From Roseococcus sp. SDR (GTDB taxonomy: Bacteria > Pseudomonadota > Alphaproteobacteria > Acetobacterales > Acetobacteraceae), in assembly GCF_019083995.1 (NCBI RefSeq), contig NZ_JAHRCU010000022.1, positions 1-64,000 on the forward strand: DNA of 64,000 nt. Direction: 5' to 3'. Each line of letters opens with the position of its first letter. The first letter of the stretch is position 1. The position numbers and the translations under genes were made by a program. The notes below the pieces were generated by a model. That model did not search any database and was not told the origin of the DNA. It saw nothing but the letters and a program-made list of their open reading frames with translations. Of this stretch, positions 1 through 64,000 are shown in pieces.

Positions 1-170
1 CGCCGGCCGCTTTGCGGCCGGATGATCCTGCGCTCGCCCTCAGACGCCGGGCGCCCACTTCGTGGGCTTGGCTTCGCCGCGCCACGCGCATCCTCGGCAT
101 CACAGGCGGTTGGGCGGCGCCGGCCGCCTTGCGGCCGGATGGGATTGCGCGGGCCCTCTGGCGTCGGGTG
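1..170 (+). repeat. 117-bp-period structured repeat, copy A (truncated by window edge)
   Basis: The hairpin GGCCGC-(3 nt)-GCGGCC, within a longer CCGGCCGC stem, begins at about 5 and recurs at 122, a 117-bp step. Between the two lies a second hairpin whose arms read CCAC and GTGG around a TTC loop, followed by the conserved GCTTGGCTTCG. The same architecture and spacing occur at 34663-35026 and, inverted, at 46422-46640. Here it lies directly upstream of maeB and no gene is predicted across it. Open frames through it reflect GC-rich, stop-poor sequence. Confidence 0.8.
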
Positions 171-262
171 CCCCATATCACACGCACCGTGCCCTCGCAT
201 CTTCCGCGGTTGCTTCCAAGCTTGGCAGGCCGCATCTTCGCTCCGGTTCAAGGGGTTCTGAC

Positions 263-2530
263 ATGGACGATGATTTCCGCCGCGCCGCACTCGACTACCA
301 CCGCTTCCCGCGGCCCGGAAAGCTCGCCATCGAGCCGACCAAGCGCATGGCTTCCCAGCGCGACCTGGCGCTGGCCTACTCCCCCGGCGTCGCGGCCGCC
401 TGCGAGGAAATCGCGGCAGATCCGGCCAAGGCCTGGGACTACACCACGCGCGGCAACATGGTGGCCGTCATCACCAATGGCACGGCGGTGCTGGGCCTCG
501 GCAATATCGGTCCGTTGGCCTCCAAGCCGGTGATGGAGGGCAAGGCCGTCCTCTTCAAGCGCTTCGCCGGCATCGACTCCATCGACATCGAAGTGCAGGC
601 GACGGAGATCGACCACTTCGTCGAGACGGTGGCGGCGCTGGAGCCGAGCTTCGGCGCCATCAACCTGGAAGACATCAAGGCGCCCGAATGCTTCGAGATC
701 GAAGCCCGGCTGCGCGCCCGGATGAACATCCCGGTCTTCCATGATGACCAGCACGGCACCGCCATCATCGTCGCCGCCGCCGTGCGCAACGGGCTGCTGC
801 TGCAGGGCAAGAAGCTCGAGGATGTGAAGCTGGTGAACACCGGCGGCGGTGCGGCCGCGCTGGCTTGCCTCGACCTGCTGCTGACCATGGGCCTGAAGCG
901 CGAGAACGTGACGGTCTGCGACATCGAGGGGGTGGTCTACAAGGGCCGCCCGGGGCTCGATCCCACCAAGGCGCGCTACGCGCAGGACACCACGGCCCGC
1001 ACCCTGCCGGAGGTGCTGGACGGCGCCGATGTCTTCCTCGGCCTCTCCGCCCCGCGCGTGCTGAAGGGCGAATGGCTGCACAAGCTGGCGCCGAAGCCGC
1101 TGGTGCTGGCGCTGGCCAACCCCGACCCGGAAATCCTGCCCGAGGCGGTGCGCGCCGCGCGGCCGGATGCGATCGTCGCGACCGGGCGCACGGACTACCC
1201 GAACCAGGTCAACAACGTCCTCTGCTTCCCCTTCATCTTCCGCGGCGCGCTGGATGCGGGAGCGACCACGATCAACGAGGCGATGAAGGTGGCCGCCGTC
1301 GAGGCCATCGCCGCACTCGCCCGCGTGGAAGCCTCCGAGGTGGTGGCCGCGGCCTATGGCGGCACGGCGCCGGTCTTCGGGCCGGAATACATCATCCCCA
1401 AGCCCTTCGACCCGCGGCTGATCCTGGAGATCGCGCCCGCCGTCGCCAAGGCCGCGATGGATAGCGGCGTGGCGCGCCGCCCGATCGAGGATTTCGACAC
1501 CTACCGCGCTGATCTCAGCCGCTTCGTCTTCCGCTCGGGCAACCTGATGCGCCCCGTGCAGGAATCCGCGCGCCGCAAGCCCGCACGCATCGTCTTCGCC
1601 GAGGGCGAGGACGAGCGCACGCTGCGCGCCGTGCAGACCGTGCTGGACGAGGGCACGGCGGAGCCCATCCTGGTGGGCCGCACGCCGGTGATCGAGGCGA
1701 AGCTCAAGGCGCTCGGCTTGCGGATGGCGCTGGGCCAGTCGGTGCGCGTGATGCATCCGGAGGAGCAGCCGGAGCTCTTCGCCCCGCTGGTGGAACTCTA
1801 CCAGTCCAAGGTCTGCCGGCGTGGCATCACGCCGACGGCCGCGAAGCGCCGCGTCTTCTCACGCCCCACCGTGGCCGCCGGGCTGCTGCTGGAGGCGGGG
1901 CATGCGGATGCCGCGATCGTCGGTGGCCATGGCGACTGGATGAGCGAGTGGGAGCATGCGCTCGGCATCATCGGCGCCCGCGCCGAAGTCAGCCGCGCCT
2001 ATGCCTGCACCGCGGTCATCACGCAGAACGGCACGCTCTTCTTCGTGGACACGCATCTGCTGGTGGACCCCAGCGCCGAGCAGATCTCGGAGATGACGTT
2101 GCTGGCCGCCGAGCAGGTGAAGAGCTTCGGCCTGACGCCCAAGGTGGCGCTGCTCAGCCATTCCTCCTTTGGCGCCTCGGGCGCGCCCTCGGCGCGGAAG
2201 ATGCGCGCAGCGCTGAAGCTGATCCACGCCGCGGCGCCCGATCTCGAAGTGGATGGCGAGATGCATGCCGATGCCGCGCTGGTGCCGCTGATCCGCGCGC
2301 GCGCCGTGCCGGATTCGCCGCTGGAAGGCACGGCGAATCTGCTGGTGTTTCCGAACATTGATGCGGCCAACATCGCGTTCAACCTGGTGAAGGCGGTGGC
2401 GGATGGCTTGCAGGTGGGCCCCATGCTGCTGGGGATGAACAAGCCCATCCATGTGCTGACGCCAAGCGTGACCGCGCGCGGCATCGCGAACCTGGCGGCC
2501 GTCGCCGGCAGCCAGGTCGCGCGGGGATAG
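263..2530 (+). CDS. maeB: NADP-dependent malic enzyme, MaeB type
   Basis: Oxidative decarboxylation of malate to pyruvate and CO2, linking the TCA cycle to pyruvate and NADPH in the cytoplasm. The 755-residue length is typical of the large MaeB form: malic N-terminal domain (about 1-160, YSPGVAAACEE from residue 39), NAD-binding domain (about 165-425, with FHDDQHGTA at 159 and NTGGGAAALA at 192), then a phosphate-acetyltransferase-like domain (about 430-755) that is usually regulatory rather than catalytic. The start is the ATG giving MDDDFRRAALDYHRFP, the usual N-terminus of the family; the open frame continues upstream only into the repeat. It stands alone, with a hairpin just past the stop. 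Confidence 0.95.
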   Translation: MDDDFRRAALDYHRFPRPGKLAIEPTKRMASQRDLALAYSPGVAAACEEIAADPAKAWDYTTRGNMVAVITNGTAVLGLGNIGPLASKPVMEGKAVLFKRFAGIDSIDIEVQATEIDHFVETVAALEPSFGAINLEDIKAPECFEIEARLRARMNIPVFHDDQHGTAIIVAAAVRNGLLLQGKKLEDVKLVNTGGGAAALACLDLLLTMGLKRENVTVCDIEGVVYKGRPGLDPTKARYAQDTTARTLPEVLDGADVFLGLSAPRVLKGEWLHKLAPKPLVLALANPDPEILPEAVRAARPDAIVATGRTDYPNQVNNVLCFPFIFRGALDAGATTINEAMKVAAVEAIAALARVEASEVVAAAYGGTAPVFGPEYIIPKPFDPRLILEIAPAVAKAAMDSGVARRPIEDFDTYRADLSRFVFRSGNLMRPVQESARRKPARIVFAEGEDERTLRAVQTVLDEGTAEPILVGRTPVIEAKLKALGLRMALGQSVRVMHPEEQPELFAPLVELYQSKVCRRGITPTAAKRRVFSRPTVAAGLLLEAGHADAAIVGGHGDWMSEWEHALGIIGARAEVSRAYACTAVITQNGTLFFVDTHLLVDPSAEQISEMTLLAAEQVKSFGLTPKVALLSHSSFGASGAPSARKMRAALKLIHAAAPDLEVDGEMHADAALVPLIRARAVPDSPLEGTANLLVFPNIDAANIAFNLVKAVADGLQVGPMLLGMNKPIHVLTPSVTARGIANLAAVAGSQVARG

Positions 2531-2539
2531 GGCGAGAGC

Positions 2540-2560
2540 GGGCGGGGTGCGCCCCCGCCC
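2540..2560. terminator. Hairpin between convergent maeB and DUF1254 gene
   Basis: A perfect 8-bp GC stem (GGGCGGGG / CCCCGCCC) with a 5-nt loop fills the 38-bp gap between two convergent stop codons. There is no U tract on either strand, so it is a probable bidirectional stop that may need Rho or work only by structure. Confidence 0.5.
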
Positions 2561-2568
2561 GCCCCGGA

Positions 2569-3981
2569 TCAGACCTTGGTGACGGCCGGGATGGTCCAGG
2601 TCCCGTCGAGGATCGAGGGGTCGTGCTCGCGCGGCCAGTAGAGGCGCATCATCAGGATGAACTTGCCCGCCGGCGCCGGCAGCCAGTTGGCTTCCAGATC
2701 CCGCCCCGGCGAGGCATGCTGGATCAGCAGGTCCACCGAGCCATCCGGGTTGCGCTTCAGATCCTGCCGCGCGCTGATCGAGTAGCGGTTGATCGGGTTC
2801 GCCACGAAGAAGTAGTCGGCGTCGTACATGGTGAGCGACCAGAAGCCATCCGCGGGCGGCAGCTGGCCGGGCGGGAAGCGCATCACGTAGCGGTTGGCGC
2901 CGTTGTAGTCATGCCCATGCGCATCCTTCAGCGAGGTCGGATAGACCGCATCCTGCGGGCGGTTGGCGCCGAGGCCGATGGCGGTGACCAGCGCGCGCAT
3001 CAGATAGTCCGTGCCGTAGATGCCGGTGCGCGTGGTGAAGGCCCAGCCGTTCCTGTCATTCACCGCCGGGTTGATCCGGAACTGGATCATGATGCGGTCG
3101 AAGGAGACGGAGGGGATGCGGCTCGCGAAATCGGCGCGCAGCTTGCTCGCGTCGAAATCCTGGCCGGGGACGAGGCCGATCCGCGCGAAGCGCGCGACAT
3201 GCGGCGCATCGGCCGGGTTGGGCGGGTTCGTCTTCATGAGCTGCGCGAGCAGGGTGAAGTACTCCACCGCGCTCATGCGGTTCACCTGGTCGCGCACGGC
3301 GGTGCGCATGTCGATGGACGGGTCCACGCGGCCCGGCGGCGGCGTATAGGGCCGGCCATAGGCGCTGAGCGGCACCAGCGAGACCTGGTCCTGCAGCGCA
3401 TGCACCTCGCGGTAATCCTCGGGCGTGCCGGTGCAGTAGATGCGGCCCAGCAGCCAGACCATGTTGGTGCGCGACTTGTACTCGGTGACGCCGGCGGGCA
3501 GCGTGCCGCGCCAGCCCGGGCCGGTGATGGCATAGACCTGCGGGCCGGTGCCCGTGGTGCGCTTGCCCGGCACCTGGAACACCGTGGTCCAGCCATCCAG
3601 CAGCGGAAACAGCGCGTAGCGGCCCTTCATGTCGGGCAGCGAGAGCACCATCGGCTCCTGCCCCACATCGAAGAAGGAGGTGGTGTAGAGCGTGTCGGCG
3701 TTGGGCGCCGTGACGTCGCGGAAGCTCGAGTTCGGGTATTCGCGCAGCTTGATGATGTGGCCCATCGGGCCGCGCGTGCCCTGCACCGCCGGCACATTGG
3801 TGACGATGCGGCGCGTCATCTCCATCGTCACCAGCGGATAGCCGTAGACATAGGCCTCGCTCGCCAGCCAGAAATCCTCCATGCCCTCGAAGAGGCGCAG
3901 GCCTTCGGCCAGCGCGCCGGTGGTGGGAGCCATGCCCATGAGGCCCATCCCGGCCAGCGCGGAGCGGCGTGAAATCGTCAT
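2569..3981 (-). CDS. DUF1254/DUF1214 domain protein, exported
   Basis: A 470-residue member of the DUF1254-DUF1214 family, whose biochemical role is not settled. The N-terminus (SRRSALAGMGLMG, then AEG) looks like a Tat-type or Sec signal ending near residue 26. The DUF1254 part follows (AYVYGYPLVTMEMTRR, and NADTLYTTSFFD) and the C-terminal half holds the DUF1214 part (VMRFPPGQLPP, FWSLTMYD). ATG at 3981 is preceded by AGGAAGGA. It is transcribed alone, convergent with maeB. Function is not predicted beyond a periplasmic or envelope location. Confidence 0.85.
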   Translation of the reverse strand: MTISRRSALAGMGLMGMAPTTGALAEGLRLFEGMEDFWLASEAYVYGYPLVTMEMTRRIVTNVPAVQGTRGPMGHIIKLREYPNSSFRDVTAPNADTLYTTSFFDVGQEPMVLSLPDMKGRYALFPLLDGWTTVFQVPGKRTTGTGPQVYAITGPGWRGTLPAGVTEYKSRTNMVWLLGRIYCTGTPEDYREVHALQDQVSLVPLSAYGRPYTPPPGRVDPSIDMRTAVRDQVNRMSAVEYFTLLAQLMKTNPPNPADAPHVARFARIGLVPGQDFDASKLRADFASRIPSVSFDRIMIQFRINPAVNDRNGWAFTTRTGIYGTDYLMRALVTAIGLGANRPQDAVYPTSLKDAHGHDYNGANRYVMRFPPGQLPPADGFWSLTMYDADYFFVANPINRYSISARQDLKRNPDGSVDLLIQHASPGRDLEANWLPAPAGKFILMMRLYWPREHDPSILDGTWTIPAVTKV

Positions 3982-4136
3982 ACGTTTGTCCTTCCTGGTC
4001 CTGGCTGGCGCGACCGCGTGCCGCCCCTACCCCGGGGGGCTTTATTTGCCCCCTCATCCAAACAGAGGATGCAAAATTTGGCTAAGCGACGCCAGTGAAA
4101 GCCGCATGGAGTTTTCGCCATGCGGCGATGCGTGGC

Positions 4137-4961
4137 TCAGCGCGGAAAGAGGAAGGAGAGCTGGAAGCGGATCTGCCAGGAGGCGGCGTCATCCGGCCGG
4201 ACGACGTTGTAATAGGCGCCGAGCTGCGCGTTCACCGCCTGGCCGTGGACGCGGAAGACCTGGCCCAGCGCGAGCCCCACCGGGACCGTCCATTGCTGCC
4301 CGCTGCGCGCCATCCAGTTCGCCGTGATGATGGGCGAACTGGAGAGGTAGGTCCCGGGCGAGTGCGGGAAATTGTAGTTGATGAAGGGCTGCGTGGTGAA
4401 GGTGTTGTAGGAGTTGTAGCGATTGCCGCCGAAGGACCAGACATTGTTCACCAGCGCGCCGATCACCCAGGGCCCGCGCATGGTGAGCGCCACGGCGGAA
4501 GGCCCGGCACCCCAGATGTTGCTGCCCAGCGCCTGATCCGTCGTCGTCGGGATCTGCAGGATCGGCCCGGCACCCCAGATCAGGCCATCCATCGGCCGCG
4601 CGGGCGAGAGGAAGGCGGTGAATTGCGTCGCACCCAGGCCGAAGGTGGTGCCCTGCCCCGGCATCATGCCCGGCTGCGACATCACCGGCAGGATGGTGCG
4701 GGTGATGAGGTTCCAGTCGCTGTTCAGCGAAAACGGCACCACGGGCTGGATGTTGAGGATGTTCTGCGTGTGCTTGCGTGGGCCCGCATCCAGGTTCGTG
4801 TTGTTCTGGAAGGGCAGGCTCGACATGTTGGCCACGGGGTTCTGCACCGCCCGGGCCAGCGCCGCATTGCTGTTCGGGTCTTCCGCATGTGGCTGCGCCA
4901 GCGCGGGAAGCGCGGCGACGCACAGGAGCGCTGCCGCAGCGCGAAGGAGGGGAACGGCCAT
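4137..4961 (-). CDS. Envelope barrel-like protein ('transporter'/neuromedin-U-annotated family), copy 1
   Basis: 274 residues with a clear signal peptide (MAVPLLRAAAALL, cleavage after ALA near 22). Recognisable family blocks are NPVANMSSLPFQNNTN, TQNILNIQPVVPFSLN, DWNLITRTILPV, WGAGPSAVALTMRGPW and a C-terminal FQLSFLFPR ending in an aromatic-rich strand, as in outer-membrane beta-barrels. The family is often annotated as transporter or neuromedin U; the substrate is unknown. It is a tandem paralogue of the gene just upstream on the same strand (5053-5883) with a 91-bp gap, so the pair probably arose by duplication and is co-transcribed. The start at 4961 was chosen from the signal peptide. 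Confidence 0.75.
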   Translation of the reverse strand: MAVPLLRAAAALLCVAALPALAQPHAEDPNSNAALARAVQNPVANMSSLPFQNNTNLDAGPRKHTQNILNIQPVVPFSLNSDWNLITRTILPVMSQPGMMPGQGTTFGLGATQFTAFLSPARPMDGLIWGAGPILQIPTTTDQALGSNIWGAGPSAVALTMRGPWVIGALVNNVWSFGGNRYNSYNTFTTQPFINYNFPHSPGTYLSSSPIITANWMARSGQQWTVPVGLALGQVFRVHGQAVNAQLGAYYNVVRPDDAASWQIRFQLSFLFPR

Positions 4962-5052
4962 CTCGCTGAACCTCGCTGCCGGTACGTCGCATGGCAGTTC
5001 ATGCACCATCAGCATGGTCCCGTGCCTTGAGGTGCCGCAAGCCGCTGCGGAT

Positions 5053-5883
5053 TCAGCGCGGAAACAGGAAGACGAGCTGGGCGCGCACCTGCCAGGCGGG
5101 CGCATTGTCCGGCCGGATCGCGTTGTAATAGGCGCCGAGATTGGCGTTCATCGGCTGGCCATGGACGCGAAAGACCTGCCCGAGCGCCAAGCCCACCGGC
5201 ACCGTCCAGCGCTGCCCCGGCGGCGCCAGCCAATCCGCCGTGATGAGCGGCTGGGTGGAGAGATAGGTGCCCGGCGAATGCGCGAAATTGTAGTTGATCA
5301 GCGGTTGGAAGGTGAAGGTGTTGTAGGCGTCCTGCGGCCCGCCGCCGAAGGACCAGACATTGTTGAGCAGTGTGCCCACCACCCAGGGCCCGCGCATGGT
5401 GAGCGCGATGCCCGACGGCCCGGCACCCCAGACGCGGCTGCCCAAGGCGGGCTCGGTCACGGTCGGCGCCTGCACCAGAATGCCCGCGCCCCAGCCGATG
5501 CCCGCCGTCTGGCGCGCCGGTGAGAGGAAGAAGGAACCCTGCGTGGCACCCAGCCCGAAGCTGCTGCCCTGCCCCGGGGAGAGGCCGGGCTGGGAGGTGA
5601 CGGGGAAGACGGTGCGGGTGATCAGGTTCCAGTCGTCATTCAGCCCAAAGGGCAGCACCGGCTGGATGTTGAGGATGTTCTCCGTCTGCTTGCGCGGCCC
5701 CGTGCCGAGATTCGTATTGTTCTGGAAGGGCACGCTGTAGACCTTGGCGAGCGGGTTCTGCGCGATGCGCGCGAGCGCACCGAGGCTCAGCTGCTCGTGC
5801 GGATGGCCCTGCTCCGGCCCGACGGCCTGGGCGGCGGCGGGCAGGCTGGCGGCCGCCGCGATCACGATCCTCCACACCGACAA
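5053..5883 (-). CDS. Envelope barrel-like protein (neuromedin-U-annotated family), copy 2
   Basis: About 276 residues, closely similar along its whole length to the neighbour at 4137-4961 (shared NTNL-GPRKxTxNILNIQPV, NDDWNLITRTVFPV, WGAGPSGIALTMRGPW, VPVGLALGQVFRVHGQ). No ATG precedes the signal peptide; TTG at 5883 has GGGAG 9 nt upstream and is preferred, with GTG at 5877 as an alternative. The signal is SVWRIVIAAAASLPAAAQA. It lies 23 bp downstream of a Bug receptor gene, so it may be the tail of that operon. It is probably an outer-membrane beta-barrel; function is unknown. Confidence 0.72.
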   Translation of the reverse strand: MSVWRIVIAAAASLPAAAQAVGPEQGHPHEQLSLGALARIAQNPLAKVYSVPFQNNTNLGTGPRKQTENILNIQPVLPFGLNDDWNLITRTVFPVTSQPGLSPGQGSSFGLGATQGSFFLSPARQTAGIGWGAGILVQAPTVTEPALGSRVWGAGPSGIALTMRGPWVVGTLLNNVWSFGGGPQDAYNTFTFQPLINYNFAHSPGTYLSTQPLITADWLAPPGQRWTVPVGLALGQVFRVHGQPMNANLGAYYNAIRPDNAPAWQVRAQLVFLFPR

Positions 5884-5906
5884 GCCTGGTCGCTCCCGCC
5901 TCGCGC

Positions 5907-6842
5907 TCAGCCGCGCAGCGCGGCGCCGAAGCGCGCATAGCCGTCGCGGATGGACTGCGTATAGGCATCGGCGCCGAGATAGCCGGGCACGGCGTAGATG
6001 CGGCGCAGCGCCTCGATGAAGGCGGGGTCCTGCGTCGTCTCGCGGATCACCTCCTGCCACCAGAGCACGGCCTGGCGCGGAATGCCGGGCGGGCCCACCA
6101 CGCCATAGGCCACCGCGTCGGAGAGCGGGTAGCCGAGTTCGCGGAATGTCGGCACCTCGGGGTGGCCGGGCACCTTGTTGGGGCCGGTCTCGGCCAGCAG
6201 CCGCACGGCGCCCTGGGCCAGCATCGGGCCGAAATCGGCCGAGGCCACCGCGTCGATGTGCCCGCCGATCATGGCGGCGATGGCCTCGGCACCGCCGCGG
6301 AAGGGCACGGTGCTGGTCTGCACGTTCTCATGCCGAAAGGCGGCCTCCACCAGCACCTCGGCGAAGCCGCGCGAGCCCGTCGTGCCCCAGGAGAGCTTGC
6401 CCGGATTGGCGCGGGCATAGGCGAGCAGGTCCGCCCAGCTGCGCAGCGGGCTGTCCGTCTTCACATAGACGGCGAGCGGGTGCCCGCTGATCTGGCCGAG
6501 GCCGGTGAGCTGCCGCGGGTCATAGCCCAGCTGCTGCTGGTGCGGGATGATCCAGAGCGCGCTGACGGAGCCCAGCGCCACCTGCGTGCCATCGGGCGTG
6601 GCGCGCGAAATGCGCTCGAGCGAGAGGGCGCTGCCGGCGCCGGGGCGGAAATCCACCACGGTCTGCACGCCGCGCTTGGCGCGCGCGGATTCCGAGAGCT
6701 GGCGCATCACCATGTCGCCCACGCCGCCAGGGGCGAAGCCCACGGTCAGCGTCAGCGTGCGGTTGCCGGGAAAGGCCTCCTGCGCGTGAATGGCCGGGGC
6801 GGCGAGCGCTCCAGCCAGGATCAGGGCATCGCGGCGCTTCAT
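5907..6842 (-). CDS. Bug-family tripartite tricarboxylate receptor (TctC-like), last gene of hyu operon
   Basis: A periplasmic solute-binding protein of 311 residues with a signal peptide (MKRRDALILAGALAAPAIHAQ). Bug landmarks: VGFAPGGVGDMVMR after the first strand, a VDFRPGAGSALSLE block, and a ligand-pocket region WGTTGSRGFAEVL. ATG at 6842 has GAGGAG upstream. It follows the DUF1028 gene by 16 bp, so it belongs to the hyuA-hyuB operon, which also begins with a Bug receptor. No TctA/TctB membrane genes are adjacent; the ligand is not predictable from sequence but may be the hydantoin- or lactam-like substrate of the operon. Confidence 0.88.
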   Translation of the reverse strand: MKRRDALILAGALAAPAIHAQEAFPGNRTLTLTVGFAPGGVGDMVMRQLSESARAKRGVQTVVDFRPGAGSALSLERISRATPDGTQVALGSVSALWIIPHQQQLGYDPRQLTGLGQISGHPLAVYVKTDSPLRSWADLLAYARANPGKLSWGTTGSRGFAEVLVEAAFRHENVQTSTVPFRGGAEAIAAMIGGHIDAVASADFGPMLAQGAVRLLAETGPNKVPGHPEVPTFRELGYPLSDAVAYGVVGPPGIPRQAVLWWQEVIRETTQDPAFIEALRRIYAVPGYLGADAYTQSIRDGYARFGAALRG

Positions 6843-6858
6843 GCGGGGCTCCTCTTCG

Positions 6859-7554
6859 TCAACGATGCGCGGGCGGGTGGCCGTTGTCGGCCAGCCATTT
6901 GCTGTGCGTCGCCAGGCGCGGATTGTAGGGCCGCTCCTGGAAATAGGGCAGCAAGGGTCGGAAGCGATCGAGGATGCTGCGCAGTTCGTGCACCGGTGTG
7001 TCGTGGAGGTCGACGCGCAGGTCGAGATAGCTGAAGGGCTCGTCCGCATAGATCAGCATGGCGGAGGAGTTGAGCGGCTTGTGCTCGCCCCCCGCATCGC
7101 GCCCGGCTTCCAGCGCCAGCATGAGGCGCAGCTCGATCGGCTCCTCCACGCTCGCGGTGAGCGAGGCGGCGATGGCGGGCACCACGCCGTCATTGGCCAG
7201 CGCATTGCCCATGGCGACGAAGCCGGCACCCAGGATATGCGCCGCATGCACGCCATTGCCCGCGCCGGTGAAGCCGGCCGCATGGCCATAGGCATCCACC
7301 ACGCCGATCTGTCGCAGGTCACGCTCGGGGTCGCCCGTCGCCAGTTCCTCCACCACCTTGGGCGCGTGCAGCCCGAGGCCGATCAGGCGCGCGCAGGTCA
7401 GCGTCAGGCGCGGATCGGCGATGGCCTGCACGCCGGCCGCCCCCATGCGCGGCACCACCACGGGGCAGCGATTGCCGACGGCGATGGAGCTGGTGGCCAT
7501 GGCCACGCCCAGCATCTTCGTGCGCGGGCAGCGCAGGACGGCGGTGAAGGTCAT
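6859..7554 (-). CDS. DUF1028 family protein (Ntn-hydrolase-like)
   Basis: A 231-residue DUF1028 protein. The N-terminus MTFTAVLRCPRTKMLGVAMATSS and the GVVDAYGHAAGFTG and VHAAHILGAGFVAMGNAL blocks are characteristic; the fold is thought to be Ntn-hydrolase-like. The extra C-terminal stretch (ELRSILDRFRPLLPYFQERP) resembles the peptidoglycan-binding-like tail found in some members. It starts 7 bp after the hyuB stop and is almost certainly co-translated. The context suggests a hydrolase acting on the same amide-type substrate as HyuAB; this is inference. Confidence 0.82.
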   Translation of the reverse strand: MTFTAVLRCPRTKMLGVAMATSSIAVGNRCPVVVPRMGAAGVQAIADPRLTLTCARLIGLGLHAPKVVEELATGDPERDLRQIGVVDAYGHAAGFTGAGNGVHAAHILGAGFVAMGNALANDGVVPAIAASLTASVEEPIELRLMLALEAGRDAGGEHKPLNSSAMLIYADEPFSYLDLRVDLHDTPVHELRSILDRFRPLLPYFQERPYNPRLATHSKWLADNGHPPAHR

Positions 7555-7561
7555 CGGATCT

Positions 7562-9121
7562 TCACTCCTTCTCGGGCGGGTGCATGCCGCCGCCGCCCGG
7601 CATTTCGACGATCAGCCGGTCACCCGCCGGGATCACCTGGAAGCCCTTCGCCTTCAGCGTGGCGCCGGAGGCGAGGCGCACCACGCCCCGCGCGCCATCC
7701 TCGCCGCCATGGCGGCCGCGCGCGGGGTGATGCACGCGCTCGAAGGTCGCGAAGATGCCGAAGGCCTCGCCGTGGCGATGCGCCACTTCCATGATCTGCC
7801 CATCGCCGCCGCGATATCGGCCCGCACCGCCCGAACCGTCGCGCAGATCCTTCCGCCAGACGACGATGGGGGCGACCGTCTCCGTCACCTCCACCGGCAC
7901 GTTCTTCACGCCGGAGGGATAGGGCGTGGCGGAGAGCCCATCCTGCGCGGGGCGGGCACCGGCGCCGCCCGAGTGGAACATCGTCACCATGAAGGGGCGC
8001 TGCGTGCCGCCCGTCAGCCCTTGCCCCGCGCCGAGCTTGAGGTTCCAGAGGTTGGACGTGCCCTCGGCCGGGACGCGGCCGGGCAGCGCCTGGTCGAGCG
8101 CGCCGAAGACCACGTCAGGCAGCATATGGCCCATGGTGCTGCGGGCGTTCACGGCCGCGGGCGAGAGCGCGTTGAGGATGCTGCCCTCCGGCGCCGTCAC
8201 GCGGATCAGGTCGAGCGTGCCGGCATTGTTCGGAATCTCGGGGCCGATGATGCAGCGGATGCCGAAGGCGGTGTAGGCATCGGTGTAGCAGAGCGGGCAG
8301 TTGATGCCGAAACCGCTCTGCGCCGAGGTGCCCGTGTAGTCCACCGCGATATGGTCCTCCGCGATGGTGAGTGTCGCGTGGAGGTCGATCGGCGCCTCCA
8401 TGCCGTCAATGCGCATATGGCTCTTCCAGCTGCCTTTCGGCAGCTTCGCGATCTCCGCCAGCATCGCGGCCTCGGAGCGCGCGATGATGTGGGCGCCGAG
8501 CACTTCGAGGTCATCCAGCCCGTTCTCGGCCAGCATGGCGGAGAGGCGGCGCTCGCCCGTCTCGTTGCAGGCCATGAGCGCGTAGAGATCGCCCTCCACC
8601 TGCACCGGCTCGCGCACATTCACGCGGATGAGGTTGACCAGCCAGGGGTCCACAACGCCCTGGCGCGCCAGTGGCATGATCGGGATGCGCAGCCCTTCGT
8701 GAAACACCTGGCGTCCATCGGGCGAGAGGCCGATGCCGCCGATATCCACCACATGCACGGTGCAGGAAAACAACCCGACCAGCTTGCCCTTGTGGAAGGC
8801 GGGCGAGGTGACGACGACGTCGTAGAGATGGCCGGTGCCCTGCCAGGGATCATTGGTGATGTAGTGGTCGCCTTCCTTCATGGTCTCGGCGGGAATGGCG
8901 GCCAAAAAATGCTTCACGCTGCGCGCCATGGAGTTCACATGGCCCGGCGTGCCGGTGACGGCCTGGGCCAGCATCCGGCCCTCGACATCGAAGACGCCGG
9001 CCGAGATGTCGCCCGCCTCGCGCGCGCTGGTGGAGAAGGCGGTGCGGACCAGGGTGCGCGCCTGCTCCTCGACCACGGAGAGCAGGCGGTTCCACATCAC
9101 CTGGAGGCGGATGTCGTTCAT
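7562..9121 (-). CDS. hyuB: Hydantoinase B / oxoprolinase subunit
   Basis: A 519-residue HyuB (hydantoinase B/oxoprolinase domain over nearly the whole chain), partner of HyuA in ATP-dependent opening of cyclic amides such as N-methylhydantoin, 5-oxoproline or related lactams; the exact substrate cannot be read from sequence. Recognisable blocks: REAGDISAGVFDVEGRMLAQ, HYITNDPWQGTGHLYD and the late glycine-rich GSGGAGRYRGGDGQ. Its start overlaps the hyuA stop by 4 nt (ATGA), indicating translational coupling. No signal peptide, so cytoplasmic. Confidence 0.93.
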   Translation of the reverse strand: MNDIRLQVMWNRLLSVVEEQARTLVRTAFSTSAREAGDISAGVFDVEGRMLAQAVTGTPGHVNSMARSVKHFLAAIPAETMKEGDHYITNDPWQGTGHLYDVVVTSPAFHKGKLVGLFSCTVHVVDIGGIGLSPDGRQVFHEGLRIPIMPLARQGVVDPWLVNLIRVNVREPVQVEGDLYALMACNETGERRLSAMLAENGLDDLEVLGAHIIARSEAAMLAEIAKLPKGSWKSHMRIDGMEAPIDLHATLTIAEDHIAVDYTGTSAQSGFGINCPLCYTDAYTAFGIRCIIGPEIPNNAGTLDLIRVTAPEGSILNALSPAAVNARSTMGHMLPDVVFGALDQALPGRVPAEGTSNLWNLKLGAGQGLTGGTQRPFMVTMFHSGGAGARPAQDGLSATPYPSGVKNVPVEVTETVAPIVVWRKDLRDGSGGAGRYRGGDGQIMEVAHRHGEAFGIFATFERVHHPARGRHGGEDGARGVVRLASGATLKAKGFQVIPAGDRLIVEMPGGGGMHPPEKE

Positions 9122-11157
9122 GGCGCGAACTCCAGCACGATCTGCTCGGCAGCGTTGATGGCGGCGGACCAGCCGGCGGGGACCACGGTGGTGGTCTCGT
9201 CCTCGATGATGAGGGCGGGGCCCGGCACGCGCGCGCCGGGCTTCAGCGCATCGCGGGGCTGGATGGCGGCACTGCCGGTGAGGCCCGTGGCGGGGTCCAC
9301 CAGCGGGCGCTGCTGCGCGGCGGAGGGTGCCGCGTGCGACGCCACCTCGCTCAGCCGTTGCGGCGGAGCCACGGGGTTGGAGAGGGCCAGCGCCCAGGTC
9401 ATCACCTCGGGCTGCAGGCCCGGAATGGCGCGGCCGAAGATGCCGCGATAGGCGGCGGTGAAGGCCTCCTGCAGCGCGGCGGCGCCGATGCCGGCGGTGA
9501 TCGGCACCGCGATCTCATGCCCCTGGCCGCGATAGCGCATGAAGGCGGTGCGGGCTTCGACCAGGCCCTCGCGCGGCGCGGCCTGCAGCACCACCTCCTC
9601 GGCCTCGCGGCGCATCTCGGCGAACATCGCCTCCAGCGCCGCCTCGTCCAGCGCATCGAGGCGCGTGTAGCGCGTGCGGACCACCTCGAAGCCGATGGGC
9701 GCCTGGAGGAAGCCATGCGCCGAGCCCACGCCCGCGCCGCGCGGCACCAGCACCCGCGTGATGCCGAGCTTCTGCGCGAGGCGCGCGGCATGCAGGGGTG
9801 CCGCACCGCCGAAGGCGATCATGGTGCGCCCGGCCGTGTCCTCGCCATTCTCGACGGCGTGCACGCGGGCGGCGCTGGCCATGGTCTCGTCCACGATTTC
9901 GGCGACGCCGACGGGCGCATCCGTGCCAAGCGGCGCGAAAGCGTTGCGCGCGGCACCTTCGTCGAGCGGGATGGTGCCGCCCGCGAACATCGCAGGGTCC
10001 AGGCGGCCCAGCAGCAGGTCGGCATCGGTGACAGTGGGCGAGGCACCGCCCAGGCCGTAGCAGGCCGGCCCGGGCGCGCTGCCGGCGGAATCGGGACCGA
10101 CCTGGATACGGCCCAGCGCATCGCGCCGCGCGATGGACCCGCCGCCCGCACCGATCTCCACCAGTTCGATCACTGGGATGCGGATCGGCAACCCGCTCCC
10201 CTGCACGAAGCGATAGGCGCGCGCCACCTCGAAGCTGCGGGCCATGTGGAAGCGGCCATCGTCAATGAGCGTGAGCTTCGCCGTGGTGCCGCCCATGTCG
10301 AAGGCCAGCACGCGGGAAAGCCCGTTCTGCGCCGCGACATGCCGCGCGAGGATGGCGCCGCCCGCCGGGCCGCTCTCCACCAGCCGCACCGGGAAGCGTC
10401 GCGCGGCGGCGACGGTGCAGAGCCCGCCGGAGGACATCATCATCAAGACCGGTGCGGCGATGCCCTGCGCGCGCAGACCCTCTTCCAGCCGCGCCAGATA
10501 GCCATCCATCAGCGGTCGCACATAAGCGTTCGCGAGGGTGGTGCTGGCGCGGTCATATTCACGCACCTCGGGGCAGACCTCGCAGGACAGCGAAAGCGAG
10601 ACATCCGGCAGGAGGGCGGCGAGAAGCTCCGCCGCACGGCGCTCATGCGCGTCATTGGTGAAGCTGTGCAGGAAGCAGATGGCGAGCGCCGTCACGCCAT
10701 CCGCGCGCGCCTGCTGCGCGACCTCATGCAATGCGGCCTCGTCCAGCGGCAGCAGAACGCCGCCATCGGCCGCGATGCGCTCGGGCACGGTGTAGCGCAG
10801 CGCGCGCGGGGCGAGCGGCGGGGGGCGCTCCATGGTCAGGTCGTATTGCGCGAAGCGATGCTCATAGGCGATCTCGACGCTGTCGCGGAAACCCTGCGTC
10901 GTCAGCAGCGCGGTGCGTGCGCCCTTGCGCTCGATCAGCGCATTGGTCGCGAGCGTGGTGCCGTGCAGCACCAAGGAGAGCGCGGAGGCTTGTACGCCAG
11001 CGGCCGCGAGCAGATGGCGCGCGCCTTCCAGCACCGCGCGCTCCGGCGCATCGGGCGTGGTCAGCAGCTTGTGCGAATGCGTGCGGTGCGGGGTCTCGAG
11101 GACGAGGTCGGTGAAGGTCCCGCCGATATCCACGGCGAGGCGATGGGCTGACGGCAC
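9118..11157 (-). CDS. hyuA: Hydantoinase A / oxoprolinase subunit
   Basis: A 679-residue HyuA with an actin-like ATPase fold: Hydant_A_N (RLAVDIGGTFTDLVLE near the N-terminus, with HGTTLATNALIERKGA further on), the central hydantoinase A domain (LAFDMGGTTAKLTLIDDG, GAGGGSIARRDALGRIQVGP) and a C-terminal acetone-carboxylase-like region. ATP hydrolysis drives ring opening together with HyuB. GTG at 11157 was chosen because GGGGA lies 6 nt upstream and the protein begins just before the VDIGGTF phosphate loop; TTG at 11163 is possible. It starts at the stop codon of the upstream Bug gene. Confidence 0.93.
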   Translation of the reverse strand: MPSAHRLAVDIGGTFTDLVLETPHRTHSHKLLTTPDAPERAVLEGARHLLAAAGVQASALSLVLHGTTLATNALIERKGARTALLTTQGFRDSVEIAYEHRFAQYDLTMERPPPLAPRALRYTVPERIAADGGVLLPLDEAALHEVAQQARADGVTALAICFLHSFTNDAHERRAAELLAALLPDVSLSLSCEVCPEVREYDRASTTLANAYVRPLMDGYLARLEEGLRAQGIAAPVLMMMSSGGLCTVAAARRFPVRLVESGPAGGAILARHVAAQNGLSRVLAFDMGGTTAKLTLIDDGRFHMARSFEVARAYRFVQGSGLPIRIPVIELVEIGAGGGSIARRDALGRIQVGPDSAGSAPGPACYGLGGASPTVTDADLLLGRLDPAMFAGGTIPLDEGAARNAFAPLGTDAPVGVAEIVDETMASAARVHAVENGEDTAGRTMIAFGGAAPLHAARLAQKLGITRVLVPRGAGVGSAHGFLQAPIGFEVVRTRYTRLDALDEAALEAMFAEMRREAEEVVLQAAPREGLVEARTAFMRYRGQGHEIAVPITAGIGAAALQEAFTAAYRGIFGRAIPGLQPEVMTWALALSNPVAPPQRLSEVASHAAPSAAQQRPLVDPATGLTGSAAIQPRDALKPGARVPGPALIIEDETTTVVPAGWSAAINAAEQIVLEFAP

Positions 11158-11159
11158 GC

Positions 11160-12113
11160 TCAATCCCCGATCCTGATATTCCCGGTGCGCACCACCCGCG
11201 CCCATGTCTCGCTGTCGGCGCGCAGGAAGGCGAGGTAGTCGGCGCGCGACATGGTCGCGGGGTGCAGCCCGGCCTCGTCGAAGCGGCGCTTCGTGTCGGG
11301 TTCTGCCATCACGCGCAGCACCTGGGCACTGATCGCATCCAGCAGCGCATCCGGCGTGCCGGCGGGCGCGGCGAGCCCATACCAGTTCTCGGCGACATAG
11401 CCGGGCACCGCCTCGATGGCCGCGGGCGTATTGGGCAGCAGCGGCCAGCGCTCGGGCGAGGTGACGGCCATGGCGCGCGCCTGCCCGCCCTGAATCAGGC
11501 CGAGCGTCGCCGGGTCGCCGTAATAGGCATCCACCACGCGGGCGGCGAGGTCGTTCAGCGCCGGGCCGGTGCCGCGATAGGGCACATGCTCGATCGAGAC
11601 GCCGGCCAGCTGGTTGAACAGCTCGCCCGCCAGGTGCTGGCTGGTGCCCGGACCACCGCTCGCGTAGCGCAGGCCGCCACGACGCGCGAGGGCCAGGAAC
11701 TCCGTGAGATTCGCCGCCGGCAGGTCGGTGCGGACGGCCAGGATGAAGGGCATGCGCACGAGGCGCGTGATGTGGCCGAGGCCCAGCGCGTCATAGGGCA
11801 GACGCCGCAGATGCGGGCCGGCGGTGATGGTGCCCGCGCCGGTGAGCGAGAGCGTGTAGCCATCGGGTGCGGCGCGCGACATGGCCTCGACGCCGATCAC
11901 GCCGCCCGCGCCGCCGCGGTTCTCCACCACGATGGTCTGGCCCACGGCGCGGCCCAGCGGCTCGGCCAGGAGGCGCGCGGTCAGGTCCACGCCGCCGCCC
12001 GGCGGGAAGGGCGCGATGAGGCGGACAGGGCGGTTCGGCCAGGCGGGCGCCTGGGCACGCGCGATGGCCGGCGCGGCGAGAAGGGCAGCGAGGGCCCGGC
12101 GGGAGAGGGTCAT
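11160..12113 (-). CDS. Bug-family tripartite tricarboxylate receptor (TctC-like), upstream copy
   Basis: A 317-residue periplasmic binding protein: signal peptide MTLSRRALAALLAAPAIARA, the Bug signature WPNRPVRLIAPFPPGGGVD, IVVENRGGAGGVIGVEAM, and VPYRGTGPALNDLAA. It heads the hyuA-hyuB-DUF1028 operon and overlaps or abuts hyuA. It is clearly diverged from the second Bug receptor that ends the same operon (5907-6842), so the two may bind different ligands or conformers. It sits 3 bp after the stop of the secreted protein gene at 12117. Confidence 0.9.
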   Translation of the reverse strand: MTLSRRALAALLAAPAIARAQAPAWPNRPVRLIAPFPPGGGVDLTARLLAEPLGRAVGQTIVVENRGGAGGVIGVEAMSRAAPDGYTLSLTGAGTITAGPHLRRLPYDALGLGHITRLVRMPFILAVRTDLPAANLTEFLALARRGGLRYASGGPGTSQHLAGELFNQLAGVSIEHVPYRGTGPALNDLAARVVDAYYGDPATLGLIQGGQARAMAVTSPERWPLLPNTPAAIEAVPGYVAENWYGLAAPAGTPDALLDAISAQVLRVMAEPDTKRRFDEAGLHPATMSRADYLAFLRADSETWARVVRTGNIRIGD

Positions 12114-12116
12114 GGC

Positions 12117-12761
12117 TCAGCGTCCTGGCATGTTGAGGCCGGGCGGCGGGATGGCCGTGCCGCGCGGCATGCCCCCGGCGCCGATCTGCGCGGGCGGCGG
12201 GAGTTGCAGGTTCTGGTAGCCCGAAGGGCGCTGGAAGCGTGCTGCGTCCTGCGGGCCGAAGCTCACCTGGATGGCTTCCAACAGGCCGGGTACAGGGCCC
12301 GTGGCGTTGCGGGAGAGCGTCTCGCTGCGCAGCATCACACCATCGGTGGTCAGACAGATGCGCGCCGCCTGGCCTTGCTCCTCCACGCGCCAGTTCACGC
12401 AATCCGTATTGGCGATTCGCGCCGGGCCCTCGCGCGTGAAGCGCGCCTCGGCGCTGGGCGCCATGCGCGCGGCGATGGGTGTGGCCGGCATGTCGAGGAT
12501 CATGCGTTGCGCGGCCATGGCCATGAAGGCGGTGCCGCCCCCCATGTCGAGGACGATGAAGCCCTGGTCCCCCGGCATGTCCATGCGCATGAGACGCCGC
12601 TGGGCAAGCCAGGACATGCGCATCTCGCCGGGCGGCGCGCCCTCGGCGGTGACGCGATAGGTGACGGCGACGTCGCGCGCGGGGGTGAGGGTGGGGCGCT
12701 CCTGAGCCATGGCAGGGGCGGCAAGGGCCAGGAGAAGGAGAAGGGGCGCTGCGGGCTTCAT
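12117..12761 (-). CDS. Exported protein of unknown function, first gene of the hyu operon
   Basis: 214 residues, not assigned to a family. Signal peptide MKPAAPLLLLLALAAPAMA, then a beta-rich body with features of small lipoprotein-carrier-like or DUF4412-like proteins (VTYRVTAEGAPPGEMRMSW, MRMDMPGDQGFIVLDMGGG, MILDMP). One cysteine pair (IANTDCVNW and ARICLTTDG) could form a disulfide. The C-terminus is a proline/glycine-rich tail ending GLNMPGR. ATG at 12761 follows GGAAGG. Its stop is 3 nt before the Bug receptor start, implying one transcript with hyuAB; a link to their substrate is only inferred from position. Confidence 0.7.
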   Translation of the reverse strand: MKPAAPLLLLLALAAPAMAQERPTLTPARDVAVTYRVTAEGAPPGEMRMSWLAQRRLMRMDMPGDQGFIVLDMGGGTAFMAMAAQRMILDMPATPIAARMAPSAEARFTREGPARIANTDCVNWRVEEQGQAARICLTTDGVMLRSETLSRNATGPVPGLLEAIQVSFGPQDAARFQRPSGYQNLQLPPPAQIGAGGMPRGTAIPPPGLNMPGR

Positions 12762-12819
12762 GAACCAGCCTTCCGATGGGGAAGGCAGAGCGTCCGCCCG
12801 CCCCAGCGCCGGGTCAACA

Positions 12820-12845
12820 CCCGGCGGCCGAGAGAAGCCGCCGGG
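12820..12845 (-). terminator. Hairpin after the TorF-type porin gene
   Basis: A perfect 9-bp stem (CCCGGCGGC / GCCGCCGGG) with an 8-nt loop begins 13 bp past the porin stop. No long U run follows on the minus strand, so intrinsic termination is plausible but not certain. It separates the porin from the hyu operon. Confidence 0.5.
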
Positions 12846-12857
12846 CGCCATGCGGGC

Positions 12858-13634
12858 TCAGAACCGGAAGGCGATCGAGCCCAGGGCGCGGGCGCTGCAG
12901 ATATTCTGCGCCGTGCCGTAGATGCAGTCCTGCTTGCTGATCGAGGTGTCGTAGTAGCCGACGCTCGCCACGATGGTGCCGATGTTCTCGATGGCGAATT
13001 CGCGGGTCAGGGCGATGGACCACCACGCGTAATCCGGCGTGCCGAAAACCTGGTTGCGCTGGATCCACTGGTAGCCGAGGCGGCCGCCCAGGGTCAGGTC
13101 CCAGACGCCCGTCTTCCAGTCGGCGCCGCCTTCGACATAGAAGCCGTCACCCGAGCGTCCGAAGAAATTGGGCGAATAGTTGAAGGCGCCCAGCAGGTTC
13201 ACCGGGCCGATCTCATAGGTCGCCTTCACGTAGATTTCCGCGTAGTCCAGCACGGGCGAGAGGCCGCCGGGCGGGCGGTTGTAGCCCGGATAGAGGTAGC
13301 CGATGCCGCCGAAATCCAGGTTCACGCCACCGAGCGTGACGCGGTAGCCGCCATAGACGTCCACCTCCTGCCGCGCATCCAGGCCCTCGAAGCTGACATT
13401 GGAGATGAAGCCGCCGACATAGACGCCGCTGGTGTGCACCGCCTCGGAGGTGGCCTGATAGGCCATGCGCGAGCGCGTCTGGCTGATGCCGCGGAAGAGA
13501 TAGTCGCTGGCGAAGGTGCCGGTGGTGGTGACGGTGATGCCGCTTTCACCGATCGGGATCTGGGCCTGGGCCGGCTGCATCGCGGTGAAACCCGCCAGCG
13601 CGGCGCAAGCGAGAAAGATTTTGCGGATGGGCAT
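12858..13634 (-). CDS. TorF family putative porin (Gcw_chp/TIGR02001 type)
   Basis: 258 residues with signal peptide MPIRKIFLACAALAGFTAM...AQA. The mature chain begins with a typical family strand (TTTGTFASDYLFRGISQTRS) and continues as alternating beta-strands (GVYVGGFISNVSFEG, DLTLGGRLGYQWIQRNQ) to a C-terminal phenylalanine (GSIAFRF), as expected for an outer-membrane barrel. The two C-terminal cysteines (KQDCIYGTAQNICSA) are close enough to form a loop disulfide. ATG at 13634 has GGAGG upstream. It is monocistronic: a U-tract terminator lies upstream and a hairpin downstream. Confidence 0.85.
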   Translation of the reverse strand: MPIRKIFLACAALAGFTAMQPAQAQIPIGESGITVTTTGTFASDYLFRGISQTRSRMAYQATSEAVHTSGVYVGGFISNVSFEGLDARQEVDVYGGYRVTLGGVNLDFGGIGYLYPGYNRPPGGLSPVLDYAEIYVKATYEIGPVNLLGAFNYSPNFFGRSGDGFYVEGGADWKTGVWDLTLGGRLGYQWIQRNQVFGTPDYAWWSIALTREFAIENIGTIVASVGYYDTSISKQDCIYGTAQNICSARALGSIAFRF

Positions 13635-13771
13635 GGAACCTCCGGGAAGTTGGAAGGGCGTCGCGTTCCAACATACCGCAGCGCACAAATTCGCCGCATC
13701 AAGAAGGCGTCATTTTGAGGCTCCAACCACATCAAGCGCGCATAAATGCGGCAGAACCAATTCGGATGGAC

Positions 13772-13803
13772 AAAAAATGAGCATGGCGCGGCGAGCGCCA
13801 TGC
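13772..13803 (-). terminator. Rho-independent terminator of the 13818-14039 gene
   Basis: On the minus strand a perfect 9-bp stem (GCATGGCGC / GCGCCATGC, 5-nt loop) is followed by TCATTTTTTG. This is one of the clearest intrinsic terminators in the window, and it isolates the small upstream gene from the TorF porin promoter. Confidence 0.8.
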
Positions 13804-13817
13804 CTGGAGCGCCCGCG

Positions 13818-14039
13818 TCAGACCCGAAGGTCGAGCAGCGAGCCACGCGGCAGGGGCTTGCTCGGCGCGGGAGGCACCGCCTCCAGCCGGCGTTGGGCCA
13901 CCGGTTCGGCGGCGAGGCCAGCGCCCTCACCCGGCATCTGGCGGCGGATGGCGGCGGCCTCCCCGACCGGGCGCTCCGGCAGGCGGTTCTGGGGGGCGAC
14001 CTCCTTGGCGAAGGCCGCGAGGGAATTGGTGGTGATCAT
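13818..14039 (-). CDS. Small conserved-looking protein of unknown function
   Basis: 73 residues starting MITTNSLAAFAKEVAPQN and ending PRGSLLDLRV. No membrane segment or signal; rich in Ala, Pro, Arg and Glu, probably largely disordered with a short terminal hydrophobic motif. ATG at 14039 has AGGTGG upstream and a strong intrinsic terminator sits 15 bp after the stop, which together support a real gene. The frame stays open to 14162, but that extension has weaker start context. No function can be assigned. Confidence 0.6.
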   Translation of the reverse strand: MITTNSLAAFAKEVAPQNRLPERPVGEAAAIRRQMPGEGAGLAAEPVAQRRLEAVPPAPSKPLPRGSLLDLRV

Positions 14040-14191
14040 GCGCACCACCTGCCACCGCAAGGATGAAGGCTTCGTGAACCGACGGCCGGAATTCGATCCG
14101 GCCGCGGCGATGAGGCGGTTGCTGATCATGCCCGGGACCATGCGGCCCCGGGCCGTTAACACTCCAGCAACCTATGGATGTATCGTGAAGA

Positions 14192-15184
14192 TCACTCGAC
14201 GCGGATGTTCTTCTCGTTCACCAGTTGCGCCCATTGCACCCGCTCGCGCGCGGCGAAGGCAGCCAGTTCCTCCGGCGTCGAAGGCTCGGGCGCGCCCGCC
14301 TGCTGGCGGAACACCGCCAGCGTCTGTTCGTTGCGCATGCCCTCGCGCACCGCGGCATTGAGGCGCGCGACGATCGGCGCAGGTGTGGCGCGCGGCGCAT
14401 AGAGGGCAAGCCAGAGGCCCGTCGCGAGCGGCACGCCCAGCTCGGTCAGCGTCGGCACATTGGGCGTGAGCTCGATGCGCGTGGGATGGGCCAGGGCCAG
14501 GATGCGGGCGCGGTTGTCCACCGCCAGGCTGTTCGCGCCGCCGACCGGCAGCATCATGGAATCCACCTGGCCGGAGGCGACGGCCTGCATGCCCGGCGCC
14601 TGGGCGGCGAAGGGCACATGCAGCTTCTCGAAGCGCTCGGAGCGGGCCACGAATTCAAAGGCGAGATGCGAGGAGGAGCCCACGCCCCAGGAGGCATGGC
14701 TGAGCCGCCCGGCCTCGCGCCGCGCCTCACGGATGAAGCTCGCGTAATCCGTGATCTCGCGGCGATGGGCGCCGACCATGAGCGCGAAGGGCACCCGCGT
14801 GACCATGGAGATCGGCACGAAATCGTTCTCGTCGCTGTAGGGGAGCGAACGGAAGGTGGAGCGGTTGATGGCGAAGGTGTCGGTGATCCCCATGGTGATG
14901 GTGGTGCCATCCGCCGGCGCGCGGGCGGCGACGAGGGTGCCCACCGTGCCGTTGGCGCCCGGCCGGTTCTCGACCACCACCGGCTGACCAAGCGCGCCCT
15001 GCAGGCCGACCGCCATGCCACGGCTGATGACATCCGTGATGCCACCCGCCGCATAGGGGACGATGATGCGGATGGGCCGGTCGGGCCAATTGGCCGGGAT
15101 CGCCGGTTGAGCCAGGGCGGATTTGCCGGCAAGCAAGCCGGTGGCGCTGGCGGCCAACAGGCCGCGGCGGGAGGTCGGAAGCAT
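14192..15184 (-). CDS. Bug-family tripartite tricarboxylate receptor (TctC-like)
   Basis: 330 residues; signal peptide MLPTSRRGLLAASATGLLAG...ALAQ. Family motifs: WPDRPIRIIVPYAAGGITD, PVVVENRPGANGTVG and SSHLAFEF. ATG at 15184 has GGAG 6 nt upstream; TTG at 15196 would add four residues. The gene is alone, reading away from rnhB across a shared AT-rich intergenic region, with no adjacent membrane components. It is probably an orphan receptor that borrows a TctAB elsewhere, or has a sensing role as proposed for some Bug proteins. Confidence 0.9.
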   Translation of the reverse strand: MLPTSRRGLLAASATGLLAGKSALAQPAIPANWPDRPIRIIVPYAAGGITDVISRGMAVGLQGALGQPVVVENRPGANGTVGTLVAARAPADGTTITMGITDTFAINRSTFRSLPYSDENDFVPISMVTRVPFALMVGAHRREITDYASFIREARREAGRLSHASWGVGSSSHLAFEFVARSERFEKLHVPFAAQAPGMQAVASGQVDSMMLPVGGANSLAVDNRARILALAHPTRIELTPNVPTLTELGVPLATGLWLALYAPRATPAPIVARLNAAVREGMRNEQTLAVFRQQAGAPEPSTPEELAAFAARERVQWAQLVNEKNIRVE

Positions 15185-15297
15185 GGATGTCTCCAAGATG
15201 GATTATTGGTTACCGAAAAGTCATGTAGAAATATTCATATTCCTCTGCAAGAGGGTTTCGGCGCCGTCACAATTCGTGATCGGAAGCCCGCGGCGCC
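15185..15297. promoter_or_regulatory. Divergent promoter region, Bug receptor / rnhB
   Basis: A 113-bp gap between divergent genes whose left half is markedly AT-rich for this genome (TAGAAATATTCATATTCC around 15225). It must carry the promoter of the Bug receptor and probably that of rnhB-ccrM. No GANTC site and no clear dyad operator were seen here. Confidence 0.45.
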
Positions 15298-17527
<2,230 letters not shown>

Positions 17528-17547
<20 letters not shown>

Positions 17548-18655
17548 GGACGTAGAGCGCGTCGTCATCCGCGGCGTCCTGCACCACGGTGGGCGCGCTG
17601 CCATCGGAGAATTTGAAGCGCAGCGTCTCGCCCACCTGCTCGGTGATGTCGTTCAGGTAGCGGGCCTGGAAGCCGATCTCGATGGGCGAGGCCGCATAGG
17701 TGACCAGCCCTTCGTCCAGTTCCTCGCGCGCCTCGCCCTGCTCGGCGCTGGACGCCGTGAGCAGCAGGTTGTCGCTGGAGATGCTGAGCTTCACCGGGCG
17801 CGAACGCTCGGAGGAGATGGCGGCCACGCGGCCCACCGCCTGCGCGAAATTCTGCGTACGGACTTCCATCACCTTGTCATTGTTGCGCGGGATCACGCGC
17901 TCATAATCCGGGAAGGTGCCGTCGATCAGCTTGCTGGTCAGCGTCACGGTGCCGACGCGGAAGCTGATCTTGGTGTCGGAGAGGCGGAACTCGATCTCGT
18001 CGCGCGTCTCCTCGGCCAGCTTGTTCAGCTCGTTCACCGTCTTGCGCGGAATGATGACGCCCGGCATGGCCGACGCCCCATCCGGCAGGTCGGTCTCGAC
18101 CCGGGCCAGGCGGTGGCCGTCGGTCGCGGCGGCGCGCAGCTTGCGGCCGGAGGCATCCTCGGCCACGTGCAGGTAGATGCCGTTCAGGTAGTAGCGGGTT
18201 TCCTCGGTGCTGATGGCGAAGCGGGTGCGGGCGATCATGCCGCGCAGCTTGCCGGCCTCGAGCTTGAACTGATGCGGCAGCGCGCCCTCGGTCATCGAGG
18301 GGAAGTCCTCGACGGGCAGGACGGGCAGGCTGGTGCTGAAGCGGCCGGCGCGCAGCGTCAGCGGCGCATCGCCGCCCTTGTGGTCGAGTTCGACGGTGGC
18401 GCCATCCGGCAGCTTGCGGACGATTTCATAGAGCGTCGCGGCCGGGGCGGTGGTGCGGCCAGGTCGGGCCACCTGCACGCCGGGCACTTCCTCGACGATG
18501 GCGATTTCCATGTCGGTCGCGGTCAGGCGCAGCGCGCCGTCTTTCGCGTCGAGCAGGATATTGGCCAGGATGGGGATGGTGTTGCGGCGCTCGACCACGG
18601 ATTGCGTGTGGCCGAGGGCCTTGAGCAGGATGGCGCGCTCAACGCTGAACTTCAT
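17528..18655 (-). CDS. dnaN: DNA polymerase III beta subunit (sliding clamp)
   Basis: 375 residues, the normal clamp length, with three clamp domains. Starts MKFSVERAILLKALGH; the ATG at 18655 has AAGGGA upstream, while the frame's extra upstream 46 codons are low-quality. Contains RNTIPILANILLDA, ATDGHRLARVE (domain 2), FPDYERVIP and the C-terminal MPMRV, matching the conserved clamp end. It is encoded on the same strand as dnaA, but an opposite-strand gene (18913-19572) lies between them, so the usual dnaA-dnaN operon is split and dnaN needs its own promoter within 18656-18912. Confidence 0.96.
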
Positions 18656-18912
18656 CTGCCGGTCCCTTGTATCCTGCGGATTCGCTGCCTCGCGGCACGT
18701 TTGCTGTAGCATTGCGGCGCGGTGGGGCAAAGCTGGCTTGTACGGGGGCGCTGCCCTCCCGTACCTCCCCGCTGCGAAATGCCGCTTCGGCAACGGGCTT
18801 TCCGAGGGAAATCAACCCCCAAAACAGGATCCCGGACTGTATGGGCAGGGGGCCACCACCCCGACCTTACGAGACCGATGACCGGACCGATACATCGGGA
18901 TAGGCTCCCGCA
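18656..18912. promoter_or_regulatory. Intergenic region between dnaN and the DUF2726 gene
   Basis: A 257-bp non-coding stretch that must supply divergent promoters for dnaN (minus) and the DUF2726 gene (plus). It contains a 7-bp inverted repeat GTACGGG...CCCGTAC around 18739-18763. Short frames across it have no start context and no protein-like composition. No DnaA box of the form TTATCCACA was found. Confidence 0.4.
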
Positions 18913-19572
18913 ATGTCTCGCCAATCGGCCGCTCCGCCAGAAATGCTTGCCGTTGTGGTCATCGCCCTGATCGTCCTGGGCATTTGGGCTGGGATCAGGA
19001 TAGGACGGATCCGGTTCAGCTGGCGGGGCATGACATGGCGCAAGCGAGGCCCCTCACGCGGGAGCTACGGCCTGGGTTCGAGACGCTGGGGCAACGGCGA
19101 ATGGTCAGCCAAGGCGGAACGTTTTCCGCCGAACAGGCTGGACGCCGCTGACCAGTTACGCGTTGTCATGACCGCGGAATACACCGCGCAGTCGCTGCTG
19201 AACGGAAGCGAAGCACGGGTGCTGAAGGAACTTGAGCGGTTCGTTGGTGACTGCGATCCGCGCTGGAGAGTGATGGCGCAGGTCTCCCTTGGTGAAATCC
19301 TGACCAGCCCGGACCCGGCAGCCTATGCCGCCGTCAACTCCAAACGGGTGGATCTTCTGCTCGTGGACGGCGACTACGTGCCTCGCCATGCCATCGAATA
19401 TCAGGGATCGGGACACCACCAGGGATCGGCAGCCGCGCGAGACGCCGTGAAGAAGGAGGCGCTACGCCGCGCCGGAATTGGCTATCATGAGGTCATCGCC
19501 GGACAGACCACACCGGCAGAGCTGCGTCGGCTGGTCGAGCGTCTCGTTCCGAAGCCGACTTCGGGACAGTAG
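18913..19572 (+). CDS. Membrane-anchored DUF2726-like protein between dnaN and dnaA
   Basis: 219 residues. An N-terminal transmembrane segment (EMLAVVVIALIVLGIWAGI) is followed by a basic linker and a DUF2726-like domain, a family with a predicted PD-(D/E)XK nuclease-type fold: LNGSEARVLKELERFV, then KRVDLLLVDGDYVPRHAIEY (candidate acidic residues) and a following Lys-rich helix (RDAVKKEALRRAGI). The domain ends TPAELRRLVERL. The sequence looks less GC-biased than its neighbours (ATA, GGA and AGA codons appear). It is on the strand opposite dnaA and dnaN and interrupts their normal adjacency, which suggests insertion. Confidence 0.75.
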   Translation: MSRQSAAPPEMLAVVVIALIVLGIWAGIRIGRIRFSWRGMTWRKRGPSRGSYGLGSRRWGNGEWSAKAERFPPNRLDAADQLRVVMTAEYTAQSLLNGSEARVLKELERFVGDCDPRWRVMAQVSLGEILTSPDPAAYAAVNSKRVDLLLVDGDYVPRHAIEYQGSGHHQGSAAARDAVKKEALRRAGIGYHEVIAGQTTPAELRRLVERLVPKPTSGQ

Positions 19573-19597
19573 AGCGCACCGCGGTATCGCGTCCTGC

Positions 19598-19616
19598 CTG
19601 TGCCGTAGAGGCACAG
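19598..19616. terminator. Hairpin between convergent DUF2726 gene and dnaA
   Basis: A perfect 7-bp inverted repeat CTGTGCC-GTAGA-GGCACAG fills the 48-bp gap between convergent stop codons. There is no U tract on either strand. It may serve as a bidirectional transcription stop. Confidence 0.5.
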
Positions 19617-19620
19617 CCCC

Positions 19621-21042
19621 TCACATCTCCAGCATCTTCCTGAGCAAGGTCACGTCCTCGGCGAAGGCCGGGTCCTCCGCCATCAGCTCCGTGATCTTGT
19701 TCACCGCGTGCAGCACGGTGGTGTGATCGCGGTTGCCGAAGCGCCGGCCGATCTCGGGCAGCGAGCGGGAGGTGAGCTGCTTGGCCAGGTACATCGCCAC
19801 CTGGCGCGGCCGCGCGACGGCACGGGAGCGGCGGGCCGAGGCCATCTCGGTCAGGCGGATGTTGTAGTGCTCGGCCACCTTGCGCTGGATGTCGTCGATC
19901 GAGAGGCGCTTGTCATGCGCGCGCAGGATGTCGGAGAGCACCTCGGGCACGGATTCCAGCGTCACCGGCCGCCCGAAGAGCTTGGCGTGGGCGACGACGC
20001 GGTTCAGCGCGCCCTCGAGGTCCCGCACGTTGGAGGCGATCTTGCGGGCCAGCAGCTCCTGCACGCGGGGCGGGACTTCCACGCCGGCAAGGCTCGCCTT
20101 GGACTGCAGGATGGAGAGGCGCAGCTCATAGGTCGTCGCGTGCAGATCGGCCACGATGCCACCCGAGAGGCGCGTGCGCAGGCGGTCCTCGATGCCGGAA
20201 AGGTCGTTCGGCGCCTTGTCGGCCGAGATGATGATCTGCTTGCCGGCGTCGATCAGCGCGTTGAAGGTGTGGAAGAACTCCTCCTGCGTGTTGTCCTTGC
20301 CGATCAGGAACTGCAGGTCGTCCACCATCAGCACATGGACGGAGCGCAGCTGCGTCTTGAACTCCATGGTGTTGTGGCTGCGGAGTGCCGCGATGAAGCG
20401 GTACATGAACTTCTCGGCCGACATGTAGGCGACGGAGAGGTTCGGATCGCGCTCGCGCAGCGACCACGCGATGGCGTGCATCAGATGCGTCTTGCCCAGG
20501 CCCACGCCGCCATAGAGGAAGAGCGGGTTGAAGCCGGCCTGGGCGGGCTTCTCGGCCACGCGGCGGGCGCAAGCGTGCGCGAATTCATTGGGCTTGCCGA
20601 CGACGAAGCTGTCGAAGGTGAAGCGGGGGTCGAGCGGCACGAGCCAGTCGTTCCGGACGGGCTCGGCTGGGGCGGCGGCGATGGTTGGCGCCAGGCTCTC
20701 GGCCAGCGGCGAAGCCTCGGCGACTTCCTGCTCGATCGCGGGCTTCTCGGCGCGGGAGGCCGCCTGCACGCGCAGCTCGACCAGGCGGATTCCGGGCATC
20801 TCAGCCTGGCAGAGCAGGCGCAGGCGATCGCCGTAATGGTCCCGCACCCAGTCCCGCAGGAAGCGGGTGGGAAGATGGATGAGGACGGCTTCACCCTCGA
20901 CCCCGGCCAGGCTCATCTGTCGCAGCCAGTTGCGGTACTCGACGTCACCCACCTCCTGGCGGAGGCGTGTGCGGACGCGGGCCCAGCAGGCGGCGATCTT
21001 TCCGGCATTGGGCGGGGGGGTGTCGCCCATTTCCTGATCCAT
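19621..21042 (-). CDS. dnaA: Chromosomal replication initiator DnaA
   Basis: The initiator ATPase that opens oriC. 473 residues: N-terminal DnaB-interaction domain (1-85), a variable linker (about 90-130), an AAA+ domain with Walker A GGVGLGKTH (178-186) and Walker B LMVDDLQ (238-244), and the C-terminal DNA-binding domain with GNRDHTTVLHA. The start MDQEMGDTPP at 21042 has AGGA upstream; a second in-frame ATG lies four codons on. The leader carries a GANTC site at 21127-21131. Confidence 0.97.
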   Translation of the reverse strand: MDQEMGDTPPPNAGKIAACWARVRTRLRQEVGDVEYRNWLRQMSLAGVEGEAVLIHLPTRFLRDWVRDHYGDRLRLLCQAEMPGIRLVELRVQAASRAEKPAIEQEVAEASPLAESLAPTIAAAPAEPVRNDWLVPLDPRFTFDSFVVGKPNEFAHACARRVAEKPAQAGFNPLFLYGGVGLGKTHLMHAIAWSLRERDPNLSVAYMSAEKFMYRFIAALRSHNTMEFKTQLRSVHVLMVDDLQFLIGKDNTQEEFFHTFNALIDAGKQIIISADKAPNDLSGIEDRLRTRLSGGIVADLHATTYELRLSILQSKASLAGVEVPPRVQELLARKIASNVRDLEGALNRVVAHAKLFGRPVTLESVPEVLSDILRAHDKRLSIDDIQRKVAEHYNIRLTEMASARRSRAVARPRQVAMYLAKQLTSRSLPEIGRRFGNRDHTTVLHAVNKITELMAEDPAFAEDVTLLRKMLEM

Positions 21043-21293
21043 CCCTGTCCTCAGTCTCTCAACGCGTTCCTCGGGGGAGGCCGCATATTGGTTGCTCGTT
21101 TTTGAGGGCGGGGCCGCCCGGTACTCGACTCTCGAAAACCCAACACCAGCCCGGCCGCCACGCTGCCTGAGCGTCGCGACAAGGGTTAAACGTTACCGCA
21201 AGTTTCAGCCGGGCTTGAAGCCGTTCAGGCGCGGTTTAAGAAAAACACGCCAAGTGTGACAAACAAGTCGCTATGCGATGACGTCCAACCACA
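21043..21293 (-). promoter_or_regulatory. dnaA: dnaA leader/promoter region with a GANTC site
   Basis: The gap between rpsT and dnaA totals 327 bp; this part lies past the rpsT terminator. It holds one CcrM-type site (GACTC at 21127-21131), about 85 bp before the dnaA ATG, and AT-richer segments (GGGTTAAACGTTACC near 21184, GGTTTAAGAAAAACAC near 21233) suited to promoter elements. No consensus DnaA boxes (TTATCCACA or close variants) were seen, so it is not called as oriC. The GANTC position recalls methylation control of dnaA in Caulobacter; this is inference. Confidence 0.5.
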
Positions 21294-21338
21294 AGAAAAA
21301 GCTCCGCCATGGGAAGAATAACCTTCCCTCGGCAGAGC
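21294..21338 (-). terminator. Rho-independent terminator of rpsT
   Basis: Read on the minus strand: an imperfect long stem (GCTCTGCC..GGGAAG / CTTCCC..GGCGGAGC) closed by a GTTATT loop and followed directly by TTTTTCTT. It lies 32 bp past the rpsT stop. Confidence 0.8.
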
Positions 21339-21369
21339 CGTTCCAATTATCGGTGGAGTATAAGCGCGA

Positions 21370-21645
21370 TCAGGCCGAGGCGGCGTTCAGCGCCTTGATG
21401 CGGGCCGAGAGGCGCGACATCTTGCGGGCGACCGTGTTGCGGTGGAGGACGCCCTTGGTCACGGCCGTCTGCATTTCGGGCTGGGCGGACTTGAACGCCT
21501 CGGCCGCCTGCGCCTTGTCGCCACCGGCGATCGCCAGCTCGACCTTGCGCAGGAAGGTGCGCACGCGCGAACGGTGCATGCGGTTGCGCTCGGTGCGCTT
21601 CTCGGTCTGGCGGATGCGCTTGCGCGCGGAAGCATTGTTGGCCAT
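21370..21645 (-). CDS. rpsT: 30S ribosomal protein S20
   Basis: 91 residues, starting [20 protein letters not shown], the standard S20 opening, with the basic helical body ([35 protein letters not shown]). It binds 16S rRNA in the small subunit. It lies between echA and dnaA, the usual alphaproteobacterial position, with its own terminator downstream. Confidence 0.96.
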
Positions 21646-21765
21646 GGGCGGTGTGGTGCGATCGCTGCTGGGGTGAATGACTGTAGGACGGAAGAGGCCG
21701 CCCGGGGAAGCGAGGGTCTAAGCCCGCGCTCCCTCATCGTCAAGACAGGAAGTGGGCGCGCGGCC

Positions 21766-22542
<777 letters not shown>

Positions 22543-22576
22543 GGCGTCCTCGTGTTTGGCGGCCGGAGCGGGCCGA

Positions 22577-23473
22577 TCAGCGTTGATGTTTCGGGCAATA
22601 GAAGGTGGATCGGCCCGACTGCACAAGCCGGGTGATCCCAGCGCAGCCGGGCGGGCCGGGACAGCGGGCGCAGGGCTGGCCGGCACGATCATAGACGTCG
22701 AAGCGCTCCTGGAAGACGCCCAGCTCGCCATCCGCCCGCACATAGTCCCGCAGGCTGGAGCCGCCCGCCGCGATGGCCTCTGTCAGCACGGAGGTGATGG
22801 CGGGCACCAGACGCTCGGCCCGGGCACCCGGGATGGTCGCGGCCAGCCGGCGGGGCGAGATGCCGGCGCGGTAGAGCGCCTCGCTCACATAGATGTTGCC
22901 GAGGCCGGCCACGACCTTCTGGTCGAGCAACGCGGCCTTGATGGGGGTGATCTTGCCGGAGAGCGCGGCCTCCAGCACCTCCACGGTGAAGCCAGGCTCC
23001 AGGGGCTCGGGGCCCAGGCCGGCGAGGAGCTTGTGGCTGTCCTCCGCCTCCCGGGCGATCAGGTCCACGCAGCCGAAGCGGCGGGGGTCCACGAAACCCA
23101 CGCGCCAGCCGCCCTCGGTCTCCATCACCAGGTGCTCATGCGCCTCGGGCGGCTGGTTGTGGCCGCGGGCGTCGCTGGCCAGGCCCTGGGGCGCCATGCG
23201 CGGGACGAAGGCGGCGTCGCGATGGCGGGCCACCATCCGGCCTGACATGCCGAGATGGATCAGCACGCTCTCCCGGCCATCGAGGCGCATCAGCATGTAT
23301 TTGCCGCGCCGCCGGAAGCCCGCCACGCGCGCCCCGGCAAGCGTGGTGGCGAGGCCGGCGGGGAAGGGCCAGCGCAGGCCGGCGCGGCGCGTCTCGGCAT
23401 GGCGGATCACCTGGCCGTCCAGCACGGAAGCGAGGCCCCGCATCACGGTCTCGACCTCGGGCAATTCGGGGAT
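22577..23473 (-). CDS. mutM: Formamidopyrimidine-DNA glycosylase, apparent ATC start
   Basis: Excises oxidised purines (8-oxoG, FapyG) and nicks the abasic site. The N-terminal catalytic block should be [10 protein letters not shown]; here the frame reads ATC-CCC-GAA-TTG-CCC-GAG, so the codon in the start position is ATC at 23471-23473, with AGGAGG exactly 5 nt upstream. The first ordinary start, TTG at 23464, would delete three conserved residues and leave the ribosome site 14 nt away. The C-terminal zinc finger is CARC...FYCPKHQR, with His in place of the usual last Cys. About 298 residues. Confidence 0.9.
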
Positions 23474-23538
23474 GGCCGCCTCCTCTTTCTGGCCTCCCCC
23501 GCATGGCAGATTCGCCCGGGGGCCGCTATACCCGCCCG

Positions 23539-24288
23539 ATGACCGAGACCCCCGAGACCACCGCCGATTTCGGCTTCCGCACCGTCGCCGCCGAGGAGAA
23601 GGCGGGCCTCGTGCGCGAGGTCTTCGACAGCGTGGCGCCCCGCTACGACGTGATGAACGACCTGATGTCGCTCGGCCTGCACCGGGCCTGGAAGCGCATC
23701 TTCGTCAACGCCATCCAGCCCCGGCCGGGCGAGACGCTGCTCGACCTCGCCGGCGGCACGGGGGACATCTCCTTCCTGGCGCTGGAGCGGGGTGCGGGGC
23801 GCGTCATCTGCTCGGACATCAATGCCGAGATGCTCTCGGTCGGCCAGTCGCGGGCGCTGAAGAAGGGGCTGGCGCGGGGCCTCTCCTTCCTCTGCGCCGA
23901 TGCCGAGCGCATCCCGCTGCCGGATATGAGCGTCGAGAAGGTCAGCATGGCCTTCGGGCTGCGCAACTGCACCGACAAGGATGCGGTGCTGCGCGAGGTG
24001 CGGCGCGTGCTGCGCCCCGGCGGACGCTTCCACTGCCTGGAGTTTTCCCGGCTTGAGGTGGCCGCGCTGGCACCGCTCTATGACGCCTGGTCCTTCAAGG
24101 CGCTGCCCGCGATCGGCGGGCGCATCGCGCAGGATGCCGAGAGCTACCGCTACCTCGCCGAGAGCATCCGCATGTTCCCCGACCAGGCGACGCTGGCCGG
24201 GATGATGACGGCGGCGGGGCTCGAGCGCGTGCAGCACCGCAATCTCTCGGGCGGCATCGTCGCCATTCACACGGGTTGGAGGCTGTAA
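23539..24288 (+). CDS. ubiE: Bifunctional demethylmenaquinone/2-methoxy-6-polyprenyl-benzoquinol methyltransferase
   Basis: SAM-dependent C-methylation in ubiquinone biosynthesis. 249 residues with UbiE hallmarks: [22 protein letters not shown], the SAM loop [29 protein letters not shown] and the C-terminal [18 protein letters not shown] at 23539; it reads divergently from mutM with 65 bp between. The usual ubiB partner does not follow; a thioesterase gene does. Confidence 0.96.
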
Positions 24289-24344
24289 CATCATGGCGCC
24301 GATTCACGTCTCCGGGCTGCGCCCTTCAACGATCGGAGCCTGAC

Positions 24345-24773
24345 ATGCCCCAAAAAGACCTCCAGGCTCGCATCGAGGCGAGCTTCGCGCAGCAGGGGCT
24401 GATGCGTGTGATCGAGGCGCGCATCGCCGAGGTCTCGCCCGGCCGCTGCGTGATCGAAGCGCCCTTCCGCAAGACGATGACGCAGCAGCAGGGTTTTCTC
24501 CACGCGGGCGTCCTCACCACCCTCGCCGACAATGCCTGCGGCTACGCGACCCTCTCCCTGCTGCCGCCGGGGCAGGAGGTGCTGACGGCGGAGTTGAAGG
24601 TCAACTTCCTGCGCCCCGCACGCGGCGTGCTCGCCATCGCCCGCGCCGAGGTTCTGAAGCTCGGCCGCACGCTCACCGTGGCCCGCGCCGAAGTCTGGAT
24701 GCGCGGCGAGGATGGGGCGGAAAGCCTCTGCGCCGCGATGCAGGCGACGCTGGTTCCCTCGCTGACCGGCTGA
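24345..24773 (+). CDS. PaaI-type hotdog thioesterase
   Basis: 142 residues of single hotdog fold. The active-site helix TQQQGFLHAGVLTTLADNACGYA carries the conserved His-Ala-Gly followed by Asp, and the next strand is VLTAELKVNFLRPARG, as in PaaI/YdiI-like acyl-CoA thioesterases. ATG at 24345 has GGAG 6 nt upstream. The stop shares one base with the aroE start (TGATG), so the two are translationally coupled. The substrate is unknown. Confidence 0.88.
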   Translation: MPQKDLQARIEASFAQQGLMRVIEARIAEVSPGRCVIEAPFRKTMTQQQGFLHAGVLTTLADNACGYATLSLLPPGQEVLTAELKVNFLRPARGVLAIARAEVLKLGRTLTVARAEVWMRGEDGAESLCAAMQATLVPSLTG

Positions 24774-25594
24774 TGCTGACCGGCAAGGCCCTGCTGGCGG
24801 GGGTGGCGGGCTGGCCCGTCTCCCATTCGCGCTCGCCCTTGCTGCATGGCACCTGGATCGCGCGGCATGGGCTGGATGCGGCCTATGTGCCCCTGCCCAT
24901 CGCGCCCGAGAATTTTCCGACCGCCGTGCGGGGCCTGATGGCGGCCGGGTTTCGCGGCATGAACGTCACCATTCCGCACAAGGAGGCCGCCTTCGCGGTC
25001 TGCGACGAGGTGCTGCCGCGCGCGCATCGCGCGGGCGCGGTGAACACGCTGGTCTTCCGCGACGGACGGATCATCGGTGATTGCACGGATGGCTTCGGCT
25101 TCCTGGCCTCCCTGCCCGGCTATGACCCCAGGCGCGGCCCGGCGGTGATCCTGGGCGCGGGCGGTGCCGCGCGTGCCATCGCCGCCGCGCTGCTCGATGC
25201 GGGCTGCCCGCATCTGACGCTGGTGAACCGCACGCCGGAGCGCGCCCTGGCGCTGGCGCAGGCCCTCGGCGGGCCGGTGCATGTCAGCGCCACGCCGCCG
25301 CTGGAAGGTGCGGCGCTGCTGGTGAACGGCACGAGCCTCGGCATGGCCGGCCAGCCGCCACTGGAGCTGGACCTCTCCCCCCTGCCCGCGCATGCGACGG
25401 TGGCGGACATCGTCTATGTGCCGCTGGAGACGAAGCTGCTCGCCGCCGCGCGCGCGCGCGGCCTGACCGGCGTGGACGGGTTGGGGATGCTGCTGCACCA
25501 GGCGCGACCGGGCTTCGAGGCCTGGTTCGGCGTGGCCCCCGTGGTGGACGAGGAGCTGCGCCGCATCGTGGCAGCGGACATTCCGCCGCGATGA
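24773..25594 (+). CDS. aroE: Shikimate dehydrogenase
   Basis: NADPH-dependent reduction of 3-dehydroshikimate to shikimate. 273 residues; GWPVSHSRSPLLHG binds shikimate, NVTIPHK carries the catalytic Lys70, and GDCTDGFGF the partner Asp106. The Rossmann loop is VILGAGGAARAIAAAL and the NADP-binding cluster LVNRTPERA. It starts within the upstream stop codon and is followed by coaE after 10 bp, forming a thioesterase-aroE-coaE-dnaQ-ridA run. Confidence 0.95.
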   Translation: MLTGKALLAGVAGWPVSHSRSPLLHGTWIARHGLDAAYVPLPIAPENFPTAVRGLMAAGFRGMNVTIPHKEAAFAVCDEVLPRAHRAGAVNTLVFRDGRIIGDCTDGFGFLASLPGYDPRRGPAVILGAGGAARAIAAALLDAGCPHLTLVNRTPERALALAQALGGPVHVSATPPLEGAALLVNGTSLGMAGQPPLELDLSPLPAHATVADIVYVPLETKLLAAARARGLTGVDGLGMLLHQARPGFEAWFGVAPVVDEELRRIVAADIPPR

Positions 25595-25604
25595 AGATCC
25601 CATC

Positions 25605-26198
25605 ATGAAAGTTTGGGGCCTCACCGGCAGCATCGGCATGGGCAAGTCCACCGCCGCCCGGGCCTTCCAGCGCCTCCGCGTGCCGGTCTTCGACGCCGAT
25701 GCGGCGGTGCATGCGCTGCAGGCCAAGGGCGGCCGCGCCGTGCGGCCCATCGCCCGCGCCTTCCCGGGCAGCGAGCGCGACGGTGCCACCGACCGTGAAG
25801 TCCTGCGCCGCGCCGTGCTCGGCCAGCCCGAGGCGCTGAAGCGGCTGGAGCGCATCATCCATCCGCTGGTGCGCGACGAGCAGGCGCGCTTCCTCAAGCG
25901 CTGGCGCGGGCGCGGCGCGCGGCTCGTCGTGCTCGACATCCCGCTGCTCTACGAGACGCGGCGGGACCTTCGGGAATTCGACAAGATCCTGGTCGTCTCG
26001 GCGCCCGCCGCCGTGCAGCGCCGCCGCGTGCTGCTGCGCCCCGGCATGACCGAGGCGCGGTTGAACGCGATCCTCGCGCGCCAGATGCCCGATGCGGAGA
26101 AGCGCCGCCGCGCCGATAGGGTGATCCGCACCGGCCTCTCGCGACACCACGCGCAGGCCGCGGTGCGGCAGCTCGTTCGGGAGATGCGCGATGCGTGA
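25605..26198 (+). CDS. coaE: Dephospho-CoA kinase
   Basis: Last step of coenzyme A synthesis, phosphorylating dephospho-CoA. 197 residues with P-loop GSIGMGKST (8-16), VFDADAAVHAL for CoA binding, and HPLVRDEQARFL. ATG at 25605 sits 10 bp after aroE. Its 3' end overlaps dnaQ by 8 bp. Confidence 0.95.
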   Translation: MKVWGLTGSIGMGKSTAARAFQRLRVPVFDADAAVHALQAKGGRAVRPIARAFPGSERDGATDREVLRRAVLGQPEALKRLERIIHPLVRDEQARFLKRWRGRGARLVVLDIPLLYETRRDLREFDKILVVSAPAAVQRRRVLLRPGMTEARLNAILARQMPDAEKRRRADRVIRTGLSRHHAQAAVRQLVREMRDA

Positions 26199-26868
26199 GA
26201 TCGTCCTCGACACCGAGACCACCGGTTTCGAGCCACTCGAAGGCCATCGCGTCATCGAGGTCGCGGCGATCGAGATCGTAAACCTCATGCCCACGGGCAA
26301 GGTGTTCCACACGCTGGTGGACCCGGAGCGCGACGTGCCGCCGGAAGCCACCCGCGTGCATGGCTTCACCCGCGCGGACCTCGAAGGAAAGCCGCGCTTC
26401 GCCGAGATCGCGGATGCGATGCTGGAGTTCCTGGCGGATTCCCCCATCGTCGCGCACAACGCGCCCTTCGATTTCAAGCACCTGGATGCGGAGCTGTTCC
26501 GCGCCAAGCGGCCGACGCTTGATCCGAAGCGCATGGTGGACAGCCTGGCGCTGGCGCGCGTCGCCTTCCCCGGCGCGCAGAACAGCCTGGATGCGCTGTG
26601 CCGCCGCTACAACATCGATCTCTCGCAGCGCACGACGCACAACGCGCTGCTCGACGTGAAGCTGCTGGCCGAGGTCTATCTGGAGCTGAAGGGCGGGCGG
26701 CAGCCTGGCCTCGTGCTGGGCGCGGCCCCCGTCGTGCAGACCATCCTGCGCGAGGCCGGCGCGCCGCGCACACCGCGCCCCATGCAGCCGACGGCCGAGC
26801 AGGAGGAGGCCTTCGAAGCCTTCCTCGGCAAGCTGAAGGAACCACTCTGGAAGAAGCTGGAGCCGTAA
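26191..26868 (+). CDS. dnaQ: DNA polymerase III epsilon subunit (3'-5' exonuclease)
   Basis: Proofreading exonuclease of the replicative polymerase. 225 residues with a complete DEDDh active site: D7 and E9 (LDTETTG), D94 (HNAPFDFKHLD), H150 and D155 (RTTHNALLDVKLLAEVY). The C-terminal tail (PTAEQEEAFEAFLGKL) probably contacts the alpha subunit. The overlap with coaE indicates one transcript. Confidence 0.95.
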   Translation: MREIVLDTETTGFEPLEGHRVIEVAAIEIVNLMPTGKVFHTLVDPERDVPPEATRVHGFTRADLEGKPRFAEIADAMLEFLADSPIVAHNAPFDFKHLDAELFRAKRPTLDPKRMVDSLALARVAFPGAQNSLDALCRRYNIDLSQRTTHNALLDVKLLAEVYLELKGGRQPGLVLGAAPVVQTILREAGAPRTPRPMQPTAEQEEAFEAFLGKLKEPLWKKLEP

Positions 26869-26883
26869 TCCGGGGAGAGAGCC

Positions 26884-27288
26884 GTGAGCGCCACCGAATA
26901 CCCGCCCGTGCCCGGGCTGCTGAAGACGCCCTCCTATTCGCATGTCGCCGTCGCCTCGGGGGCCAGGACCATCTACCTCGCCGGGCAGGTCCCGGCCGAT
27001 GCCGAGGGCAGGCTGGTGGGCGGCACGGACCTCGAGGCCCAGGCGACGCAGGTGATGGAGAATATCGGCACGGCGCTGGCCGCGGCCGGCGCCAGCTTCG
27101 CCGATGTGGTGAAGATCACCACCTATGTCGTGGACTACAAGCCGGAACACCGCGCCCTCATCAGCGCGGTGCGCGCCAAATTCTTCGGCGACCGGGCCGC
27201 GCCGCCCGCGAGCACGCTGCTCGGCGTCGCGGCGCTGGCCTCACCGGATTGGCTCATCGAGATCGAGGCGGTCGCGGTCGTGGGATGA
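26884..27288 (+). CDS. RidA/YjgF family protein
   Basis: 134 residues of the RidA fold, which hydrolyses reactive enamine/imine intermediates. Contains YSHVAVASGARTIYLAGQVP, VMENIGTALAAAGASFADVVKITTYV and the end motif STLLGVAALASPDWLIEIEAVA. The canonical Arg before the VxxLA motif is absent: the segment reads APPASTLLGV, so it is a RidA relative rather than a strict RidA. GTG at 26884 follows GGGGAGAG. It is the last gene of the ubiE-side run. Confidence 0.88.
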   Translation: MSATEYPPVPGLLKTPSYSHVAVASGARTIYLAGQVPADAEGRLVGGTDLEAQATQVMENIGTALAAAGASFADVVKITTYVVDYKPEHRALISAVRAKFFGDRAAPPASTLLGVAALASPDWLIEIEAVAVVG

Positions 27289-27292
27289 GGCG

Positions 27293-27940
27293 TCAGGGCG
27301 GGGCGTCGAACCGGGCCGTGGTGGCATGGCCCGGCATGGTCGCGCCCTCGCCCCGCCAGAGCATCCGGGCGCAATCCCACAGGATGCGCAGATCACCCGC
27401 GAAGGTGATGCGCTCGACATAGCGCGCATCCCACTCCAGCCGCTCCTCCCAGGGCACGCGGTTGCGCCCCTTGGACTGCGCGAGGCCGCACAGGCCCGGC
27501 CGGACCAGCAGCCGCGTCGCCTGGCGCGGCGTGTAGCGCGGGCCGTATTCCGGCAGCAGCGGCCGCGGCCCCACCAGGCTCATCCGGCCGCTCAGCACCT
27601 GGAACAGCTGCGGCAACTCGTCCAGCGCGGAGGCGCGCAATGCCCGGCCCAGCGGACCCAGCCGGGCGGCGTCGCCCCCGGCCCCATCTTCCATGCTGCG
27701 CAATTTCACGAGGCGGAAGGGGACGCCGTCGCGGCCCGCCCGCCATTGCCGGAACAGCACCGGCCGGCCGAGCCGCAACCGGACCGCCAGCGCCGTGCCG
27801 GCGAGCAGCGGGAGCCCCAGCGCCAGCAGCAAGATCGCCCCCACGATGTCGAAGCCGCGCTTGCCCCAGCGTGCATAGGCGCCGTGCGCATGGGCCCCAC
27901 GCCCAAAGGCCCCGCGCCCAAAGGCCCCACGCTCAGGCAT
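27293..27940 (-). CDS. Initiating sugar (phosphoglycosyl) transferase
   Basis: 215 residues of the bacterial sugar transferase family that loads the first sugar-phosphate onto undecaprenyl phosphate. One N-terminal hydrophobic helix (FDIVGAILLLALGLPLLAG), then the cytosolic domain with VKLRSM, DELPQLFQVLSGRMSLVGP and RPLLPEY. ATG at 27940 has GAGG upstream and overlaps the wzy-like stop by 8 nt. The first about 25 residues are an unusual run of GAFGR/GAHAH/GAYAR pentapeptides encoded by near-identical 15-bp units. It is the last gene of a three-gene polysaccharide operon. Confidence 0.9.
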   Translation of the reverse strand: MPERGAFGRGAFGRGAHAHGAYARWGKRGFDIVGAILLLALGLPLLAGTALAVRLRLGRPVLFRQWRAGRDGVPFRLVKLRSMEDGAGGDAARLGPLGRALRASALDELPQLFQVLSGRMSLVGPRPLLPEYGPRYTPRQATRLLVRPGLCGLAQSKGRNRVPWEERLEWDARYVERITFAGDLRILWDCARMLWRGEGATMPGHATTARFDAPP

Positions 27941-29138
27941 CGCGCGCCTCGAGGCCGAGTGAGAGGGCAAGGCCCAGCGCGAACCAGACCATGCGGTTGC
28001 CGAGGTCGGTCGAGACCATGGCCGTCATCGCGACCGGCAGGGTCAGCGCCAGGATCAGCGCGGCACGGTCGGGCGCCACGCGCGGCAGGCGCGTGAGCGC
28101 CAGCAGGGCCGCGCCGCCGAAGGCCGCGAGCCAGAGGATGAGGCCCACCGCGCCGCCTTCGACCAACGCCTCGATCGCGTGGTTGTGCGGGTGCAGGCCG
28201 CGATCCTGCCCGACGCCGATGGCGGGCGGAAACCCGCCCGGGCCGAGGCCCATGACGCCACCCAGGCGCCAGGCCTCGCCCCAGAGGATCTCGCGCGCCG
28301 AATCTTGCCCGCCATCGGGGCGGAAGAGGCGCTCCAGCGTGGCGAGATCCTCGGCCCGGCCCGGATCGAGCAGCAGCAGGCCGAGGCCCATCGCGCCTCC
28401 GGCCGCGACCAGGGCGACCCAGCCGACAGCCGGCGCCACGCGGCCCTGCAGCAGCCAGCGCAGGGCCGGCGCCAGCGCCACCACCGCCACCAGTTCCAGC
28501 AGCGCCGCCCGCCCGCCCGGCAGCAGCACCCCCACCCCGAGGCCCAGCAGAACCGCGAGCCAGACGAGCACGCCCCAGCCTCGCGCCGCCGTGGCCCGGA
28601 GCGCGACGAGGCCCGCCGCGCAGGCGATCGCGAGGCCGGCCACCTGGTACTGCACCCGGACGCGCGACGGGTCCGCCCCCACCTGGCCGCCCAGCACCAC
28701 GGCGTCGGTCGCCAGCCCCCAGGCGATGGAGGCGGCGACGAAGACGCCGAGCCCGATCACCGCCACGGCGAAGACGCGCCGTGCCGCCGGATCGGCGCCG
28801 ATCAGCAGGCCCAGCGCCAGCATGAGCGGCCCGGCCAGCACGATCTCCGGCAGGCGGTCCGCGACCCCCTCGCCCCAGGGGCTCCAGGCGGCGGCCAGCA
28901 CCCACCAGGCCCAGAGCAGGCCACAGGCCGCGAGCGGCGGCCCCAGCGCGCGCGACAGCTGCCAGGCGCGGCCGAGCAGCAGCAGCGGAAGCAGGCCCAG
29001 CAGCGCGAGCAGGGCCAGCAGGGTGATGTCGAAGGGCAGGGCCGCCACCGCCTGGGTGGATTTCAGCGCGCCGGCGAAATGCAGCACGGCGCCGGCCAGG
29101 CCGGCCAGCGCGGCGAAGAGCGGCGCCGTCCGGATCAT
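27933..29138 (-). CDS. O-antigen polymerase/ligase family membrane protein (Wzy-C)
   Basis: 401 residues with about 10-12 predicted membrane helices. The Wzy-C/O-antigen ligase motif is visible in the large periplasmic loop region: RLGGVMGLGPGGFP and LHPHNHAIEALVEGGAVG. It is likely to polymerise or ligate the polysaccharide repeat at the outer face of the inner membrane. Its start overlaps the wzz-like stop by 4 nt and its stop overlaps the sugar transferase start. Confidence 0.86.
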   Translation of the reverse strand: MIRTAPLFAALAGLAGAVLHFAGALKSTQAVAALPFDITLLALLALLGLLPLLLLGRAWQLSRALGPPLAACGLLWAWWVLAAAWSPWGEGVADRLPEIVLAGPLMLALGLLIGADPAARRVFAVAVIGLGVFVAASIAWGLATDAVVLGGQVGADPSRVRVQYQVAGLAIACAAGLVALRATAARGWGVLVWLAVLLGLGVGVLLPGGRAALLELVAVVALAPALRWLLQGRVAPAVGWVALVAAGGAMGLGLLLLDPGRAEDLATLERLFRPDGGQDSAREILWGEAWRLGGVMGLGPGGFPPAIGVGQDRGLHPHNHAIEALVEGGAVGLILWLAAFGGAALLALTRLPRVAPDRAALILALTLPVAMTAMVSTDLGNRMVWFALGLALSLGLEARDA

Positions 29139-30064
29139 GCGCCGTCGCCGCCTGGCAGGCGCGTCAGCACGGGTTCCTTGCGCATGGGGGCGGGCTCGGC
29201 CGGGGCGGGCCGGGCGGGTGCCAGGCTGGGTGGCAAGGGCGGCCGCAGCAGGATGCGGCAGGTGACGGCCAGCAGCACGGCGCCGGGAATGGCAATGGCC
29301 AGCAGCACGAGCAGGAGCGGCCGGTTGGGCACCGAGGGGCGGATCTCCACCATCGGTACGGAGACGAGGCGCGCGGCCGCCGCTTCATCCGCCGCCACCA
29401 CCAGGGCCGCGCGCTGCTGCTGCGCCAGCAGGTCATAGAGGCTGTTGCGGAGGAAGAGGTCGGGCTCGACGCGCAGCCGCGCCTCGAGGGCCGCGATGCG
29501 CCGCCCCGCCAATTCGCCCAGCGTCTCCCGCACCCGGCCCTCGGCCTGGGCATGCAGGCGCTGCAGCATGTCGAGCGCGGAATCCCGGTCCCGGTTCACG
29601 AGTTCCAGCGTCCAGGTCACGGAGGTGAGCGAGGGCGTCGCGGCGAAGTTGCGCTCCAGATAGCTCAGCGCGTCATCCGTATCGGCGAAAAGGCGCAGGC
29701 CGAGCAGGCGGCGGAGCGGGCCGAGCGGCCAGGCGGCGCGGCGCTCCTCGATCTGCCCCAGCAGGGGCGTGTCCCGCGCCAGGACGGCGGCGGCCTCGGG
29801 CGCGCGGAGCGCCGCCAGATAGACGGCGAAATTGCCGCCCGGCCGCTGGTCGAGCAGGGAGGGCTGCAGGAAGGGCGATGGCGTGAGCAGCGAGGAGGTG
29901 GCGATGCCCGTCGTTTCCGAGGGTGCCACGATGGCGGTGGCCACATAGCTGCGCGGCCAGTTCCAGACCAGCGTCGCGGCCAGGGCATACAGGAGCGCAC
30001 AGGAGATCAGGACGCCCATGCGCTGGCGCCACACCTCCCTGAGCAATGCCTCCAGCGCCATCAT
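29135..30064 (-). CDS. Wzz-like polysaccharide chain-length/co-polymerase protein
   Basis: 309 residues. TM1 near the N-terminus (VLISCALLYALAATLVWNW), a periplasmic region with a long helical segment (residues about 150-230, rich in Arg, Glu and Leu, RVRETLGELAGRRIAALEAR), and TM2 (LLLVLLAIAIPGAVLLAVTC) followed by a proline-rich tail. PSVPNRPLL just before TM2 is the typical proline motif of chain-length regulators. No tyrosine kinase domain. Start at the double ATG 30061-30064. It heads the operon wzz-wzy-sugar transferase. Confidence 0.82.
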   Translation of the reverse strand: MMALEALLREVWRQRMGVLISCALLYALAATLVWNWPRSYVATAIVAPSETTGIATSSLLTPSPFLQPSLLDQRPGGNFAVYLAALRAPEAAAVLARDTPLLGQIEERRAAWPLGPLRRLLGLRLFADTDDALSYLERNFAATPSLTSVTWTLELVNRDRDSALDMLQRLHAQAEGRVRETLGELAGRRIAALEARLRVEPDLFLRNSLYDLLAQQQRAALVVAADEAAAARLVSVPMVEIRPSVPNRPLLLVLLAIAIPGAVLLAVTCRILLRPPLPPSLAPARPAPAEPAPMRKEPVLTRLPGGDGA

Positions 30065-30135
30065 GGCCTCATGTGATGCGGGCAGGATGGGCGCGGGGAT
30101 GCAGGAAATGCAACCTATCGGTTCATAAATTACGA
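30065..30135 (-). promoter_or_regulatory. Probable promoter of the wzz-wzy-sugar transferase operon
   Basis: An AT-rich stretch between the heparinase-like stop and the wzz-like start. On the minus strand it contains CGTAATTTATGAACCGATAGG (30113-30133 by position; the core pieces are CGTAATTT and CCGATA). The same two pieces occur, closer together, in the divergent promoter region at 31720-31735. The shared pieces suggest one regulator or promoter type for both halves of the polysaccharide locus. Confidence 0.45.
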
Positions 30136-31658
30136 ATAAGTGTCGTGAGGCGGGAAGTTGCCGGGGGCATGCACGCTTCCAACACCGGCAGGGGGGTGGC
30201 CGCGCCATAGGCGAGGCTCTCCAGGCCCTGCACCAGTCGCAGCGTGACCGGCCCATCGGCGGTGAGGTGCAGGCGGAGGCCGGCCCCCGTCACGCCGTCC
30301 TCGGTCATGGCCCATTCCGCCGGCATCAGCCGCCAGCGCAGCACGGCCGCCTGGAAGGGGCCTGAGACCCGGTCCTCCACGCAAAGCCCGCCATGTGCCG
30401 CGTGCAGCACCCGCGCATGGCGGCGGCCTCGATGGTCCCGCCACCAGCCGCCATCAGGAAGGGCGCCGGTCTCGGGCCAATGGTGAAACAGGAAGGGACC
30501 GAGGCGCGGCATCTGGTCCTCGCCGTCGAAGGCGATGGTGTTGTGCGCCGCGGCACCCTGGAAATAGCCCAGCCAGGCGGGGTCTTCCGGGTTGTAGGCG
30601 CCGGTGCCGCCATCGCGCAGCAGGTTCTCCCCCTCCCGCCAGAGATCGAGATGCAGCAGGTCGGCATGGGCGGGGCGGAAGCGCAGCGGACCCACACGAA
30701 GAACGGCGCGGAAAGGGCCGAAGCGCCGGCCGAGCAGGCCGCCCGCCTGCCAGTCCGGCTCTCCTGCGAGCACCGGCCGGGGCACCGCGAGGCCGAGGGC
30801 GGCGCAGCCGGGATCACCCGGCCAGCCGGCCGAAGCGCCGCAGAAGATCCGGGCCGCGCGCTCCAGGCTGGCCCGCGCGTCATCCGGCCCCGCCCCGGAC
30901 AGATCCGCGACATGCGAGCCGTCCTGATGGCCGAGGCGCGGCAGCAGCCCCGTGGCGGGGCAGGCGAGGCGATGCAGCCAACGCGTCGCTGCCGCCATGC
31001 GCGCAAGGGTGAGCGGTGCCGCGGCCGGGCCCCCGCCCCTCTCGCGCAGCCACTGCGTCACCGCCATCACATCCAGCAGCATGCGGTGATAGGCCGGGCT
31101 TGGCTGCGCGAAGCCGCCATCCGCCGCCACCAGCCGCGCGATCAGGGCATCGAGCCGCCGCGCGCCGCGGCGCGCCAAGCTGTTCTCGCCGAGCGCCATG
31201 CCGCAGACGAGCAGCCCTGCCGCCTCGCTGACCGGGTGATTGTTGTCCTGGGCGCGGGCATAGGCCGGGTTCGCGCCGATGCGCCGCGCCAGGGTCCGCA
31301 TCGCGGCCGGGGGCGCGGCCATGCCCGCCAGGGCGGAGGCCAGGGCCAGATGCAGCGCCCGCAAAGCCGCCTCCTGGCCACAGGCCCAGACCGGGCCGTG
31401 ATAGGGCGGATGTTCAGCCAGCCACGCTGCGACGCGGCCCGGGATTGCATCCCCCTCCCCCGCCAGGGCCAGGCGCGGCCATTCCGACCAGCGATTCGCT
31501 TCCCAGAGCGGCCGCACATCCGGCCCGGCCATGAGGTCTGCACCCTCCGGCGGAACCCCGTCGCGCAGCCGCCAGCGGACCCAACCCCGCGCCCAGGGGC
31601 CGCGGCCGAGAAGCGCCCAGGCGACCGGCCCCGCCCCCAGCAGGCGAGCGGCATTCAT
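30123..31658 (-). CDS. Heparinase II/III family protein
   Basis: 511 residues: an N-terminal alpha/alpha-toroid lyase-like part (ARAQDNNHPVSEAAGLLVCG, QPSPAYHRMLLDVM) and a C-terminal heparinase II/III-like beta-sheet region (RPAHADLLHLDLWREGEN, DGGTGAYNP, AAHNTIAFDGEDQM). The Tyr-His and Asn residues typical of the lyase site are visible. No clear signal peptide, so it may act in the cytoplasm or the start may be misplaced (an ATG at 31703 also exists; neither has a good ribosome site). It lies in the polysaccharide locus and probably cleaves or edits an acidic polysaccharide. Confidence 0.82.
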   Translation of the reverse strand: MNAARLLGAGPVAWALLGRGPWARGWVRWRLRDGVPPEGADLMAGPDVRPLWEANRWSEWPRLALAGEGDAIPGRVAAWLAEHPPYHGPVWACGQEAALRALHLALASALAGMAAPPAAMRTLARRIGANPAYARAQDNNHPVSEAAGLLVCGMALGENSLARRGARRLDALIARLVAADGGFAQPSPAYHRMLLDVMAVTQWLRERGGGPAAAPLTLARMAAATRWLHRLACPATGLLPRLGHQDGSHVADLSGAGPDDARASLERAARIFCGASAGWPGDPGCAALGLAVPRPVLAGEPDWQAGGLLGRRFGPFRAVLRVGPLRFRPAHADLLHLDLWREGENLLRDGGTGAYNPEDPAWLGYFQGAAAHNTIAFDGEDQMPRLGPFLFHHWPETGALPDGGWWRDHRGRRHARVLHAAHGGLCVEDRVSGPFQAAVLRWRLMPAEWAMTEDGVTGAGLRLHLTADGPVTLRLVQGLESLAYGAATPLPVLEACMPPATSRLTTLIRNL

Positions 31659-31782
31659 TTTTGCAATCCAGAGGCTTGACGAAATGGGGAGGCTTCGCCG
31701 CATGGTTGCAAATATTGCACGTAATTTTCCGATAACTGAATCTTCGAGTCACGTCCTTGCACCAAAAAGGGGAGCCCGTTCG
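31659..31782. promoter_or_regulatory. Divergent AT-rich promoter region of the polysaccharide locus, two GANTC sites
   Basis: The stretch 31700-31750 is AT-rich for this genome (GCAAATATTGCACGTAATTTTCC). It lies between the heparinase-like gene (minus) and the export gene (plus). Two CcrM-type sites fall within 13 bp: GAATC at 31738-31742 and GAGTC at 31746-31750. It also contains CGTAATTTTCCGATA (31720-31734), pieces of which recur upstream of the wzz-like gene. The start of either flanking gene could extend into it. Confidence 0.5.
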
Positions 31783-34656
31783 TTGAAACACGCCCGCGTC
31801 TTGGCCCTCTGGACCTTGGCGCTGGCCTGGCCCGCGGCCGCGCAGAATCTGCCCTCCTCCTTGCTCGGCCCGCCTTCGCTGCCCTCCACGCTGCCCGGCG
31901 GCGCGCCCCTGCAGGCCCTGCCGCCGAGCGCGCAGCAGGATATCCTCCAGCGCCTGCTCGATGCGGGCGCGGGCCGGCCGCTCGGCAGCCAGAGCCCGAC
32001 GGCGCCGCAGCCTGCCCCCTTCTCCAGCCTCGCCCTGCCCGCACCCACGCCACCGGCGACGGAGGAGCCGCTCTCGCCCATCGAGCAGTTCTTCGAGAAT
32101 CGTCGGCCGCAGCCCGCGGCCATGGCCGCGGCCAATCCGGCGGCGCGCATCCCCGCGGCACCGCAGCCGCTCCGGCAATTCGGCTATGACAGCTTCCGCA
32201 CCAGCCCGCCCGGCGTGCTGGCAGGCCAGGCCTTTGGCCAGCAGCTGAACCAGGCCTCCGGCGCCATCCCCGAGGATTACGTCATCGGCCGGGATGACGA
32301 GCTGGTGATCAGCTTCCGCGGCCGCTCCAGCCAGGACCTGACGCTGCGCGTCTCGCGCGAGGGGATGCTGCTGCTGCCCAACCTGCCGCCGATGCAGGCC
32401 GCCGACCGCACCCTGCGCGACCTGCGCGAGGAGCTGGGCCGCCGCGCCCAGCGCGAACTGGCCGGCGCGGAGGTCTTCATCTCCGTCCGGCAGATGCGGC
32501 AGGTGACCATCTTCGTGGGCGGCGAAGTGCAGCGGCCCGGCGTCGTCGCCCTCTCGCCGCTCGCCAATCTGTTCGATGCGCTGGTGGCGGCGCAGGGCGT
32601 GCGGAAGTCGGGCACGCTGCGCGCCATCCGCGTCGAAGGGCCGCGCGGCCGCCGCGTCGTGGACCTCTACCCCGTGCTGGCCGGCGAGGGGGAGCCGCCC
32701 GACCTGACCCTGCGCGAGGGCGAGCGCATCCTGGTGCCGCCCATCGGCGGCGTGGTGGCGCTGGGCGGCGAGGTCTCGCGCCCCGCCATCTACGAACTGC
32801 CGCCGGGGAGCGGCTCTTCGCCGCTCGGCACCATGCTGCGCCTCGCGGGTGATGCGCTGCGGCCTTCCGGCAACCGCTTCCTGCTGGAGACGACGGATGG
32901 CGAGGGTCGTCGCGCCTTCCGCGAGATCGGCATGCAATCCCCGCTGCGGCGGGGCGACCTGCTGCTGGTGGAGCCGGGCACCGATGTGCAGGCGCAGAAC
33001 CTCCGCCTGACGGGCCATGTCGCGCAGCCGATGACGCGCGCGCTGGGCGGGCGCGGCGCCAGCCTGCGCGGCCTGCTCGGCGATGGCCGCATCGTCCGGC
33101 CCGACCCCTATGCCCGCATGGCCGTCATCCTGCGCACCGATGCGCGCACGCGCGGGCGCCGCTTCCAGCCCTTCGACCTCTCGGCCGTGCTGGCCGGCCG
33201 CGCCGATGTCCACCTGGCCGAGGGGGATGAGGTGATCATCCTCTCGCTGGCGGATGTGCTGTGGCTCTCCAGCCCCACGGTGCAATGGGCGCTGCTGGAC
33301 GAGACGGAGCGCGGCCGGCTGAACGCGGCCCAGGCGCGCATCGCGCCCCCGGCCTCGCCGCCGCCGCAGCCCGCGAGCCTGCTGGCCGGCCTGCCCAGCC
33401 TCGTTCCCGCGCCCGCGCCGGGCATGCCGACGCCGCCGGGTGCGGCGCCCGACCCGGCGCGCGGCCTCGATTGCCCCGCGTTGACGCAGCTCGAGATCGC
33501 GGCGCGCTCCTCGCCGCAGCGTTTTGCCCATGCCCGCATCGGCGGCTTCCGGCGCCTGGGCGAGACGCCCTGCCCGCAGGCCTTTATCGACTATCCGGCG
33601 CTGCTGACCTTCCTGCTCGACAACGCGATGACATTGACGGGCGAGGCGCGGCTGCCCGGCCTCTATCCCATCACCAACGGCACCGGGCTGGACCAGGTTC
33701 TGGCCGTGGCGGGCGGTCTGACCGACACGGCGGATCTGTCCTCGGTCGAACTCACGCGCGAGCCCTCGGACCAGACGAGCGCGATCCCGCTCACGCGCAC
33801 GCTGCTCGACCTGCGCAGCCGCAACTTCGCCGCCGTGCGCCTCTCGCCCCGCGACGGCGTGAGGATCCCGCGCGGCTTCGGCGACCGCGACAACGGGCCG
33901 GTGACGCTGATGGGCGAGTTCCTGCGCCCCGGCGTCTATGACATCCGGCGTGGCGAGCGCCTCTCGGAGGTCATCGCCCGCGCGGGCGGGCTGACGCCCC
34001 AGGCCTATCCCTATGGCGCCGTCTTCACGCGCGAGGCGGCCCGCGCCCGCCAGCAGGAGGGCTTCAACCGCACGGCGCGCGAGCTGGAGATGGGCCTGAT
34101 GCAGGTGGCCGCCGGCACCGCCGTGGTGGGCAGCAGCGGGCGGGGCACGGATGTCTCGGGCGCGGTCGCGGCCGGCCAGCAGCTCGCCGCCAGCCTGCGC
34201 AACATCCCGGCCGCGGGGCGCATGGTGGTGGAGGCCAACCCCGTGGTGCTCGCCGGCCGGCCGGAACTCGATGTGCTGCTGGAGCCGGGCGACCTCATCG
34301 TCATGCCCAAGCGGCCCAATGACGTGACGGTCGTCGGCGCGGTGCAGAACCCGGGCAGCCTGCAATTCCTGACCGGCTGGCGCGCGAGCGACTATGTGCG
34401 GGCGGCGGGCGGCACGCAGCGTTTCGCCGACCCCTCCCGCGCCTTCCTGGTGCTGCCCAACGGGACCTCGGTGCCTGCGGGTCTTGGCGCGTGGCAGCAG
34501 GGCGGGCCGCCCGTGCCGCCGGGCAGCCTGGTGATCGTGCCGAATGATCCCTCGCCCTTCGAATCCTGGGGCTTTCTCCGCGACATGACGCAGATCGCGG
34601 GGCAGCTCGCCATCTCGGCGGCGGCGCTGGCCGTGATCTACCGTGGGGGGAATTGA
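31783..34656 (+). CDS. Large outer-membrane polysaccharide export protein with SLBB domains (Wza/OPX-like)
   Basis: About 957 residues, far longer than Wza (about 380). Signal peptide KHARVLALWTLALAWPAAAQ, a Pro/Ala-rich region to about residue 160, a Poly_export domain (EDYVIGRDDELVISFRG onward), then several SLBB-type beta-grasp segments (VTIFVGGEVQRPGVVALSP; TLTGEARLPGLYPITNGTG; VTLMGEFLRPGVYDIRRGE; VTVVGAVQNPGSLQFLTGW) and a C-terminal hydrophobic segment. TTG at 31783 (GGGGAG 8 nt upstream) gives a clean signal peptide; ATG at 31702 would add 27 residues. It is predicted to form the export channel for the locus. Confidence 0.88.
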   Translation: MKHARVLALWTLALAWPAAAQNLPSSLLGPPSLPSTLPGGAPLQALPPSAQQDILQRLLDAGAGRPLGSQSPTAPQPAPFSSLALPAPTPPATEEPLSPIEQFFENRRPQPAAMAAANPAARIPAAPQPLRQFGYDSFRTSPPGVLAGQAFGQQLNQASGAIPEDYVIGRDDELVISFRGRSSQDLTLRVSREGMLLLPNLPPMQAADRTLRDLREELGRRAQRELAGAEVFISVRQMRQVTIFVGGEVQRPGVVALSPLANLFDALVAAQGVRKSGTLRAIRVEGPRGRRVVDLYPVLAGEGEPPDLTLREGERILVPPIGGVVALGGEVSRPAIYELPPGSGSSPLGTMLRLAGDALRPSGNRFLLETTDGEGRRAFREIGMQSPLRRGDLLLVEPGTDVQAQNLRLTGHVAQPMTRALGGRGASLRGLLGDGRIVRPDPYARMAVILRTDARTRGRRFQPFDLSAVLAGRADVHLAEGDEVIILSLADVLWLSSPTVQWALLDETERGRLNAAQARIAPPASPPPQPASLLAGLPSLVPAPAPGMPTPPGAAPDPARGLDCPALTQLEIAARSSPQRFAHARIGGFRRLGETPCPQAFIDYPALLTFLLDNAMTLTGEARLPGLYPITNGTGLDQVLAVAGGLTDTADLSSVELTREPSDQTSAIPLTRTLLDLRSRNFAAVRLSPRDGVRIPRGFGDRDNGPVTLMGEFLRPGVYDIRRGERLSEVIARAGGLTPQAYPYGAVFTREAARARQQEGFNRTARELEMGLMQVAAGTAVVGSSGRGTDVSGAVAAGQQLAASLRNIPAAGRMVVEANPVVLAGRPELDVLLEPGDLIVMPKRPNDVTVVGAVQNPGSLQFLTGWRASDYVRAAGGTQRFADPSRAFLVLPNGTSVPAGLGAWQQGGPPVPPGSLVIVPNDPSPFESWGFLRDMTQIAGQLAISAAALAVIYRGGN

Positions 34657-34662
34657 GTTGAT

Positions 34663-35026
34663 GCCCTCAGAGGCGTCATGCCGGAGGCGTGCTCTCCGCA
34701 CGACGCGCGGGCTCCGCCCGCTTGGCTTCGCGCCGCCACTGGCGCGCTGACGTGACGCGCGGTCCGGGCGCGCCGGCCGCCGTGCGGCCGGATGAGTTGG
34801 ATGAGTGCCCTCAGACGCCGGGCGCGGGCTCCGCCCGCTTGGCTTCGCGCCGCCGAAGGCGCGCTGACATGGCGGGTGGTCTGGGCGCGCCGGCCGCTGT
34901 GCGGCCGGATGAGTTTGATGAGTGCCCTCAGACGCCGGGCGCGGGCTCCGCCCGCTTGGCTTCGCGCCGCCGAAGGCGCGCTGACATGGCGGGTGGTCTG
35001 GGCGCGCCGGCCGCTGTGCGGCCGGA
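34663..35026 (+). repeat. 117-bp-period structured repeat, copy B (three units)
   Basis: Units begin at 34663 (diverged, with about 27 extra bp), 34807 and 34924; the last two are nearly identical and exactly 117 bp apart. Each has three hairpins: GCGGG-(3 nt)-CCCGC, GCGCC-(6 nt)-GGCGC and CCGGCCGC-(3 nt)-GCGGCCGG, joined by GCTTGGCTTCG and TCTGGGCGCG. It fills the gap between the export gene and the YjbH-like gene, so it is probably transcribed with them. Because 117 is a multiple of 3, frames run through it; these look non-coding. Confidence 0.85.
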
Positions 35027-37259
35027 TTCTCGGAAGGTGGCGCTTCTTCTGATCGGGCTGCCGCTCCTGCTGCTGTCCGGTCCCGCCCACGCCCTCGACG
35101 AAGTGCCTGCCACCGGTTCGAATTTCGGCCGCGTCGGCCTGCTGGAGATGCCCAATGCGCGCTTCCGCCCCGATGGCGTGATCGAGGGCGGCGGCGCCTG
35201 GCGGCGGCAGCGGGAATTCTACTTCGTGAACTTCCAGGCGCTGCCCTTCCTCGAGACCACCTTCCGCCTGAGCGAACGCCTGAACGGTACGCTCGGCCGG
35301 GGCACGACGACGGACCGCGCCTTCGACCTCAAGCTGCGCGTCTGGGAGGAGAATGCCTGGCGCCCGGCACTCGCCATCGGCCTGCAGGATGTGATCGGCA
35401 CCGGCATCTACCAGGGCGAATACATCGTCGCCTCCAAGCGCTTCTGGTCGCTCGACGCCACCATCGGCATGGGCTGGGGTCGCCTCTCCTCGGGGCAGGA
35501 TGTGACGAACCCGCTGACCTATGGCCCGGCCGCCTTCGGCACGCGGCCGCGCAATGTGGGCCAGGGCGGCACCGTCGCCTGGAACAACCTGTTCCGCGGC
35601 CCCTATTCCGGCATCTTCGCCGGCCTCGAATATTCCGTGCCGCCGATCCCCACACCTTGGGGCGCGATCGAGGGCCTGCGCGCCAAGGTCGAGTATTCGG
35701 CCGATGCGCTGCGCGACGAGCGCGGCGGCTATCCCGCCCGCACCACCAACCTGCGCGGCGAGGCGGCGAGCCGCGTCAATGTCGGCTTCAACTGGCAGCC
35801 CAATCCCTATTTGGATATCGGCGCCTCCTTTCTCTACGGCACGGATTTCCTGATCCGCGCCTCGCTCCGGCTCGACCCCAACGCACCGCCGGACCTGCCG
35901 CGCGAGCCGCCGCCGCCGATGCGGCCCCGCCCCGTGGACGGCGCCCCCCTGCCCCCGCCCGAGCCGCTGCGCGGCTGGCGCGAGCGGCTGCTGGCCGCCT
36001 CGGCCGGCTTCGAGGGGCGCATCCAGATGGGCCGCGACGACCGCGAGGGCGAGGCGAGCGAGAACGCCGTGCTGGCGCGCCGCCTCTTCCCCGCGCTGCG
36101 GGCGCAGAGCTTCCTGCCCATCTCGCTCGACCTGCGCGGGGATGAGGCGCATATCGCGGTCTCGGGCGGGCAATACCGCACGCTGGCGCAGGTCGCCTCC
36201 CGCGTGGTGCGCGCGGCGCAGCCCATCCTGCCCGCCCATGTCGAGCGCATCCGCGTCATCTGGGAGCGTGACGGCGTGGTGATCGCGCGGCTCGTCACGC
36301 TGCGGGGTGCCTTCGAGGCGCAGGGGCGCGCCATGGGCAGCGCGGAGGAGATCCTCGCCACCTCGCAACTGCTGCCCGCCTATGACGAAGCGAGCGCCAC
36401 GGCCGCCACGGCCGCACCGCCACGCCTGACCTGGGGCATCGCGCCCGCGCTCAACATCATGGTGGGCGACCCGGAGACGGCGGTGCGCTGGCAATTGGGT
36501 GCCACCGCGGGTGCCAGGCTCGACATCGGCTGGAACAGCGCCATCGTCGGCGCAGTGCAGCAGGCCTTCGCCGGAAACCTCGCCGACGGGCTGCCCAGCA
36601 ACAGCGTGCTGCCGCATGTCCGCAGCGATTTCGCCCGCTATGCCCGCGCCGCCACCACCACCATGCCCGCCCTCTATGCCGAGCGCATCTGGACGCCGGC
36701 GCGCGACGTCTTCGCGCGCGTGACGGCCGGCATGCTGGAGCCGATGTTCGGCGGCCTCTCGACCGAGCTGCTCTGGCGCCCGCGGGACCGCAGCTTCGCC
36801 ATCGGCCTCGACGTGAACTGGGTGGCGCAGCGGCAATACACGCAGAACATCGGCACGCTGGGCTATTCCGTCGTGACGGGCCAAGCCTCGCTCTACCTCG
36901 ATCTGCCGGTGTGGAACCTCTACACCGTGCTGCGCGGCGGGCGGTATCTGGCGGGCGACTGGGGCGGCACCATCGAGATGGGGAGGCGCTTCGACAGCGG
37001 CATCGAGGTGGGTGGCTTCGCCACCTTCACCAATGTCAGCTATTCGCGCTTCGGCGAGGGGAGCTTCGACAAGGGAATCTATGTCCGCGTGCCCTTCGAC
37101 TTCTTCGGCCTGACCACGCGCAACCGCGCCGCGCTGAACCTGCGCCCCGTGCAGCGCGACGGCGGGCAGCGCCTCGCGGTGGACAGTCCGCTCTGGGAGG
37201 TGACGCGCGACGGGCGGGAGGATGCGCTGCGGCGCGGCTATGCGGGCTTCGCGCGCTGA
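35016..37259 (+). CDS. YjbH-like exopolysaccharide outer-membrane protein
   Basis: About 747 residues of the YjbH family, outer-membrane proteins linked to exopolysaccharide secretion. Signal peptide with KVALLLIGLPLLLLSGPAHA, then GRVGLLEMPNARF, family beta strands (PALAIGLQDVIGTGIYQGEY, LDATIGMGWGRLSSG, GVFAGLEY-like), and a C-terminal barrel (GRYLAGDWGGTIEMGRRF, GFFTF-like, SFDKGIYVRVPFDFF). No start has a good ribosome site: ATG 34986 and GTG 35016 lie inside the last repeat unit, GTG 35037 is just past it and loses the basic n-region. GTG 35016 gives the most normal signal. Paired with the export gene upstream. Confidence 0.86.
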   Translation: MRPDSRKVALLLIGLPLLLLSGPAHALDEVPATGSNFGRVGLLEMPNARFRPDGVIEGGGAWRRQREFYFVNFQALPFLETTFRLSERLNGTLGRGTTTDRAFDLKLRVWEENAWRPALAIGLQDVIGTGIYQGEYIVASKRFWSLDATIGMGWGRLSSGQDVTNPLTYGPAAFGTRPRNVGQGGTVAWNNLFRGPYSGIFAGLEYSVPPIPTPWGAIEGLRAKVEYSADALRDERGGYPARTTNLRGEAASRVNVGFNWQPNPYLDIGASFLYGTDFLIRASLRLDPNAPPDLPREPPPPMRPRPVDGAPLPPPEPLRGWRERLLAASAGFEGRIQMGRDDREGEASENAVLARRLFPALRAQSFLPISLDLRGDEAHIAVSGGQYRTLAQVASRVVRAAQPILPAHVERIRVIWERDGVVIARLVTLRGAFEAQGRAMGSAEEILATSQLLPAYDEASATAATAAPPRLTWGIAPALNIMVGDPETAVRWQLGATAGARLDIGWNSAIVGAVQQAFAGNLADGLPSNSVLPHVRSDFARYARAATTTMPALYAERIWTPARDVFARVTAGMLEPMFGGLSTELLWRPRDRSFAIGLDVNWVAQRQYTQNIGTLGYSVVTGQASLYLDLPVWNLYTVLRGGRYLAGDWGGTIEMGRRFDSGIEVGGFATFTNVSYSRFGEGSFDKGIYVRVPFDFFGLTTRNRAALNLRPVQRDGGQRLAVDSPLWEVTRDGREDALRRGYAGFAR

Positions 37260-37266
37260 GGCGTGA

Positions 37267-38055
37267 TCAGTCCTCGAGGATCGCGACAGCGCGCGTCCAG
37301 CCGGCGCTGCCGCGATGCACCTTCACCGGGAAGCAGGCGACCATGAAGCCATGCGGCGGCAGCTGGTCGAGGTTCGCCAGCTTCTCCAGGTGGCTGTAGC
37401 CGATCTCGCGCCCCGCGCGATGGCCCTCCCAGATCAGCGAGGCATCCCCCGTTTCCGCCACCTTGCGGCGGGTGTGGCTGAAGGGCGCGTCCCAGGACCA
37501 GGCATCGGTGCCGACCACGCGCACGCCCTGCTCCAGCATCCAGAGCGTGGCGGCCTTGCCCATGCCGCAGCCGGCGTCGATGTAGTCCGCCTCGCCATAG
37601 CGGCTGGCGGCGCGGGTGTTGACCAGCACGATGTCGAGCGGCTTCAAGCTGTGCCCGATGCGGTCCAGCTCGCGCTTCACATCATCGGGCGTGCAGACGT
37701 ATCCGTCCGGCTTGCTGCGGAAATCGAGCTTCACGCCGTTCGAGAAGCACCATTCCAGCGGCACCTCGTCAATGCGCCAGGAGGGTTCGCCGCCCGGCAC
37801 GCTGCGCTCGTTCATGCGGGAGAAGTAGTGATAGGGCGCGTCGAGGTGGGTGCCGTTATGGGTGCTGATGCGCACCTTCTCGATGGCGGCGTATTCGCCC
37901 TCGGGCAGGGCTTCGACCGGCACGCCCATGTACTCGGCCATGGCGGGCGCGGTCATGTGATGGTCGAGATAGTCGATCTCGGGGAGCATGTGCGGCGGGT
38001 CGCTCGCGATGCCGGCCTTGAGCGCGACCGAGAGATCAATGAAGCGACGGGCCAT
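37267..38055 (-). CDS. Cyclase family protein (kynurenine formamidase-like)
   Basis: 262 residues of the metal-dependent cyclase fold. The metal-binding motif STHNGTHLDAPYHY is intact, followed by LDIVLVNTRA and a C-terminal HGFMVACFPVKV. ATG at 38055 is preceded by AGGAGG. It is convergent with the YjbH-like gene and divergent from the VOC genes. Substrate unknown; members open cyclic amides or formamides. Confidence 0.88.
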   Translation of the reverse strand: MARRFIDLSVALKAGIASDPPHMLPEIDYLDHHMTAPAMAEYMGVPVEALPEGEYAAIEKVRISTHNGTHLDAPYHYFSRMNERSVPGGEPSWRIDEVPLEWCFSNGVKLDFRSKPDGYVCTPDDVKRELDRIGHSLKPLDIVLVNTRAASRYGEADYIDAGCGMGKAATLWMLEQGVRVVGTDAWSWDAPFSHTRRKVAETGDASLIWEGHRAGREIGYSHLEKLANLDQLPPHGFMVACFPVKVHRGSAGWTRAVAILED

Positions 38056-38157
38056 GGGTGTTCCTCCTGTGTTGGGGCGGGAGGCTAGGGGCGCATAGCG
38101 GCGGCTGACAACCGGGCAGGCGCTGCCTAAGCTCCCCGAGCAAGGGAGACCGTTCGC

Positions 38158-38547
38158 ATGAAGCTCGCCTGGGTGATCCGCTACGTGCCTGACGCGATGG
38201 CGACGGCCCGCTTCTACGGCGAGGCCTTCGGCCTGACGCAGCGCTTCGCCGGCGGCGAGGATTTCATCGCCATGGAAACCGGCGCAACCGTGCTGGCCTT
38301 CTGCCGCGAGGGCTTCGTGACCAGCGGCATGGGGCTCGACTTCGCGCCGACGCGCCCCGGCGCCCGCCCGCCCGGCGAGGAGATCGGCTTCGAGGTGGAG
38401 GACGTGCCCGCTGCCCATGCGCGGGCGCTGGCCGCCGGGGCGTTGGAGGTGCTGGCCCCGGTGGAGAAGCCCTGGGGCCAGACCGTCTCCTACCTGCGCG
38501 ACCCCAATGGCGCGCTGGTCGAGCTTTGCACGGCGATCACGGCATGA
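38158..38547 (+). CDS. VOC family (glyoxalase-like) protein
   Basis: 129 residues, one VOC domain made of two beta-alpha-beta-beta-beta units (LAWVIRYVPDAMATARFYGEAF; EIGFEVEDVPAAHARALAAG). ATG at 38158 has GGGAG 9 nt upstream. Closely similar to the VOC half of the next gene (both carry ALEVLAPV-KPWGQT-SYLRD), and its stop overlaps that start (ATGA): a recent tandem duplication. Function not known. Confidence 0.88.
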   Translation: MKLAWVIRYVPDAMATARFYGEAFGLTQRFAGGEDFIAMETGATVLAFCREGFVTSGMGLDFAPTRPGARPPGEEIGFEVEDVPAAHARALAAGALEVLAPVEKPWGQTVSYLRDPNGALVELCTAITA

Positions 38548-39377
38548 CGCGCCTCGCCCGCATCATCCGCCATGTGCCAGACGCGCGCGCCACGGCCGAT
38601 TTCTACGCCCGCGCCTTCGGCCTCACCGAGAAGCTGGCGCTCGGCGAGGACTACATCGCCATGGAGACGGGCGACACGGTGCTGGGCTTCGCGCGCCAGG
38701 GCTTCTTCGAGCGCGAGACCGGACTGCACATCGGCAGCCCGCATGGCGACAGCAGCCAGGAGATCGCGCTGGAGGTGCCGAACGTCGCCGCCGCCCACGC
38801 GCGCGCGATGGGGGAGGGCGCGCTGGAGGTGCTGGCGCCGGTGGACAAGCCTTGGGGGCAGACCATTTCCTACCTGCGGGACCTGGATGGCGCGCTGGTG
38901 CAGCTCTGCTCGCCGATCGGCGGGCTGGCCGCGCCGCTCTACCTGGAGGATCTCTCGCCCGGGCAGCTGTTCCGCGCCGGGCCGCTGACGCTCACGGCCC
39001 AGGAGATCATGGATTACGCCCAGCGTTACGACCCGCAGCCCTTCCACACCGACCCCGTGGCGGCGGCCGAGCATCCGCTGTTCCGCGGCCTGGCCGCCAG
39101 CGGATGGCATACGGCGGCGCTGACCATGCGGATGGTGGTGGGGGCCATCGGGCACCTGGCGGGCGGCATCGTGGGTGCGGGTGGAGAGCTGCAATGGCCG
39201 CGCCCGACCCGGCCGGGTGACGAGCTTCGCGTGGAGATCGAGGTGCTGGAGGTGGTCCCCTCCCGCTCGCGGCCGGATCGCGGCTCGGCCGTGGTGCGGA
39301 TCACCACGCTGAACCAGGCGAGCGAGGCGGTGCAGGTCTTCACCCCGCGCATGGTGGTGCCCCGCCGCCCTTCCTGA
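38544..39377 (+). CDS. VOC-MaoC fusion protein
   Basis: 277 residues. Residues 1 to about 128 are a VOC domain (ARIIRHVPDARATADFYARAF, IALEVPNVAAAHARAMGEG) paralogous to the preceding gene. Residues about 135-277 are a MaoC-like hotdog dehydratase domain with the hydratase motif YDPQPFHTDP (D163, H168) and HLFRGLAASGWHT-type packing. The two parts are in one uninterrupted frame. A two-domain enzyme combining metal-dependent chemistry with enoyl/thioester hydration is suggested, but the substrate is unknown. Confidence 0.88.
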   Translation: MTRLARIIRHVPDARATADFYARAFGLTEKLALGEDYIAMETGDTVLGFARQGFFERETGLHIGSPHGDSSQEIALEVPNVAAAHARAMGEGALEVLAPVDKPWGQTISYLRDLDGALVQLCSPIGGLAAPLYLEDLSPGQLFRAGPLTLTAQEIMDYAQRYDPQPFHTDPVAAAEHPLFRGLAASGWHTAALTMRMVVGAIGHLAGGIVGAGGELQWPRPTRPGDELRVEIEVLEVVPSRSRPDRGSAVVRITTLNQASEAVQVFTPRMVVPRRPS

Positions 39378-39423
39378 GCGCGGGGGGAGCGCCTATGTGG
39401 GGCGCAGCGTGAAAGGGTCCTCC

Positions 39424-40806
39424 ATGGCGTATGATTTCGATCTCTTCGTGATCGGCGGCGGTTCGGGCGGTGTGCGGATGGCCCGCATCTCGGCCGGGCA
39501 TGGCGCGCGCGTGGGTGCGGCGGAGGAGCGCTTCTGGGGCGGCACCTGCGTCAATGTCGGCTGCGTGCCGAAGAAGATCATGGTGAACGCCGCCGAATAC
39601 GGGATGTGGGCGGAGGACGCCGCCGCCTTCGGCTGGAACATCGAAAACCATGGGCATGACTGGGCGAAGCTCGCCGCCGCGCGCGATGCCGAGGTGACGC
39701 GGCTGTCCTCCATCTACGGCAAGCTGCTGGCCGGCGCGGGCGTCACCACCTTCGACGCGCGCGCCACTTTCCTGGATGCGCATACGCTCGATGTCGGCGG
39801 CAAGCGCGTCACGGCCGAGCGCATCGTGGTGGCCACCGGTGGGCGGATCACGAAGCTCGACATTCCGGGCGCCGAGTTCGGCCTCGTCTCCGATGACCTT
39901 TTCACCCTGAAGGCGCTGCCGAAGCGCGTCGCCGTCATCGGCGGCGGCTATATCGGCCTGGAATTCGCCGGGCTGCTGCGCGGCCTGGGGGCGGAGGTGG
40001 AGGTCTTCTACCGCGCGGAGCTGCCGCTGCGCGGCTTCGATGGCGATCTCCGCACCGCCGTGGTGGAGGCGATGGAGGCGCAGGGCATCGCGATGAGCGC
40101 GGGCGTGCTGCCGACCCGCATCGCGAAGCTGGAGGGCCACCTGCTCGTCTCGCTCAGCAACAACGGCATGCGCGAGGTGGATGCGGTCTTCTTCTGCACC
40201 GGCCGCGCGCCGAACACGCCGGGCCTCGGGCTGCAGCGCGCGGGCGTGATCACGGGGAAGGACGGCGTGATCCCCGTGGATGACGACCACGCGACCAATA
40301 TCCCGCACATCTTTGCCATCGGCGACGTGACGGACCGGGTGAACCTGACCCCCATGGCGACCGCCGTCGGCCACGCGCTGGCCGATACGCTCTTCGGCAA
40401 CAAGCCGCGCCGGGCGAGCTATGAAAACGTGCCGAGCGCCGTCTTCACCTCGCCGCCCATCGGCACCGTGGGCCTCTCGGAGGAGGAGGCGGCGGAGCGC
40501 GGCCCGGTGGATATCTACCTGACCCGCTTCACGCCGATGCGCCACACGATCAGCGGCCGCCCGGGCCGCAAGACCCTGATGAAGCTGGTGGTGGACCAGG
40601 CGACGCAGCGCATCCTGGGCGCCCACATGCTGGGGGAGGACGCAGCCGAGATCATGCAGGGCATCGGCATCGCGGTGGTGATGGGCGCCACCAAGCAGGA
40701 TTTCGACCGCACCATCGGCATCCATCCGACCGCGGCGGAAGAATTCGTGACGCTGCGGACGCGGACCCGGGTGGCGGGGGTGCCGGCGGCGGCGGAGCGG
40801 GAATAG
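39424..40806 (+). CDS. gor: Glutathione-disulfide reductase
   Basis: NADPH-dependent reduction of glutathione disulfide. 460 residues: FAD loop [14 protein letters not shown], redox-active pair C42/C47 in [18 protein letters not shown] loop [13 protein letters not shown], the FAD-binding [12 protein letters not shown] and the C-terminal dimer His in [15 protein letters not shown] at 39424. It is transcribed singly between the VOC-MaoC gene and the aromatic pathway gene. Confidence 0.95.
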
Positions 40807-40877
40807 GCCGCGCCGGTAGCCTTTCTCCGCCGGCTGATTTAGGCTGGCGGGAACACGGTTTTTGGGAGTTCGCAGCC

Positions 40878-42260
40878 ATGGCGCGTGACTGGCGCCCCTC
40901 TTCCTGGCGGCAGATGCCGATCCGGCAGGTGCCTGAATATCTGGATCCCGCGGCGCTGGCCGCGATGGAAGCCAAGGTCGCGAGCTTTCCCCCGCTGGTT
41001 TTTGCAGGCGAGTGCGAGCGACTGAAGGCCGCGCTCGCCGAAGCTGCCGAAGGCCGGGCCTTTGTCCTCCAGGGGGGCGACTGCGCCGAAAGCTTCGCGG
41101 ATTTCAACGCGAACACCATCCGCGACACCTTCAAGGTCCTGCTGCAGATGGCCGTGGTGCTGACCTTCGGCGCCGGCATGCCGGTGGTGAAGCTGGGCCG
41201 CATGGCGGGCCAGTTCGCCAAGCCGCGCAGCAGCGATGTGGAGAAGGTGGGCGAGGTGACCCTGCCCTCCTATCGCGGTGACATCATCAACGGCGCGGAA
41301 TTCACCTCCGAGGCGCGGGTGCCCGATCCGAAGCGGATGGAATTCGCCTATCTGCAATCCGCCGCCACGCTGAACCTGCTGCGCGCCTTCGCGACCGGCG
41401 GCTTCGCCGACCTGCACCAGGTGCATCGCTGGAACCTCGATTTCGTGGCGCGCAGCCCGCTGGCCGCGCAATATGAGGGCCTGGCCACCCGCATCGACGA
41501 GACGCTGCGCTTCATGGCCGCCTGCGGCATGAACAGCGACAATGCGCCGCAGATCCGCGAGACGGCCTTCTACACCAGCCATGAATCGCTGCTGCTTCCC
41601 TATGAGGAGGCGCTGACGCGCGAGAGCAGCACGCATCTGCGCACCTATGCCTGCTCGGCGCATTTCCTCTGGATCGGCGACCGCACGCGCCAGCCGGATG
41701 GAGCGCATGTGGAGTTCCTGCGCGGCGTGGCCAACCCGATCGGCATGAAGGTCGGCCCGAGCATGGAGGCGGGCGAGCTGCTGCGCCTGACCGAGATCCT
41801 GAACCCCGCGAACGAGGCGGGGCGCCTCACGCTCATCGCCCGCATGGGGGCGGACAAGGTGGAGGCGAAGCTGGCGCCGCTGGTGCGCGCGGTGACCGAG
41901 GCCGGCCGCAAGGTGGTCTGGCTGAGCGACCCGATGCACGGCAACACCACCACCCAGGGCGGCTACAAGACCCGCAACTTCGACGCCATCCTGAACGAGG
42001 TGAAGAGCTTCTTCGACGTGATGTCGGCCGAAGGGGCACTCGCCGGCGGCGTGCATGTCGAGATGACGGGCCGCGACGTGACCGAGTGCACGGGCGGCGC
42101 GCGCAAGCTGACGGCGGCCGATCTCGGCGAGAACTATGCCACCTTCTGCGACCCGCGGCTGAACGCCGAGCAGTCGCTGGAACTCGCCTTCCTCATCGCG
42201 GAGGAACTGAAGGCGCATCGGGCGCGCCCGGAACGCGAGCTGGTCCGCGCCGCGCAATGA
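40878..42260 (+). CDS. Class II 3-deoxy-D-arabino-heptulosonate 7-phosphate synthase
   Basis: First step of the shikimate pathway (PEP plus erythrose 4-phosphate). 460 residues of the plant-type class II family: [65 protein letters not shown] and [15 protein letters not shown] at 40878 follows GGGAG. Its stop overlaps the next gene start by 4 nt (ATGA), so it is coupled to the nicotinate phosphoribosyltransferase-like gene, an uncommon pairing. Confidence 0.95.
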
Positions 42261-43411
42261 GCGAGAGATCCCCGCTGGACCGTGAAATCACGGCCCGGAC
42301 GGACAGCTACTTCAACCGCACACGCCGCATCGTCGAGACCTTCGGCGATGTGCGCGTCACCTATGCGGTCTTCCTGCGCCGCCCCGTGATCTCCGCCCCG
42401 CGCCTCGCCGTGCAATGGCTGGAGCGCGTGGCGCGGGAGCGTGGCACGCCCTTCGAGATCGAGGTGAAATACCCGGAAGGGGCCTGGGTCGGCGCGGGTG
42501 ACCCGCTGCTCTATCTCAGCGGCTCCTTCGCCGCCCTGGCGGATCTCGAGACGCTGTACCTGCAGCGTCTGGGGCCGGCCTGCGTGGCCGCGCACAACGC
42601 CTACCAGATGAGCCTGGAGATGCCCAAGGCCGCCTTCCTGGCCATGGAGGCGCGGCACTGCGCCGGCTTCGAGATGCAGGAGATGATGGCCTATGCGGCC
42701 TCGGTCGGCAGCGCGGCGGCACGCCTTGAGGGGGCCACGGGCTTCGTCGGCACCGCGACCGATGCCACCGCGCATTGGTTCGGCGAGGCGGCGGGGCGCG
42801 GCACCATGCCGCATGCGCTGATCGGCTATGCCGGCTCCACGCTGCGCGCGGCCGAGATGTTCCACGAGACCTACCCGAATGACGGGCTGACCGTGCTGGT
42901 GGATTATTTCGGCCAGGAGGTGACGGATGCGCTGGCCGTCTGCCATCGCTTCGCGGATCTCGCCCATTCCGGCCGGATGGCCGTGCGGCTCGACACCCAT
43001 GGCGGCCGCTTCCTGGAAGGGCTGGACCCGGCCGAGAGCTACGCCGTGCTGGAGCGTCATGCACCCCAGGCCATCCGCCGCTATCGCAGCGATTCCGAAT
43101 TGCGCCACCTGGTGGGCACGGGCGTTTCCGCCGCCGCCATCTGGCGCGTGCGCGAGGCGCTGGACGCGGCGGGCTTCGGGAAGGTGCGGATCGTCGCCAG
43201 TTCAGGCTTCAGCGTCGGCAAGTGCCGCGTGATGAACGAAGCGCATGCGCCGGTGGATGTGGTGGGCACGGGCAGCTTCATCCCCGACATCTGGAGCGAG
43301 ACCTACGCCACGGCCGATATCGTCGAGTATGACGGCACGCCGCGGGTGAAGCTCGGGCGCGAGTTCCTGCTGCGGCAGGAGGGGCGGCGGCGGAACGGGC
43401 AGCAGGGTTGA
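42257..43411 (+). CDS. Nicotinate phosphoribosyltransferase-like protein
   Basis: 384 residues of the nicotinate/nicotinamide phosphoribosyltransferase fold. Visible: [12 protein letters not shown] near the N-terminus, [15 protein letters not shown], and a phosphate-binding segment ([32 protein letters not shown]). It probably makes nicotinate mononucleotide from nicotinic acid and PRPP, feeding NadE two genes downstream. It overlaps the flanking genes by 4 nt at each end. Confidence 0.87.
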
Positions 43412-44304
43412 GCGAACGCCGCATCGGGCTGCTCTGCGCCTTCGGCGTCCTCTTCATCTGGACCGGCTTCCAGCTGATGTCCCGCTTCCTCGCGGCGCAA
43501 TCCGTCACCGCCTGGGACATCGCGGCCCTCCGCTATGCCGGCGCCTTCCTGACCGCCCTGCCCTTCCTGATCTGGCGCGGGCCGCCGCGCATGCCGGTGG
43601 CGCAGGCGCTGGCCCTGACGGCAACGGCGGGTTTCGGCTTCTCGCTTGGCGCCTATGGCGGCTTCCAGCTCGCGCCGGCCGCGCATGGCGGGGTGATCAT
43701 GGCGGGGCTGCTGCCCTTCCTCATCGCCGCCGCCTGGTGGATCAGCTTCGGCGAGGCCTGGGGGCTCCGGCGCATCGTCTCGCTGGCGCTGGTGGGCTTC
43801 GGCATCCTGCTGCTGGGGCGCGACACCTTCGGCGACCATCCCGGCGCCTGGCGGGGGGACCTGCTCTTCATCTTCGCCGTGCTCTGCTGGGCGGCCTATA
43901 CCTGGCTGATCCGGAAATGGCGGATCGGCGCGCTGGACGCGACCATGGCCGTGGCGCTCTATGCCGCGCCGCTCTTCCTGCCCATCTGGTGGTTCTGGCT
44001 GCCCTCCCGGATGGAGAACCTGTCGCTCGGCATGGAAATCTTCCAGATGGCCTGGCATGGCGCCCTCTCCGTCATGCTCGCGGGGTTCCTGTTCACCCGG
44101 GCGGTGGTGCTGCTGGGCGGGCCGCAGACCTCCGCCATCACGGCCGCCGTGCCGGCGATGGTGGCGCTGGGCGGCTGGCTCTTCCTGGGCGAGACGCTGG
44201 GGGCCACCGGCTGGGTGGGGGTGCTGCTGGTCACCGGCGGCATGGTGGCCAGCGTCCTTCCCGCGTTGACCCTGCGTCCCCGCGCGCCTACTTCCACGGG
44301 ATGA
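43408..44304 (+). CDS. EamA/DMT family transporter
   Basis: 298 residues, about ten predicted membrane helices in two EamA repeats (residues about 8-140 and 150-290), e.g. IGLLCAFGVLFIWTGFQL, FGFSLGAYGGFQLAPAAHGG and MVALGGWLFLGETLGATGW. TTG start at 43408 overlaps the preceding stop. It sits between the nicotinate phosphoribosyltransferase-like gene and nadE with overlaps on both sides, so a role in uptake or efflux of a pyridine-related compound is possible but unproven. Confidence 0.88.
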   Translation: MSERRIGLLCAFGVLFIWTGFQLMSRFLAAQSVTAWDIAALRYAGAFLTALPFLIWRGPPRMPVAQALALTATAGFGFSLGAYGGFQLAPAAHGGVIMAGLLPFLIAAAWWISFGEAWGLRRIVSLALVGFGILLLGRDTFGDHPGAWRGDLLFIFAVLCWAAYTWLIRKWRIGALDATMAVALYAAPLFLPIWWFWLPSRMENLSLGMEIFQMAWHGALSVMLAGFLFTRAVVLLGGPQTSAITAAVPAMVALGGWLFLGETLGATGWVGVLLVTGGMVASVLPALTLRPRAPTSTG

Positions 44305-45965
44305 CGAACCGCCTCCGCATCGCCCTCGCGCAGATGAACCCGCATGAGGGGGAGCTGCGCGCCAATGCCGCGAAAATCCGGGCGCTGCGCGCCGAGGCCG
44401 CGGCGGCAGGCGCCGACCTGCTGGTGACGCCGGAATTCAGCATCGCCGGCTACCCGCCCGAGGATCTGGTGCTGAAGCCCGCCTTCCAGGCCATGTGCGA
44501 TGCCGAGATCGCGGCCCTGGCGGCCGAGACGGCGGATGGCGGACCGGGCCTGATCGTGGGCGGGCCATGGCTGGAGGGCGGCAAGCTCTACAACGCGGCC
44601 TTCCTGCTGGATGGCGGGAAGATCGTGGCGCGGCGCGCCAAGCATGAGCTGCCGAATTACGGCGTCTTCGACGACAAGCGCGTCTTCGACGCCGGCCCCG
44701 CGCCCGGCCCCGTGGTGTTCCGCGGCCTGCGCCTCGGCCTGATGATCTGCGAGGATTGGTGGTTCCCCGCCGTGTCCGAGACGCTGAGCGAAAGCGGGGC
44801 GGAGCTGCTGCTCTCCATCAACGGCTCGCCCTTCGAGGTGGAGAAGGCCGAGGCGCGCATTGATCTGGCCGTCGCGCGCGTGGTGGAGACGGGGCTGCCC
44901 TTCGTCTTCCTCAACCAGAATTGCGGCCAGGATGAGCTGGTGTTTGACGGCGCGAGCTTCGTGCTGAACGCCGACCGCAAGCTGGCCGTGCGCGCGCCCT
45001 CCTTCGCCGAGACGCTGATCCTCACCGATTGGGAGAAGCCCGGCGATGTCTGGGTCTGTGCGCAGCAGGAACTGGCGAAGCCGCTGAGCCGGCCCGCGCA
45101 GATCTACCATGCGATGATGCTGGGCCTGCGCGACTATGTGGAGAAGAACCGCTTTCCCGGCATCGTGCTGGGCCTGTCGGGTGGCATTGATTCCGCGATC
45201 TCGGCCGCCGTCGCCGCCGATGCGCTGGGGCCCGAGCGGGTGCGCGCGGTGATGATGCCCTCGCCCTATACCAGCCAGGAAAGCCTGGAGGATGCGGCCG
45301 AATGCGCGCGGCTGCTGGGCATCCACTACGACACCATCCCGATCGGGCCGGCCATGGCGGCCTATGAGGCGATGCTGGCACCGGCCTTCGGCAATCGCGC
45401 GCCGGACATCACGGAGGAGAACCTGCAGTCGCGCATCCGGGGCGTCACGCTCATGGCGCTGTCGAACAAGTTCGGCAACATGCTGCTGACCACCGGCAAC
45501 AAGAGCGAGATGAGCACCGGCTACGCCACCATCTATGGCGACATGTGCGGCGGCTATTCCGTGCTGAAGGATGTCTACAAGACCGACGTCTTCGAGGTGT
45601 GCCGCTGGCGCAACGCGAACACGCCAGCCGGCGCGCTGGGGCCGGATGGCGCCGTGATGCCGGAGCGCGTGATCACCAAGCCGCCCAGCGCCGAACTCAA
45701 GCCCGACCAGAAGGACCAGGACACGCTGCCGCCCTATGAAGTGCTGGACGCCATCCTGAACGGGCTGGTGGAGCGCGAGCTCAGCGTGGATGATCTGGTG
45801 GCGCAGGGCTTCGAACGCGCGCTGATCCTGCGCGTCTGGCGCATGCTGGACCGCGCGGAATACAAGCGCCGCCAGGCGCCGCCGGGCGTGAAGATCGGCC
45901 AGCGCGCCTTTGGCCGCGACCGTCGCTATCCCATCACCAATGGCTTCACCGGACTGATCTCGTGA
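44301..45965 (+). CDS. nadE: Glutamine-dependent NAD+ synthetase
   Basis: ATP-dependent amidation of deamido-NAD+. 554 residues: N-terminal nitrilase-type glutaminase domain with catalytic E45, K114 and C150 (LMICEDWWFP), then the synthetase domain with the PP-loop LSGGIDSA near 292-299 and the later TTGNKSEMSTGYATIYGDMC. The start ATG at 44301 overlaps the transporter stop. The final stop overlaps the start of a small acidic protein gene. Confidence 0.96.
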   Translation: MTNRLRIALAQMNPHEGELRANAAKIRALRAEAAAAGADLLVTPEFSIAGYPPEDLVLKPAFQAMCDAEIAALAAETADGGPGLIVGGPWLEGGKLYNAAFLLDGGKIVARRAKHELPNYGVFDDKRVFDAGPAPGPVVFRGLRLGLMICEDWWFPAVSETLSESGAELLLSINGSPFEVEKAEARIDLAVARVVETGLPFVFLNQNCGQDELVFDGASFVLNADRKLAVRAPSFAETLILTDWEKPGDVWVCAQQELAKPLSRPAQIYHAMMLGLRDYVEKNRFPGIVLGLSGGIDSAISAAVAADALGPERVRAVMMPSPYTSQESLEDAAECARLLGIHYDTIPIGPAMAAYEAMLAPAFGNRAPDITEENLQSRIRGVTLMALSNKFGNMLLTTGNKSEMSTGYATIYGDMCGGYSVLKDVYKTDVFEVCRWRNANTPAGALGPDGAVMPERVITKPPSAELKPDQKDQDTLPPYEVLDAILNGLVERELSVDDLVAQGFERALILRVWRMLDRAEYKRRQAPPGVKIGQRAFGRDRRYPITNGFTGLIS

Positions 45966-46369
45966 GCGAGCATCCGCTGACACCACCCGCGGGGCTGGAG
46001 GTGCGCATCCGCGACCTCTCCGACCCCGATGCCGAGGCGGTGGAGGTGGTGCGCGGCTTCCTCTCGCTCGCGCACGCCAATGAATTCGCCAAGCGCTATG
46101 TGCGGGACAGCGTGGAACGCTGCCGCGTGCCGCGCGCGACGGCGGCGGAGGTGACGGCCGCGTGGTTCGCCTTTGGCGAGGATGCGGTGGTGAGCGGCCT
46201 CGGCGAGGATCATCAGGGCGAGATGTGGCAAAGCGCAAATGACTTGCCCGCCTTCGCCGCCGCCCCGCCGCGTGATCGTGAGGCGCTGAACTGGCGCATG
46301 CTCGACCCGCGGCGGATGGAAGAGGATGGGGACGAAGACGACGATGGCGGGGAGGGTGAGGAGGAGTGA
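45962..46369 (+). CDS. Small acidic protein of unknown function downstream of nadE
   Basis: 135 residues, GTG start inside the nadE stop (GTGA). A folded-looking body (LEVRIRDLSDPDAEAVEVVRG, LAHANEFAKRYVRDSVERCR) precedes a strongly acidic tail (MEEDGDEDDDGGEGEEE). No signal or membrane segment. It is the last gene of a five-gene overlapping chain from DAHP synthase; its job is unknown. The copy C repeat begins about 50 bp after its stop. Confidence 0.68.
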   Translation: MSEHPLTPPAGLEVRIRDLSDPDAEAVEVVRGFLSLAHANEFAKRYVRDSVERCRVPRATAAEVTAAWFAFGEDAVVSGLGEDHQGEMWQSANDLPAFAAAPPRDREALNWRMLDPRRMEEDGDEDDDGGEGEEE

Positions 46370-46421
46370 GCCTCGCTCCCGTTGATCACAGCTTCATCGG
46401 TCTTCGCACCCCTGTGAGGAT

Positions 46422-46640
46422 CCGGCCGCAAGGCGGCCGGCGCGCCCAGACTGCGCGTGCCACCCAAACAACCGCCGCGGCGCGTAGCCAAGCCAGCGGA
46501 GCCGGCGCCCGGCGCCTGAGAGCAACCGGGAAACTCATCCGGCCGCACAGCGGCCGGCGCGCCCAGACCGACCTTCTCACCCGCGCGCCCTTGGCGGCGC
46601 GAAGCCAAGCCGGCGGAGCCGGCGCCCGGCGCCTGAGGGC
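46422..46640 (-). repeat. 117-bp-period structured repeat, copy C (two units, inverted)
   Basis: Two units whose CCGGCCGC stems begin at 46422 and 46539, again exactly 117 bp apart, in the opposite orientation to copies A and B. Read on the minus strand, each has the conserved TCAGGCGCCGGGCGC start, a hairpin with CGGC/GCCG arms around TCC, GCTTGGCT, and the CCGGCCGC-(3 nt)-GCGGCCGG hairpin. The middle 20-25 bp differ between units. It occupies almost the whole gap before gltX and ends 8 bp before its ATG. Confidence 0.85.
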
Positions 46641-46648
46641 CTAGCATC

Positions 46649-47977
46649 ATGTCCATCAAACTTCGTTTTGCGCCCTCTCCCACGGGGCATCTTCATGTCG
46701 GCAATGCGCGCATCGCGCTCGCCAATTGGCTCTTCGCCCGCAAGATGGGCGGCGAGCTGGTGCTGCGGCTGGACGACACGGATACGGGCCGCAGCAAGGC
46801 CGAGTATGTGACGGCCATCGAGGAGGATCTGCGCTGGCTCGGCCTGGAATGGGACAGCATGTTCCGCCAGACCGACCGGCTGGACGCCTATGCCGCCGCG
46901 GCCGAACGGCTGAAGAAGAGCGGCCATCTCTACCCCTGCTTCGAGAGCGAGGAGGAGCTGGCCTATAAGCGCGAGCAGCGGCTGCGCCAGGGCCGCCCGC
47001 CGCTCTATGACCGCGCCGCGCTGAAGATGACCGAGGAGCAGTACGCCCGCGCGCTGGAGAACGGGAAGAAGCCCTATTGGCGCTTCAAGCTCTCAGGCGC
47101 CAACATCACCTGGGTGGATGGCGTGCTGGGGCCGCGCGCGGTGAAGCTCTCGGCGATCAGCGATCCGGTGCTGGTCCGCGCCGATGGCTCGCCGCTCTAC
47201 ACCTTCACCTCGGTGGTGGATGATCTGGAGACGGGTGTGACGCATGTGATCCGCGGCGAGGATCACGTGACCAACACGGGCGTGCAGCTCGACATCTGGC
47301 TCGCCCTGGGCGGGCGCAGCGATGCGCTGCATTTCGCGCATCTGCCGCTGCTGACCGATGCGGATGGCGGGCCGCTGTCGAAGCGCATCGGCTCGCTCTC
47401 GCTGCGGCAATTGCGGCGGGATGGGGTGGAGGCGGCCTCCATCACCGGGTATCTCGCGGCACTCGGCACCTCGCAGGATCCGGTTCCGGGCATGCCGGCG
47501 CAGCTGCTTCCCGGTTTTGATCTGATGAGCGTCTCGCATTCCTCGCCGCGCTTCGACCCGCGGCAGATGCTGGCGCTGAACCGCAAGCTGCTGCACGGCA
47601 TGTCCTTCGAGGAGGCGCGGCCGCGCCTGCCCGAGGGCGCGGACGCCACCTTCTGGGAAGCGGTGCGCGAGAACCTGGACCGCATGCCCGAGGTGAAGCA
47701 TTGGTGGGATGTGGTGCATGGCCACATCGCGCCCATCGAGCAGCCGGCGGAGGCGGAGTTCCTGGCCACCGCGCTCAGCCTGCTGCCGCCCGAGCCCTAT
47801 GACGCGACGACCTGGCCCGCCTGGACCGAGGCGATCAAGGCCGCCACCGGCCGCAAGGGCAAGGCGCTCTTCATGCCGCTGCGCCTCGCGCTGACCGGTG
47901 AGGATCACGGGCCGGATCTGAAGGCGCTGCTGCCGTTGATCGGGCGCGAGCGGGCGGCGCAGCGCCTGCGCGCCTGA
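46649..47977 (+). CDS. gltX: Glutamyl-tRNA synthetase
   Basis: Charges tRNA with glutamate. 442 residues, the shorter class seen in alphaproteobacteria that carry two GluRS genes. HIGH-type motif HLHVGN (14-19), RLDDTDTGRSKAEY, and a KMSKS-type loop reading GPLSKRIGS. ATG at 46649 lies only 8 bp after repeat copy C and lacks a clear ribosome site. The C-terminal anticodon-binding part is present (FMPLRLALTGEDHGP). Confidence 0.94.
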   Translation: MSIKLRFAPSPTGHLHVGNARIALANWLFARKMGGELVLRLDDTDTGRSKAEYVTAIEEDLRWLGLEWDSMFRQTDRLDAYAAAAERLKKSGHLYPCFESEEELAYKREQRLRQGRPPLYDRAALKMTEEQYARALENGKKPYWRFKLSGANITWVDGVLGPRAVKLSAISDPVLVRADGSPLYTFTSVVDDLETGVTHVIRGEDHVTNTGVQLDIWLALGGRSDALHFAHLPLLTDADGGPLSKRIGSLSLRQLRRDGVEAASITGYLAALGTSQDPVPGMPAQLLPGFDLMSVSHSSPRFDPRQMLALNRKLLHGMSFEEARPRLPEGADATFWEAVRENLDRMPEVKHWWDVVHGHIAPIEQPAEAEFLATALSLLPPEPYDATTWPAWTEAIKAATGRKGKALFMPLRLALTGEDHGPDLKALLPLIGRERAAQRLRA

Positions 47978-48020
47978 CGCGCCCCAGGCCCCATTGCTGC
48001 ACGGCATGACAGGGATCATG

Positions 48021-48037
48021 CTCGGAATCGTTCCGAG
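48021..48037. promoter_or_regulatory. Inverted repeat upstream of a small secreted protein gene
   Basis: CTCGGAA-TCG-TTCCGAG, a perfect 7-bp dyad 43 bp past the gltX stop and 12 bp before the next start codon. It could be an operator or a weak gltX terminator (no U tract follows). Two CcrM-type GAATC sites are present, one inside the dyad (48025) and one at 48042. Confidence 0.45.
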
Positions 48038-48049
48038 TGGAGAATCTTC

Positions 48050-48517
48050 ATGTCGTCTGGCCGGGTGATGGGTTGCGCCGCCTTGCTCTCCTTGGCCTTC
48101 ATGGCTGGAGCGGAGGCACAGACCGCGGTGGGCGGCTTCTATCGGCAGACCAACCAGAACGCCGTCATGTTCCAATCCGCCAGGGACCGCTACTGCCAGG
48201 TGCAGAGCGAAAGCCAGATGGCGGCCTTTGGCGGGTTCTCGAAGGTGACGGTGGTTCCCCGGATTGCCATGCTGGGGCAGCAGACGGGGGCCTGCGCCTG
48301 GCCCAACGGGTTCTACCGGCGCACGAACGAGACCGCCGTCTATCGCTTGTATGGCGTGGGCACGGTGGCCGGGATCGGCACCGACATCTGCCATGTGGTG
48401 AATGAGCAGCAGATGGCGTCCTTCGGCGGTTTCCGGCTGGTCAAGGTGGTGGCGCCCACATCCGATCTCGGCCGCGGCCGCGGCCCGGTTGCCCCCTGCA
48501 ACACGCGGGCGGGCTGA
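48050..48517 (+). CDS. Small secreted protein with an internal duplication
   Basis: 155 residues; signal peptide MSSGRVMGCAALLSLAFMAG...EAQ. The mature chain holds two similar halves: GGFYRQTNQNAV...QSESQMAAFGGFSKVTVV and NGFYRRTNETAV...NEQQMASFGGFRLVKVV. Cysteines recur at matching places (YCQVQ and ICHVV). ATG at 48050 has GGAG 7 nt upstream. Not assigned to a family; probably a periplasmic or extracellular protein of two repeats. Confidence 0.72.
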   Translation: MSSGRVMGCAALLSLAFMAGAEAQTAVGGFYRQTNQNAVMFQSARDRYCQVQSESQMAAFGGFSKVTVVPRIAMLGQQTGACAWPNGFYRRTNETAVYRLYGVGTVAGIGTDICHVVNEQQMASFGGFRLVKVVAPTSDLGRGRGPVAPCNTRAG

Positions 48518-48677
48518 GCGCGACACGCCATCCCGGGGCCGCTTTGGGCTTGATGCTTCGGCGGAGGTGGCGCATAGCTGCGCCATGGTCCTGACCCGCC
48601 CCTGTTGCAACGGCTGACGACCCGCGCGCCGCGCGGTGGTCGTGCCTGCTGCCGTTTTGCCTTATGGACCTTTCCCC

Positions 48678-50099
48678 ATGACACAGCTCCGTTTCCACAA
48701 CAGCCTCACGCGCCGCGAGGAAGAATTCCGCCCGCTCGATCCCGCGCATGTGAAGCTCTATGTCTGCGGCCCCACGGTCTATGACCTGGCGCATCTCGGC
48801 AATGCGCGGCCCGTGGTGGTGTTCGACGTGCTGGCGCGCCTGCTGCGGCGGGTGTTTCCGCGCGTGACCTATGCGCGGAACATCACCGACGTGGATGACA
48901 AGATCAACGCGCGCGCCCGCGAGTCCGGCGAGCCGATCAGCGCCATCACCGCCCGCACCACCGCCGATTTCCACCGCGACATGGCCGCCCTCGGCGCGCT
49001 GCCGCCCGATGTGGAGCCGACGGCGACGGGCCACATCGCCGAGATGATCGCGCTGACCGAGAAGCTGATCGCGCGCGGCCACGCCTATGCGGCGGAAGGC
49101 CATGTGCTGTTCAGCGTGGGCAGCTTCCCTGATTACGGCAAGCTCTCGGGCCGCAACCAGGAGGAGTTGCTGGCGGGCGCCCGCATTGATGTGGCGCCCT
49201 ACAAGCGCGACCCGGGCGATTTCGTGCTGTGGAAGCCCTCCGACGACGAGACCCCCGGCTGGGATTCGCCCTGGGGCCGCGGGCGGCCGGGCTGGCATAT
49301 CGAGTGCTCGGCCATGTCCTGGCGGCATCTGGGCCAGCAATTCGACATTCATGGCGGCGGCGCGGATCTGCTGTTTCCGCATCACGAGAATGAGGTGGCG
49401 CAAAGCCGCGCGGCCTTCGGCACGCCCTTCATGGCGCATACCTGGCTGCACAACGGCATGCTGCTGGTGAATGGCGAGAAGATGTCGAAGAGCCTCGGCA
49501 ACTTCCTCACCGTGCAGGACATCCTGGCGCAGGGCCCCTGGGCGGGCGAAGCATTTCGTTTGTTGCTGCTGCGGACGCATTACCGCTCCGCGCTCGACTA
49601 CACGGAAGCAGGCCTGATTGAGGCCAAGGCGGAGCTCGATGACAGCTACGCGATGCTGGGCCGCGCGCCGGCCGTGAGCGACACCCCGCTTATCACCGAA
49701 ATGGCGGAATGGGCGCTGGAGCCGCTGGTTGATGACCTGAACACGCCACTCGCCATCGCCCGCCTGCGGGACCTGCGCACACTGGAGAACAGCGCGACGG
49801 TGGGCGGCTCGGCCGCGGCGGTGCTCTCGCGCATCGGGAAGGCCTGGCAGCCCGTGCCGGGCCAGGCGGCGGCAGCCTTCCGCGAGGCGGCGGCCGTTCT
49901 GGGCCTGGCGCAGGGCGATCCGCGCGCCTGGCTGCAGGGTGGCGATGATGCGAGCGCGATCGAGGCCGCCATCGCCGCGCGCCTTGCCGCACGCGCGGCC
50001 AAGAACTGGGCCGAGGCCGACCGCATCCGCGCCGAGCTTCTGGCCCAGGGCGTGGTGCTGGAGGACGGGCCGGGCGGCACGACGTGGAAGCGCGCTTGA
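48678..50099 (+). CDS. cysS: Cysteinyl-tRNA synthetase
   Basis: Charges tRNA with cysteine. 473 residues: zinc/cysteine site LYVCGPTVYDLAHLGNARP (with the HIGH motif), WHIECSAMSW, DIHGGGADLLFPHHENE and the KMSKS loop EKMSKSLGN. ATG at 48678 gives MTQLRFHNSLTRREEEF, the expected opening; an in-frame ATG at 48664 is possible. It is followed by DUF305 after 53 bp. Confidence 0.96.
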   Translation: MTQLRFHNSLTRREEEFRPLDPAHVKLYVCGPTVYDLAHLGNARPVVVFDVLARLLRRVFPRVTYARNITDVDDKINARARESGEPISAITARTTADFHRDMAALGALPPDVEPTATGHIAEMIALTEKLIARGHAYAAEGHVLFSVGSFPDYGKLSGRNQEELLAGARIDVAPYKRDPGDFVLWKPSDDETPGWDSPWGRGRPGWHIECSAMSWRHLGQQFDIHGGGADLLFPHHENEVAQSRAAFGTPFMAHTWLHNGMLLVNGEKMSKSLGNFLTVQDILAQGPWAGEAFRLLLLRTHYRSALDYTEAGLIEAKAELDDSYAMLGRAPAVSDTPLITEMAEWALEPLVDDLNTPLAIARLRDLRTLENSATVGGSAAAVLSRIGKAWQPVPGQAAAAFREAAAVLGLAQGDPRAWLQGGDDASAIEAAIAARLAARAAKNWAEADRIRAELLAQGVVLEDGPGGTTWKRA

Positions 50100-50152
50100 C
50101 CCTGACCTTGTGGCAAGCCGGAGGCTGTCTCCCTCAACCAAGGAGACACGCC

Positions 50153-50515
50153 ATGAATCGCCGCACCGCCCTGATCGCCGCCACCGCTGCCGTGCCCGGC
50201 ACGGCGCTCGCGCAGTCGCCGCATGCGGGCCACGGCGCACCCGCTCGCGCGAACGAGCCCGCCAGCACGCGCGAATTCCGCGCGGCGAACAACGCCATGC
50301 ACCGCGCCATGGAGATCCGCTACAGCGGCAATGCCGACCGCGACTTCATCGCCGGCATGATCCCGCATCATGAGGGCGCGGTGGAGATGGCGCGCATCGT
50401 GCTGCGCCATGGCAGCGACCCTGAGGTGAAGCGCCTGGCGGAAGAGATCATCCGCACGCAGCAGGCCGAGATCGCGCAGATGCGCGCCATTCTCGCGCGA
50501 CTTCCCGCCAGATGA
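50153..50515 (+). CDS. DUF305 family exported protein
   Basis: 120 residues, signal peptide MNRRTALIAATAAVPGTALAQ. The DUF305 signature is intact: DRDFIAGMIPHHEGAVEMARI, then HGSDPEVKRLAEEIIRTQQAEIAQM. His and Met residues suggest metal (often copper) handling. The promoter region (50097-50150) contains CCTTGTGGCAAG, a partial dyad of a MerR-family kind. Its stop overlaps the trmJ-like start (ATGA). Confidence 0.85.
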   Translation: MNRRTALIAATAAVPGTALAQSPHAGHGAPARANEPASTREFRAANNAMHRAMEIRYSGNADRDFIAGMIPHHEGAVEMARIVLRHGSDPEVKRLAEEIIRTQQAEIAQMRAILARLPAR

Positions 50516-51318
50516 GAGAGGAGGGCGCCGCACCGCTGGTGGCACCGCCCGGCGAGACGCCGATCGTGGTGCTCGTGCGCCCGCAGCTCGCCGAGAATAT
50601 CGGCACCACGGCCCGCGCCATGGCCAATGGCGGGCTGTTCCATCTGCGCCTGGTGGCACCCCGCGACACCTGGCCGCATCCGCGCGCCTGGGCCGCAGCC
50701 TCGGGTGCCGACCGCATCCTGGATGCGGCGCAGGTCTTCGACAGCGTGGAGGCGGCGATCGCCGATTGCCACCGCGTGCTGGCCACCTGCCCGCGCCCGC
50801 GCCATGTGGTGATCCCGGTGATGACGGCGCGCGCGGGTGCCGCCGAGCTGCGCGACATCAACGCGCGCGGGATGCGGGTCGCGGTGCTGTTCGGGCCGGA
50901 GCGCGCGGGGCTGGAGGCGGAGGATCTGGCGCGGGCGGATACGCTGATCCGCTATCCGCTCAATCCGGAATTCAGCTCGCTCAACCTCGCCCAGGCGGTG
51001 ATGGTGCTGGCCTATGAATGGTGGGTGTCGGCCGATGCCACCCCGCCGCGCCGCCTGCAGACGCACAAGACCGAGGTCGCCACCAAGGGCAGCCTCGACA
51101 ATTTCATGGGCCACCTCATCGCGGAGCTGGATGCCTGTGGCTTCCTGCGCAATGCGCCGAAGCGCGAGGGCATGGTGCGCAACCTGCGCCATTGGTTCGA
51201 GCGCGGCGAGATCACCGAGCAGGAGGTGCGCACGCTGCACGGCGTGGTGGCCGAGCTGTCGCGCGGGCGCATGCGGCATGGGCGGCCCGAGGCGAAGACG
51301 GACCTTCCCGAGGAATAA
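50512..51318 (+). CDS. trmJ: TrmJ/TrmH-type (SPOUT) RNA methyltransferase
   Basis: 268 residues of SPOUT methyltransferase fold: VVLVRPQLAENIGTTARAM, VLFGPERAGLEAEDL (SAM knot) and PLNPEFSSLNLAQAVMVLAYE, the pattern of tRNA (cytidine/uridine-2'-O)-methyltransferase TrmJ. An additional C-terminal helical part (about 180-260) is present as in TrmJ. It overlaps the DUF305 stop by 4 nt, an unrelated-looking pairing. Confidence 0.9.
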   Translation: MREEGAAPLVAPPGETPIVVLVRPQLAENIGTTARAMANGGLFHLRLVAPRDTWPHPRAWAAASGADRILDAAQVFDSVEAAIADCHRVLATCPRPRHVVIPVMTARAGAAELRDINARGMRVAVLFGPERAGLEAEDLARADTLIRYPLNPEFSSLNLAQAVMVLAYEWWVSADATPPRRLQTHKTEVATKGSLDNFMGHLIAELDACGFLRNAPKREGMVRNLRHWFERGEITEQEVRTLHGVVAELSRGRMRHGRPEAKTDLPEE

Positions 51319-51321
51319 GCC

Positions 51322-52275
51322 TCAGTCCGCCTTCACGCCGATGCGCCGGATCAGCTCGCCCAGCCGCGCGTGCTGCGCCACGTTGCGTGCCTGGTATTCC
51401 TCCGGCGTGCCGGGCAGCGGCGCGGCGCCGAGTTCGGAAAGGCGCGCCACCACTTCGGGCTTCGCCAGCCCCGCGCGAAGTGCCGCATTGGCGCGCTGGA
51501 TCACCTCCTGCGGCGTGCCGCGTGGGGCGACAAGGCCGAACCAGGCCGTCACCTCATAGCCGGGCAGCGTCTCGGCGATGGCCTGGATGTCCGGCGCCGT
51601 CGGCCAGCGCCGCGCGGAGGTCACGCCGATGCCCACCAGCGCGCCGGAACGCACATGGTTGATGATGGTCGGCATATTGTCCACGCCGTAGTCGATGCGG
51701 CCGGGCAGCAGGTCCACCATCATCGGCGCGCTGCCGCGATAGGGCACATGCGTCGCCTCGATGCCGGCCATCAGGCGGAACATCTCGGCCGAGAGATGGG
51801 TGGAGCCGCCGATGCTGGTCTCGCCATAGGAGAGGCGGCGCTGCCTGGCCAACGCAATCAGCCCCGGCACGTCGCGCACGCCGAGCGAGGGGTGGGCCGC
51901 CAGCAGGTTCGGCACTTCGGCGATCTGGCTGATCGGCAGGAAGTCGGTCAGCGGGTCATAGCCCGCATTGCTGTAGAGATGCGCGTTGATGGCGTTGGTG
52001 CCGGGCGAGCCCAGCAGCAGCGTGTAGCCATCGGCGGGGCTGCGCAGCACGGCCTGGGCCGCGATATTGGAGCCGGCGCCGGGGCGGTTCTCGATCACCA
52101 CGGGCTGGCCCAGCTCCTCGGTGAGGATCTGGCCGGCAAGGCGGCCCAGAAGATCCGTCGTGCCGCCGGCGGGAAAGCCCACCAGGATGCGGATGGGGCG
52201 GTTGGGCCAAGGGGATTGCGCGAGCGCGGGCGTGGCGAGCAGGGGCGCGGCGAAGAGCGCGCGGCGGGTCGTCAT
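51322..52275 (-). CDS. Bug-family tripartite tricarboxylate receptor (TctC-like), SDR-linked
   Basis: 317 residues; signal peptide MTTRRALFAAPLLATPALAQ, then WPNRPIRILVGFPAGGTTD, PVVIENRPGAGSNIAAQ, GGSTHLSAEMF, THVPYRGSAPMMVDLL. ATG at 52275 shares a base with the SDR stop (TGATG); ATG at 52287 would add four residues but sits directly on the ribosome site. It is co-transcribed with the SDR gene upstream, suggesting uptake and oxidation of the same compound. Confidence 0.9.
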   Translation of the reverse strand: MTTRRALFAAPLLATPALAQSPWPNRPIRILVGFPAGGTTDLLGRLAGQILTEELGQPVVIENRPGAGSNIAAQAVLRSPADGYTLLLGSPGTNAINAHLYSNAGYDPLTDFLPISQIAEVPNLLAAHPSLGVRDVPGLIALARQRRLSYGETSIGGSTHLSAEMFRLMAGIEATHVPYRGSAPMMVDLLPGRIDYGVDNMPTIINHVRSGALVGIGVTSARRWPTAPDIQAIAETLPGYEVTAWFGLVAPRGTPQEVIQRANAALRAGLAKPEVVARLSELGAAPLPGTPEEYQARNVAQHARLGELIRRIGVKAD

Positions 52276-53024
52276 CACAGCGTCCATCCTCCGTCGATCA
52301 CCATGGCCTGGCCGGTGACGAAGGCGCTTTCGTCACTCGCCAGATAGACGACCAGCGCCGCCATTTCCTCCGCCGTGGCGAGGCGCCCCATGGCCTGGCG
52401 CGCGATGAAGGCGGCACGCGAGGCCTCGACGCTTCCCGCCGCCGCCGCATTGGCGGCGATGCGGTCCTGCAGGCTCGGCGTGTCCACCGTGCCGGGGGCC
52501 AGGCAGTTCACGCGCACGCCCTGCGTCACACAATCAGCCGCGACGGCGCGCGTCATCCCGATCACGGCCGCCTTGCTGGTGCCGTAGAGGAAGCGATTGG
52601 GCGCGCCTTTGATGTTCGACGCGGCGGAGGCCATGTTGATGATGCTGCCGCTTCGGGCTTCCAGCATCGCGGGCAGTGCGGCCTTGATGGTGCGCCACAT
52701 GCTGCGGACGTTCAGTGCGAAGGCGAAGTCCCATTCCTCGTCCGTGCAGGTCAGCGCCGTGTTCTGGTGCACAAAGCCCGCGCAGTTGAAGAGGATGTCG
52801 AGCCGCCCGGCCGCTTGGATCGCCGCTTCCACCGCCGCGTCATCCAGCACGTCCAGCGCGTGGCTCTGGATGCCATGCGCGTCGAGGCCGGCGAGCTTGG
52901 CGGCGTCGCGGTCGGTGGCGATGACCGTGGCCCCTTCCTTCGCCATGGCGATGGCGGTGGCGCGGCCGATGCCCTGGCCGGCGGCCGTCACGAATGCGCG
53001 TTTGCCTGCGAGCCTTCCGGCCAT
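52275..53024 (-). CDS. Short-chain dehydrogenase/reductase
   Basis: 249 residues, classical SDR: cofactor loop TAAGQGIGRATAIAMA, NNAG-equivalent LFNCAGFVHQ, Ser in IINMASAASNIKG, catalytic YGTSKAAV (Tyr and Lys present), and the C-terminal VTGQAMVIDGGWTL. AGGGAGG lies upstream of ATG 53024. An Asp after the second strand (IATDRDAAKLAG) favours NAD+. The substrate is a sugar- or hydroxy-acid-like alcohol by context only. Confidence 0.92.
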   Translation of the reverse strand: MAGRLAGKRAFVTAAGQGIGRATAIAMAKEGATVIATDRDAAKLAGLDAHGIQSHALDVLDDAAVEAAIQAAGRLDILFNCAGFVHQNTALTCTDEEWDFAFALNVRSMWRTIKAALPAMLEARSGSIINMASAASNIKGAPNRFLYGTSKAAVIGMTRAVAADCVTQGVRVNCLAPGTVDTPSLQDRIAANAAAAGSVEASRAAFIARQAMGRLATAEEMAALVVYLASDESAFVTGQAMVIDGGWTL

Positions 53025-53123
53025 GGCTGCCTCCCTGTTGGTGTTTGCCGTATTCCGGCCTCTCGGGCGCGCGGCGTCAATCCCGCGCTTTCACGCCCGC
53101 GCGTGCTGCCGCAGGATGCGTCG

Positions 53124-54038
53124 ATGGAGCCGCTCAGCATCGCCGAAATGGGGCATTTCTTCGTGGGTGGGCGCCGGGCGCGCGTCGAGGGACGGCCGAT
53201 CGCCGAGATGCAGCTCGTTCCCGGCAGCCCGCCCTATCGCGCCGACATGAACGGCGAATACCTGGTGGCCAGCCTCTATGTGGAGCATGCGCGGCCCGAT
53301 CCGGTGACGCGGCCCTTCCCGCTGCTCTTCTGGCATGGCGGCGGGCTGACCGGCGCCTGCTGGGACACGACGCCTGATGGGCGCGAGGGCTGGAAGCTCT
53401 GGTTCCTCCGCCGCGGCTGGCATGTGCATGTGAGCGATGCGGTGGAGCGCGGCCGCAGCGGCTATGCCCCCTTTCCCGAAATCTTCCCCGGCGCGCCGAT
53501 CCATCGCCGCGTGAACGACCCTTGGGAGCAGTTCCGCATCGGGCCGAGTTACGCGGAGCGCCGCGCGCATCCGGATCACCAGTTCCCGCTGGAGCATTAT
53601 GAGGATTTCGTGCGGCAGGGCGTGCCGCGCTTCGTCGGCACGGATGGCGATATCCTGGCGGGCTATCTCGCGCTGCTGGAACGCGTGGGCCCCTCGGTCA
53701 TCATCGCGCATAGCCAGGGCGGGCATTTCGCCTGCGCGGCGGCGCAGGCCGCGCCGGACAAGGTCCGCGCGCTGGTGCTGCTGGAACCCTCGGGCTTCGG
53801 CAGCGGCGCGATGCCGGACATCCCCGTCCTGCTGCTCTATGGCGACCACATCGCGCGCGATCCGCGCTGGGTGACGCAGCGCGCGGCGGGCGGCGCCTTC
53901 GCCGCGGCGCACCCGCATGTAACCCTGTGCGACCTGCCGGCGAATGGCCTGAGGGGCAATGGGCACATGCTCATGCTGGAGCGCAACAGTGATGCCATCG
54001 CCGCGCGGGTGCAGGATTGGCTTGACGGGATTCTTTGA
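53124..54038 (+). CDS. Alpha/beta hydrolase
   Basis: 304 residues. Nucleophile elbow IIAHSQGGHFACAAA (Ser), oxyanion area FWHGGGLTGACWD, acid region LLLYGDHIARDPRW and the late His in NGHMLMLERNSD. It begins MEPLSIAEMGHFFVGGRRA at ATG 53124; the frame extends upstream only over the SDR gene region. No signal peptide. The substrate is unknown. It is followed by the LCAT-like gene after 50 bp. Confidence 0.88.
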   Translation: MEPLSIAEMGHFFVGGRRARVEGRPIAEMQLVPGSPPYRADMNGEYLVASLYVEHARPDPVTRPFPLLFWHGGGLTGACWDTTPDGREGWKLWFLRRGWHVHVSDAVERGRSGYAPFPEIFPGAPIHRRVNDPWEQFRIGPSYAERRAHPDHQFPLEHYEDFVRQGVPRFVGTDGDILAGYLALLERVGPSVIIAHSQGGHFACAAAQAAPDKVRALVLLEPSGFGSGAMPDIPVLLLYGDHIARDPRWVTQRAAGGAFAAAHPHVTLCDLPANGLRGNGHMLMLERNSDAIAARVQDWLDGIL

Positions 54039-54088
54039 CAGCACGGCGCGTGGCGCACAGTCTCATGCCGGTTGAGCAGGGTGGCGGC

Positions 54089-55537
54089 ATGAACAGGCGT
54101 CAGGCTTGGCGATGGACGCGCCGCGGGATGCTGCTGGGCGGCGTCGCGGGTGCCGCGGCCTATGCCGCGCTGAAGACACGGCCGCCCGAGACCGAGGCCG
54201 ACCTTCATCTGCTCTACACGCCCGCCGCCATGCATCACGGGCTGGACCGCAACCCGATCATCGTCATCCCCGGCCTGCTCGGCAGCCGCCTGCGCGATCC
54301 GGCCTCGGGCCGCGTCGTCTGGGGCGCCTTCGATGGTGTCGCGGCCGATCCCGGCACGCCGGAGGGTGCCAGGCTGGTGGCGCTGCCCTTCACCGAGGAG
54401 ATGCAGAGCCCCGGGGCGCGGGTCTCGCCCGATGGCGTGCTGGAACGGGTGCAACTGCGCGTGGCGGGCATTCCGCTGGCACTTCGCGCCTATGCGGAGA
54501 TCCTGAGCACGCTCGGCCTCGGTGGCTATCGCGACGAGGCGCTGGGCCTCGCCGGACGGGTGGATTACGGCAATGACCACTTCACCTGCTTCCAGTTCGC
54601 CTATGACTGGCGGCAGGACAATGTCGCGAATGCGCGGCGGCTGATGGACTTCATGGCCGAGAAGCGCGCCTATGTGCAGGCGGAATATGCGCGGCGCTAC
54701 GGCATGCGGAACCATCCGGTGAAGTTCGACGTGGTGGCGCATTCCATGGGCGGGCTCGTCGCGCGCTACGCCATGCTCTTCGGCGCGGCCGACCTGCCGG
54801 CAGATGGCGCACTGCCCACGCCGAGCTACGCGGGGGCCGAGTATATCGCGCGGCTGATCCAGATCGGCACGCCCAATGGCGGCTCGCTCGATGCGCTGCG
54901 CGTGCTGGTGGAGGGGCGGGATTTCGGCCAGCCCATCGTGCCGCGCTACAGCCAGGCCATCCTTGGCACCTTCGCCTCGGTCTATCAGCTGCTGCCGCGT
55001 GCGCGCAGCCAACCGCTGCTGGTGGGCGATGCGCCGGCTGATCCGCATGACCCGGAGCTGTGGCAGCGCCTGGGCTGGGGGCTGGCCGCACGCGGGCTGG
55101 AGGGGGACCTGGCGACTCTGATGCCCGATGTGGCGGATGCGGCGGAGCGGCGGCGACTGGCCATCGCCTTGCAGGCGCGTCTGCTGCGCCGTGCCCGTGC
55201 CTTCGCGGCAGCCATGGATCAGCCGGTGCACCTGCCGCCGGGGACGGAGCTGATGCTGGTAGCGGGCGATTCCATGCCGACGGCGCTGCGCATCGCGGCC
55301 AGTGCCGAAGGGCGGCTCACGGTGCGCGAGAACGGGCCGGGCGATGGCGTGGTGCTGCGCGATTCCGTCCTGCTCGACCACCGCCAGGGGCAATCCCCGC
55401 GCCCGCCGCGTGTGGAAAGCCCGATGGGCTTCGAGCGCGCGCTGTTCCTGCCACGCGAGCATCTGGAGATCACGCGCGACGCGACCTTCCGCGACAATAT
55501 CCTGTTCTGGCTGCTGGAGGAGCAGCGGAGAAGCTGA
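54089..55537 (+). CDS. LCAT-family lipase/acyltransferase, membrane-anchored or exported
   Basis: 482 residues. N-terminal twin-arginine-like/anchor segment (WTRRGMLLGGVAGAAAYAAL), then NPIIVIPGLLGSRLRDPASGR (oxyanion strand), FAYDWRQDN and the nucleophile elbow VVAHSMGGLVARYAM of the lecithin:cholesterol acyltransferase family. A later segment GDGVVLRDSVLLD and the final helix complete the chain. ATG at 54089 was chosen for the anchor; ATG at 54065 is also in frame. It probably acts on envelope lipids. Confidence 0.86.
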   Translation: MNRRQAWRWTRRGMLLGGVAGAAAYAALKTRPPETEADLHLLYTPAAMHHGLDRNPIIVIPGLLGSRLRDPASGRVVWGAFDGVAADPGTPEGARLVALPFTEEMQSPGARVSPDGVLERVQLRVAGIPLALRAYAEILSTLGLGGYRDEALGLAGRVDYGNDHFTCFQFAYDWRQDNVANARRLMDFMAEKRAYVQAEYARRYGMRNHPVKFDVVAHSMGGLVARYAMLFGAADLPADGALPTPSYAGAEYIARLIQIGTPNGGSLDALRVLVEGRDFGQPIVPRYSQAILGTFASVYQLLPRARSQPLLVGDAPADPHDPELWQRLGWGLAARGLEGDLATLMPDVADAAERRRLAIALQARLLRRARAFAAAMDQPVHLPPGTELMLVAGDSMPTALRIAASAEGRLTVRENGPGDGVVLRDSVLLDHRQGQSPRPPRVESPMGFERALFLPREHLEITRDATFRDNILFWLLEEQRRS

Positions 55538-55549
55538 GCCCCCCGCTGC

Positions 55550-56395
55550 TCAGCCGTGGATGAACACCGCGCAGGGCGAGGCGCGCAGCAGCCGCGCGGT
55601 GGCGCTGCCGAAGATCAGCCGCGTGATGCCGCTCTCCTGATCCGCGCCGAGCACGAGGAACGAGGCCGGCAAGCTGCTCGCCTCGGCCAGCACGATGTCA
55701 TGCACATCACCCTGCACGGCGTAGGCCTCGGCCCGCATCTCGTGCTGGGTGAGGTAGCGCTGCAGCGCCTGGGGGCTGGTTTCCGAGACGAAGTCGAGCA
55801 CCTTCACGGCCTGGTTCCGCCCGAGGCCGAGAAGCGCGAAGACATGCAGCGTCCGCATCGCGGCGAGCGAGCCGTCATGTGCGACCAGGATGGGGCGCTT
55901 CAGCGCCTCGCCGGCGGCGATGCCGGGTGCGGCCGTCTCAATGCCCGGCGGCACCACCAGCAGCGGGCGCGCACCGTCGCGCAGCAGCGCCTCGATGGTC
56001 GGCGAAAGACCGTCATCGCAGGCCTCGCGGCCGAGCGTGCTGTCGCGGCCGATGATGATGAGGTCATGCGCGCAGCCCTCGGCCAGCAGGGCCTCCTCGG
56101 GCGCTTCCTCGCGGCGGACGACGGCGAAGTCGAAGCCATCGGCCGCGATGCGGGCCTCGGCCAGCACGCGCTCGGCCTCGGCCTCCACCGCCTCGGCCAG
56201 CTTCTCGTTGCGGCGGGTGGCGAAGGCGCCGGCGCCGAGCGGCACCGCCTCATGCGCGCCGCTGGTGTGCGGGCGGTCCAGCACGATCAGGGCGGTGACG
56301 GCCGCGCCGGTGCGGCGGGCGAGCGCGAAGGCGATGTCCCGCGCCGCGCAGGCGCCGGGCGTGTCGTCGAGGGCGAGCAGGATGGAGCGGATCAT
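55550..56395 (-). CDS. Universal stress protein, tandem UspA domains
   Basis: 281 residues with two Usp domains. The first (1 to about 150) has SILLALDDTPGACAARDIA and a degenerate ATP loop (IIGRDSTLG). The second (about 165-281) has LVAHDGSLAAMRTLHVFALL and the complete G-2x-G-9x-G-S/T loop in LGADQESGITRLIFGSATAR. It is convergent with the LCAT-like gene, 12 bp apart, and divergent from the MFS gene. Substrate or trigger unknown. Confidence 0.9.
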   Translation of the reverse strand: MIRSILLALDDTPGACAARDIAFALARRTGAAVTALIVLDRPHTSGAHEAVPLGAGAFATRRNEKLAEAVEAEAERVLAEARIAADGFDFAVVRREEAPEEALLAEGCAHDLIIIGRDSTLGREACDDGLSPTIEALLRDGARPLLVVPPGIETAAPGIAAGEALKRPILVAHDGSLAAMRTLHVFALLGLGRNQAVKVLDFVSETSPQALQRYLTQHEMRAEAYAVQGDVHDIVLAEASSLPASFLVLGADQESGITRLIFGSATARLLRASPCAVFIHG

Positions 56396-56554
56396 GGCCG
56401 CAAACTGGCCTTGCCATGCGTGGCTGGCAAGCCAGGGTTGGTTTGACTTCGCCGGGGCGGCCCCCCATCCTCAGGGCATGTCCACGCTCACCTCCCTTCA
56501 GCGCAGCGGGTCCGCCGCCTGGCGTGCCTGGGTGGTCCTGCTGGACCCCGATCC

Positions 56555-57808
56555 ATGCGGCCCGAAACGCGGCTGACGCCGCCTTCGCCTGACCCGCACA
56601 CCGAGATCGAGGGGGCGCCTGCGAGCGCCCATGCTTCCATGTCCGTCACCCATGCCGCCGCGCCGCTTCCGGCGCCGGCCCAGTTCCCTGTCTTTGTCGC
56701 TGCCGCCACCTGCGGCTTCGCCGGCGTCTGGATGTCTGTGCCGCTGGCCGCCGTCATCCTGACCGAGGCCGGCGTCTCGCCCGCGCTGGTGGGGCTTTAC
56801 GCGGCCTCCGTCTGGGTGGCCGCGCTGCTCGCCGCGCCCGCCTCGCCCTGGCTGGCGGGTTGGGTGGGCGGCGCCTTGCGGCTGCACCAGCTGGCTGGTG
56901 CGACCTCGGCCGTCGCGCTGCTGGGCCTCGCCACCAATCCGGTGCTGCCGCTGTGGTTCCTCTTCGGCGGGCTGCTCGGCATCGCCTCCTGCCTCACCTG
57001 GACGACGGCGGATGCCATCGCGGGCGCCATGGCGCCGCCGGGGCGAGAGGGGCGGTTCCTCGGCATCTACCAGACCTTCATTTCGGCCGCGATCGGCGGC
57101 GGGCCGGCGGTGCTCTGGATCTCCGGCGTGCAGTCGGGGGCCTTTGCCGCCTCCGCCGGGCTGATGATGCTGGGCGTCGGGCTGACCCTGCTGCTGCGCG
57201 AGGTGCCGGGCGCGGTGCCGAGCCGCATGCGCCTCTCCTTCGCGCGGCTGCGGCCGGTGGCGCTGATGATGGCCGCCCCGGCCGGGGCGGCGATGCTCTG
57301 CGGCGCGCTGGAGGGCACCGCGGGCGCGGTGTTTCCGGTGCAGGGGCTGGCGCTCGGGCTTGCGGCCGGGGCGGCCGCCACCATCGTTGTCGCGACGGGG
57401 TTCGGCAATATGCTGGCGCAGTATCCGGTGGGCATGCTGGCGGACCGCTTCGGCACGCATCGCGCGCTGCTGGGCTGTGCGGTGGTGGTCGCGCTGGGTT
57501 CGCTGCTCTGGCCCTGGCTGGCGCCGGGCTGGGGCATCTGGCCGGTGCTGGCCGTCTGGGGCGGCGCGGCGGGGGCGATCTATACGCTCGGCATGGTGCG
57601 CGCCGTGCAGCGCTTCGCCGGCCCCGCGCGGGCCTTGGGCATGGCGGGGCTGAACACCGCCTATCTGCTGGGCGGCGCGCTGGGGGCGCCGCTTGGCGGG
57701 CTGCTGCTGGAAGCGGTGCCGGGCTGGGGCCTGCCGGTGGCCGTCGCGGCGGTTGCGCTCGGCGGCGGACTGGCGCTGAGTGTCGCCGCATTGCGGCGCG
57801 GCGGATGA
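56555..57808 (+). CDS. Major facilitator superfamily transporter
   Basis: About 417 residues (or 389 from ATG 56639) with 12 predicted membrane helices. The N-terminal about 28 residues before SVTHAAAPLP are polar and may be non-coding. Recognisable: PVFVAAATCGFAGVWMSV (TM1), GMLADRFGTHRALLG (the inter-repeat GxxxDRxG motif in the second half). It is separated from the universal stress gene by 159 bp holding a CTTGCC...GGCAAG dyad. Substrate unknown. Confidence 0.85.
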   Translation: MRPETRLTPPSPDPHTEIEGAPASAHASMSVTHAAAPLPAPAQFPVFVAAATCGFAGVWMSVPLAAVILTEAGVSPALVGLYAASVWVAALLAAPASPWLAGWVGGALRLHQLAGATSAVALLGLATNPVLPLWFLFGGLLGIASCLTWTTADAIAGAMAPPGREGRFLGIYQTFISAAIGGGPAVLWISGVQSGAFAASAGLMMLGVGLTLLLREVPGAVPSRMRLSFARLRPVALMMAAPAGAAMLCGALEGTAGAVFPVQGLALGLAAGAAATIVVATGFGNMLAQYPVGMLADRFGTHRALLGCAVVVALGSLLWPWLAPGWGIWPVLAVWGGAAGAIYTLGMVRAVQRFAGPARALGMAGLNTAYLLGGALGAPLGGLLLEAVPGWGLPVAVAAVALGGGLALSVAALRRGG

Positions 57809-57836
57809 TTCGGGCGCGAGGCATGGAGGTCGTGTG

Positions 57837-58496
57837 ATGCGTTGGGTGTTCCTGTTCCTGGCCCTGTCCGGCCCTGCCCTGCTCTCTCCCGCCTGGGCCC
57901 AGGCCCCGGCGCCCGAGCCCGCCCATCCGCGCCCGCCCGCGCCCCCGGCCGACTCCATCGCGGCGGTGGGCCGGCCGGGCTGGACGGTGGATGAGCGCAA
58001 TGGCTGCTGGGTCTGGAACCCCAACCCGCAGCAGCAGGAAATCGTGATCTGGACCGGCCCCTGCGAGGAGGGGCCCGCGCAGGGCGATGGCATGCTGGAA
58101 TGGCGCTACACCGAGGAGGGCGAGCCGCGCGGCGAGCGCTATGTCGGCAGCCTGGCGCGCGGCAAGATGCACGGCATCGGCACCTTCCTGGATTCCAACG
58201 GCATCGTGTACCAGGGCGAGTGGCAGGAGGGGCGCGAGCAGGGCCGCGGCCTGCGCGTCTGGGCCACCGCCCGCTATGAGGGCGAGTGGCGTGAGGGGCG
58301 GCGCCATGGCCGCGGAATCATGGCCTGGATCAACGGCAATTTCTATCGCGGCGAATTCCGCGACGACCGCCCCGAGGGGCTGGGCGAATATTTCAGCGTG
58401 GAAGGCGGCTGGTTCCGCGGCGCCTGGCTCGCCGGTTGCTTCCGCGAGGGCGAGCGCCAGGCCGCCATCGGCCGCCCGCTGGAGGAGTGCCCGTAA
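57837..58496 (+). CDS. Secreted MORN-repeat protein
   Basis: 219 residues; signal peptide MRWVFLFLALSGPALLSPAWAQ, a proline-rich linker, a short domain (WTVDERNGCWVWNPNPQQQE) and at least four MORN-type repeats (RYVGSLARGKMHGIGTF, VYQGEWQEGREQGRGLR, RYEGEWREGRRHGRGIM, FYRGEFRDDRPEGLGEY). A Cys pair flanks the domain. ATG at 57837 has GGAGG 7 nt upstream. An intrinsic-type terminator lies 33 bp past the stop. Probably a periplasmic scaffold. Confidence 0.83.
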   Translation: MRWVFLFLALSGPALLSPAWAQAPAPEPAHPRPPAPPADSIAAVGRPGWTVDERNGCWVWNPNPQQQEIVIWTGPCEEGPAQGDGMLEWRYTEEGEPRGERYVGSLARGKMHGIGTFLDSNGIVYQGEWQEGREQGRGLRVWATARYEGEWREGRRHGRGIMAWINGNFYRGEFRDDRPEGLGEYFSVEGGWFRGAWLAGCFREGERQAAIGRPLEECP

Positions 58497-58528
58497 GGAA
58501 AGGGGTCTGGGGCGCCAAGCCTGCAGAT

Positions 58529-58556
58529 GGCGGCCCCAGCCGCCGGAGGCGTTTTT
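58529..58556 (+). terminator. Probable intrinsic terminator of the MORN gene
   Basis: A perfect 6-bp stem GGCGGC-CCCA-GCCGCC, then GGAGGCG and a run of five T. The T run sits 7 bp after the stem, a little far but consistent with termination of the plus-strand gene. Confidence 0.6.
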
Positions 58557-58563
58557 CCTACGC

Positions 58564-58737
58564 CTTCGGCAGCCGCACGACTTCGCTGGCGCGCGGCACC
58601 ACCTTCGGCAGCCGCACGACTTCGCTGGCGCGCGGCTACGCCTTCGGCAGCCGCACGACTTCGCTGGCGCGCGGCACCACCTTCGGCAGCCGCACGACTT
58701 CGCTGGCGCGCGGCTACGCCTTCGGCAGCCGCACGAC
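58564..58737. repeat. 39-bp tandem array at the 3' end of chvG
   Basis: Four full 39-bp units start at 58564, 58603, 58642 and 58681; a fifth (58720 on) is the actual end of the chvG coding sequence. Alternate units end CACCAC or CTACGC, so the real unit may be a 78-bp dimer duplicated. Thirteen codons per unit keep the chvG frame: past the chvG stop the minus strand reads PRASEVVRLPKV, repeated, with TAG in every second unit. The first unit ends close to the MORN terminator. Confidence 0.9.
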
Positions 58738-60393
58738 GAACCGCGCGCCCAGCACCTTCCCCGCCGCGTCGCGCCGGTTTTCCGCGCTGATGCGGCCGCG
58801 CAGCCCCTCGATGATCTGCTTGGAGATGGAAAGGCCGAGGCCCGAATGCTGGCCGAAGCGTTCACCGCGCGGGCGTTCGGAATAGAAGCGGTCGAAGATG
58901 CCCTCGAGTTTGGCGTCGGGTATGCCGGGGCCCTCATCCTCGACGATGATCTCCACCTCCGCCCCCGCCTCGCGCGCGCGGAGCCAGACATGGCTTGGCG
59001 GCGAGCCGCGATCCGGGCTGAAGGAGACGGCATTGCCCAGCAGGTTGCGGAAGACCTGCACGAGGCGATCCTCCACGCCCATCGCCACCAGCTTCTCGGG
59101 CGCCTCCAGCTCCATCTCCGGGTCGCGCGGCGTGCGGGTCGTGTTGTGCAGCTCGACCAGCACGGCGAGGATCGGGCCGATATCCACCGGCTCCGCCACG
59201 GTGCGCGAGAGCTCGGCATCCACGCGCGATGAATCGGCGATGTCGCCGATCAGCCGGTCCATCCGCACCGCATCATTGGCGATGATGCCGAGCAGGCGCT
59301 TCTGCTGCGCCGGATCCTCCACGCGGCGCAGCGTCTCGATCGCGCTGCGCACGCTGGTCAGCGGGTTCTTGAGTTCGTGGGCCACATCGGCGGCGAAGCG
59401 CTCATTGGCGTCGATGCGCGCCCAGAGCGCGCGGGCGGCGGCCTGGAGATCGCGCGAGAGGATGCCGATCTCGTCCTGCCGGTCGAGCAGGCGTTCGGGC
59501 ACGCTGCCGCTGCGGCCCTTGCCCTGGCGCATCTCGGCCGCCGCACCGGCCAGCTGCAGGATCGGACTGGCCAGCGTGCGCGCCAGATAGAGCGAGACGG
59601 CGACGGTGAGGATGAGGGCGAGGACGAACAGGCCGAGCACGCTGGCACGGATTTCAAACAGGCGCGCATCCACCTCCCGCGCCTCGCGCGTCAGCAGCAC
59701 GATGCCGACGGCCTGGGCGCCGCGCCGCGCCGGTTCGGCGACACTGACGAGAAGGCGGCCATCGGGCGTGCGGCGGATATAGGGGGTGACGCCGCCTTCG
59801 AGGGCCAGGCGCAGCTCGGCCTGGCGCTCCGGGCCGAGATCGGGCTGCCAGTCGAAGCTCTGCGCATCGGGCGTGGTGTCGAGCACGACGGGGTTCAGCG
59901 CCTGGCGCGGCAAGAGGCCCAGCACGCGCTCGTAGAGGCCGGAGACCGTGTCGGAGAGGGCGCCGCGCGGCGCGGGCGCGGGCAAGGGCTCGGTGACGAC
60001 GGCACCGCCCGCCGCCTCGCGCACGCGGCTATCGGCGACGACGAGGCCGGCCGTGTCGAAAAGGCGCGCCTGGGTGTTGGGCGAGGGCTCGACCAGGCGG
60101 CGCAGCAGCGGGCGCGCGACCTCGGGCACCAGCACGGCGCGGTCATCCTGGATGCGGACGGCGGCTTCCGCGATGCCGGCGGCATAGATGCGCGCCTGGG
60201 TGCGCATGGCCTCGACCTCGGCGGCGAGCAGGCCGTTCTGGTACTGATCGAGGTAGAGCAGCGCCGCGGCGAGCAGCGCGGGCGGGAGTGCGTTCACCAG
60301 CAGGATGCGCCGGAGCAGCGGCGAGACCCAGCGGCGCCGGCGGTCGGGCTCCGCCACGCCATCCTCGGGCTTGAGCAGGGGTGCTTCGGGCAT
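58714..60393 (-). CDS. chvG: Two-component sensor histidine kinase, ChvG/ExoS-like
   Basis: 559 residues. TM1 (RRILLVNALPPALLAAALLYL followed by DQYQNGLL, the ChvG-family opening), a periplasmic sensor to about 235, TM2 (VLGLFVLALILTVAVSLYL), HAMP, phospho-acceptor helix FAADVAHELKNPLTSVRSA, and the catalytic domain with N box (NLLGNAVSF), G1 (DEGPGIP) and G2 (HSGLGLSIS). In other alphaproteobacteria ChvG adjoins ChvI and HprK; here the upstream neighbours are ccdB (2 bp) and ccdA, and no response regulator is in the window. The 3' end lies in a 39-bp array. Confidence 0.9.
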   Translation of the reverse strand: MPEAPLLKPEDGVAEPDRRRRWVSPLLRRILLVNALPPALLAAALLYLDQYQNGLLAAEVEAMRTQARIYAAGIAEAAVRIQDDRAVLVPEVARPLLRRLVEPSPNTQARLFDTAGLVVADSRVREAAGGAVVTEPLPAPAPRGALSDTVSGLYERVLGLLPRQALNPVVLDTTPDAQSFDWQPDLGPERQAELRLALEGGVTPYIRRTPDGRLLVSVAEPARRGAQAVGIVLLTREAREVDARLFEIRASVLGLFVLALILTVAVSLYLARTLASPILQLAGAAAEMRQGKGRSGSVPERLLDRQDEIGILSRDLQAAARALWARIDANERFAADVAHELKNPLTSVRSAIETLRRVEDPAQQKRLLGIIANDAVRMDRLIGDIADSSRVDAELSRTVAEPVDIGPILAVLVELHNTTRTPRDPEMELEAPEKLVAMGVEDRLVQVFRNLLGNAVSFSPDRGSPPSHVWLRAREAGAEVEIIVEDEGPGIPDAKLEGIFDRFYSERPRGERFGQHSGLGLSISKQIIEGLRGRISAENRRDAAGKVLGARFVVRLPKA

Positions 60394-60395
60394 GG

Positions 60396-60698
60396 TCAGA
60401 AGCCCGTGACCAGCGCGTCGAGCGCGCGGGTGATCTCATCCTGCTGGGCGGCAAGGGAGGCGACGGGCGGGCCGAGCTCGCGCCGGGGGATGGCGCCCAG
60501 GAGCTGCGTGGCCATCAGGAAAGGGCGACCCTCGATCTGGAAACGCGGGTGCAGATCCCGGATCGGGGCTGGCACCGCATCGGGCGGCAGGAGCGGCGCG
60601 ACGACGCGGGTCTCCAGCCGGTCCAGGAAGTCGCTCTGGATCTGTACCAGGTAGCCCGGGGCGCCGCGCGGGCGGCGGAAGACATCGAAGCGCGCCAC
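60396..60698 (-). CDS. ccdB: CcdB-family gyrase-poison toxin
   Basis: 100 residues, the normal CcdB size. Starts ARFDVFRRPRGAPGYLVQIQSDFL, with LETRVVAPLLPPD, LHPRFQIEGRPFLMATQLL and a C-terminal helix ending ALVTGF. In the F-plasmid toxin the terminal W-G-I is needed for gyrase poisoning; here it reads T-G-F, as in some chromosomal homologues, so toxicity is uncertain. GTG start at 60698, 3 bp after the ccdA stop. Its own stop is 2 bp before the chvG ATG. Confidence 0.9.
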   Translation of the reverse strand: MARFDVFRRPRGAPGYLVQIQSDFLDRLETRVVAPLLPPDAVPAPIRDLHPRFQIEGRPFLMATQLLGAIPRRELGPPVASLAAQQDEITRALDALVTGF

Positions 60699-60701
60699 CG
60701 G

Positions 60702-61115
60702 TCAGAACATGCGGTATTCGGCGAGGGGCAGCTCGTTGCTCTCGGTCCAGCGGTTCCAGGCCTCGATGGCCTCCGCATTTTCCGCAAGCCAGCGTCGGGC
60801 CTTCTCGGCGCGAATGGCCTCCTGCACGGCGCGGGCGGCGATGGCGGCGGCATCAAGGCCCAGCGCCTCGGCTTCGGCGGCGAAGGGGGTCTGGGTTTCG
60901 GCGAGGCCGGTTTGCGCGGGTGCGGCCTCGGGGAAGAAATCGGCGGCGGTGACGGCGCCCTGCGTGGCACGGGCCAGGGCTTCCATGCGCGCGCGGCCGC
61001 GCGGCACGGCCTGGCCCGTGGCCCAGCGCAGCACGGTGGTGTGCGAGACGCCGAGCTTCTCGCCCAGCGCCTGCAAGGTGGTGTCCGTGCGTTCGAGGTA
61101 TTCGGCGAGCTTCAT
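60702..61115 (-). CDS. ccdA: Hybrid antitoxin: Cro/C1-type HTH plus CcdA C-terminal domain
   Basis: 137 residues. Residues about 1-50 are a helix-turn-helix of Cro/C1 or YdaS type (TLQALGEKLGVSHTTVLRWATG). Residues about 95-137 are the CcdA toxin-neutralising tail (AVQEAIRAEKARRWL, AIEAWNRWTESNELPLAEY, ending RMF). Classical CcdA carries a ribbon-helix-helix DNA-binding domain instead. The start at 61115 gives MKLAEYLERTD; the frame further upstream covers the operator. It is followed by ccdB after 3 bp. Confidence 0.88.
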   Translation of the reverse strand: MKLAEYLERTDTTLQALGEKLGVSHTTVLRWATGQAVPRGRARMEALARATQGAVTAADFFPEAAPAQTGLAETQTPFAAEAEALGLDAAAIAARAVQEAIRAEKARRWLAENAEAIEAWNRWTESNELPLAEYRMF

Positions 61116-61166
61116 GGCCGGAAATTGCACAGGCGCGATGTGCGAATCAAGCACAATATGTGCATT
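61116..61166 (-). promoter_or_regulatory. Operator/promoter of the ccdAB-chvG operon
   Basis: This 51-bp gap, AT-rich for the genome, holds four GCAC/GTGC half-sites: GCAC at 61127, GTGC at 61140, GCAC at 61151 and GTGC at 61160. The last two form the perfect dyad GCACA-ATA-TGTGC (61151-61163). A CcrM-type GAATC site lies at 61144. The arrangement suits autoregulation by the HTH antitoxin. Confidence 0.65.
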
Positions 61167-62666
61167 TCACGCCACGCGCCGCCGCGCCCAGACCCCATAA
61201 ATCCGCGGCCCCAGCAGCGCCGCCAGTGCCACCAGCAGGATGATCAGGCTGCCCGGCCGCGTCACGAAGACCATCCAATTGCCCTCGCTGATGGTCAGCG
61301 CCTGGCGCAGCGCCTGCTCGGCCATCGGGCCCAGGATCATGCCGATGACCACCGGCGCCACCGGGAAATCGAAGCGGCGCATGAACATGCCGATGATCCC
61401 GATGGCGTAGAGCAGGATCAGGTCCACGATGGAGTTGGAAATGCCGTAGGTGCCGATGGTGGCGAAGACCAGGATGCCAGCGTAGAGCTGCGGCGTCGGG
61501 ATCTTCAGGATTTTCACCCAGAGGCCCACCAGCGGCAGGTTCAGCACCACCAGCATCACATTCGCCACGAAGAGCGAGGCGATCAGCGTCCAGACCAGCT
61601 CGGCCTGCGTCTCGAAGAGCAGCGGTCCGGGCTGGATGCCGTAGCTCTGGAAGGCGCTGAGCATGATGGCGGCCGTGGCGGAGGTCGGCAGGCCCAAGGT
61701 CAGCATGGGCACGAGGATGCCGGCGGCGGCGGCGTTGTTCGCGGCCTCGGGGCCGGCCACGCCCTCGATGGCGCCGGTCGTGCCGAATTCCTTCGCGTGT
61801 TCGGGCGAGGCGAGCTTCCGTTCGGCGTAGTAGCTCAGCATGGTCGGCATCTCGGTGCCGCCGGCGGGCAGCACGCCGAAGGGAAAGCCGAGGCCGGCGC
61901 CGCGGATCCAGGGCCAGAAGCTGCGCTTGAGATCGGAGCGCGAGAGCATCAGCTTGCCCACGGGCAGCACCTGCGGCTCGCCGCCATGATGGCGCCAGGC
62001 CATGTGCAGCGCTTCCGCCACCGCGAAGAGGGCAACGGCGACGAGCACGACATTCACGCCATCGAAGAGCTCCGGCAGGCCGAAGGTCATGCGGGGCTGG
62101 CCGGTCTGCAGATCAATGCCGATGAGCCCGAGCGTGAGGCCAAAGAAGAGACTGACGAGGCCGCGCAACGCCGAGCCGCCGAGCACGGCGGAGACAGTGA
62201 CGAAGCAGAGCACCATCAGCGCGAAGTATTCGGCCGGGCCCAGCACCAGCGCGAAATCCACGATGACGGGTCCCAGGAAGGCGATGCCGAGCGTGCCCAC
62301 CACGCCGGCCACGAAGCTGCCGATGGCGGCTGTGGCCAATGCAGGCCCGGCGCGGCCATTGCGCGCCATCTTCGCCCCTTCGAGCGCGGTGATGATGGAG
62401 CCGCTCTCGCCCGGCGCGTTCAGCAGGATGGAGGTGGTGCTGCCGCCATACATGGCGCCGTAGAAGACGCCGCAGAAGAGGATGAAGGCGCCGGTGGCGC
62501 TCACCTGGAAGGTGATGGGCAGCAGCAGCGCGATGGTCAGCGCCGGCCCGATGCCCGGCAGCACGCCGACCGCGGTGCCGAGGAAGCAGCCGAGCAGCGC
62601 CCAGGCCAGGTTGGTCAGCGTCAGCGCGTGGGAGAAGCCGAGAGCGAGCCCGTTGATCGCCTCCAT
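61167..62666 (-). CDS. tctA: Tripartite tricarboxylate transporter, large permease subunit
   Basis: 499 residues, about 11-12 membrane helices. TctA signatures: [57 protein letters not shown] and [29 protein letters not shown]. It forms the sodium- or proton-coupled pore with TctB, fed by a Bug receptor. It starts within the tctB stop (TGATG). No receptor gene is adjacent; four Bug genes lie elsewhere in the window. Confidence 0.95.
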
Positions 62667-63175
62667 CAGGGCGCCTCCTGCCCGAGCAGTTGCAGGACGA
62701 GACCCTCCAGCAGCCCCGCGCCGATATTCACGCCGAGCCCCTGCACGAAGAGGAACCAGACCAGCAGCGTCAGCGGCAGGGCGATCAGCACGTCCCGCGC
62801 CATGGAGCGGCTGCCGAAGGCGGCGGCGACCAGCACGAATTGCGCCGAAGCCGCGATGGAAAAGCCGGCCGGGCCGATCAGGACAAGGTTGGCGAGCAGA
62901 CCCGCACCCAGCAGGCCCAGTGCGCGGAGATTGGGCGGCCCGGCCTCCGCCACCTCTGCCACCTGGGCAGACCAGCCGCCGCGCAGGGCCGAGAGCACGA
63001 GCAGCGCGCCCAGCAGCGTCATGCCGCTTGCCACCACATAGGGCACCGCCTTGGGGCCGACCTGCGCGTAGAGGGGCGAGACCGGGATGGCCCCGGCCTG
63101 CCAGAAGCCGACCAGGCCGAAACCCAGGACGAACAGGCCCGCCAAAAGGTCGGGCAGCGGGATTCGGTTCGTCAT
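62666..63175 (-). CDS. tctB: Tripartite tricarboxylate transporter, small subunit
   Basis: 169 residues with four hydrophobic helices, starting [20 protein letters not shown], then [19 protein letters not shown]; the C-terminal helix [15 protein letters not shown] is typical. ATG at 63175 was chosen because upstream codons of the longer frame are low-complexity. It is the promoter-proximal gene of tctBA, reading divergently from the methyltransferase gene. Confidence 0.9.
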
Positions 63176-63301
63176 GACGCCTCGCGTTTCCTCACCCGGC
63201 AGTCTTGGCGGATTCATGCCATCCGTCACCTGTCTGGCACGTGGCAAGCTTGTCATGCGGGCAAGCTTTCTTGGCCGGCGCGGCACCGCCATGCTGGTGG
63301 C

Positions 63302-63922
63302 ATGGGCGCGGAGAACATCATCGGCCTTTACGAGCGGCACGCCGCCGCCTTCGACGCGCAGCGCGACCGGCGGCTGTTCGAAGCCGCCTGGCTCGGTCGC
63401 TTCACGGCGCTGATCCCGCCAGGCGGCGCGGTGCTGGACCTGGGCTGCGGGATGGCCGAGCCGATCGCGGCGCATCTGATCGGCTCGGGCTTCGGGGTCA
63501 CCGGTGTGGACAGCGCGCCAAGCCTCATCGCCCTCTGCCGCGCGCGCTTCCCCGGGCAGGAATGGCTGCTCGCCGATATGCGCTGCCTCGATCTCGGCCG
63601 ACGCTTTGACGGCCTCCTCGCCTGGGACAGCTTCTTCCATCTGGATCACGCGGATCAGCGTGCGATCTTCGCCGTCTTCGCACGCCACGCAGCTCCGGGG
63701 GCCGCGCTGATGTTCACGAGTGGCCCGTCAGACGGCGTGGCGATGGGCTGCTTCGAGGGCGAAGTGCTGTATCACGCCAGCCTCTCGCCCATCGAATACC
63801 GGCGCCTCCTCGTGCGCCACGGCTTCGCGGTGGTGGCGCACCGCACGGAGGATCCGGAATGCGGCGGGCGCACCGTCTGGCTCGCCCGCCGCGAGGGCGC
63901 TCAGGCGGCGAGCGCCGGGTAG
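63302..63922 (+). CDS. Class I SAM-dependent methyltransferase
   Basis: 206 residues. Motif I is AVLDLGCGMAEPIAAHL, motif II GFGVTGVDSAPSLIALCR, and the motif IV region is LLAWDSFFHLDHADQ. ATG at 63302. The substrate is unknown. Its 3' end overlaps by 22 bp the 3' end of the convergent ene-reductase gene. Confidence 0.87.
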   Translation: MGAENIIGLYERHAAAFDAQRDRRLFEAAWLGRFTALIPPGGAVLDLGCGMAEPIAAHLIGSGFGVTGVDSAPSLIALCRARFPGQEWLLADMRCLDLGRRFDGLLAWDSFFHLDHADQRAIFAVFARHAAPGAALMFTSGPSDGVAMGCFEGEVLYHASLSPIEYRRLLVRHGFAVVAHRTEDPECGGRTVWLARREGAQAASAG

Positions 63923-64000
63923 TCGGTATAGCCCTTCGCCCCACCGCCGTAGAAGGTCGCCTGGTCCGGCGTGTTCAGCGCGGCCCCCTGGGCCAGGCGC
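63901..64000 (-). CDS. NADH:flavin oxidoreductase / ene-reductase (OYE type), C-terminal part only
   Basis: Only the last 32 codons are in the window. The end ALNTPDQATFYGGGAKGY, continuing TDYPAL, is the characteristic C-terminus of NemA/OYE-family alkene reductases. The stop lies at 63901-63903; the rest of the gene continues beyond the right edge. Confidence 0.8.
   Translation of the reverse strand, partial: RLAQGAALNTPDQATFYGGGAKGYTDYPALAA

Follow-up and report, generated by a model that had tools for sequence, protein, structure and literature searches.

The window, by which we mean the whole 64,000-nt stretch of the Roseococcus sp. SDR genome that was analysed, begins at base 1 of contig C22 and contains, according to a covariance model, six copies of a 103 to 130 nt element together with the end of a seventh (Table 1). 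The six strong copies score 72.9 to 104.9 bits, and the best match outside the arrays scores 17.1 bits. Genes were called by codon usage with a caller made for this analysis; the CCCTCA of copy B1 begins 7 nt past the end of the called gene 31801-34656, and copy C1 faces a gene starting at 46649 that is of the gltX type (Pfam tRNA-synt_1c and Anticodon_2) and, as such, expected to be essential. Tandem copies succeed one another at a step of 117 bp, which in arrays B and C is made up of the 103-bp element and a 14-bp spacer. An earlier note, based on the letters of the window, had described a repeat at three places with this common step, one hairpin whose arms differ between copies while pairing is kept, and a second stem that stays constant around a varying 3-nt loop. 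Repeat analysis and the covariance model confirm the first of these observations, and the other two hold as well: the arms read CCCAC/GTGGG in A, GCGGGC/GCCCGC in B, and GCCGGC/GCCGGC in C1 (with one G-T in copy C2), and the stem CCGGCCGC is constant at seven places.

Contig C22 opens with the same 119 bases that close contig C2, and C2 carries another two full copies, which start 9 nt past tRNA-Leu(gag); because of this overlap and the further copies beyond it, the copy A array extends past what the window shows, and the assembly break falls within that array. Contigs C2, C9, C22, C23, C28, C34, C38, and C39 also have copies at an end or no more than about 100 bases from it; element arrays probably break the assembly at those ends, the exact overlap having been seen for C2/C22 only. 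A separate tandem repeat of 39 bp occupies 58558-58737 (4.5 copies, or alternatively 2.3 copies of 78 bp with 100% match), mostly between the called genes 57837-58496 (+) and 58714-60393 (-).

Table 1. Copies of the element and an associated signal in the 64-kb window
Feature	Position	Strand	Remarks
Truncated seventh copy, 3′ end: terminal hairpin CCGGCCGC-TTT-GCGGCCGG, then GGAT	1..23	+	27.3 bits; 5′ side lost at contig edge; same bases end contig C2
Copy A, full length, subtype II (TTCGCCGCGC / GTTGGGCGGCGCC), P1 arms CCCAC/GTGGG, loop TTC	37..140	+	96.0 bits
Copy B1, variant, additional hairpin in 5′ arm (CGTCATGCCGGAGGCGTGCTCTCCGCACGACGCGC)	34664..34793	+	72.9 bits for 34693-34793
Copy B2, subtype I	34808..34910	+	104.2 bits
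Copy B3, subtype I, sequence same as B2	34925..35027	+	104.2 bits
Copy C2, subtype I	46420..46522	-	94.3 bits
Copy C1, subtype I, 5′ end towards start codon of gltX-type gene	46537..46639	-	104.9 bits
TGAGGG (complement of the element's CCCTCA), proposed Shine-Dalgarno	46634..46639	+	9 nt upstream of ATG 46649; putative role

Anatomy, family size, and position relative to genes

Read from its 5′ end, the element consists of CCCTCARRCGCCGGGCG, hairpin P1, CTTGGCTTCG, a helix P2 around a variable interior, a terminal hairpin P4, and a GGAT end, the core being CCCTCARRCGCCGGGCG-hairpin-CTTGGCTTCG. P1 has 6 bp, a loop that is mostly TCC, and an outer stem of 3 bp. Subtypes I and II are set apart by a swap in P2 (GCGCC/GGCGC or GCCGC/GCGGC); short forms of about 79 nt have a simple hairpin in place of P2; other variants, such as window copy B1, have an additional hairpin within P1; and forms from other genera carry more hairpins on both sides of the module. 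Conserved flanks reach beyond the core (T-rich at -9 to -5, G at -1, TCTC at +1 to +4) and fade by about +24. Three further units of the same genome (L103, L123, and L134, at C10:59405, C17:81123, and C23:12517) are 94-95% alike over 173-181 bp; their 5′ hairpin is long, ATACC...GGTAT ends are present in part, and they are possibly the youngest form of the element. At L307, L304, and L239 a second, related module in inverted orientation seems to come after the first (GCAAGGCCGAACGGCCGCCCGAGC... in L307), an arrangement resembling a head-to-head pair.

The family far exceeds the three places in the window. A 117-base query found 58 matches in the Roseococcus sp. SDR genome, and the genome search with a covariance model that the earlier note had proposed in advance (the model being built from 26 copies) found, among the 150 candidates scored, at least 144 at E<=1 and at least 131 at E<=0.001. 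At the latter threshold the model matches 26 of 60 genomes including our own: all 20 other genomes of the same genus (2 to at least 67 matches each), 2 of 15 genomes representing other genera in the family, and, weakly, 3 of 24 from the remainder of the class. An exact pattern for the 5′ module, which overlooks diverged copies, occurs in 5 of 385 genomes of the class (82 places in our own, 1-6 in the four others) and in 3 of 398 genomes of the phylum, all three within the class. Among the matches listed for this pattern are records titled Roseomonas, Falsiroseomonas, Neoroseomonas, Roseococcus, Rubritepida, and Roseicella, and also Azospirillum, Niveispirillum, Croceicoccus, Porphyrobacter, and others; since these include records titled Rhodospirillales and Sphingomonadales, the core motif is present in at least two alphaproteobacterial orders. 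Judged from the sequences searched so far, the element appears to be an alphaproteobacterial family that is much amplified in the genus of Roseococcus sp. SDR. A genome from another family of the class (G046, L052) has 18 weak model matches, the best at 6.7e-7; a divergent branch of the repeat may be present there. One 103-base copy used as a query gave no plasmid or phage match.

After tandem copies were merged and the two weakest of the 144 matches excluded, none of 110 clusters lay within a called gene. On their 5′ side 75 clusters have a codirectional stop codon as neighbour and 31 an opposite start codon, none lying in the stretch for 4; the median 5′ distance is 9 nt for both kinds of neighbour, as measured from the model match, which overstates the distance for variants like B1. 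Within 20 nt of a codirectional stop or opposite start we find the 5′ end of 70 of 106 clusters, as against the 3′ end of 8. By gap type, 36 of 102 clusters are convergent, 63 co-directional, and 3 divergent, compared with 55 divergent among the 212 gaps that measure 30 nt or more within 400 kb of the related genome G015 (p about 1e-7). The element is placed at gene boundaries, and divergent (promoter) gaps are nearly avoided.

In the 20 clusters that face a start codon no more than 12 nt away, the core, read as its complement, gives TGAGGG (18) or TGAGGA (2), located 1-10 nt upstream of the start codon and in 18 of 20 cases at 6-10 nt; the start codons are 19 ATG and 1 GTG, and there is little room for a different Shine-Dalgarno. 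The element apparently sometimes supplies the Shine-Dalgarno of the downstream gene, that of gltX included. Full-length single copies average 93.2 bits in the sense orientation (n=29) and 85.2 bits when facing a start (n=8), and because sense copies outscore start-facing ones, some room is left for selection at the RNA level.

Covariation and the block change of arms

In the 26-copy seed 99.7% of 598 cells are paired, 10 of 23 pairs show two-sided changes, and no cell differs from the commonest pair on one side. A significance test of this covariation had also been proposed in advance: none of 500 shuffles, which ignore the relatedness of the copies, attains any of five measures, and sliding the pairing partners abolishes the signal. 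A structure-free ranking of all column pairs places two P1 pairs and two P2 pairs at the top. An alignment of 76 of 142 copies (distinct, 101-107 nt long, and with CTC intact) yields 221 two-sided, 7 one-sided, and 23 unpaired cells among 1748, and the same copies on RNAalifold's own structure yield 220, 6, and 13 among 1596; nearly all changes are two-sided C-G/G-C swaps.

RNase P from 14 of the 21 genomes of the genus (those whose loci were returned) served as a control and, on its own RNAalifold structure, gave 96 two-sided, 59 one-sided, and 17 unpaired cells among 1627, whereas random 14-copy subsamples of the element average 38 two-sided and 1.2 one-sided; in this comparison the copies of the element are paralogues, so that one inherited arm swap is counted repeatedly, and the RNase P rows are orthologues with constraints of their own. 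The share of G-U is 0.4% over the 23 modelled pairs of the element and 7.9% (149/1896) once the two pairs of constant G/T columns next to P1 are included, compared with 128/1627 in RNase P and 8/128 in six tRNAs; as the latter share of the element equals that of RNase P, we have dropped low G-U as an argument against RNA. The covariation of the element is real but unusual in kind.

Comparison with G015, which is 92% identical to our own genome at one long locus, allows the same question to be put to orthologous copies (9 of the 12 loci with the element in both genomes, one own copy per locus). Over nine pairs and 207 pair cells there are 10 two-sided, 0 one-sided, and 0 broken cells; differences are found at 71 of 324 positions in the P2 interior and at 16 of 279 in linkers and loops; and P1 arms differ in 3 of 9 pairs (for example CCGCC to CGCGC), P4 arms in 1 of 9. 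The arms of orthologous copies change as blocks. Stepwise compensation should leave intermediates, of which the orthologous pairs contain none; gene conversion between copies, or a strict Watson-Crick need as in DNA hairpins, could explain their absence.

Insertion history and the search for a mover

Among 21 loci syntenic with G015 and compared by eye, the element is present in both genomes at 12, a remnant remains in G015 at 4, and G015 has none at 5, although in this last group a remnant may be present at locus 71 and a different hairpin at locus 53. A gltX match was obtained in 20 of 21 genomes and the upstream region read to 260 nt: the element is present in seven, our own included (G000, G015, G019, G014, G008, G005, and G002), a remnant in one (G017), and neither in 12, that is, in 12 of 19 relatives. 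At the twelve element-free loci, again by eye, the upstream frame seems to stop within about 10 nt of the start, mostly in an ATGA overlap. In a tree of gltX from 17 genomes the group carrying the element requires four changes, at least three of them on well-supported branches, and gain or loss of the element must therefore have recurred; compared with shuffles, the presence labels on this tree show no clear clustering. At a second junction, which we take to be glyA-nrdR from our own reading of the genes, 15 of 21 loci could be read: the element is forward after the stop codon in 3, inverted directly before the start codon in 7, and degenerate in 1, and 4 loci, by eye, lack it within 330 nt upstream. 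A T-tract as pre-existing target finds no support in the few empty sites (loci 19, 20, and 72).

We were unable to associate the element with a transposase. A search for the Y1 transposase (RAYT, PF01797) had no match in our own genome, while the same search, as a control, matched 5 of 14 genomes, and an association with RAYT was rejected on that ground. Comparison of the 198 proteins neighbouring copies gave 19 groups, the largest of which has 8 members and resembles, by eye, TctC-type binding proteins; inspection by eye of one member from each of 8 groups, the other 11 all being pairs, recognised no transposase, and among these 198 proteins there is no large gene family that accompanies the copies repeatedly. 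ATACC/ATACT upstream together with GGTAT/AGTAT downstream accompanies 5 of 59 long-form and 13 of 151 other copies; ATACC...GGTAT looked convincing as a terminal repeat in a few long copies but is a minority feature, with one-sided hits in controls too.

The earlier note did not recognise the element as a member of a named family, and neither do we. Rfam release 15 has no match in the window at the gathering threshold, none for 34640-35060 at E<=5, and nothing on the element at nine loci with long forms at E<=0.5; a lone sub-threshold match, BjrC68, lies outside the element on a terminator-like hairpin and was discarded. Literature searches, confined mostly to journals open without subscription, found no description of this hairpin family.

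The closest comparison is with the CGTC REPs, which PMC3733652 describes as single stem-loops of 20-40 bp with a CGTC tag (variants TGTC/CCTC), an 8-9 bp stem nearly always starting with A-T, a loop of 4-5 nt, and a CCA-like tail; as mostly head-to-head dimers, mostly alphaproteobacterial and without a known dedicated transposase; and as located near stop codons in convergent and unidirectional gaps. The element resembles them in being alphaproteobacterial, in lying near stops in convergent and unidirectional gaps, and in the missing transposase (our own mover search covering Y1 and neighbouring proteins), but differs, when compared by text description, in stringing GC hairpins and constant linkers together over 79-130 nt, in occurring mostly singly or head-to-tail, and in having a P1 of 6 GC base pairs, a 3-nt loop, a separate 3-bp outer stem, and no CCA tail. 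The bases before P1 read RRCG, and GACG, the complement of CGTC, is present in only part of the copies. GTAG REPs, whose termini can provide stop codons and whose distribution is called typical of mobile DNA in the same source (PMC3733652), are like the element hairpin repeats dispersed between genes, with RAYT, an IS200/IS605-type Y1 transposase, as partner; unlike them, the element has no conserved GTAG at either end (76-copy alignment) or in its flanks, and its own genome has no Y1 match. Bacterial MITEs such as RUP, NEMIS, and ERIC are given there as 70-300 bp long, non-coding, often beside genes, and of robust secondary structure (PMC3733652); the element shares their size, non-coding nature, gene-side location, and secondary structure as so described, but a general terminal inverted repeat or target-site duplication is not established for it and no parental IS was found.

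A probable mobile repeat rather than a typical structured RNA

We favour, with a probability of about 65%, a non-autonomous, REP/MITE-like family of mobile repeats with a conserved core and perfect GC hairpins, because i) copies are dispersed; ii) relatives lack the element at the same loci; iii) pairing is strict; iv) arms change as blocks; and v) copies are placed at gene boundaries. Copies of the element would be inserted by a trans-acting enzyme that recognises, probably in single-stranded DNA, the hairpins along with both constant linkers, CCCTCARRCGCCGGGCG and CTTGGCTTCG; ectopic gene conversion among copies would then exchange entire arms; and insertions would persist at gene ends, where the gene ahead of a forward copy would acquire it as 3′ UTR and the gene behind an inverted copy would acquire it as 5′ UTR, with TGAGGG and a short, often A-rich spacer acting as the ribosome-binding site.

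The earlier note had argued from the covariation for selection on folding, and so for a structured RNA or a cruciform rather than plain duplication. Preservation of pairing stands (0 of 500 shuffles; 76 copies), but a typical structured RNA is less supported, because two-sided and one-sided changes stand at 221 and 7, compared with 96 and 59 for RNase P in this genus, because the element occurs in both orientations, and because its arms are replaced in blocks; a DNA-hairpin or mobile-repeat reading fits better. A cis-acting RNA in 3′ or 5′ UTRs (an mRNA stabiliser, processing site, or regulatory element) that is selected for its folding could nonetheless account for the strong covariation in the seed and in the 76 copies, for the position of 75 of 106 clusters downstream of a stop codon in sense, and for the higher scores of full-length single sense copies relative to start-facing ones; RNAalifold, moreover, pairs the two constant G/T columns beside P1 in the seed as G-U, which brings the G-U share level with RNase P. 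Yet the gene at the 5′ end is antisense to the cluster in 31 of 106 cases, Rfam offers no match, and folding z-scores are weak (-0.8 to -2.0 for the 4 copies folded), and on balance we think such an RNA rather unlikely. Plain tandem and segmental duplication, with the structure meaningless, would suit the arrays at a 117-bp step and the inclusion of flanking sequence in some array units, but is hardly credible given that dispersed copies have unrelated flanks, that pairing survives a change of arms, and that the core motif is common to more than one order.

An element that ends transcription would be expected where copies are in fact found, in convergent (36 of 102) and co-directional (63 of 102) gaps, and P4 is a strong GC hairpin; some copies also come after a hairpin with a T-run. 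P4 itself, however, has no T-run behind it, the downstream consensus begins with TCTC and the T-rich stretch precedes the hairpins, and a separate terminator-like hairpin with a T-run adjoins the element at some loci (21 and 73, by eye), all of which makes a terminator improbable. Membership in a known REP family, whether GTAG with RAYT or CGTC, we judge more improbable still: the niche at stop codons and in convergent or unidirectional gaps is shared, and CGTC REPs too have no known dedicated transposase (PMC3733652), but a length of 79-130 nt with at least three hairpins is set against one palindrome of 20-40 bp, and the element has no GTAG tag, no 8-9 bp stem starting with A-T, and no CCA tail; GACG precedes P1 in only part of the copies, and our own genome has no Y1 transposase match.

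Returning to the mobile repeat, we wish to raise tentatively, as a possible but doubtful elaboration, that it is an orphan, pan-alphaproteobacterial mobile element in the form of a chain of DNA hairpins, which would land at stop/start junctions, even those that overlap or nearly do, and whose built-in Shine-Dalgarno complement would keep the gene downstream of an inverted insertion translated; whole arms would be replaced from other copies, and the covariation would then stem from recombination rather than stepwise selection on RNA. Such an element would call for a hairpin-recognising enzyme.

A large repeat family that is undescribed in the literature searched joins a class whose movers are an open question; CGTC REPs lack one too (PMC3733652). 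The element is in addition a worked example of covariation that exceeds every shuffle and yet evolves unlike RNase P in these genomes; before a structured RNA is called, it is therefore useful to check the one-sided to two-sided ratio against such a control. The findings further suggest that the repeat can push adjacent genes apart and take over from the ribosome-binding site of a gene of the gltX type. The same separation and replacement are suggested in relatives for a gene that, from our own reading, is presumably nrdR.
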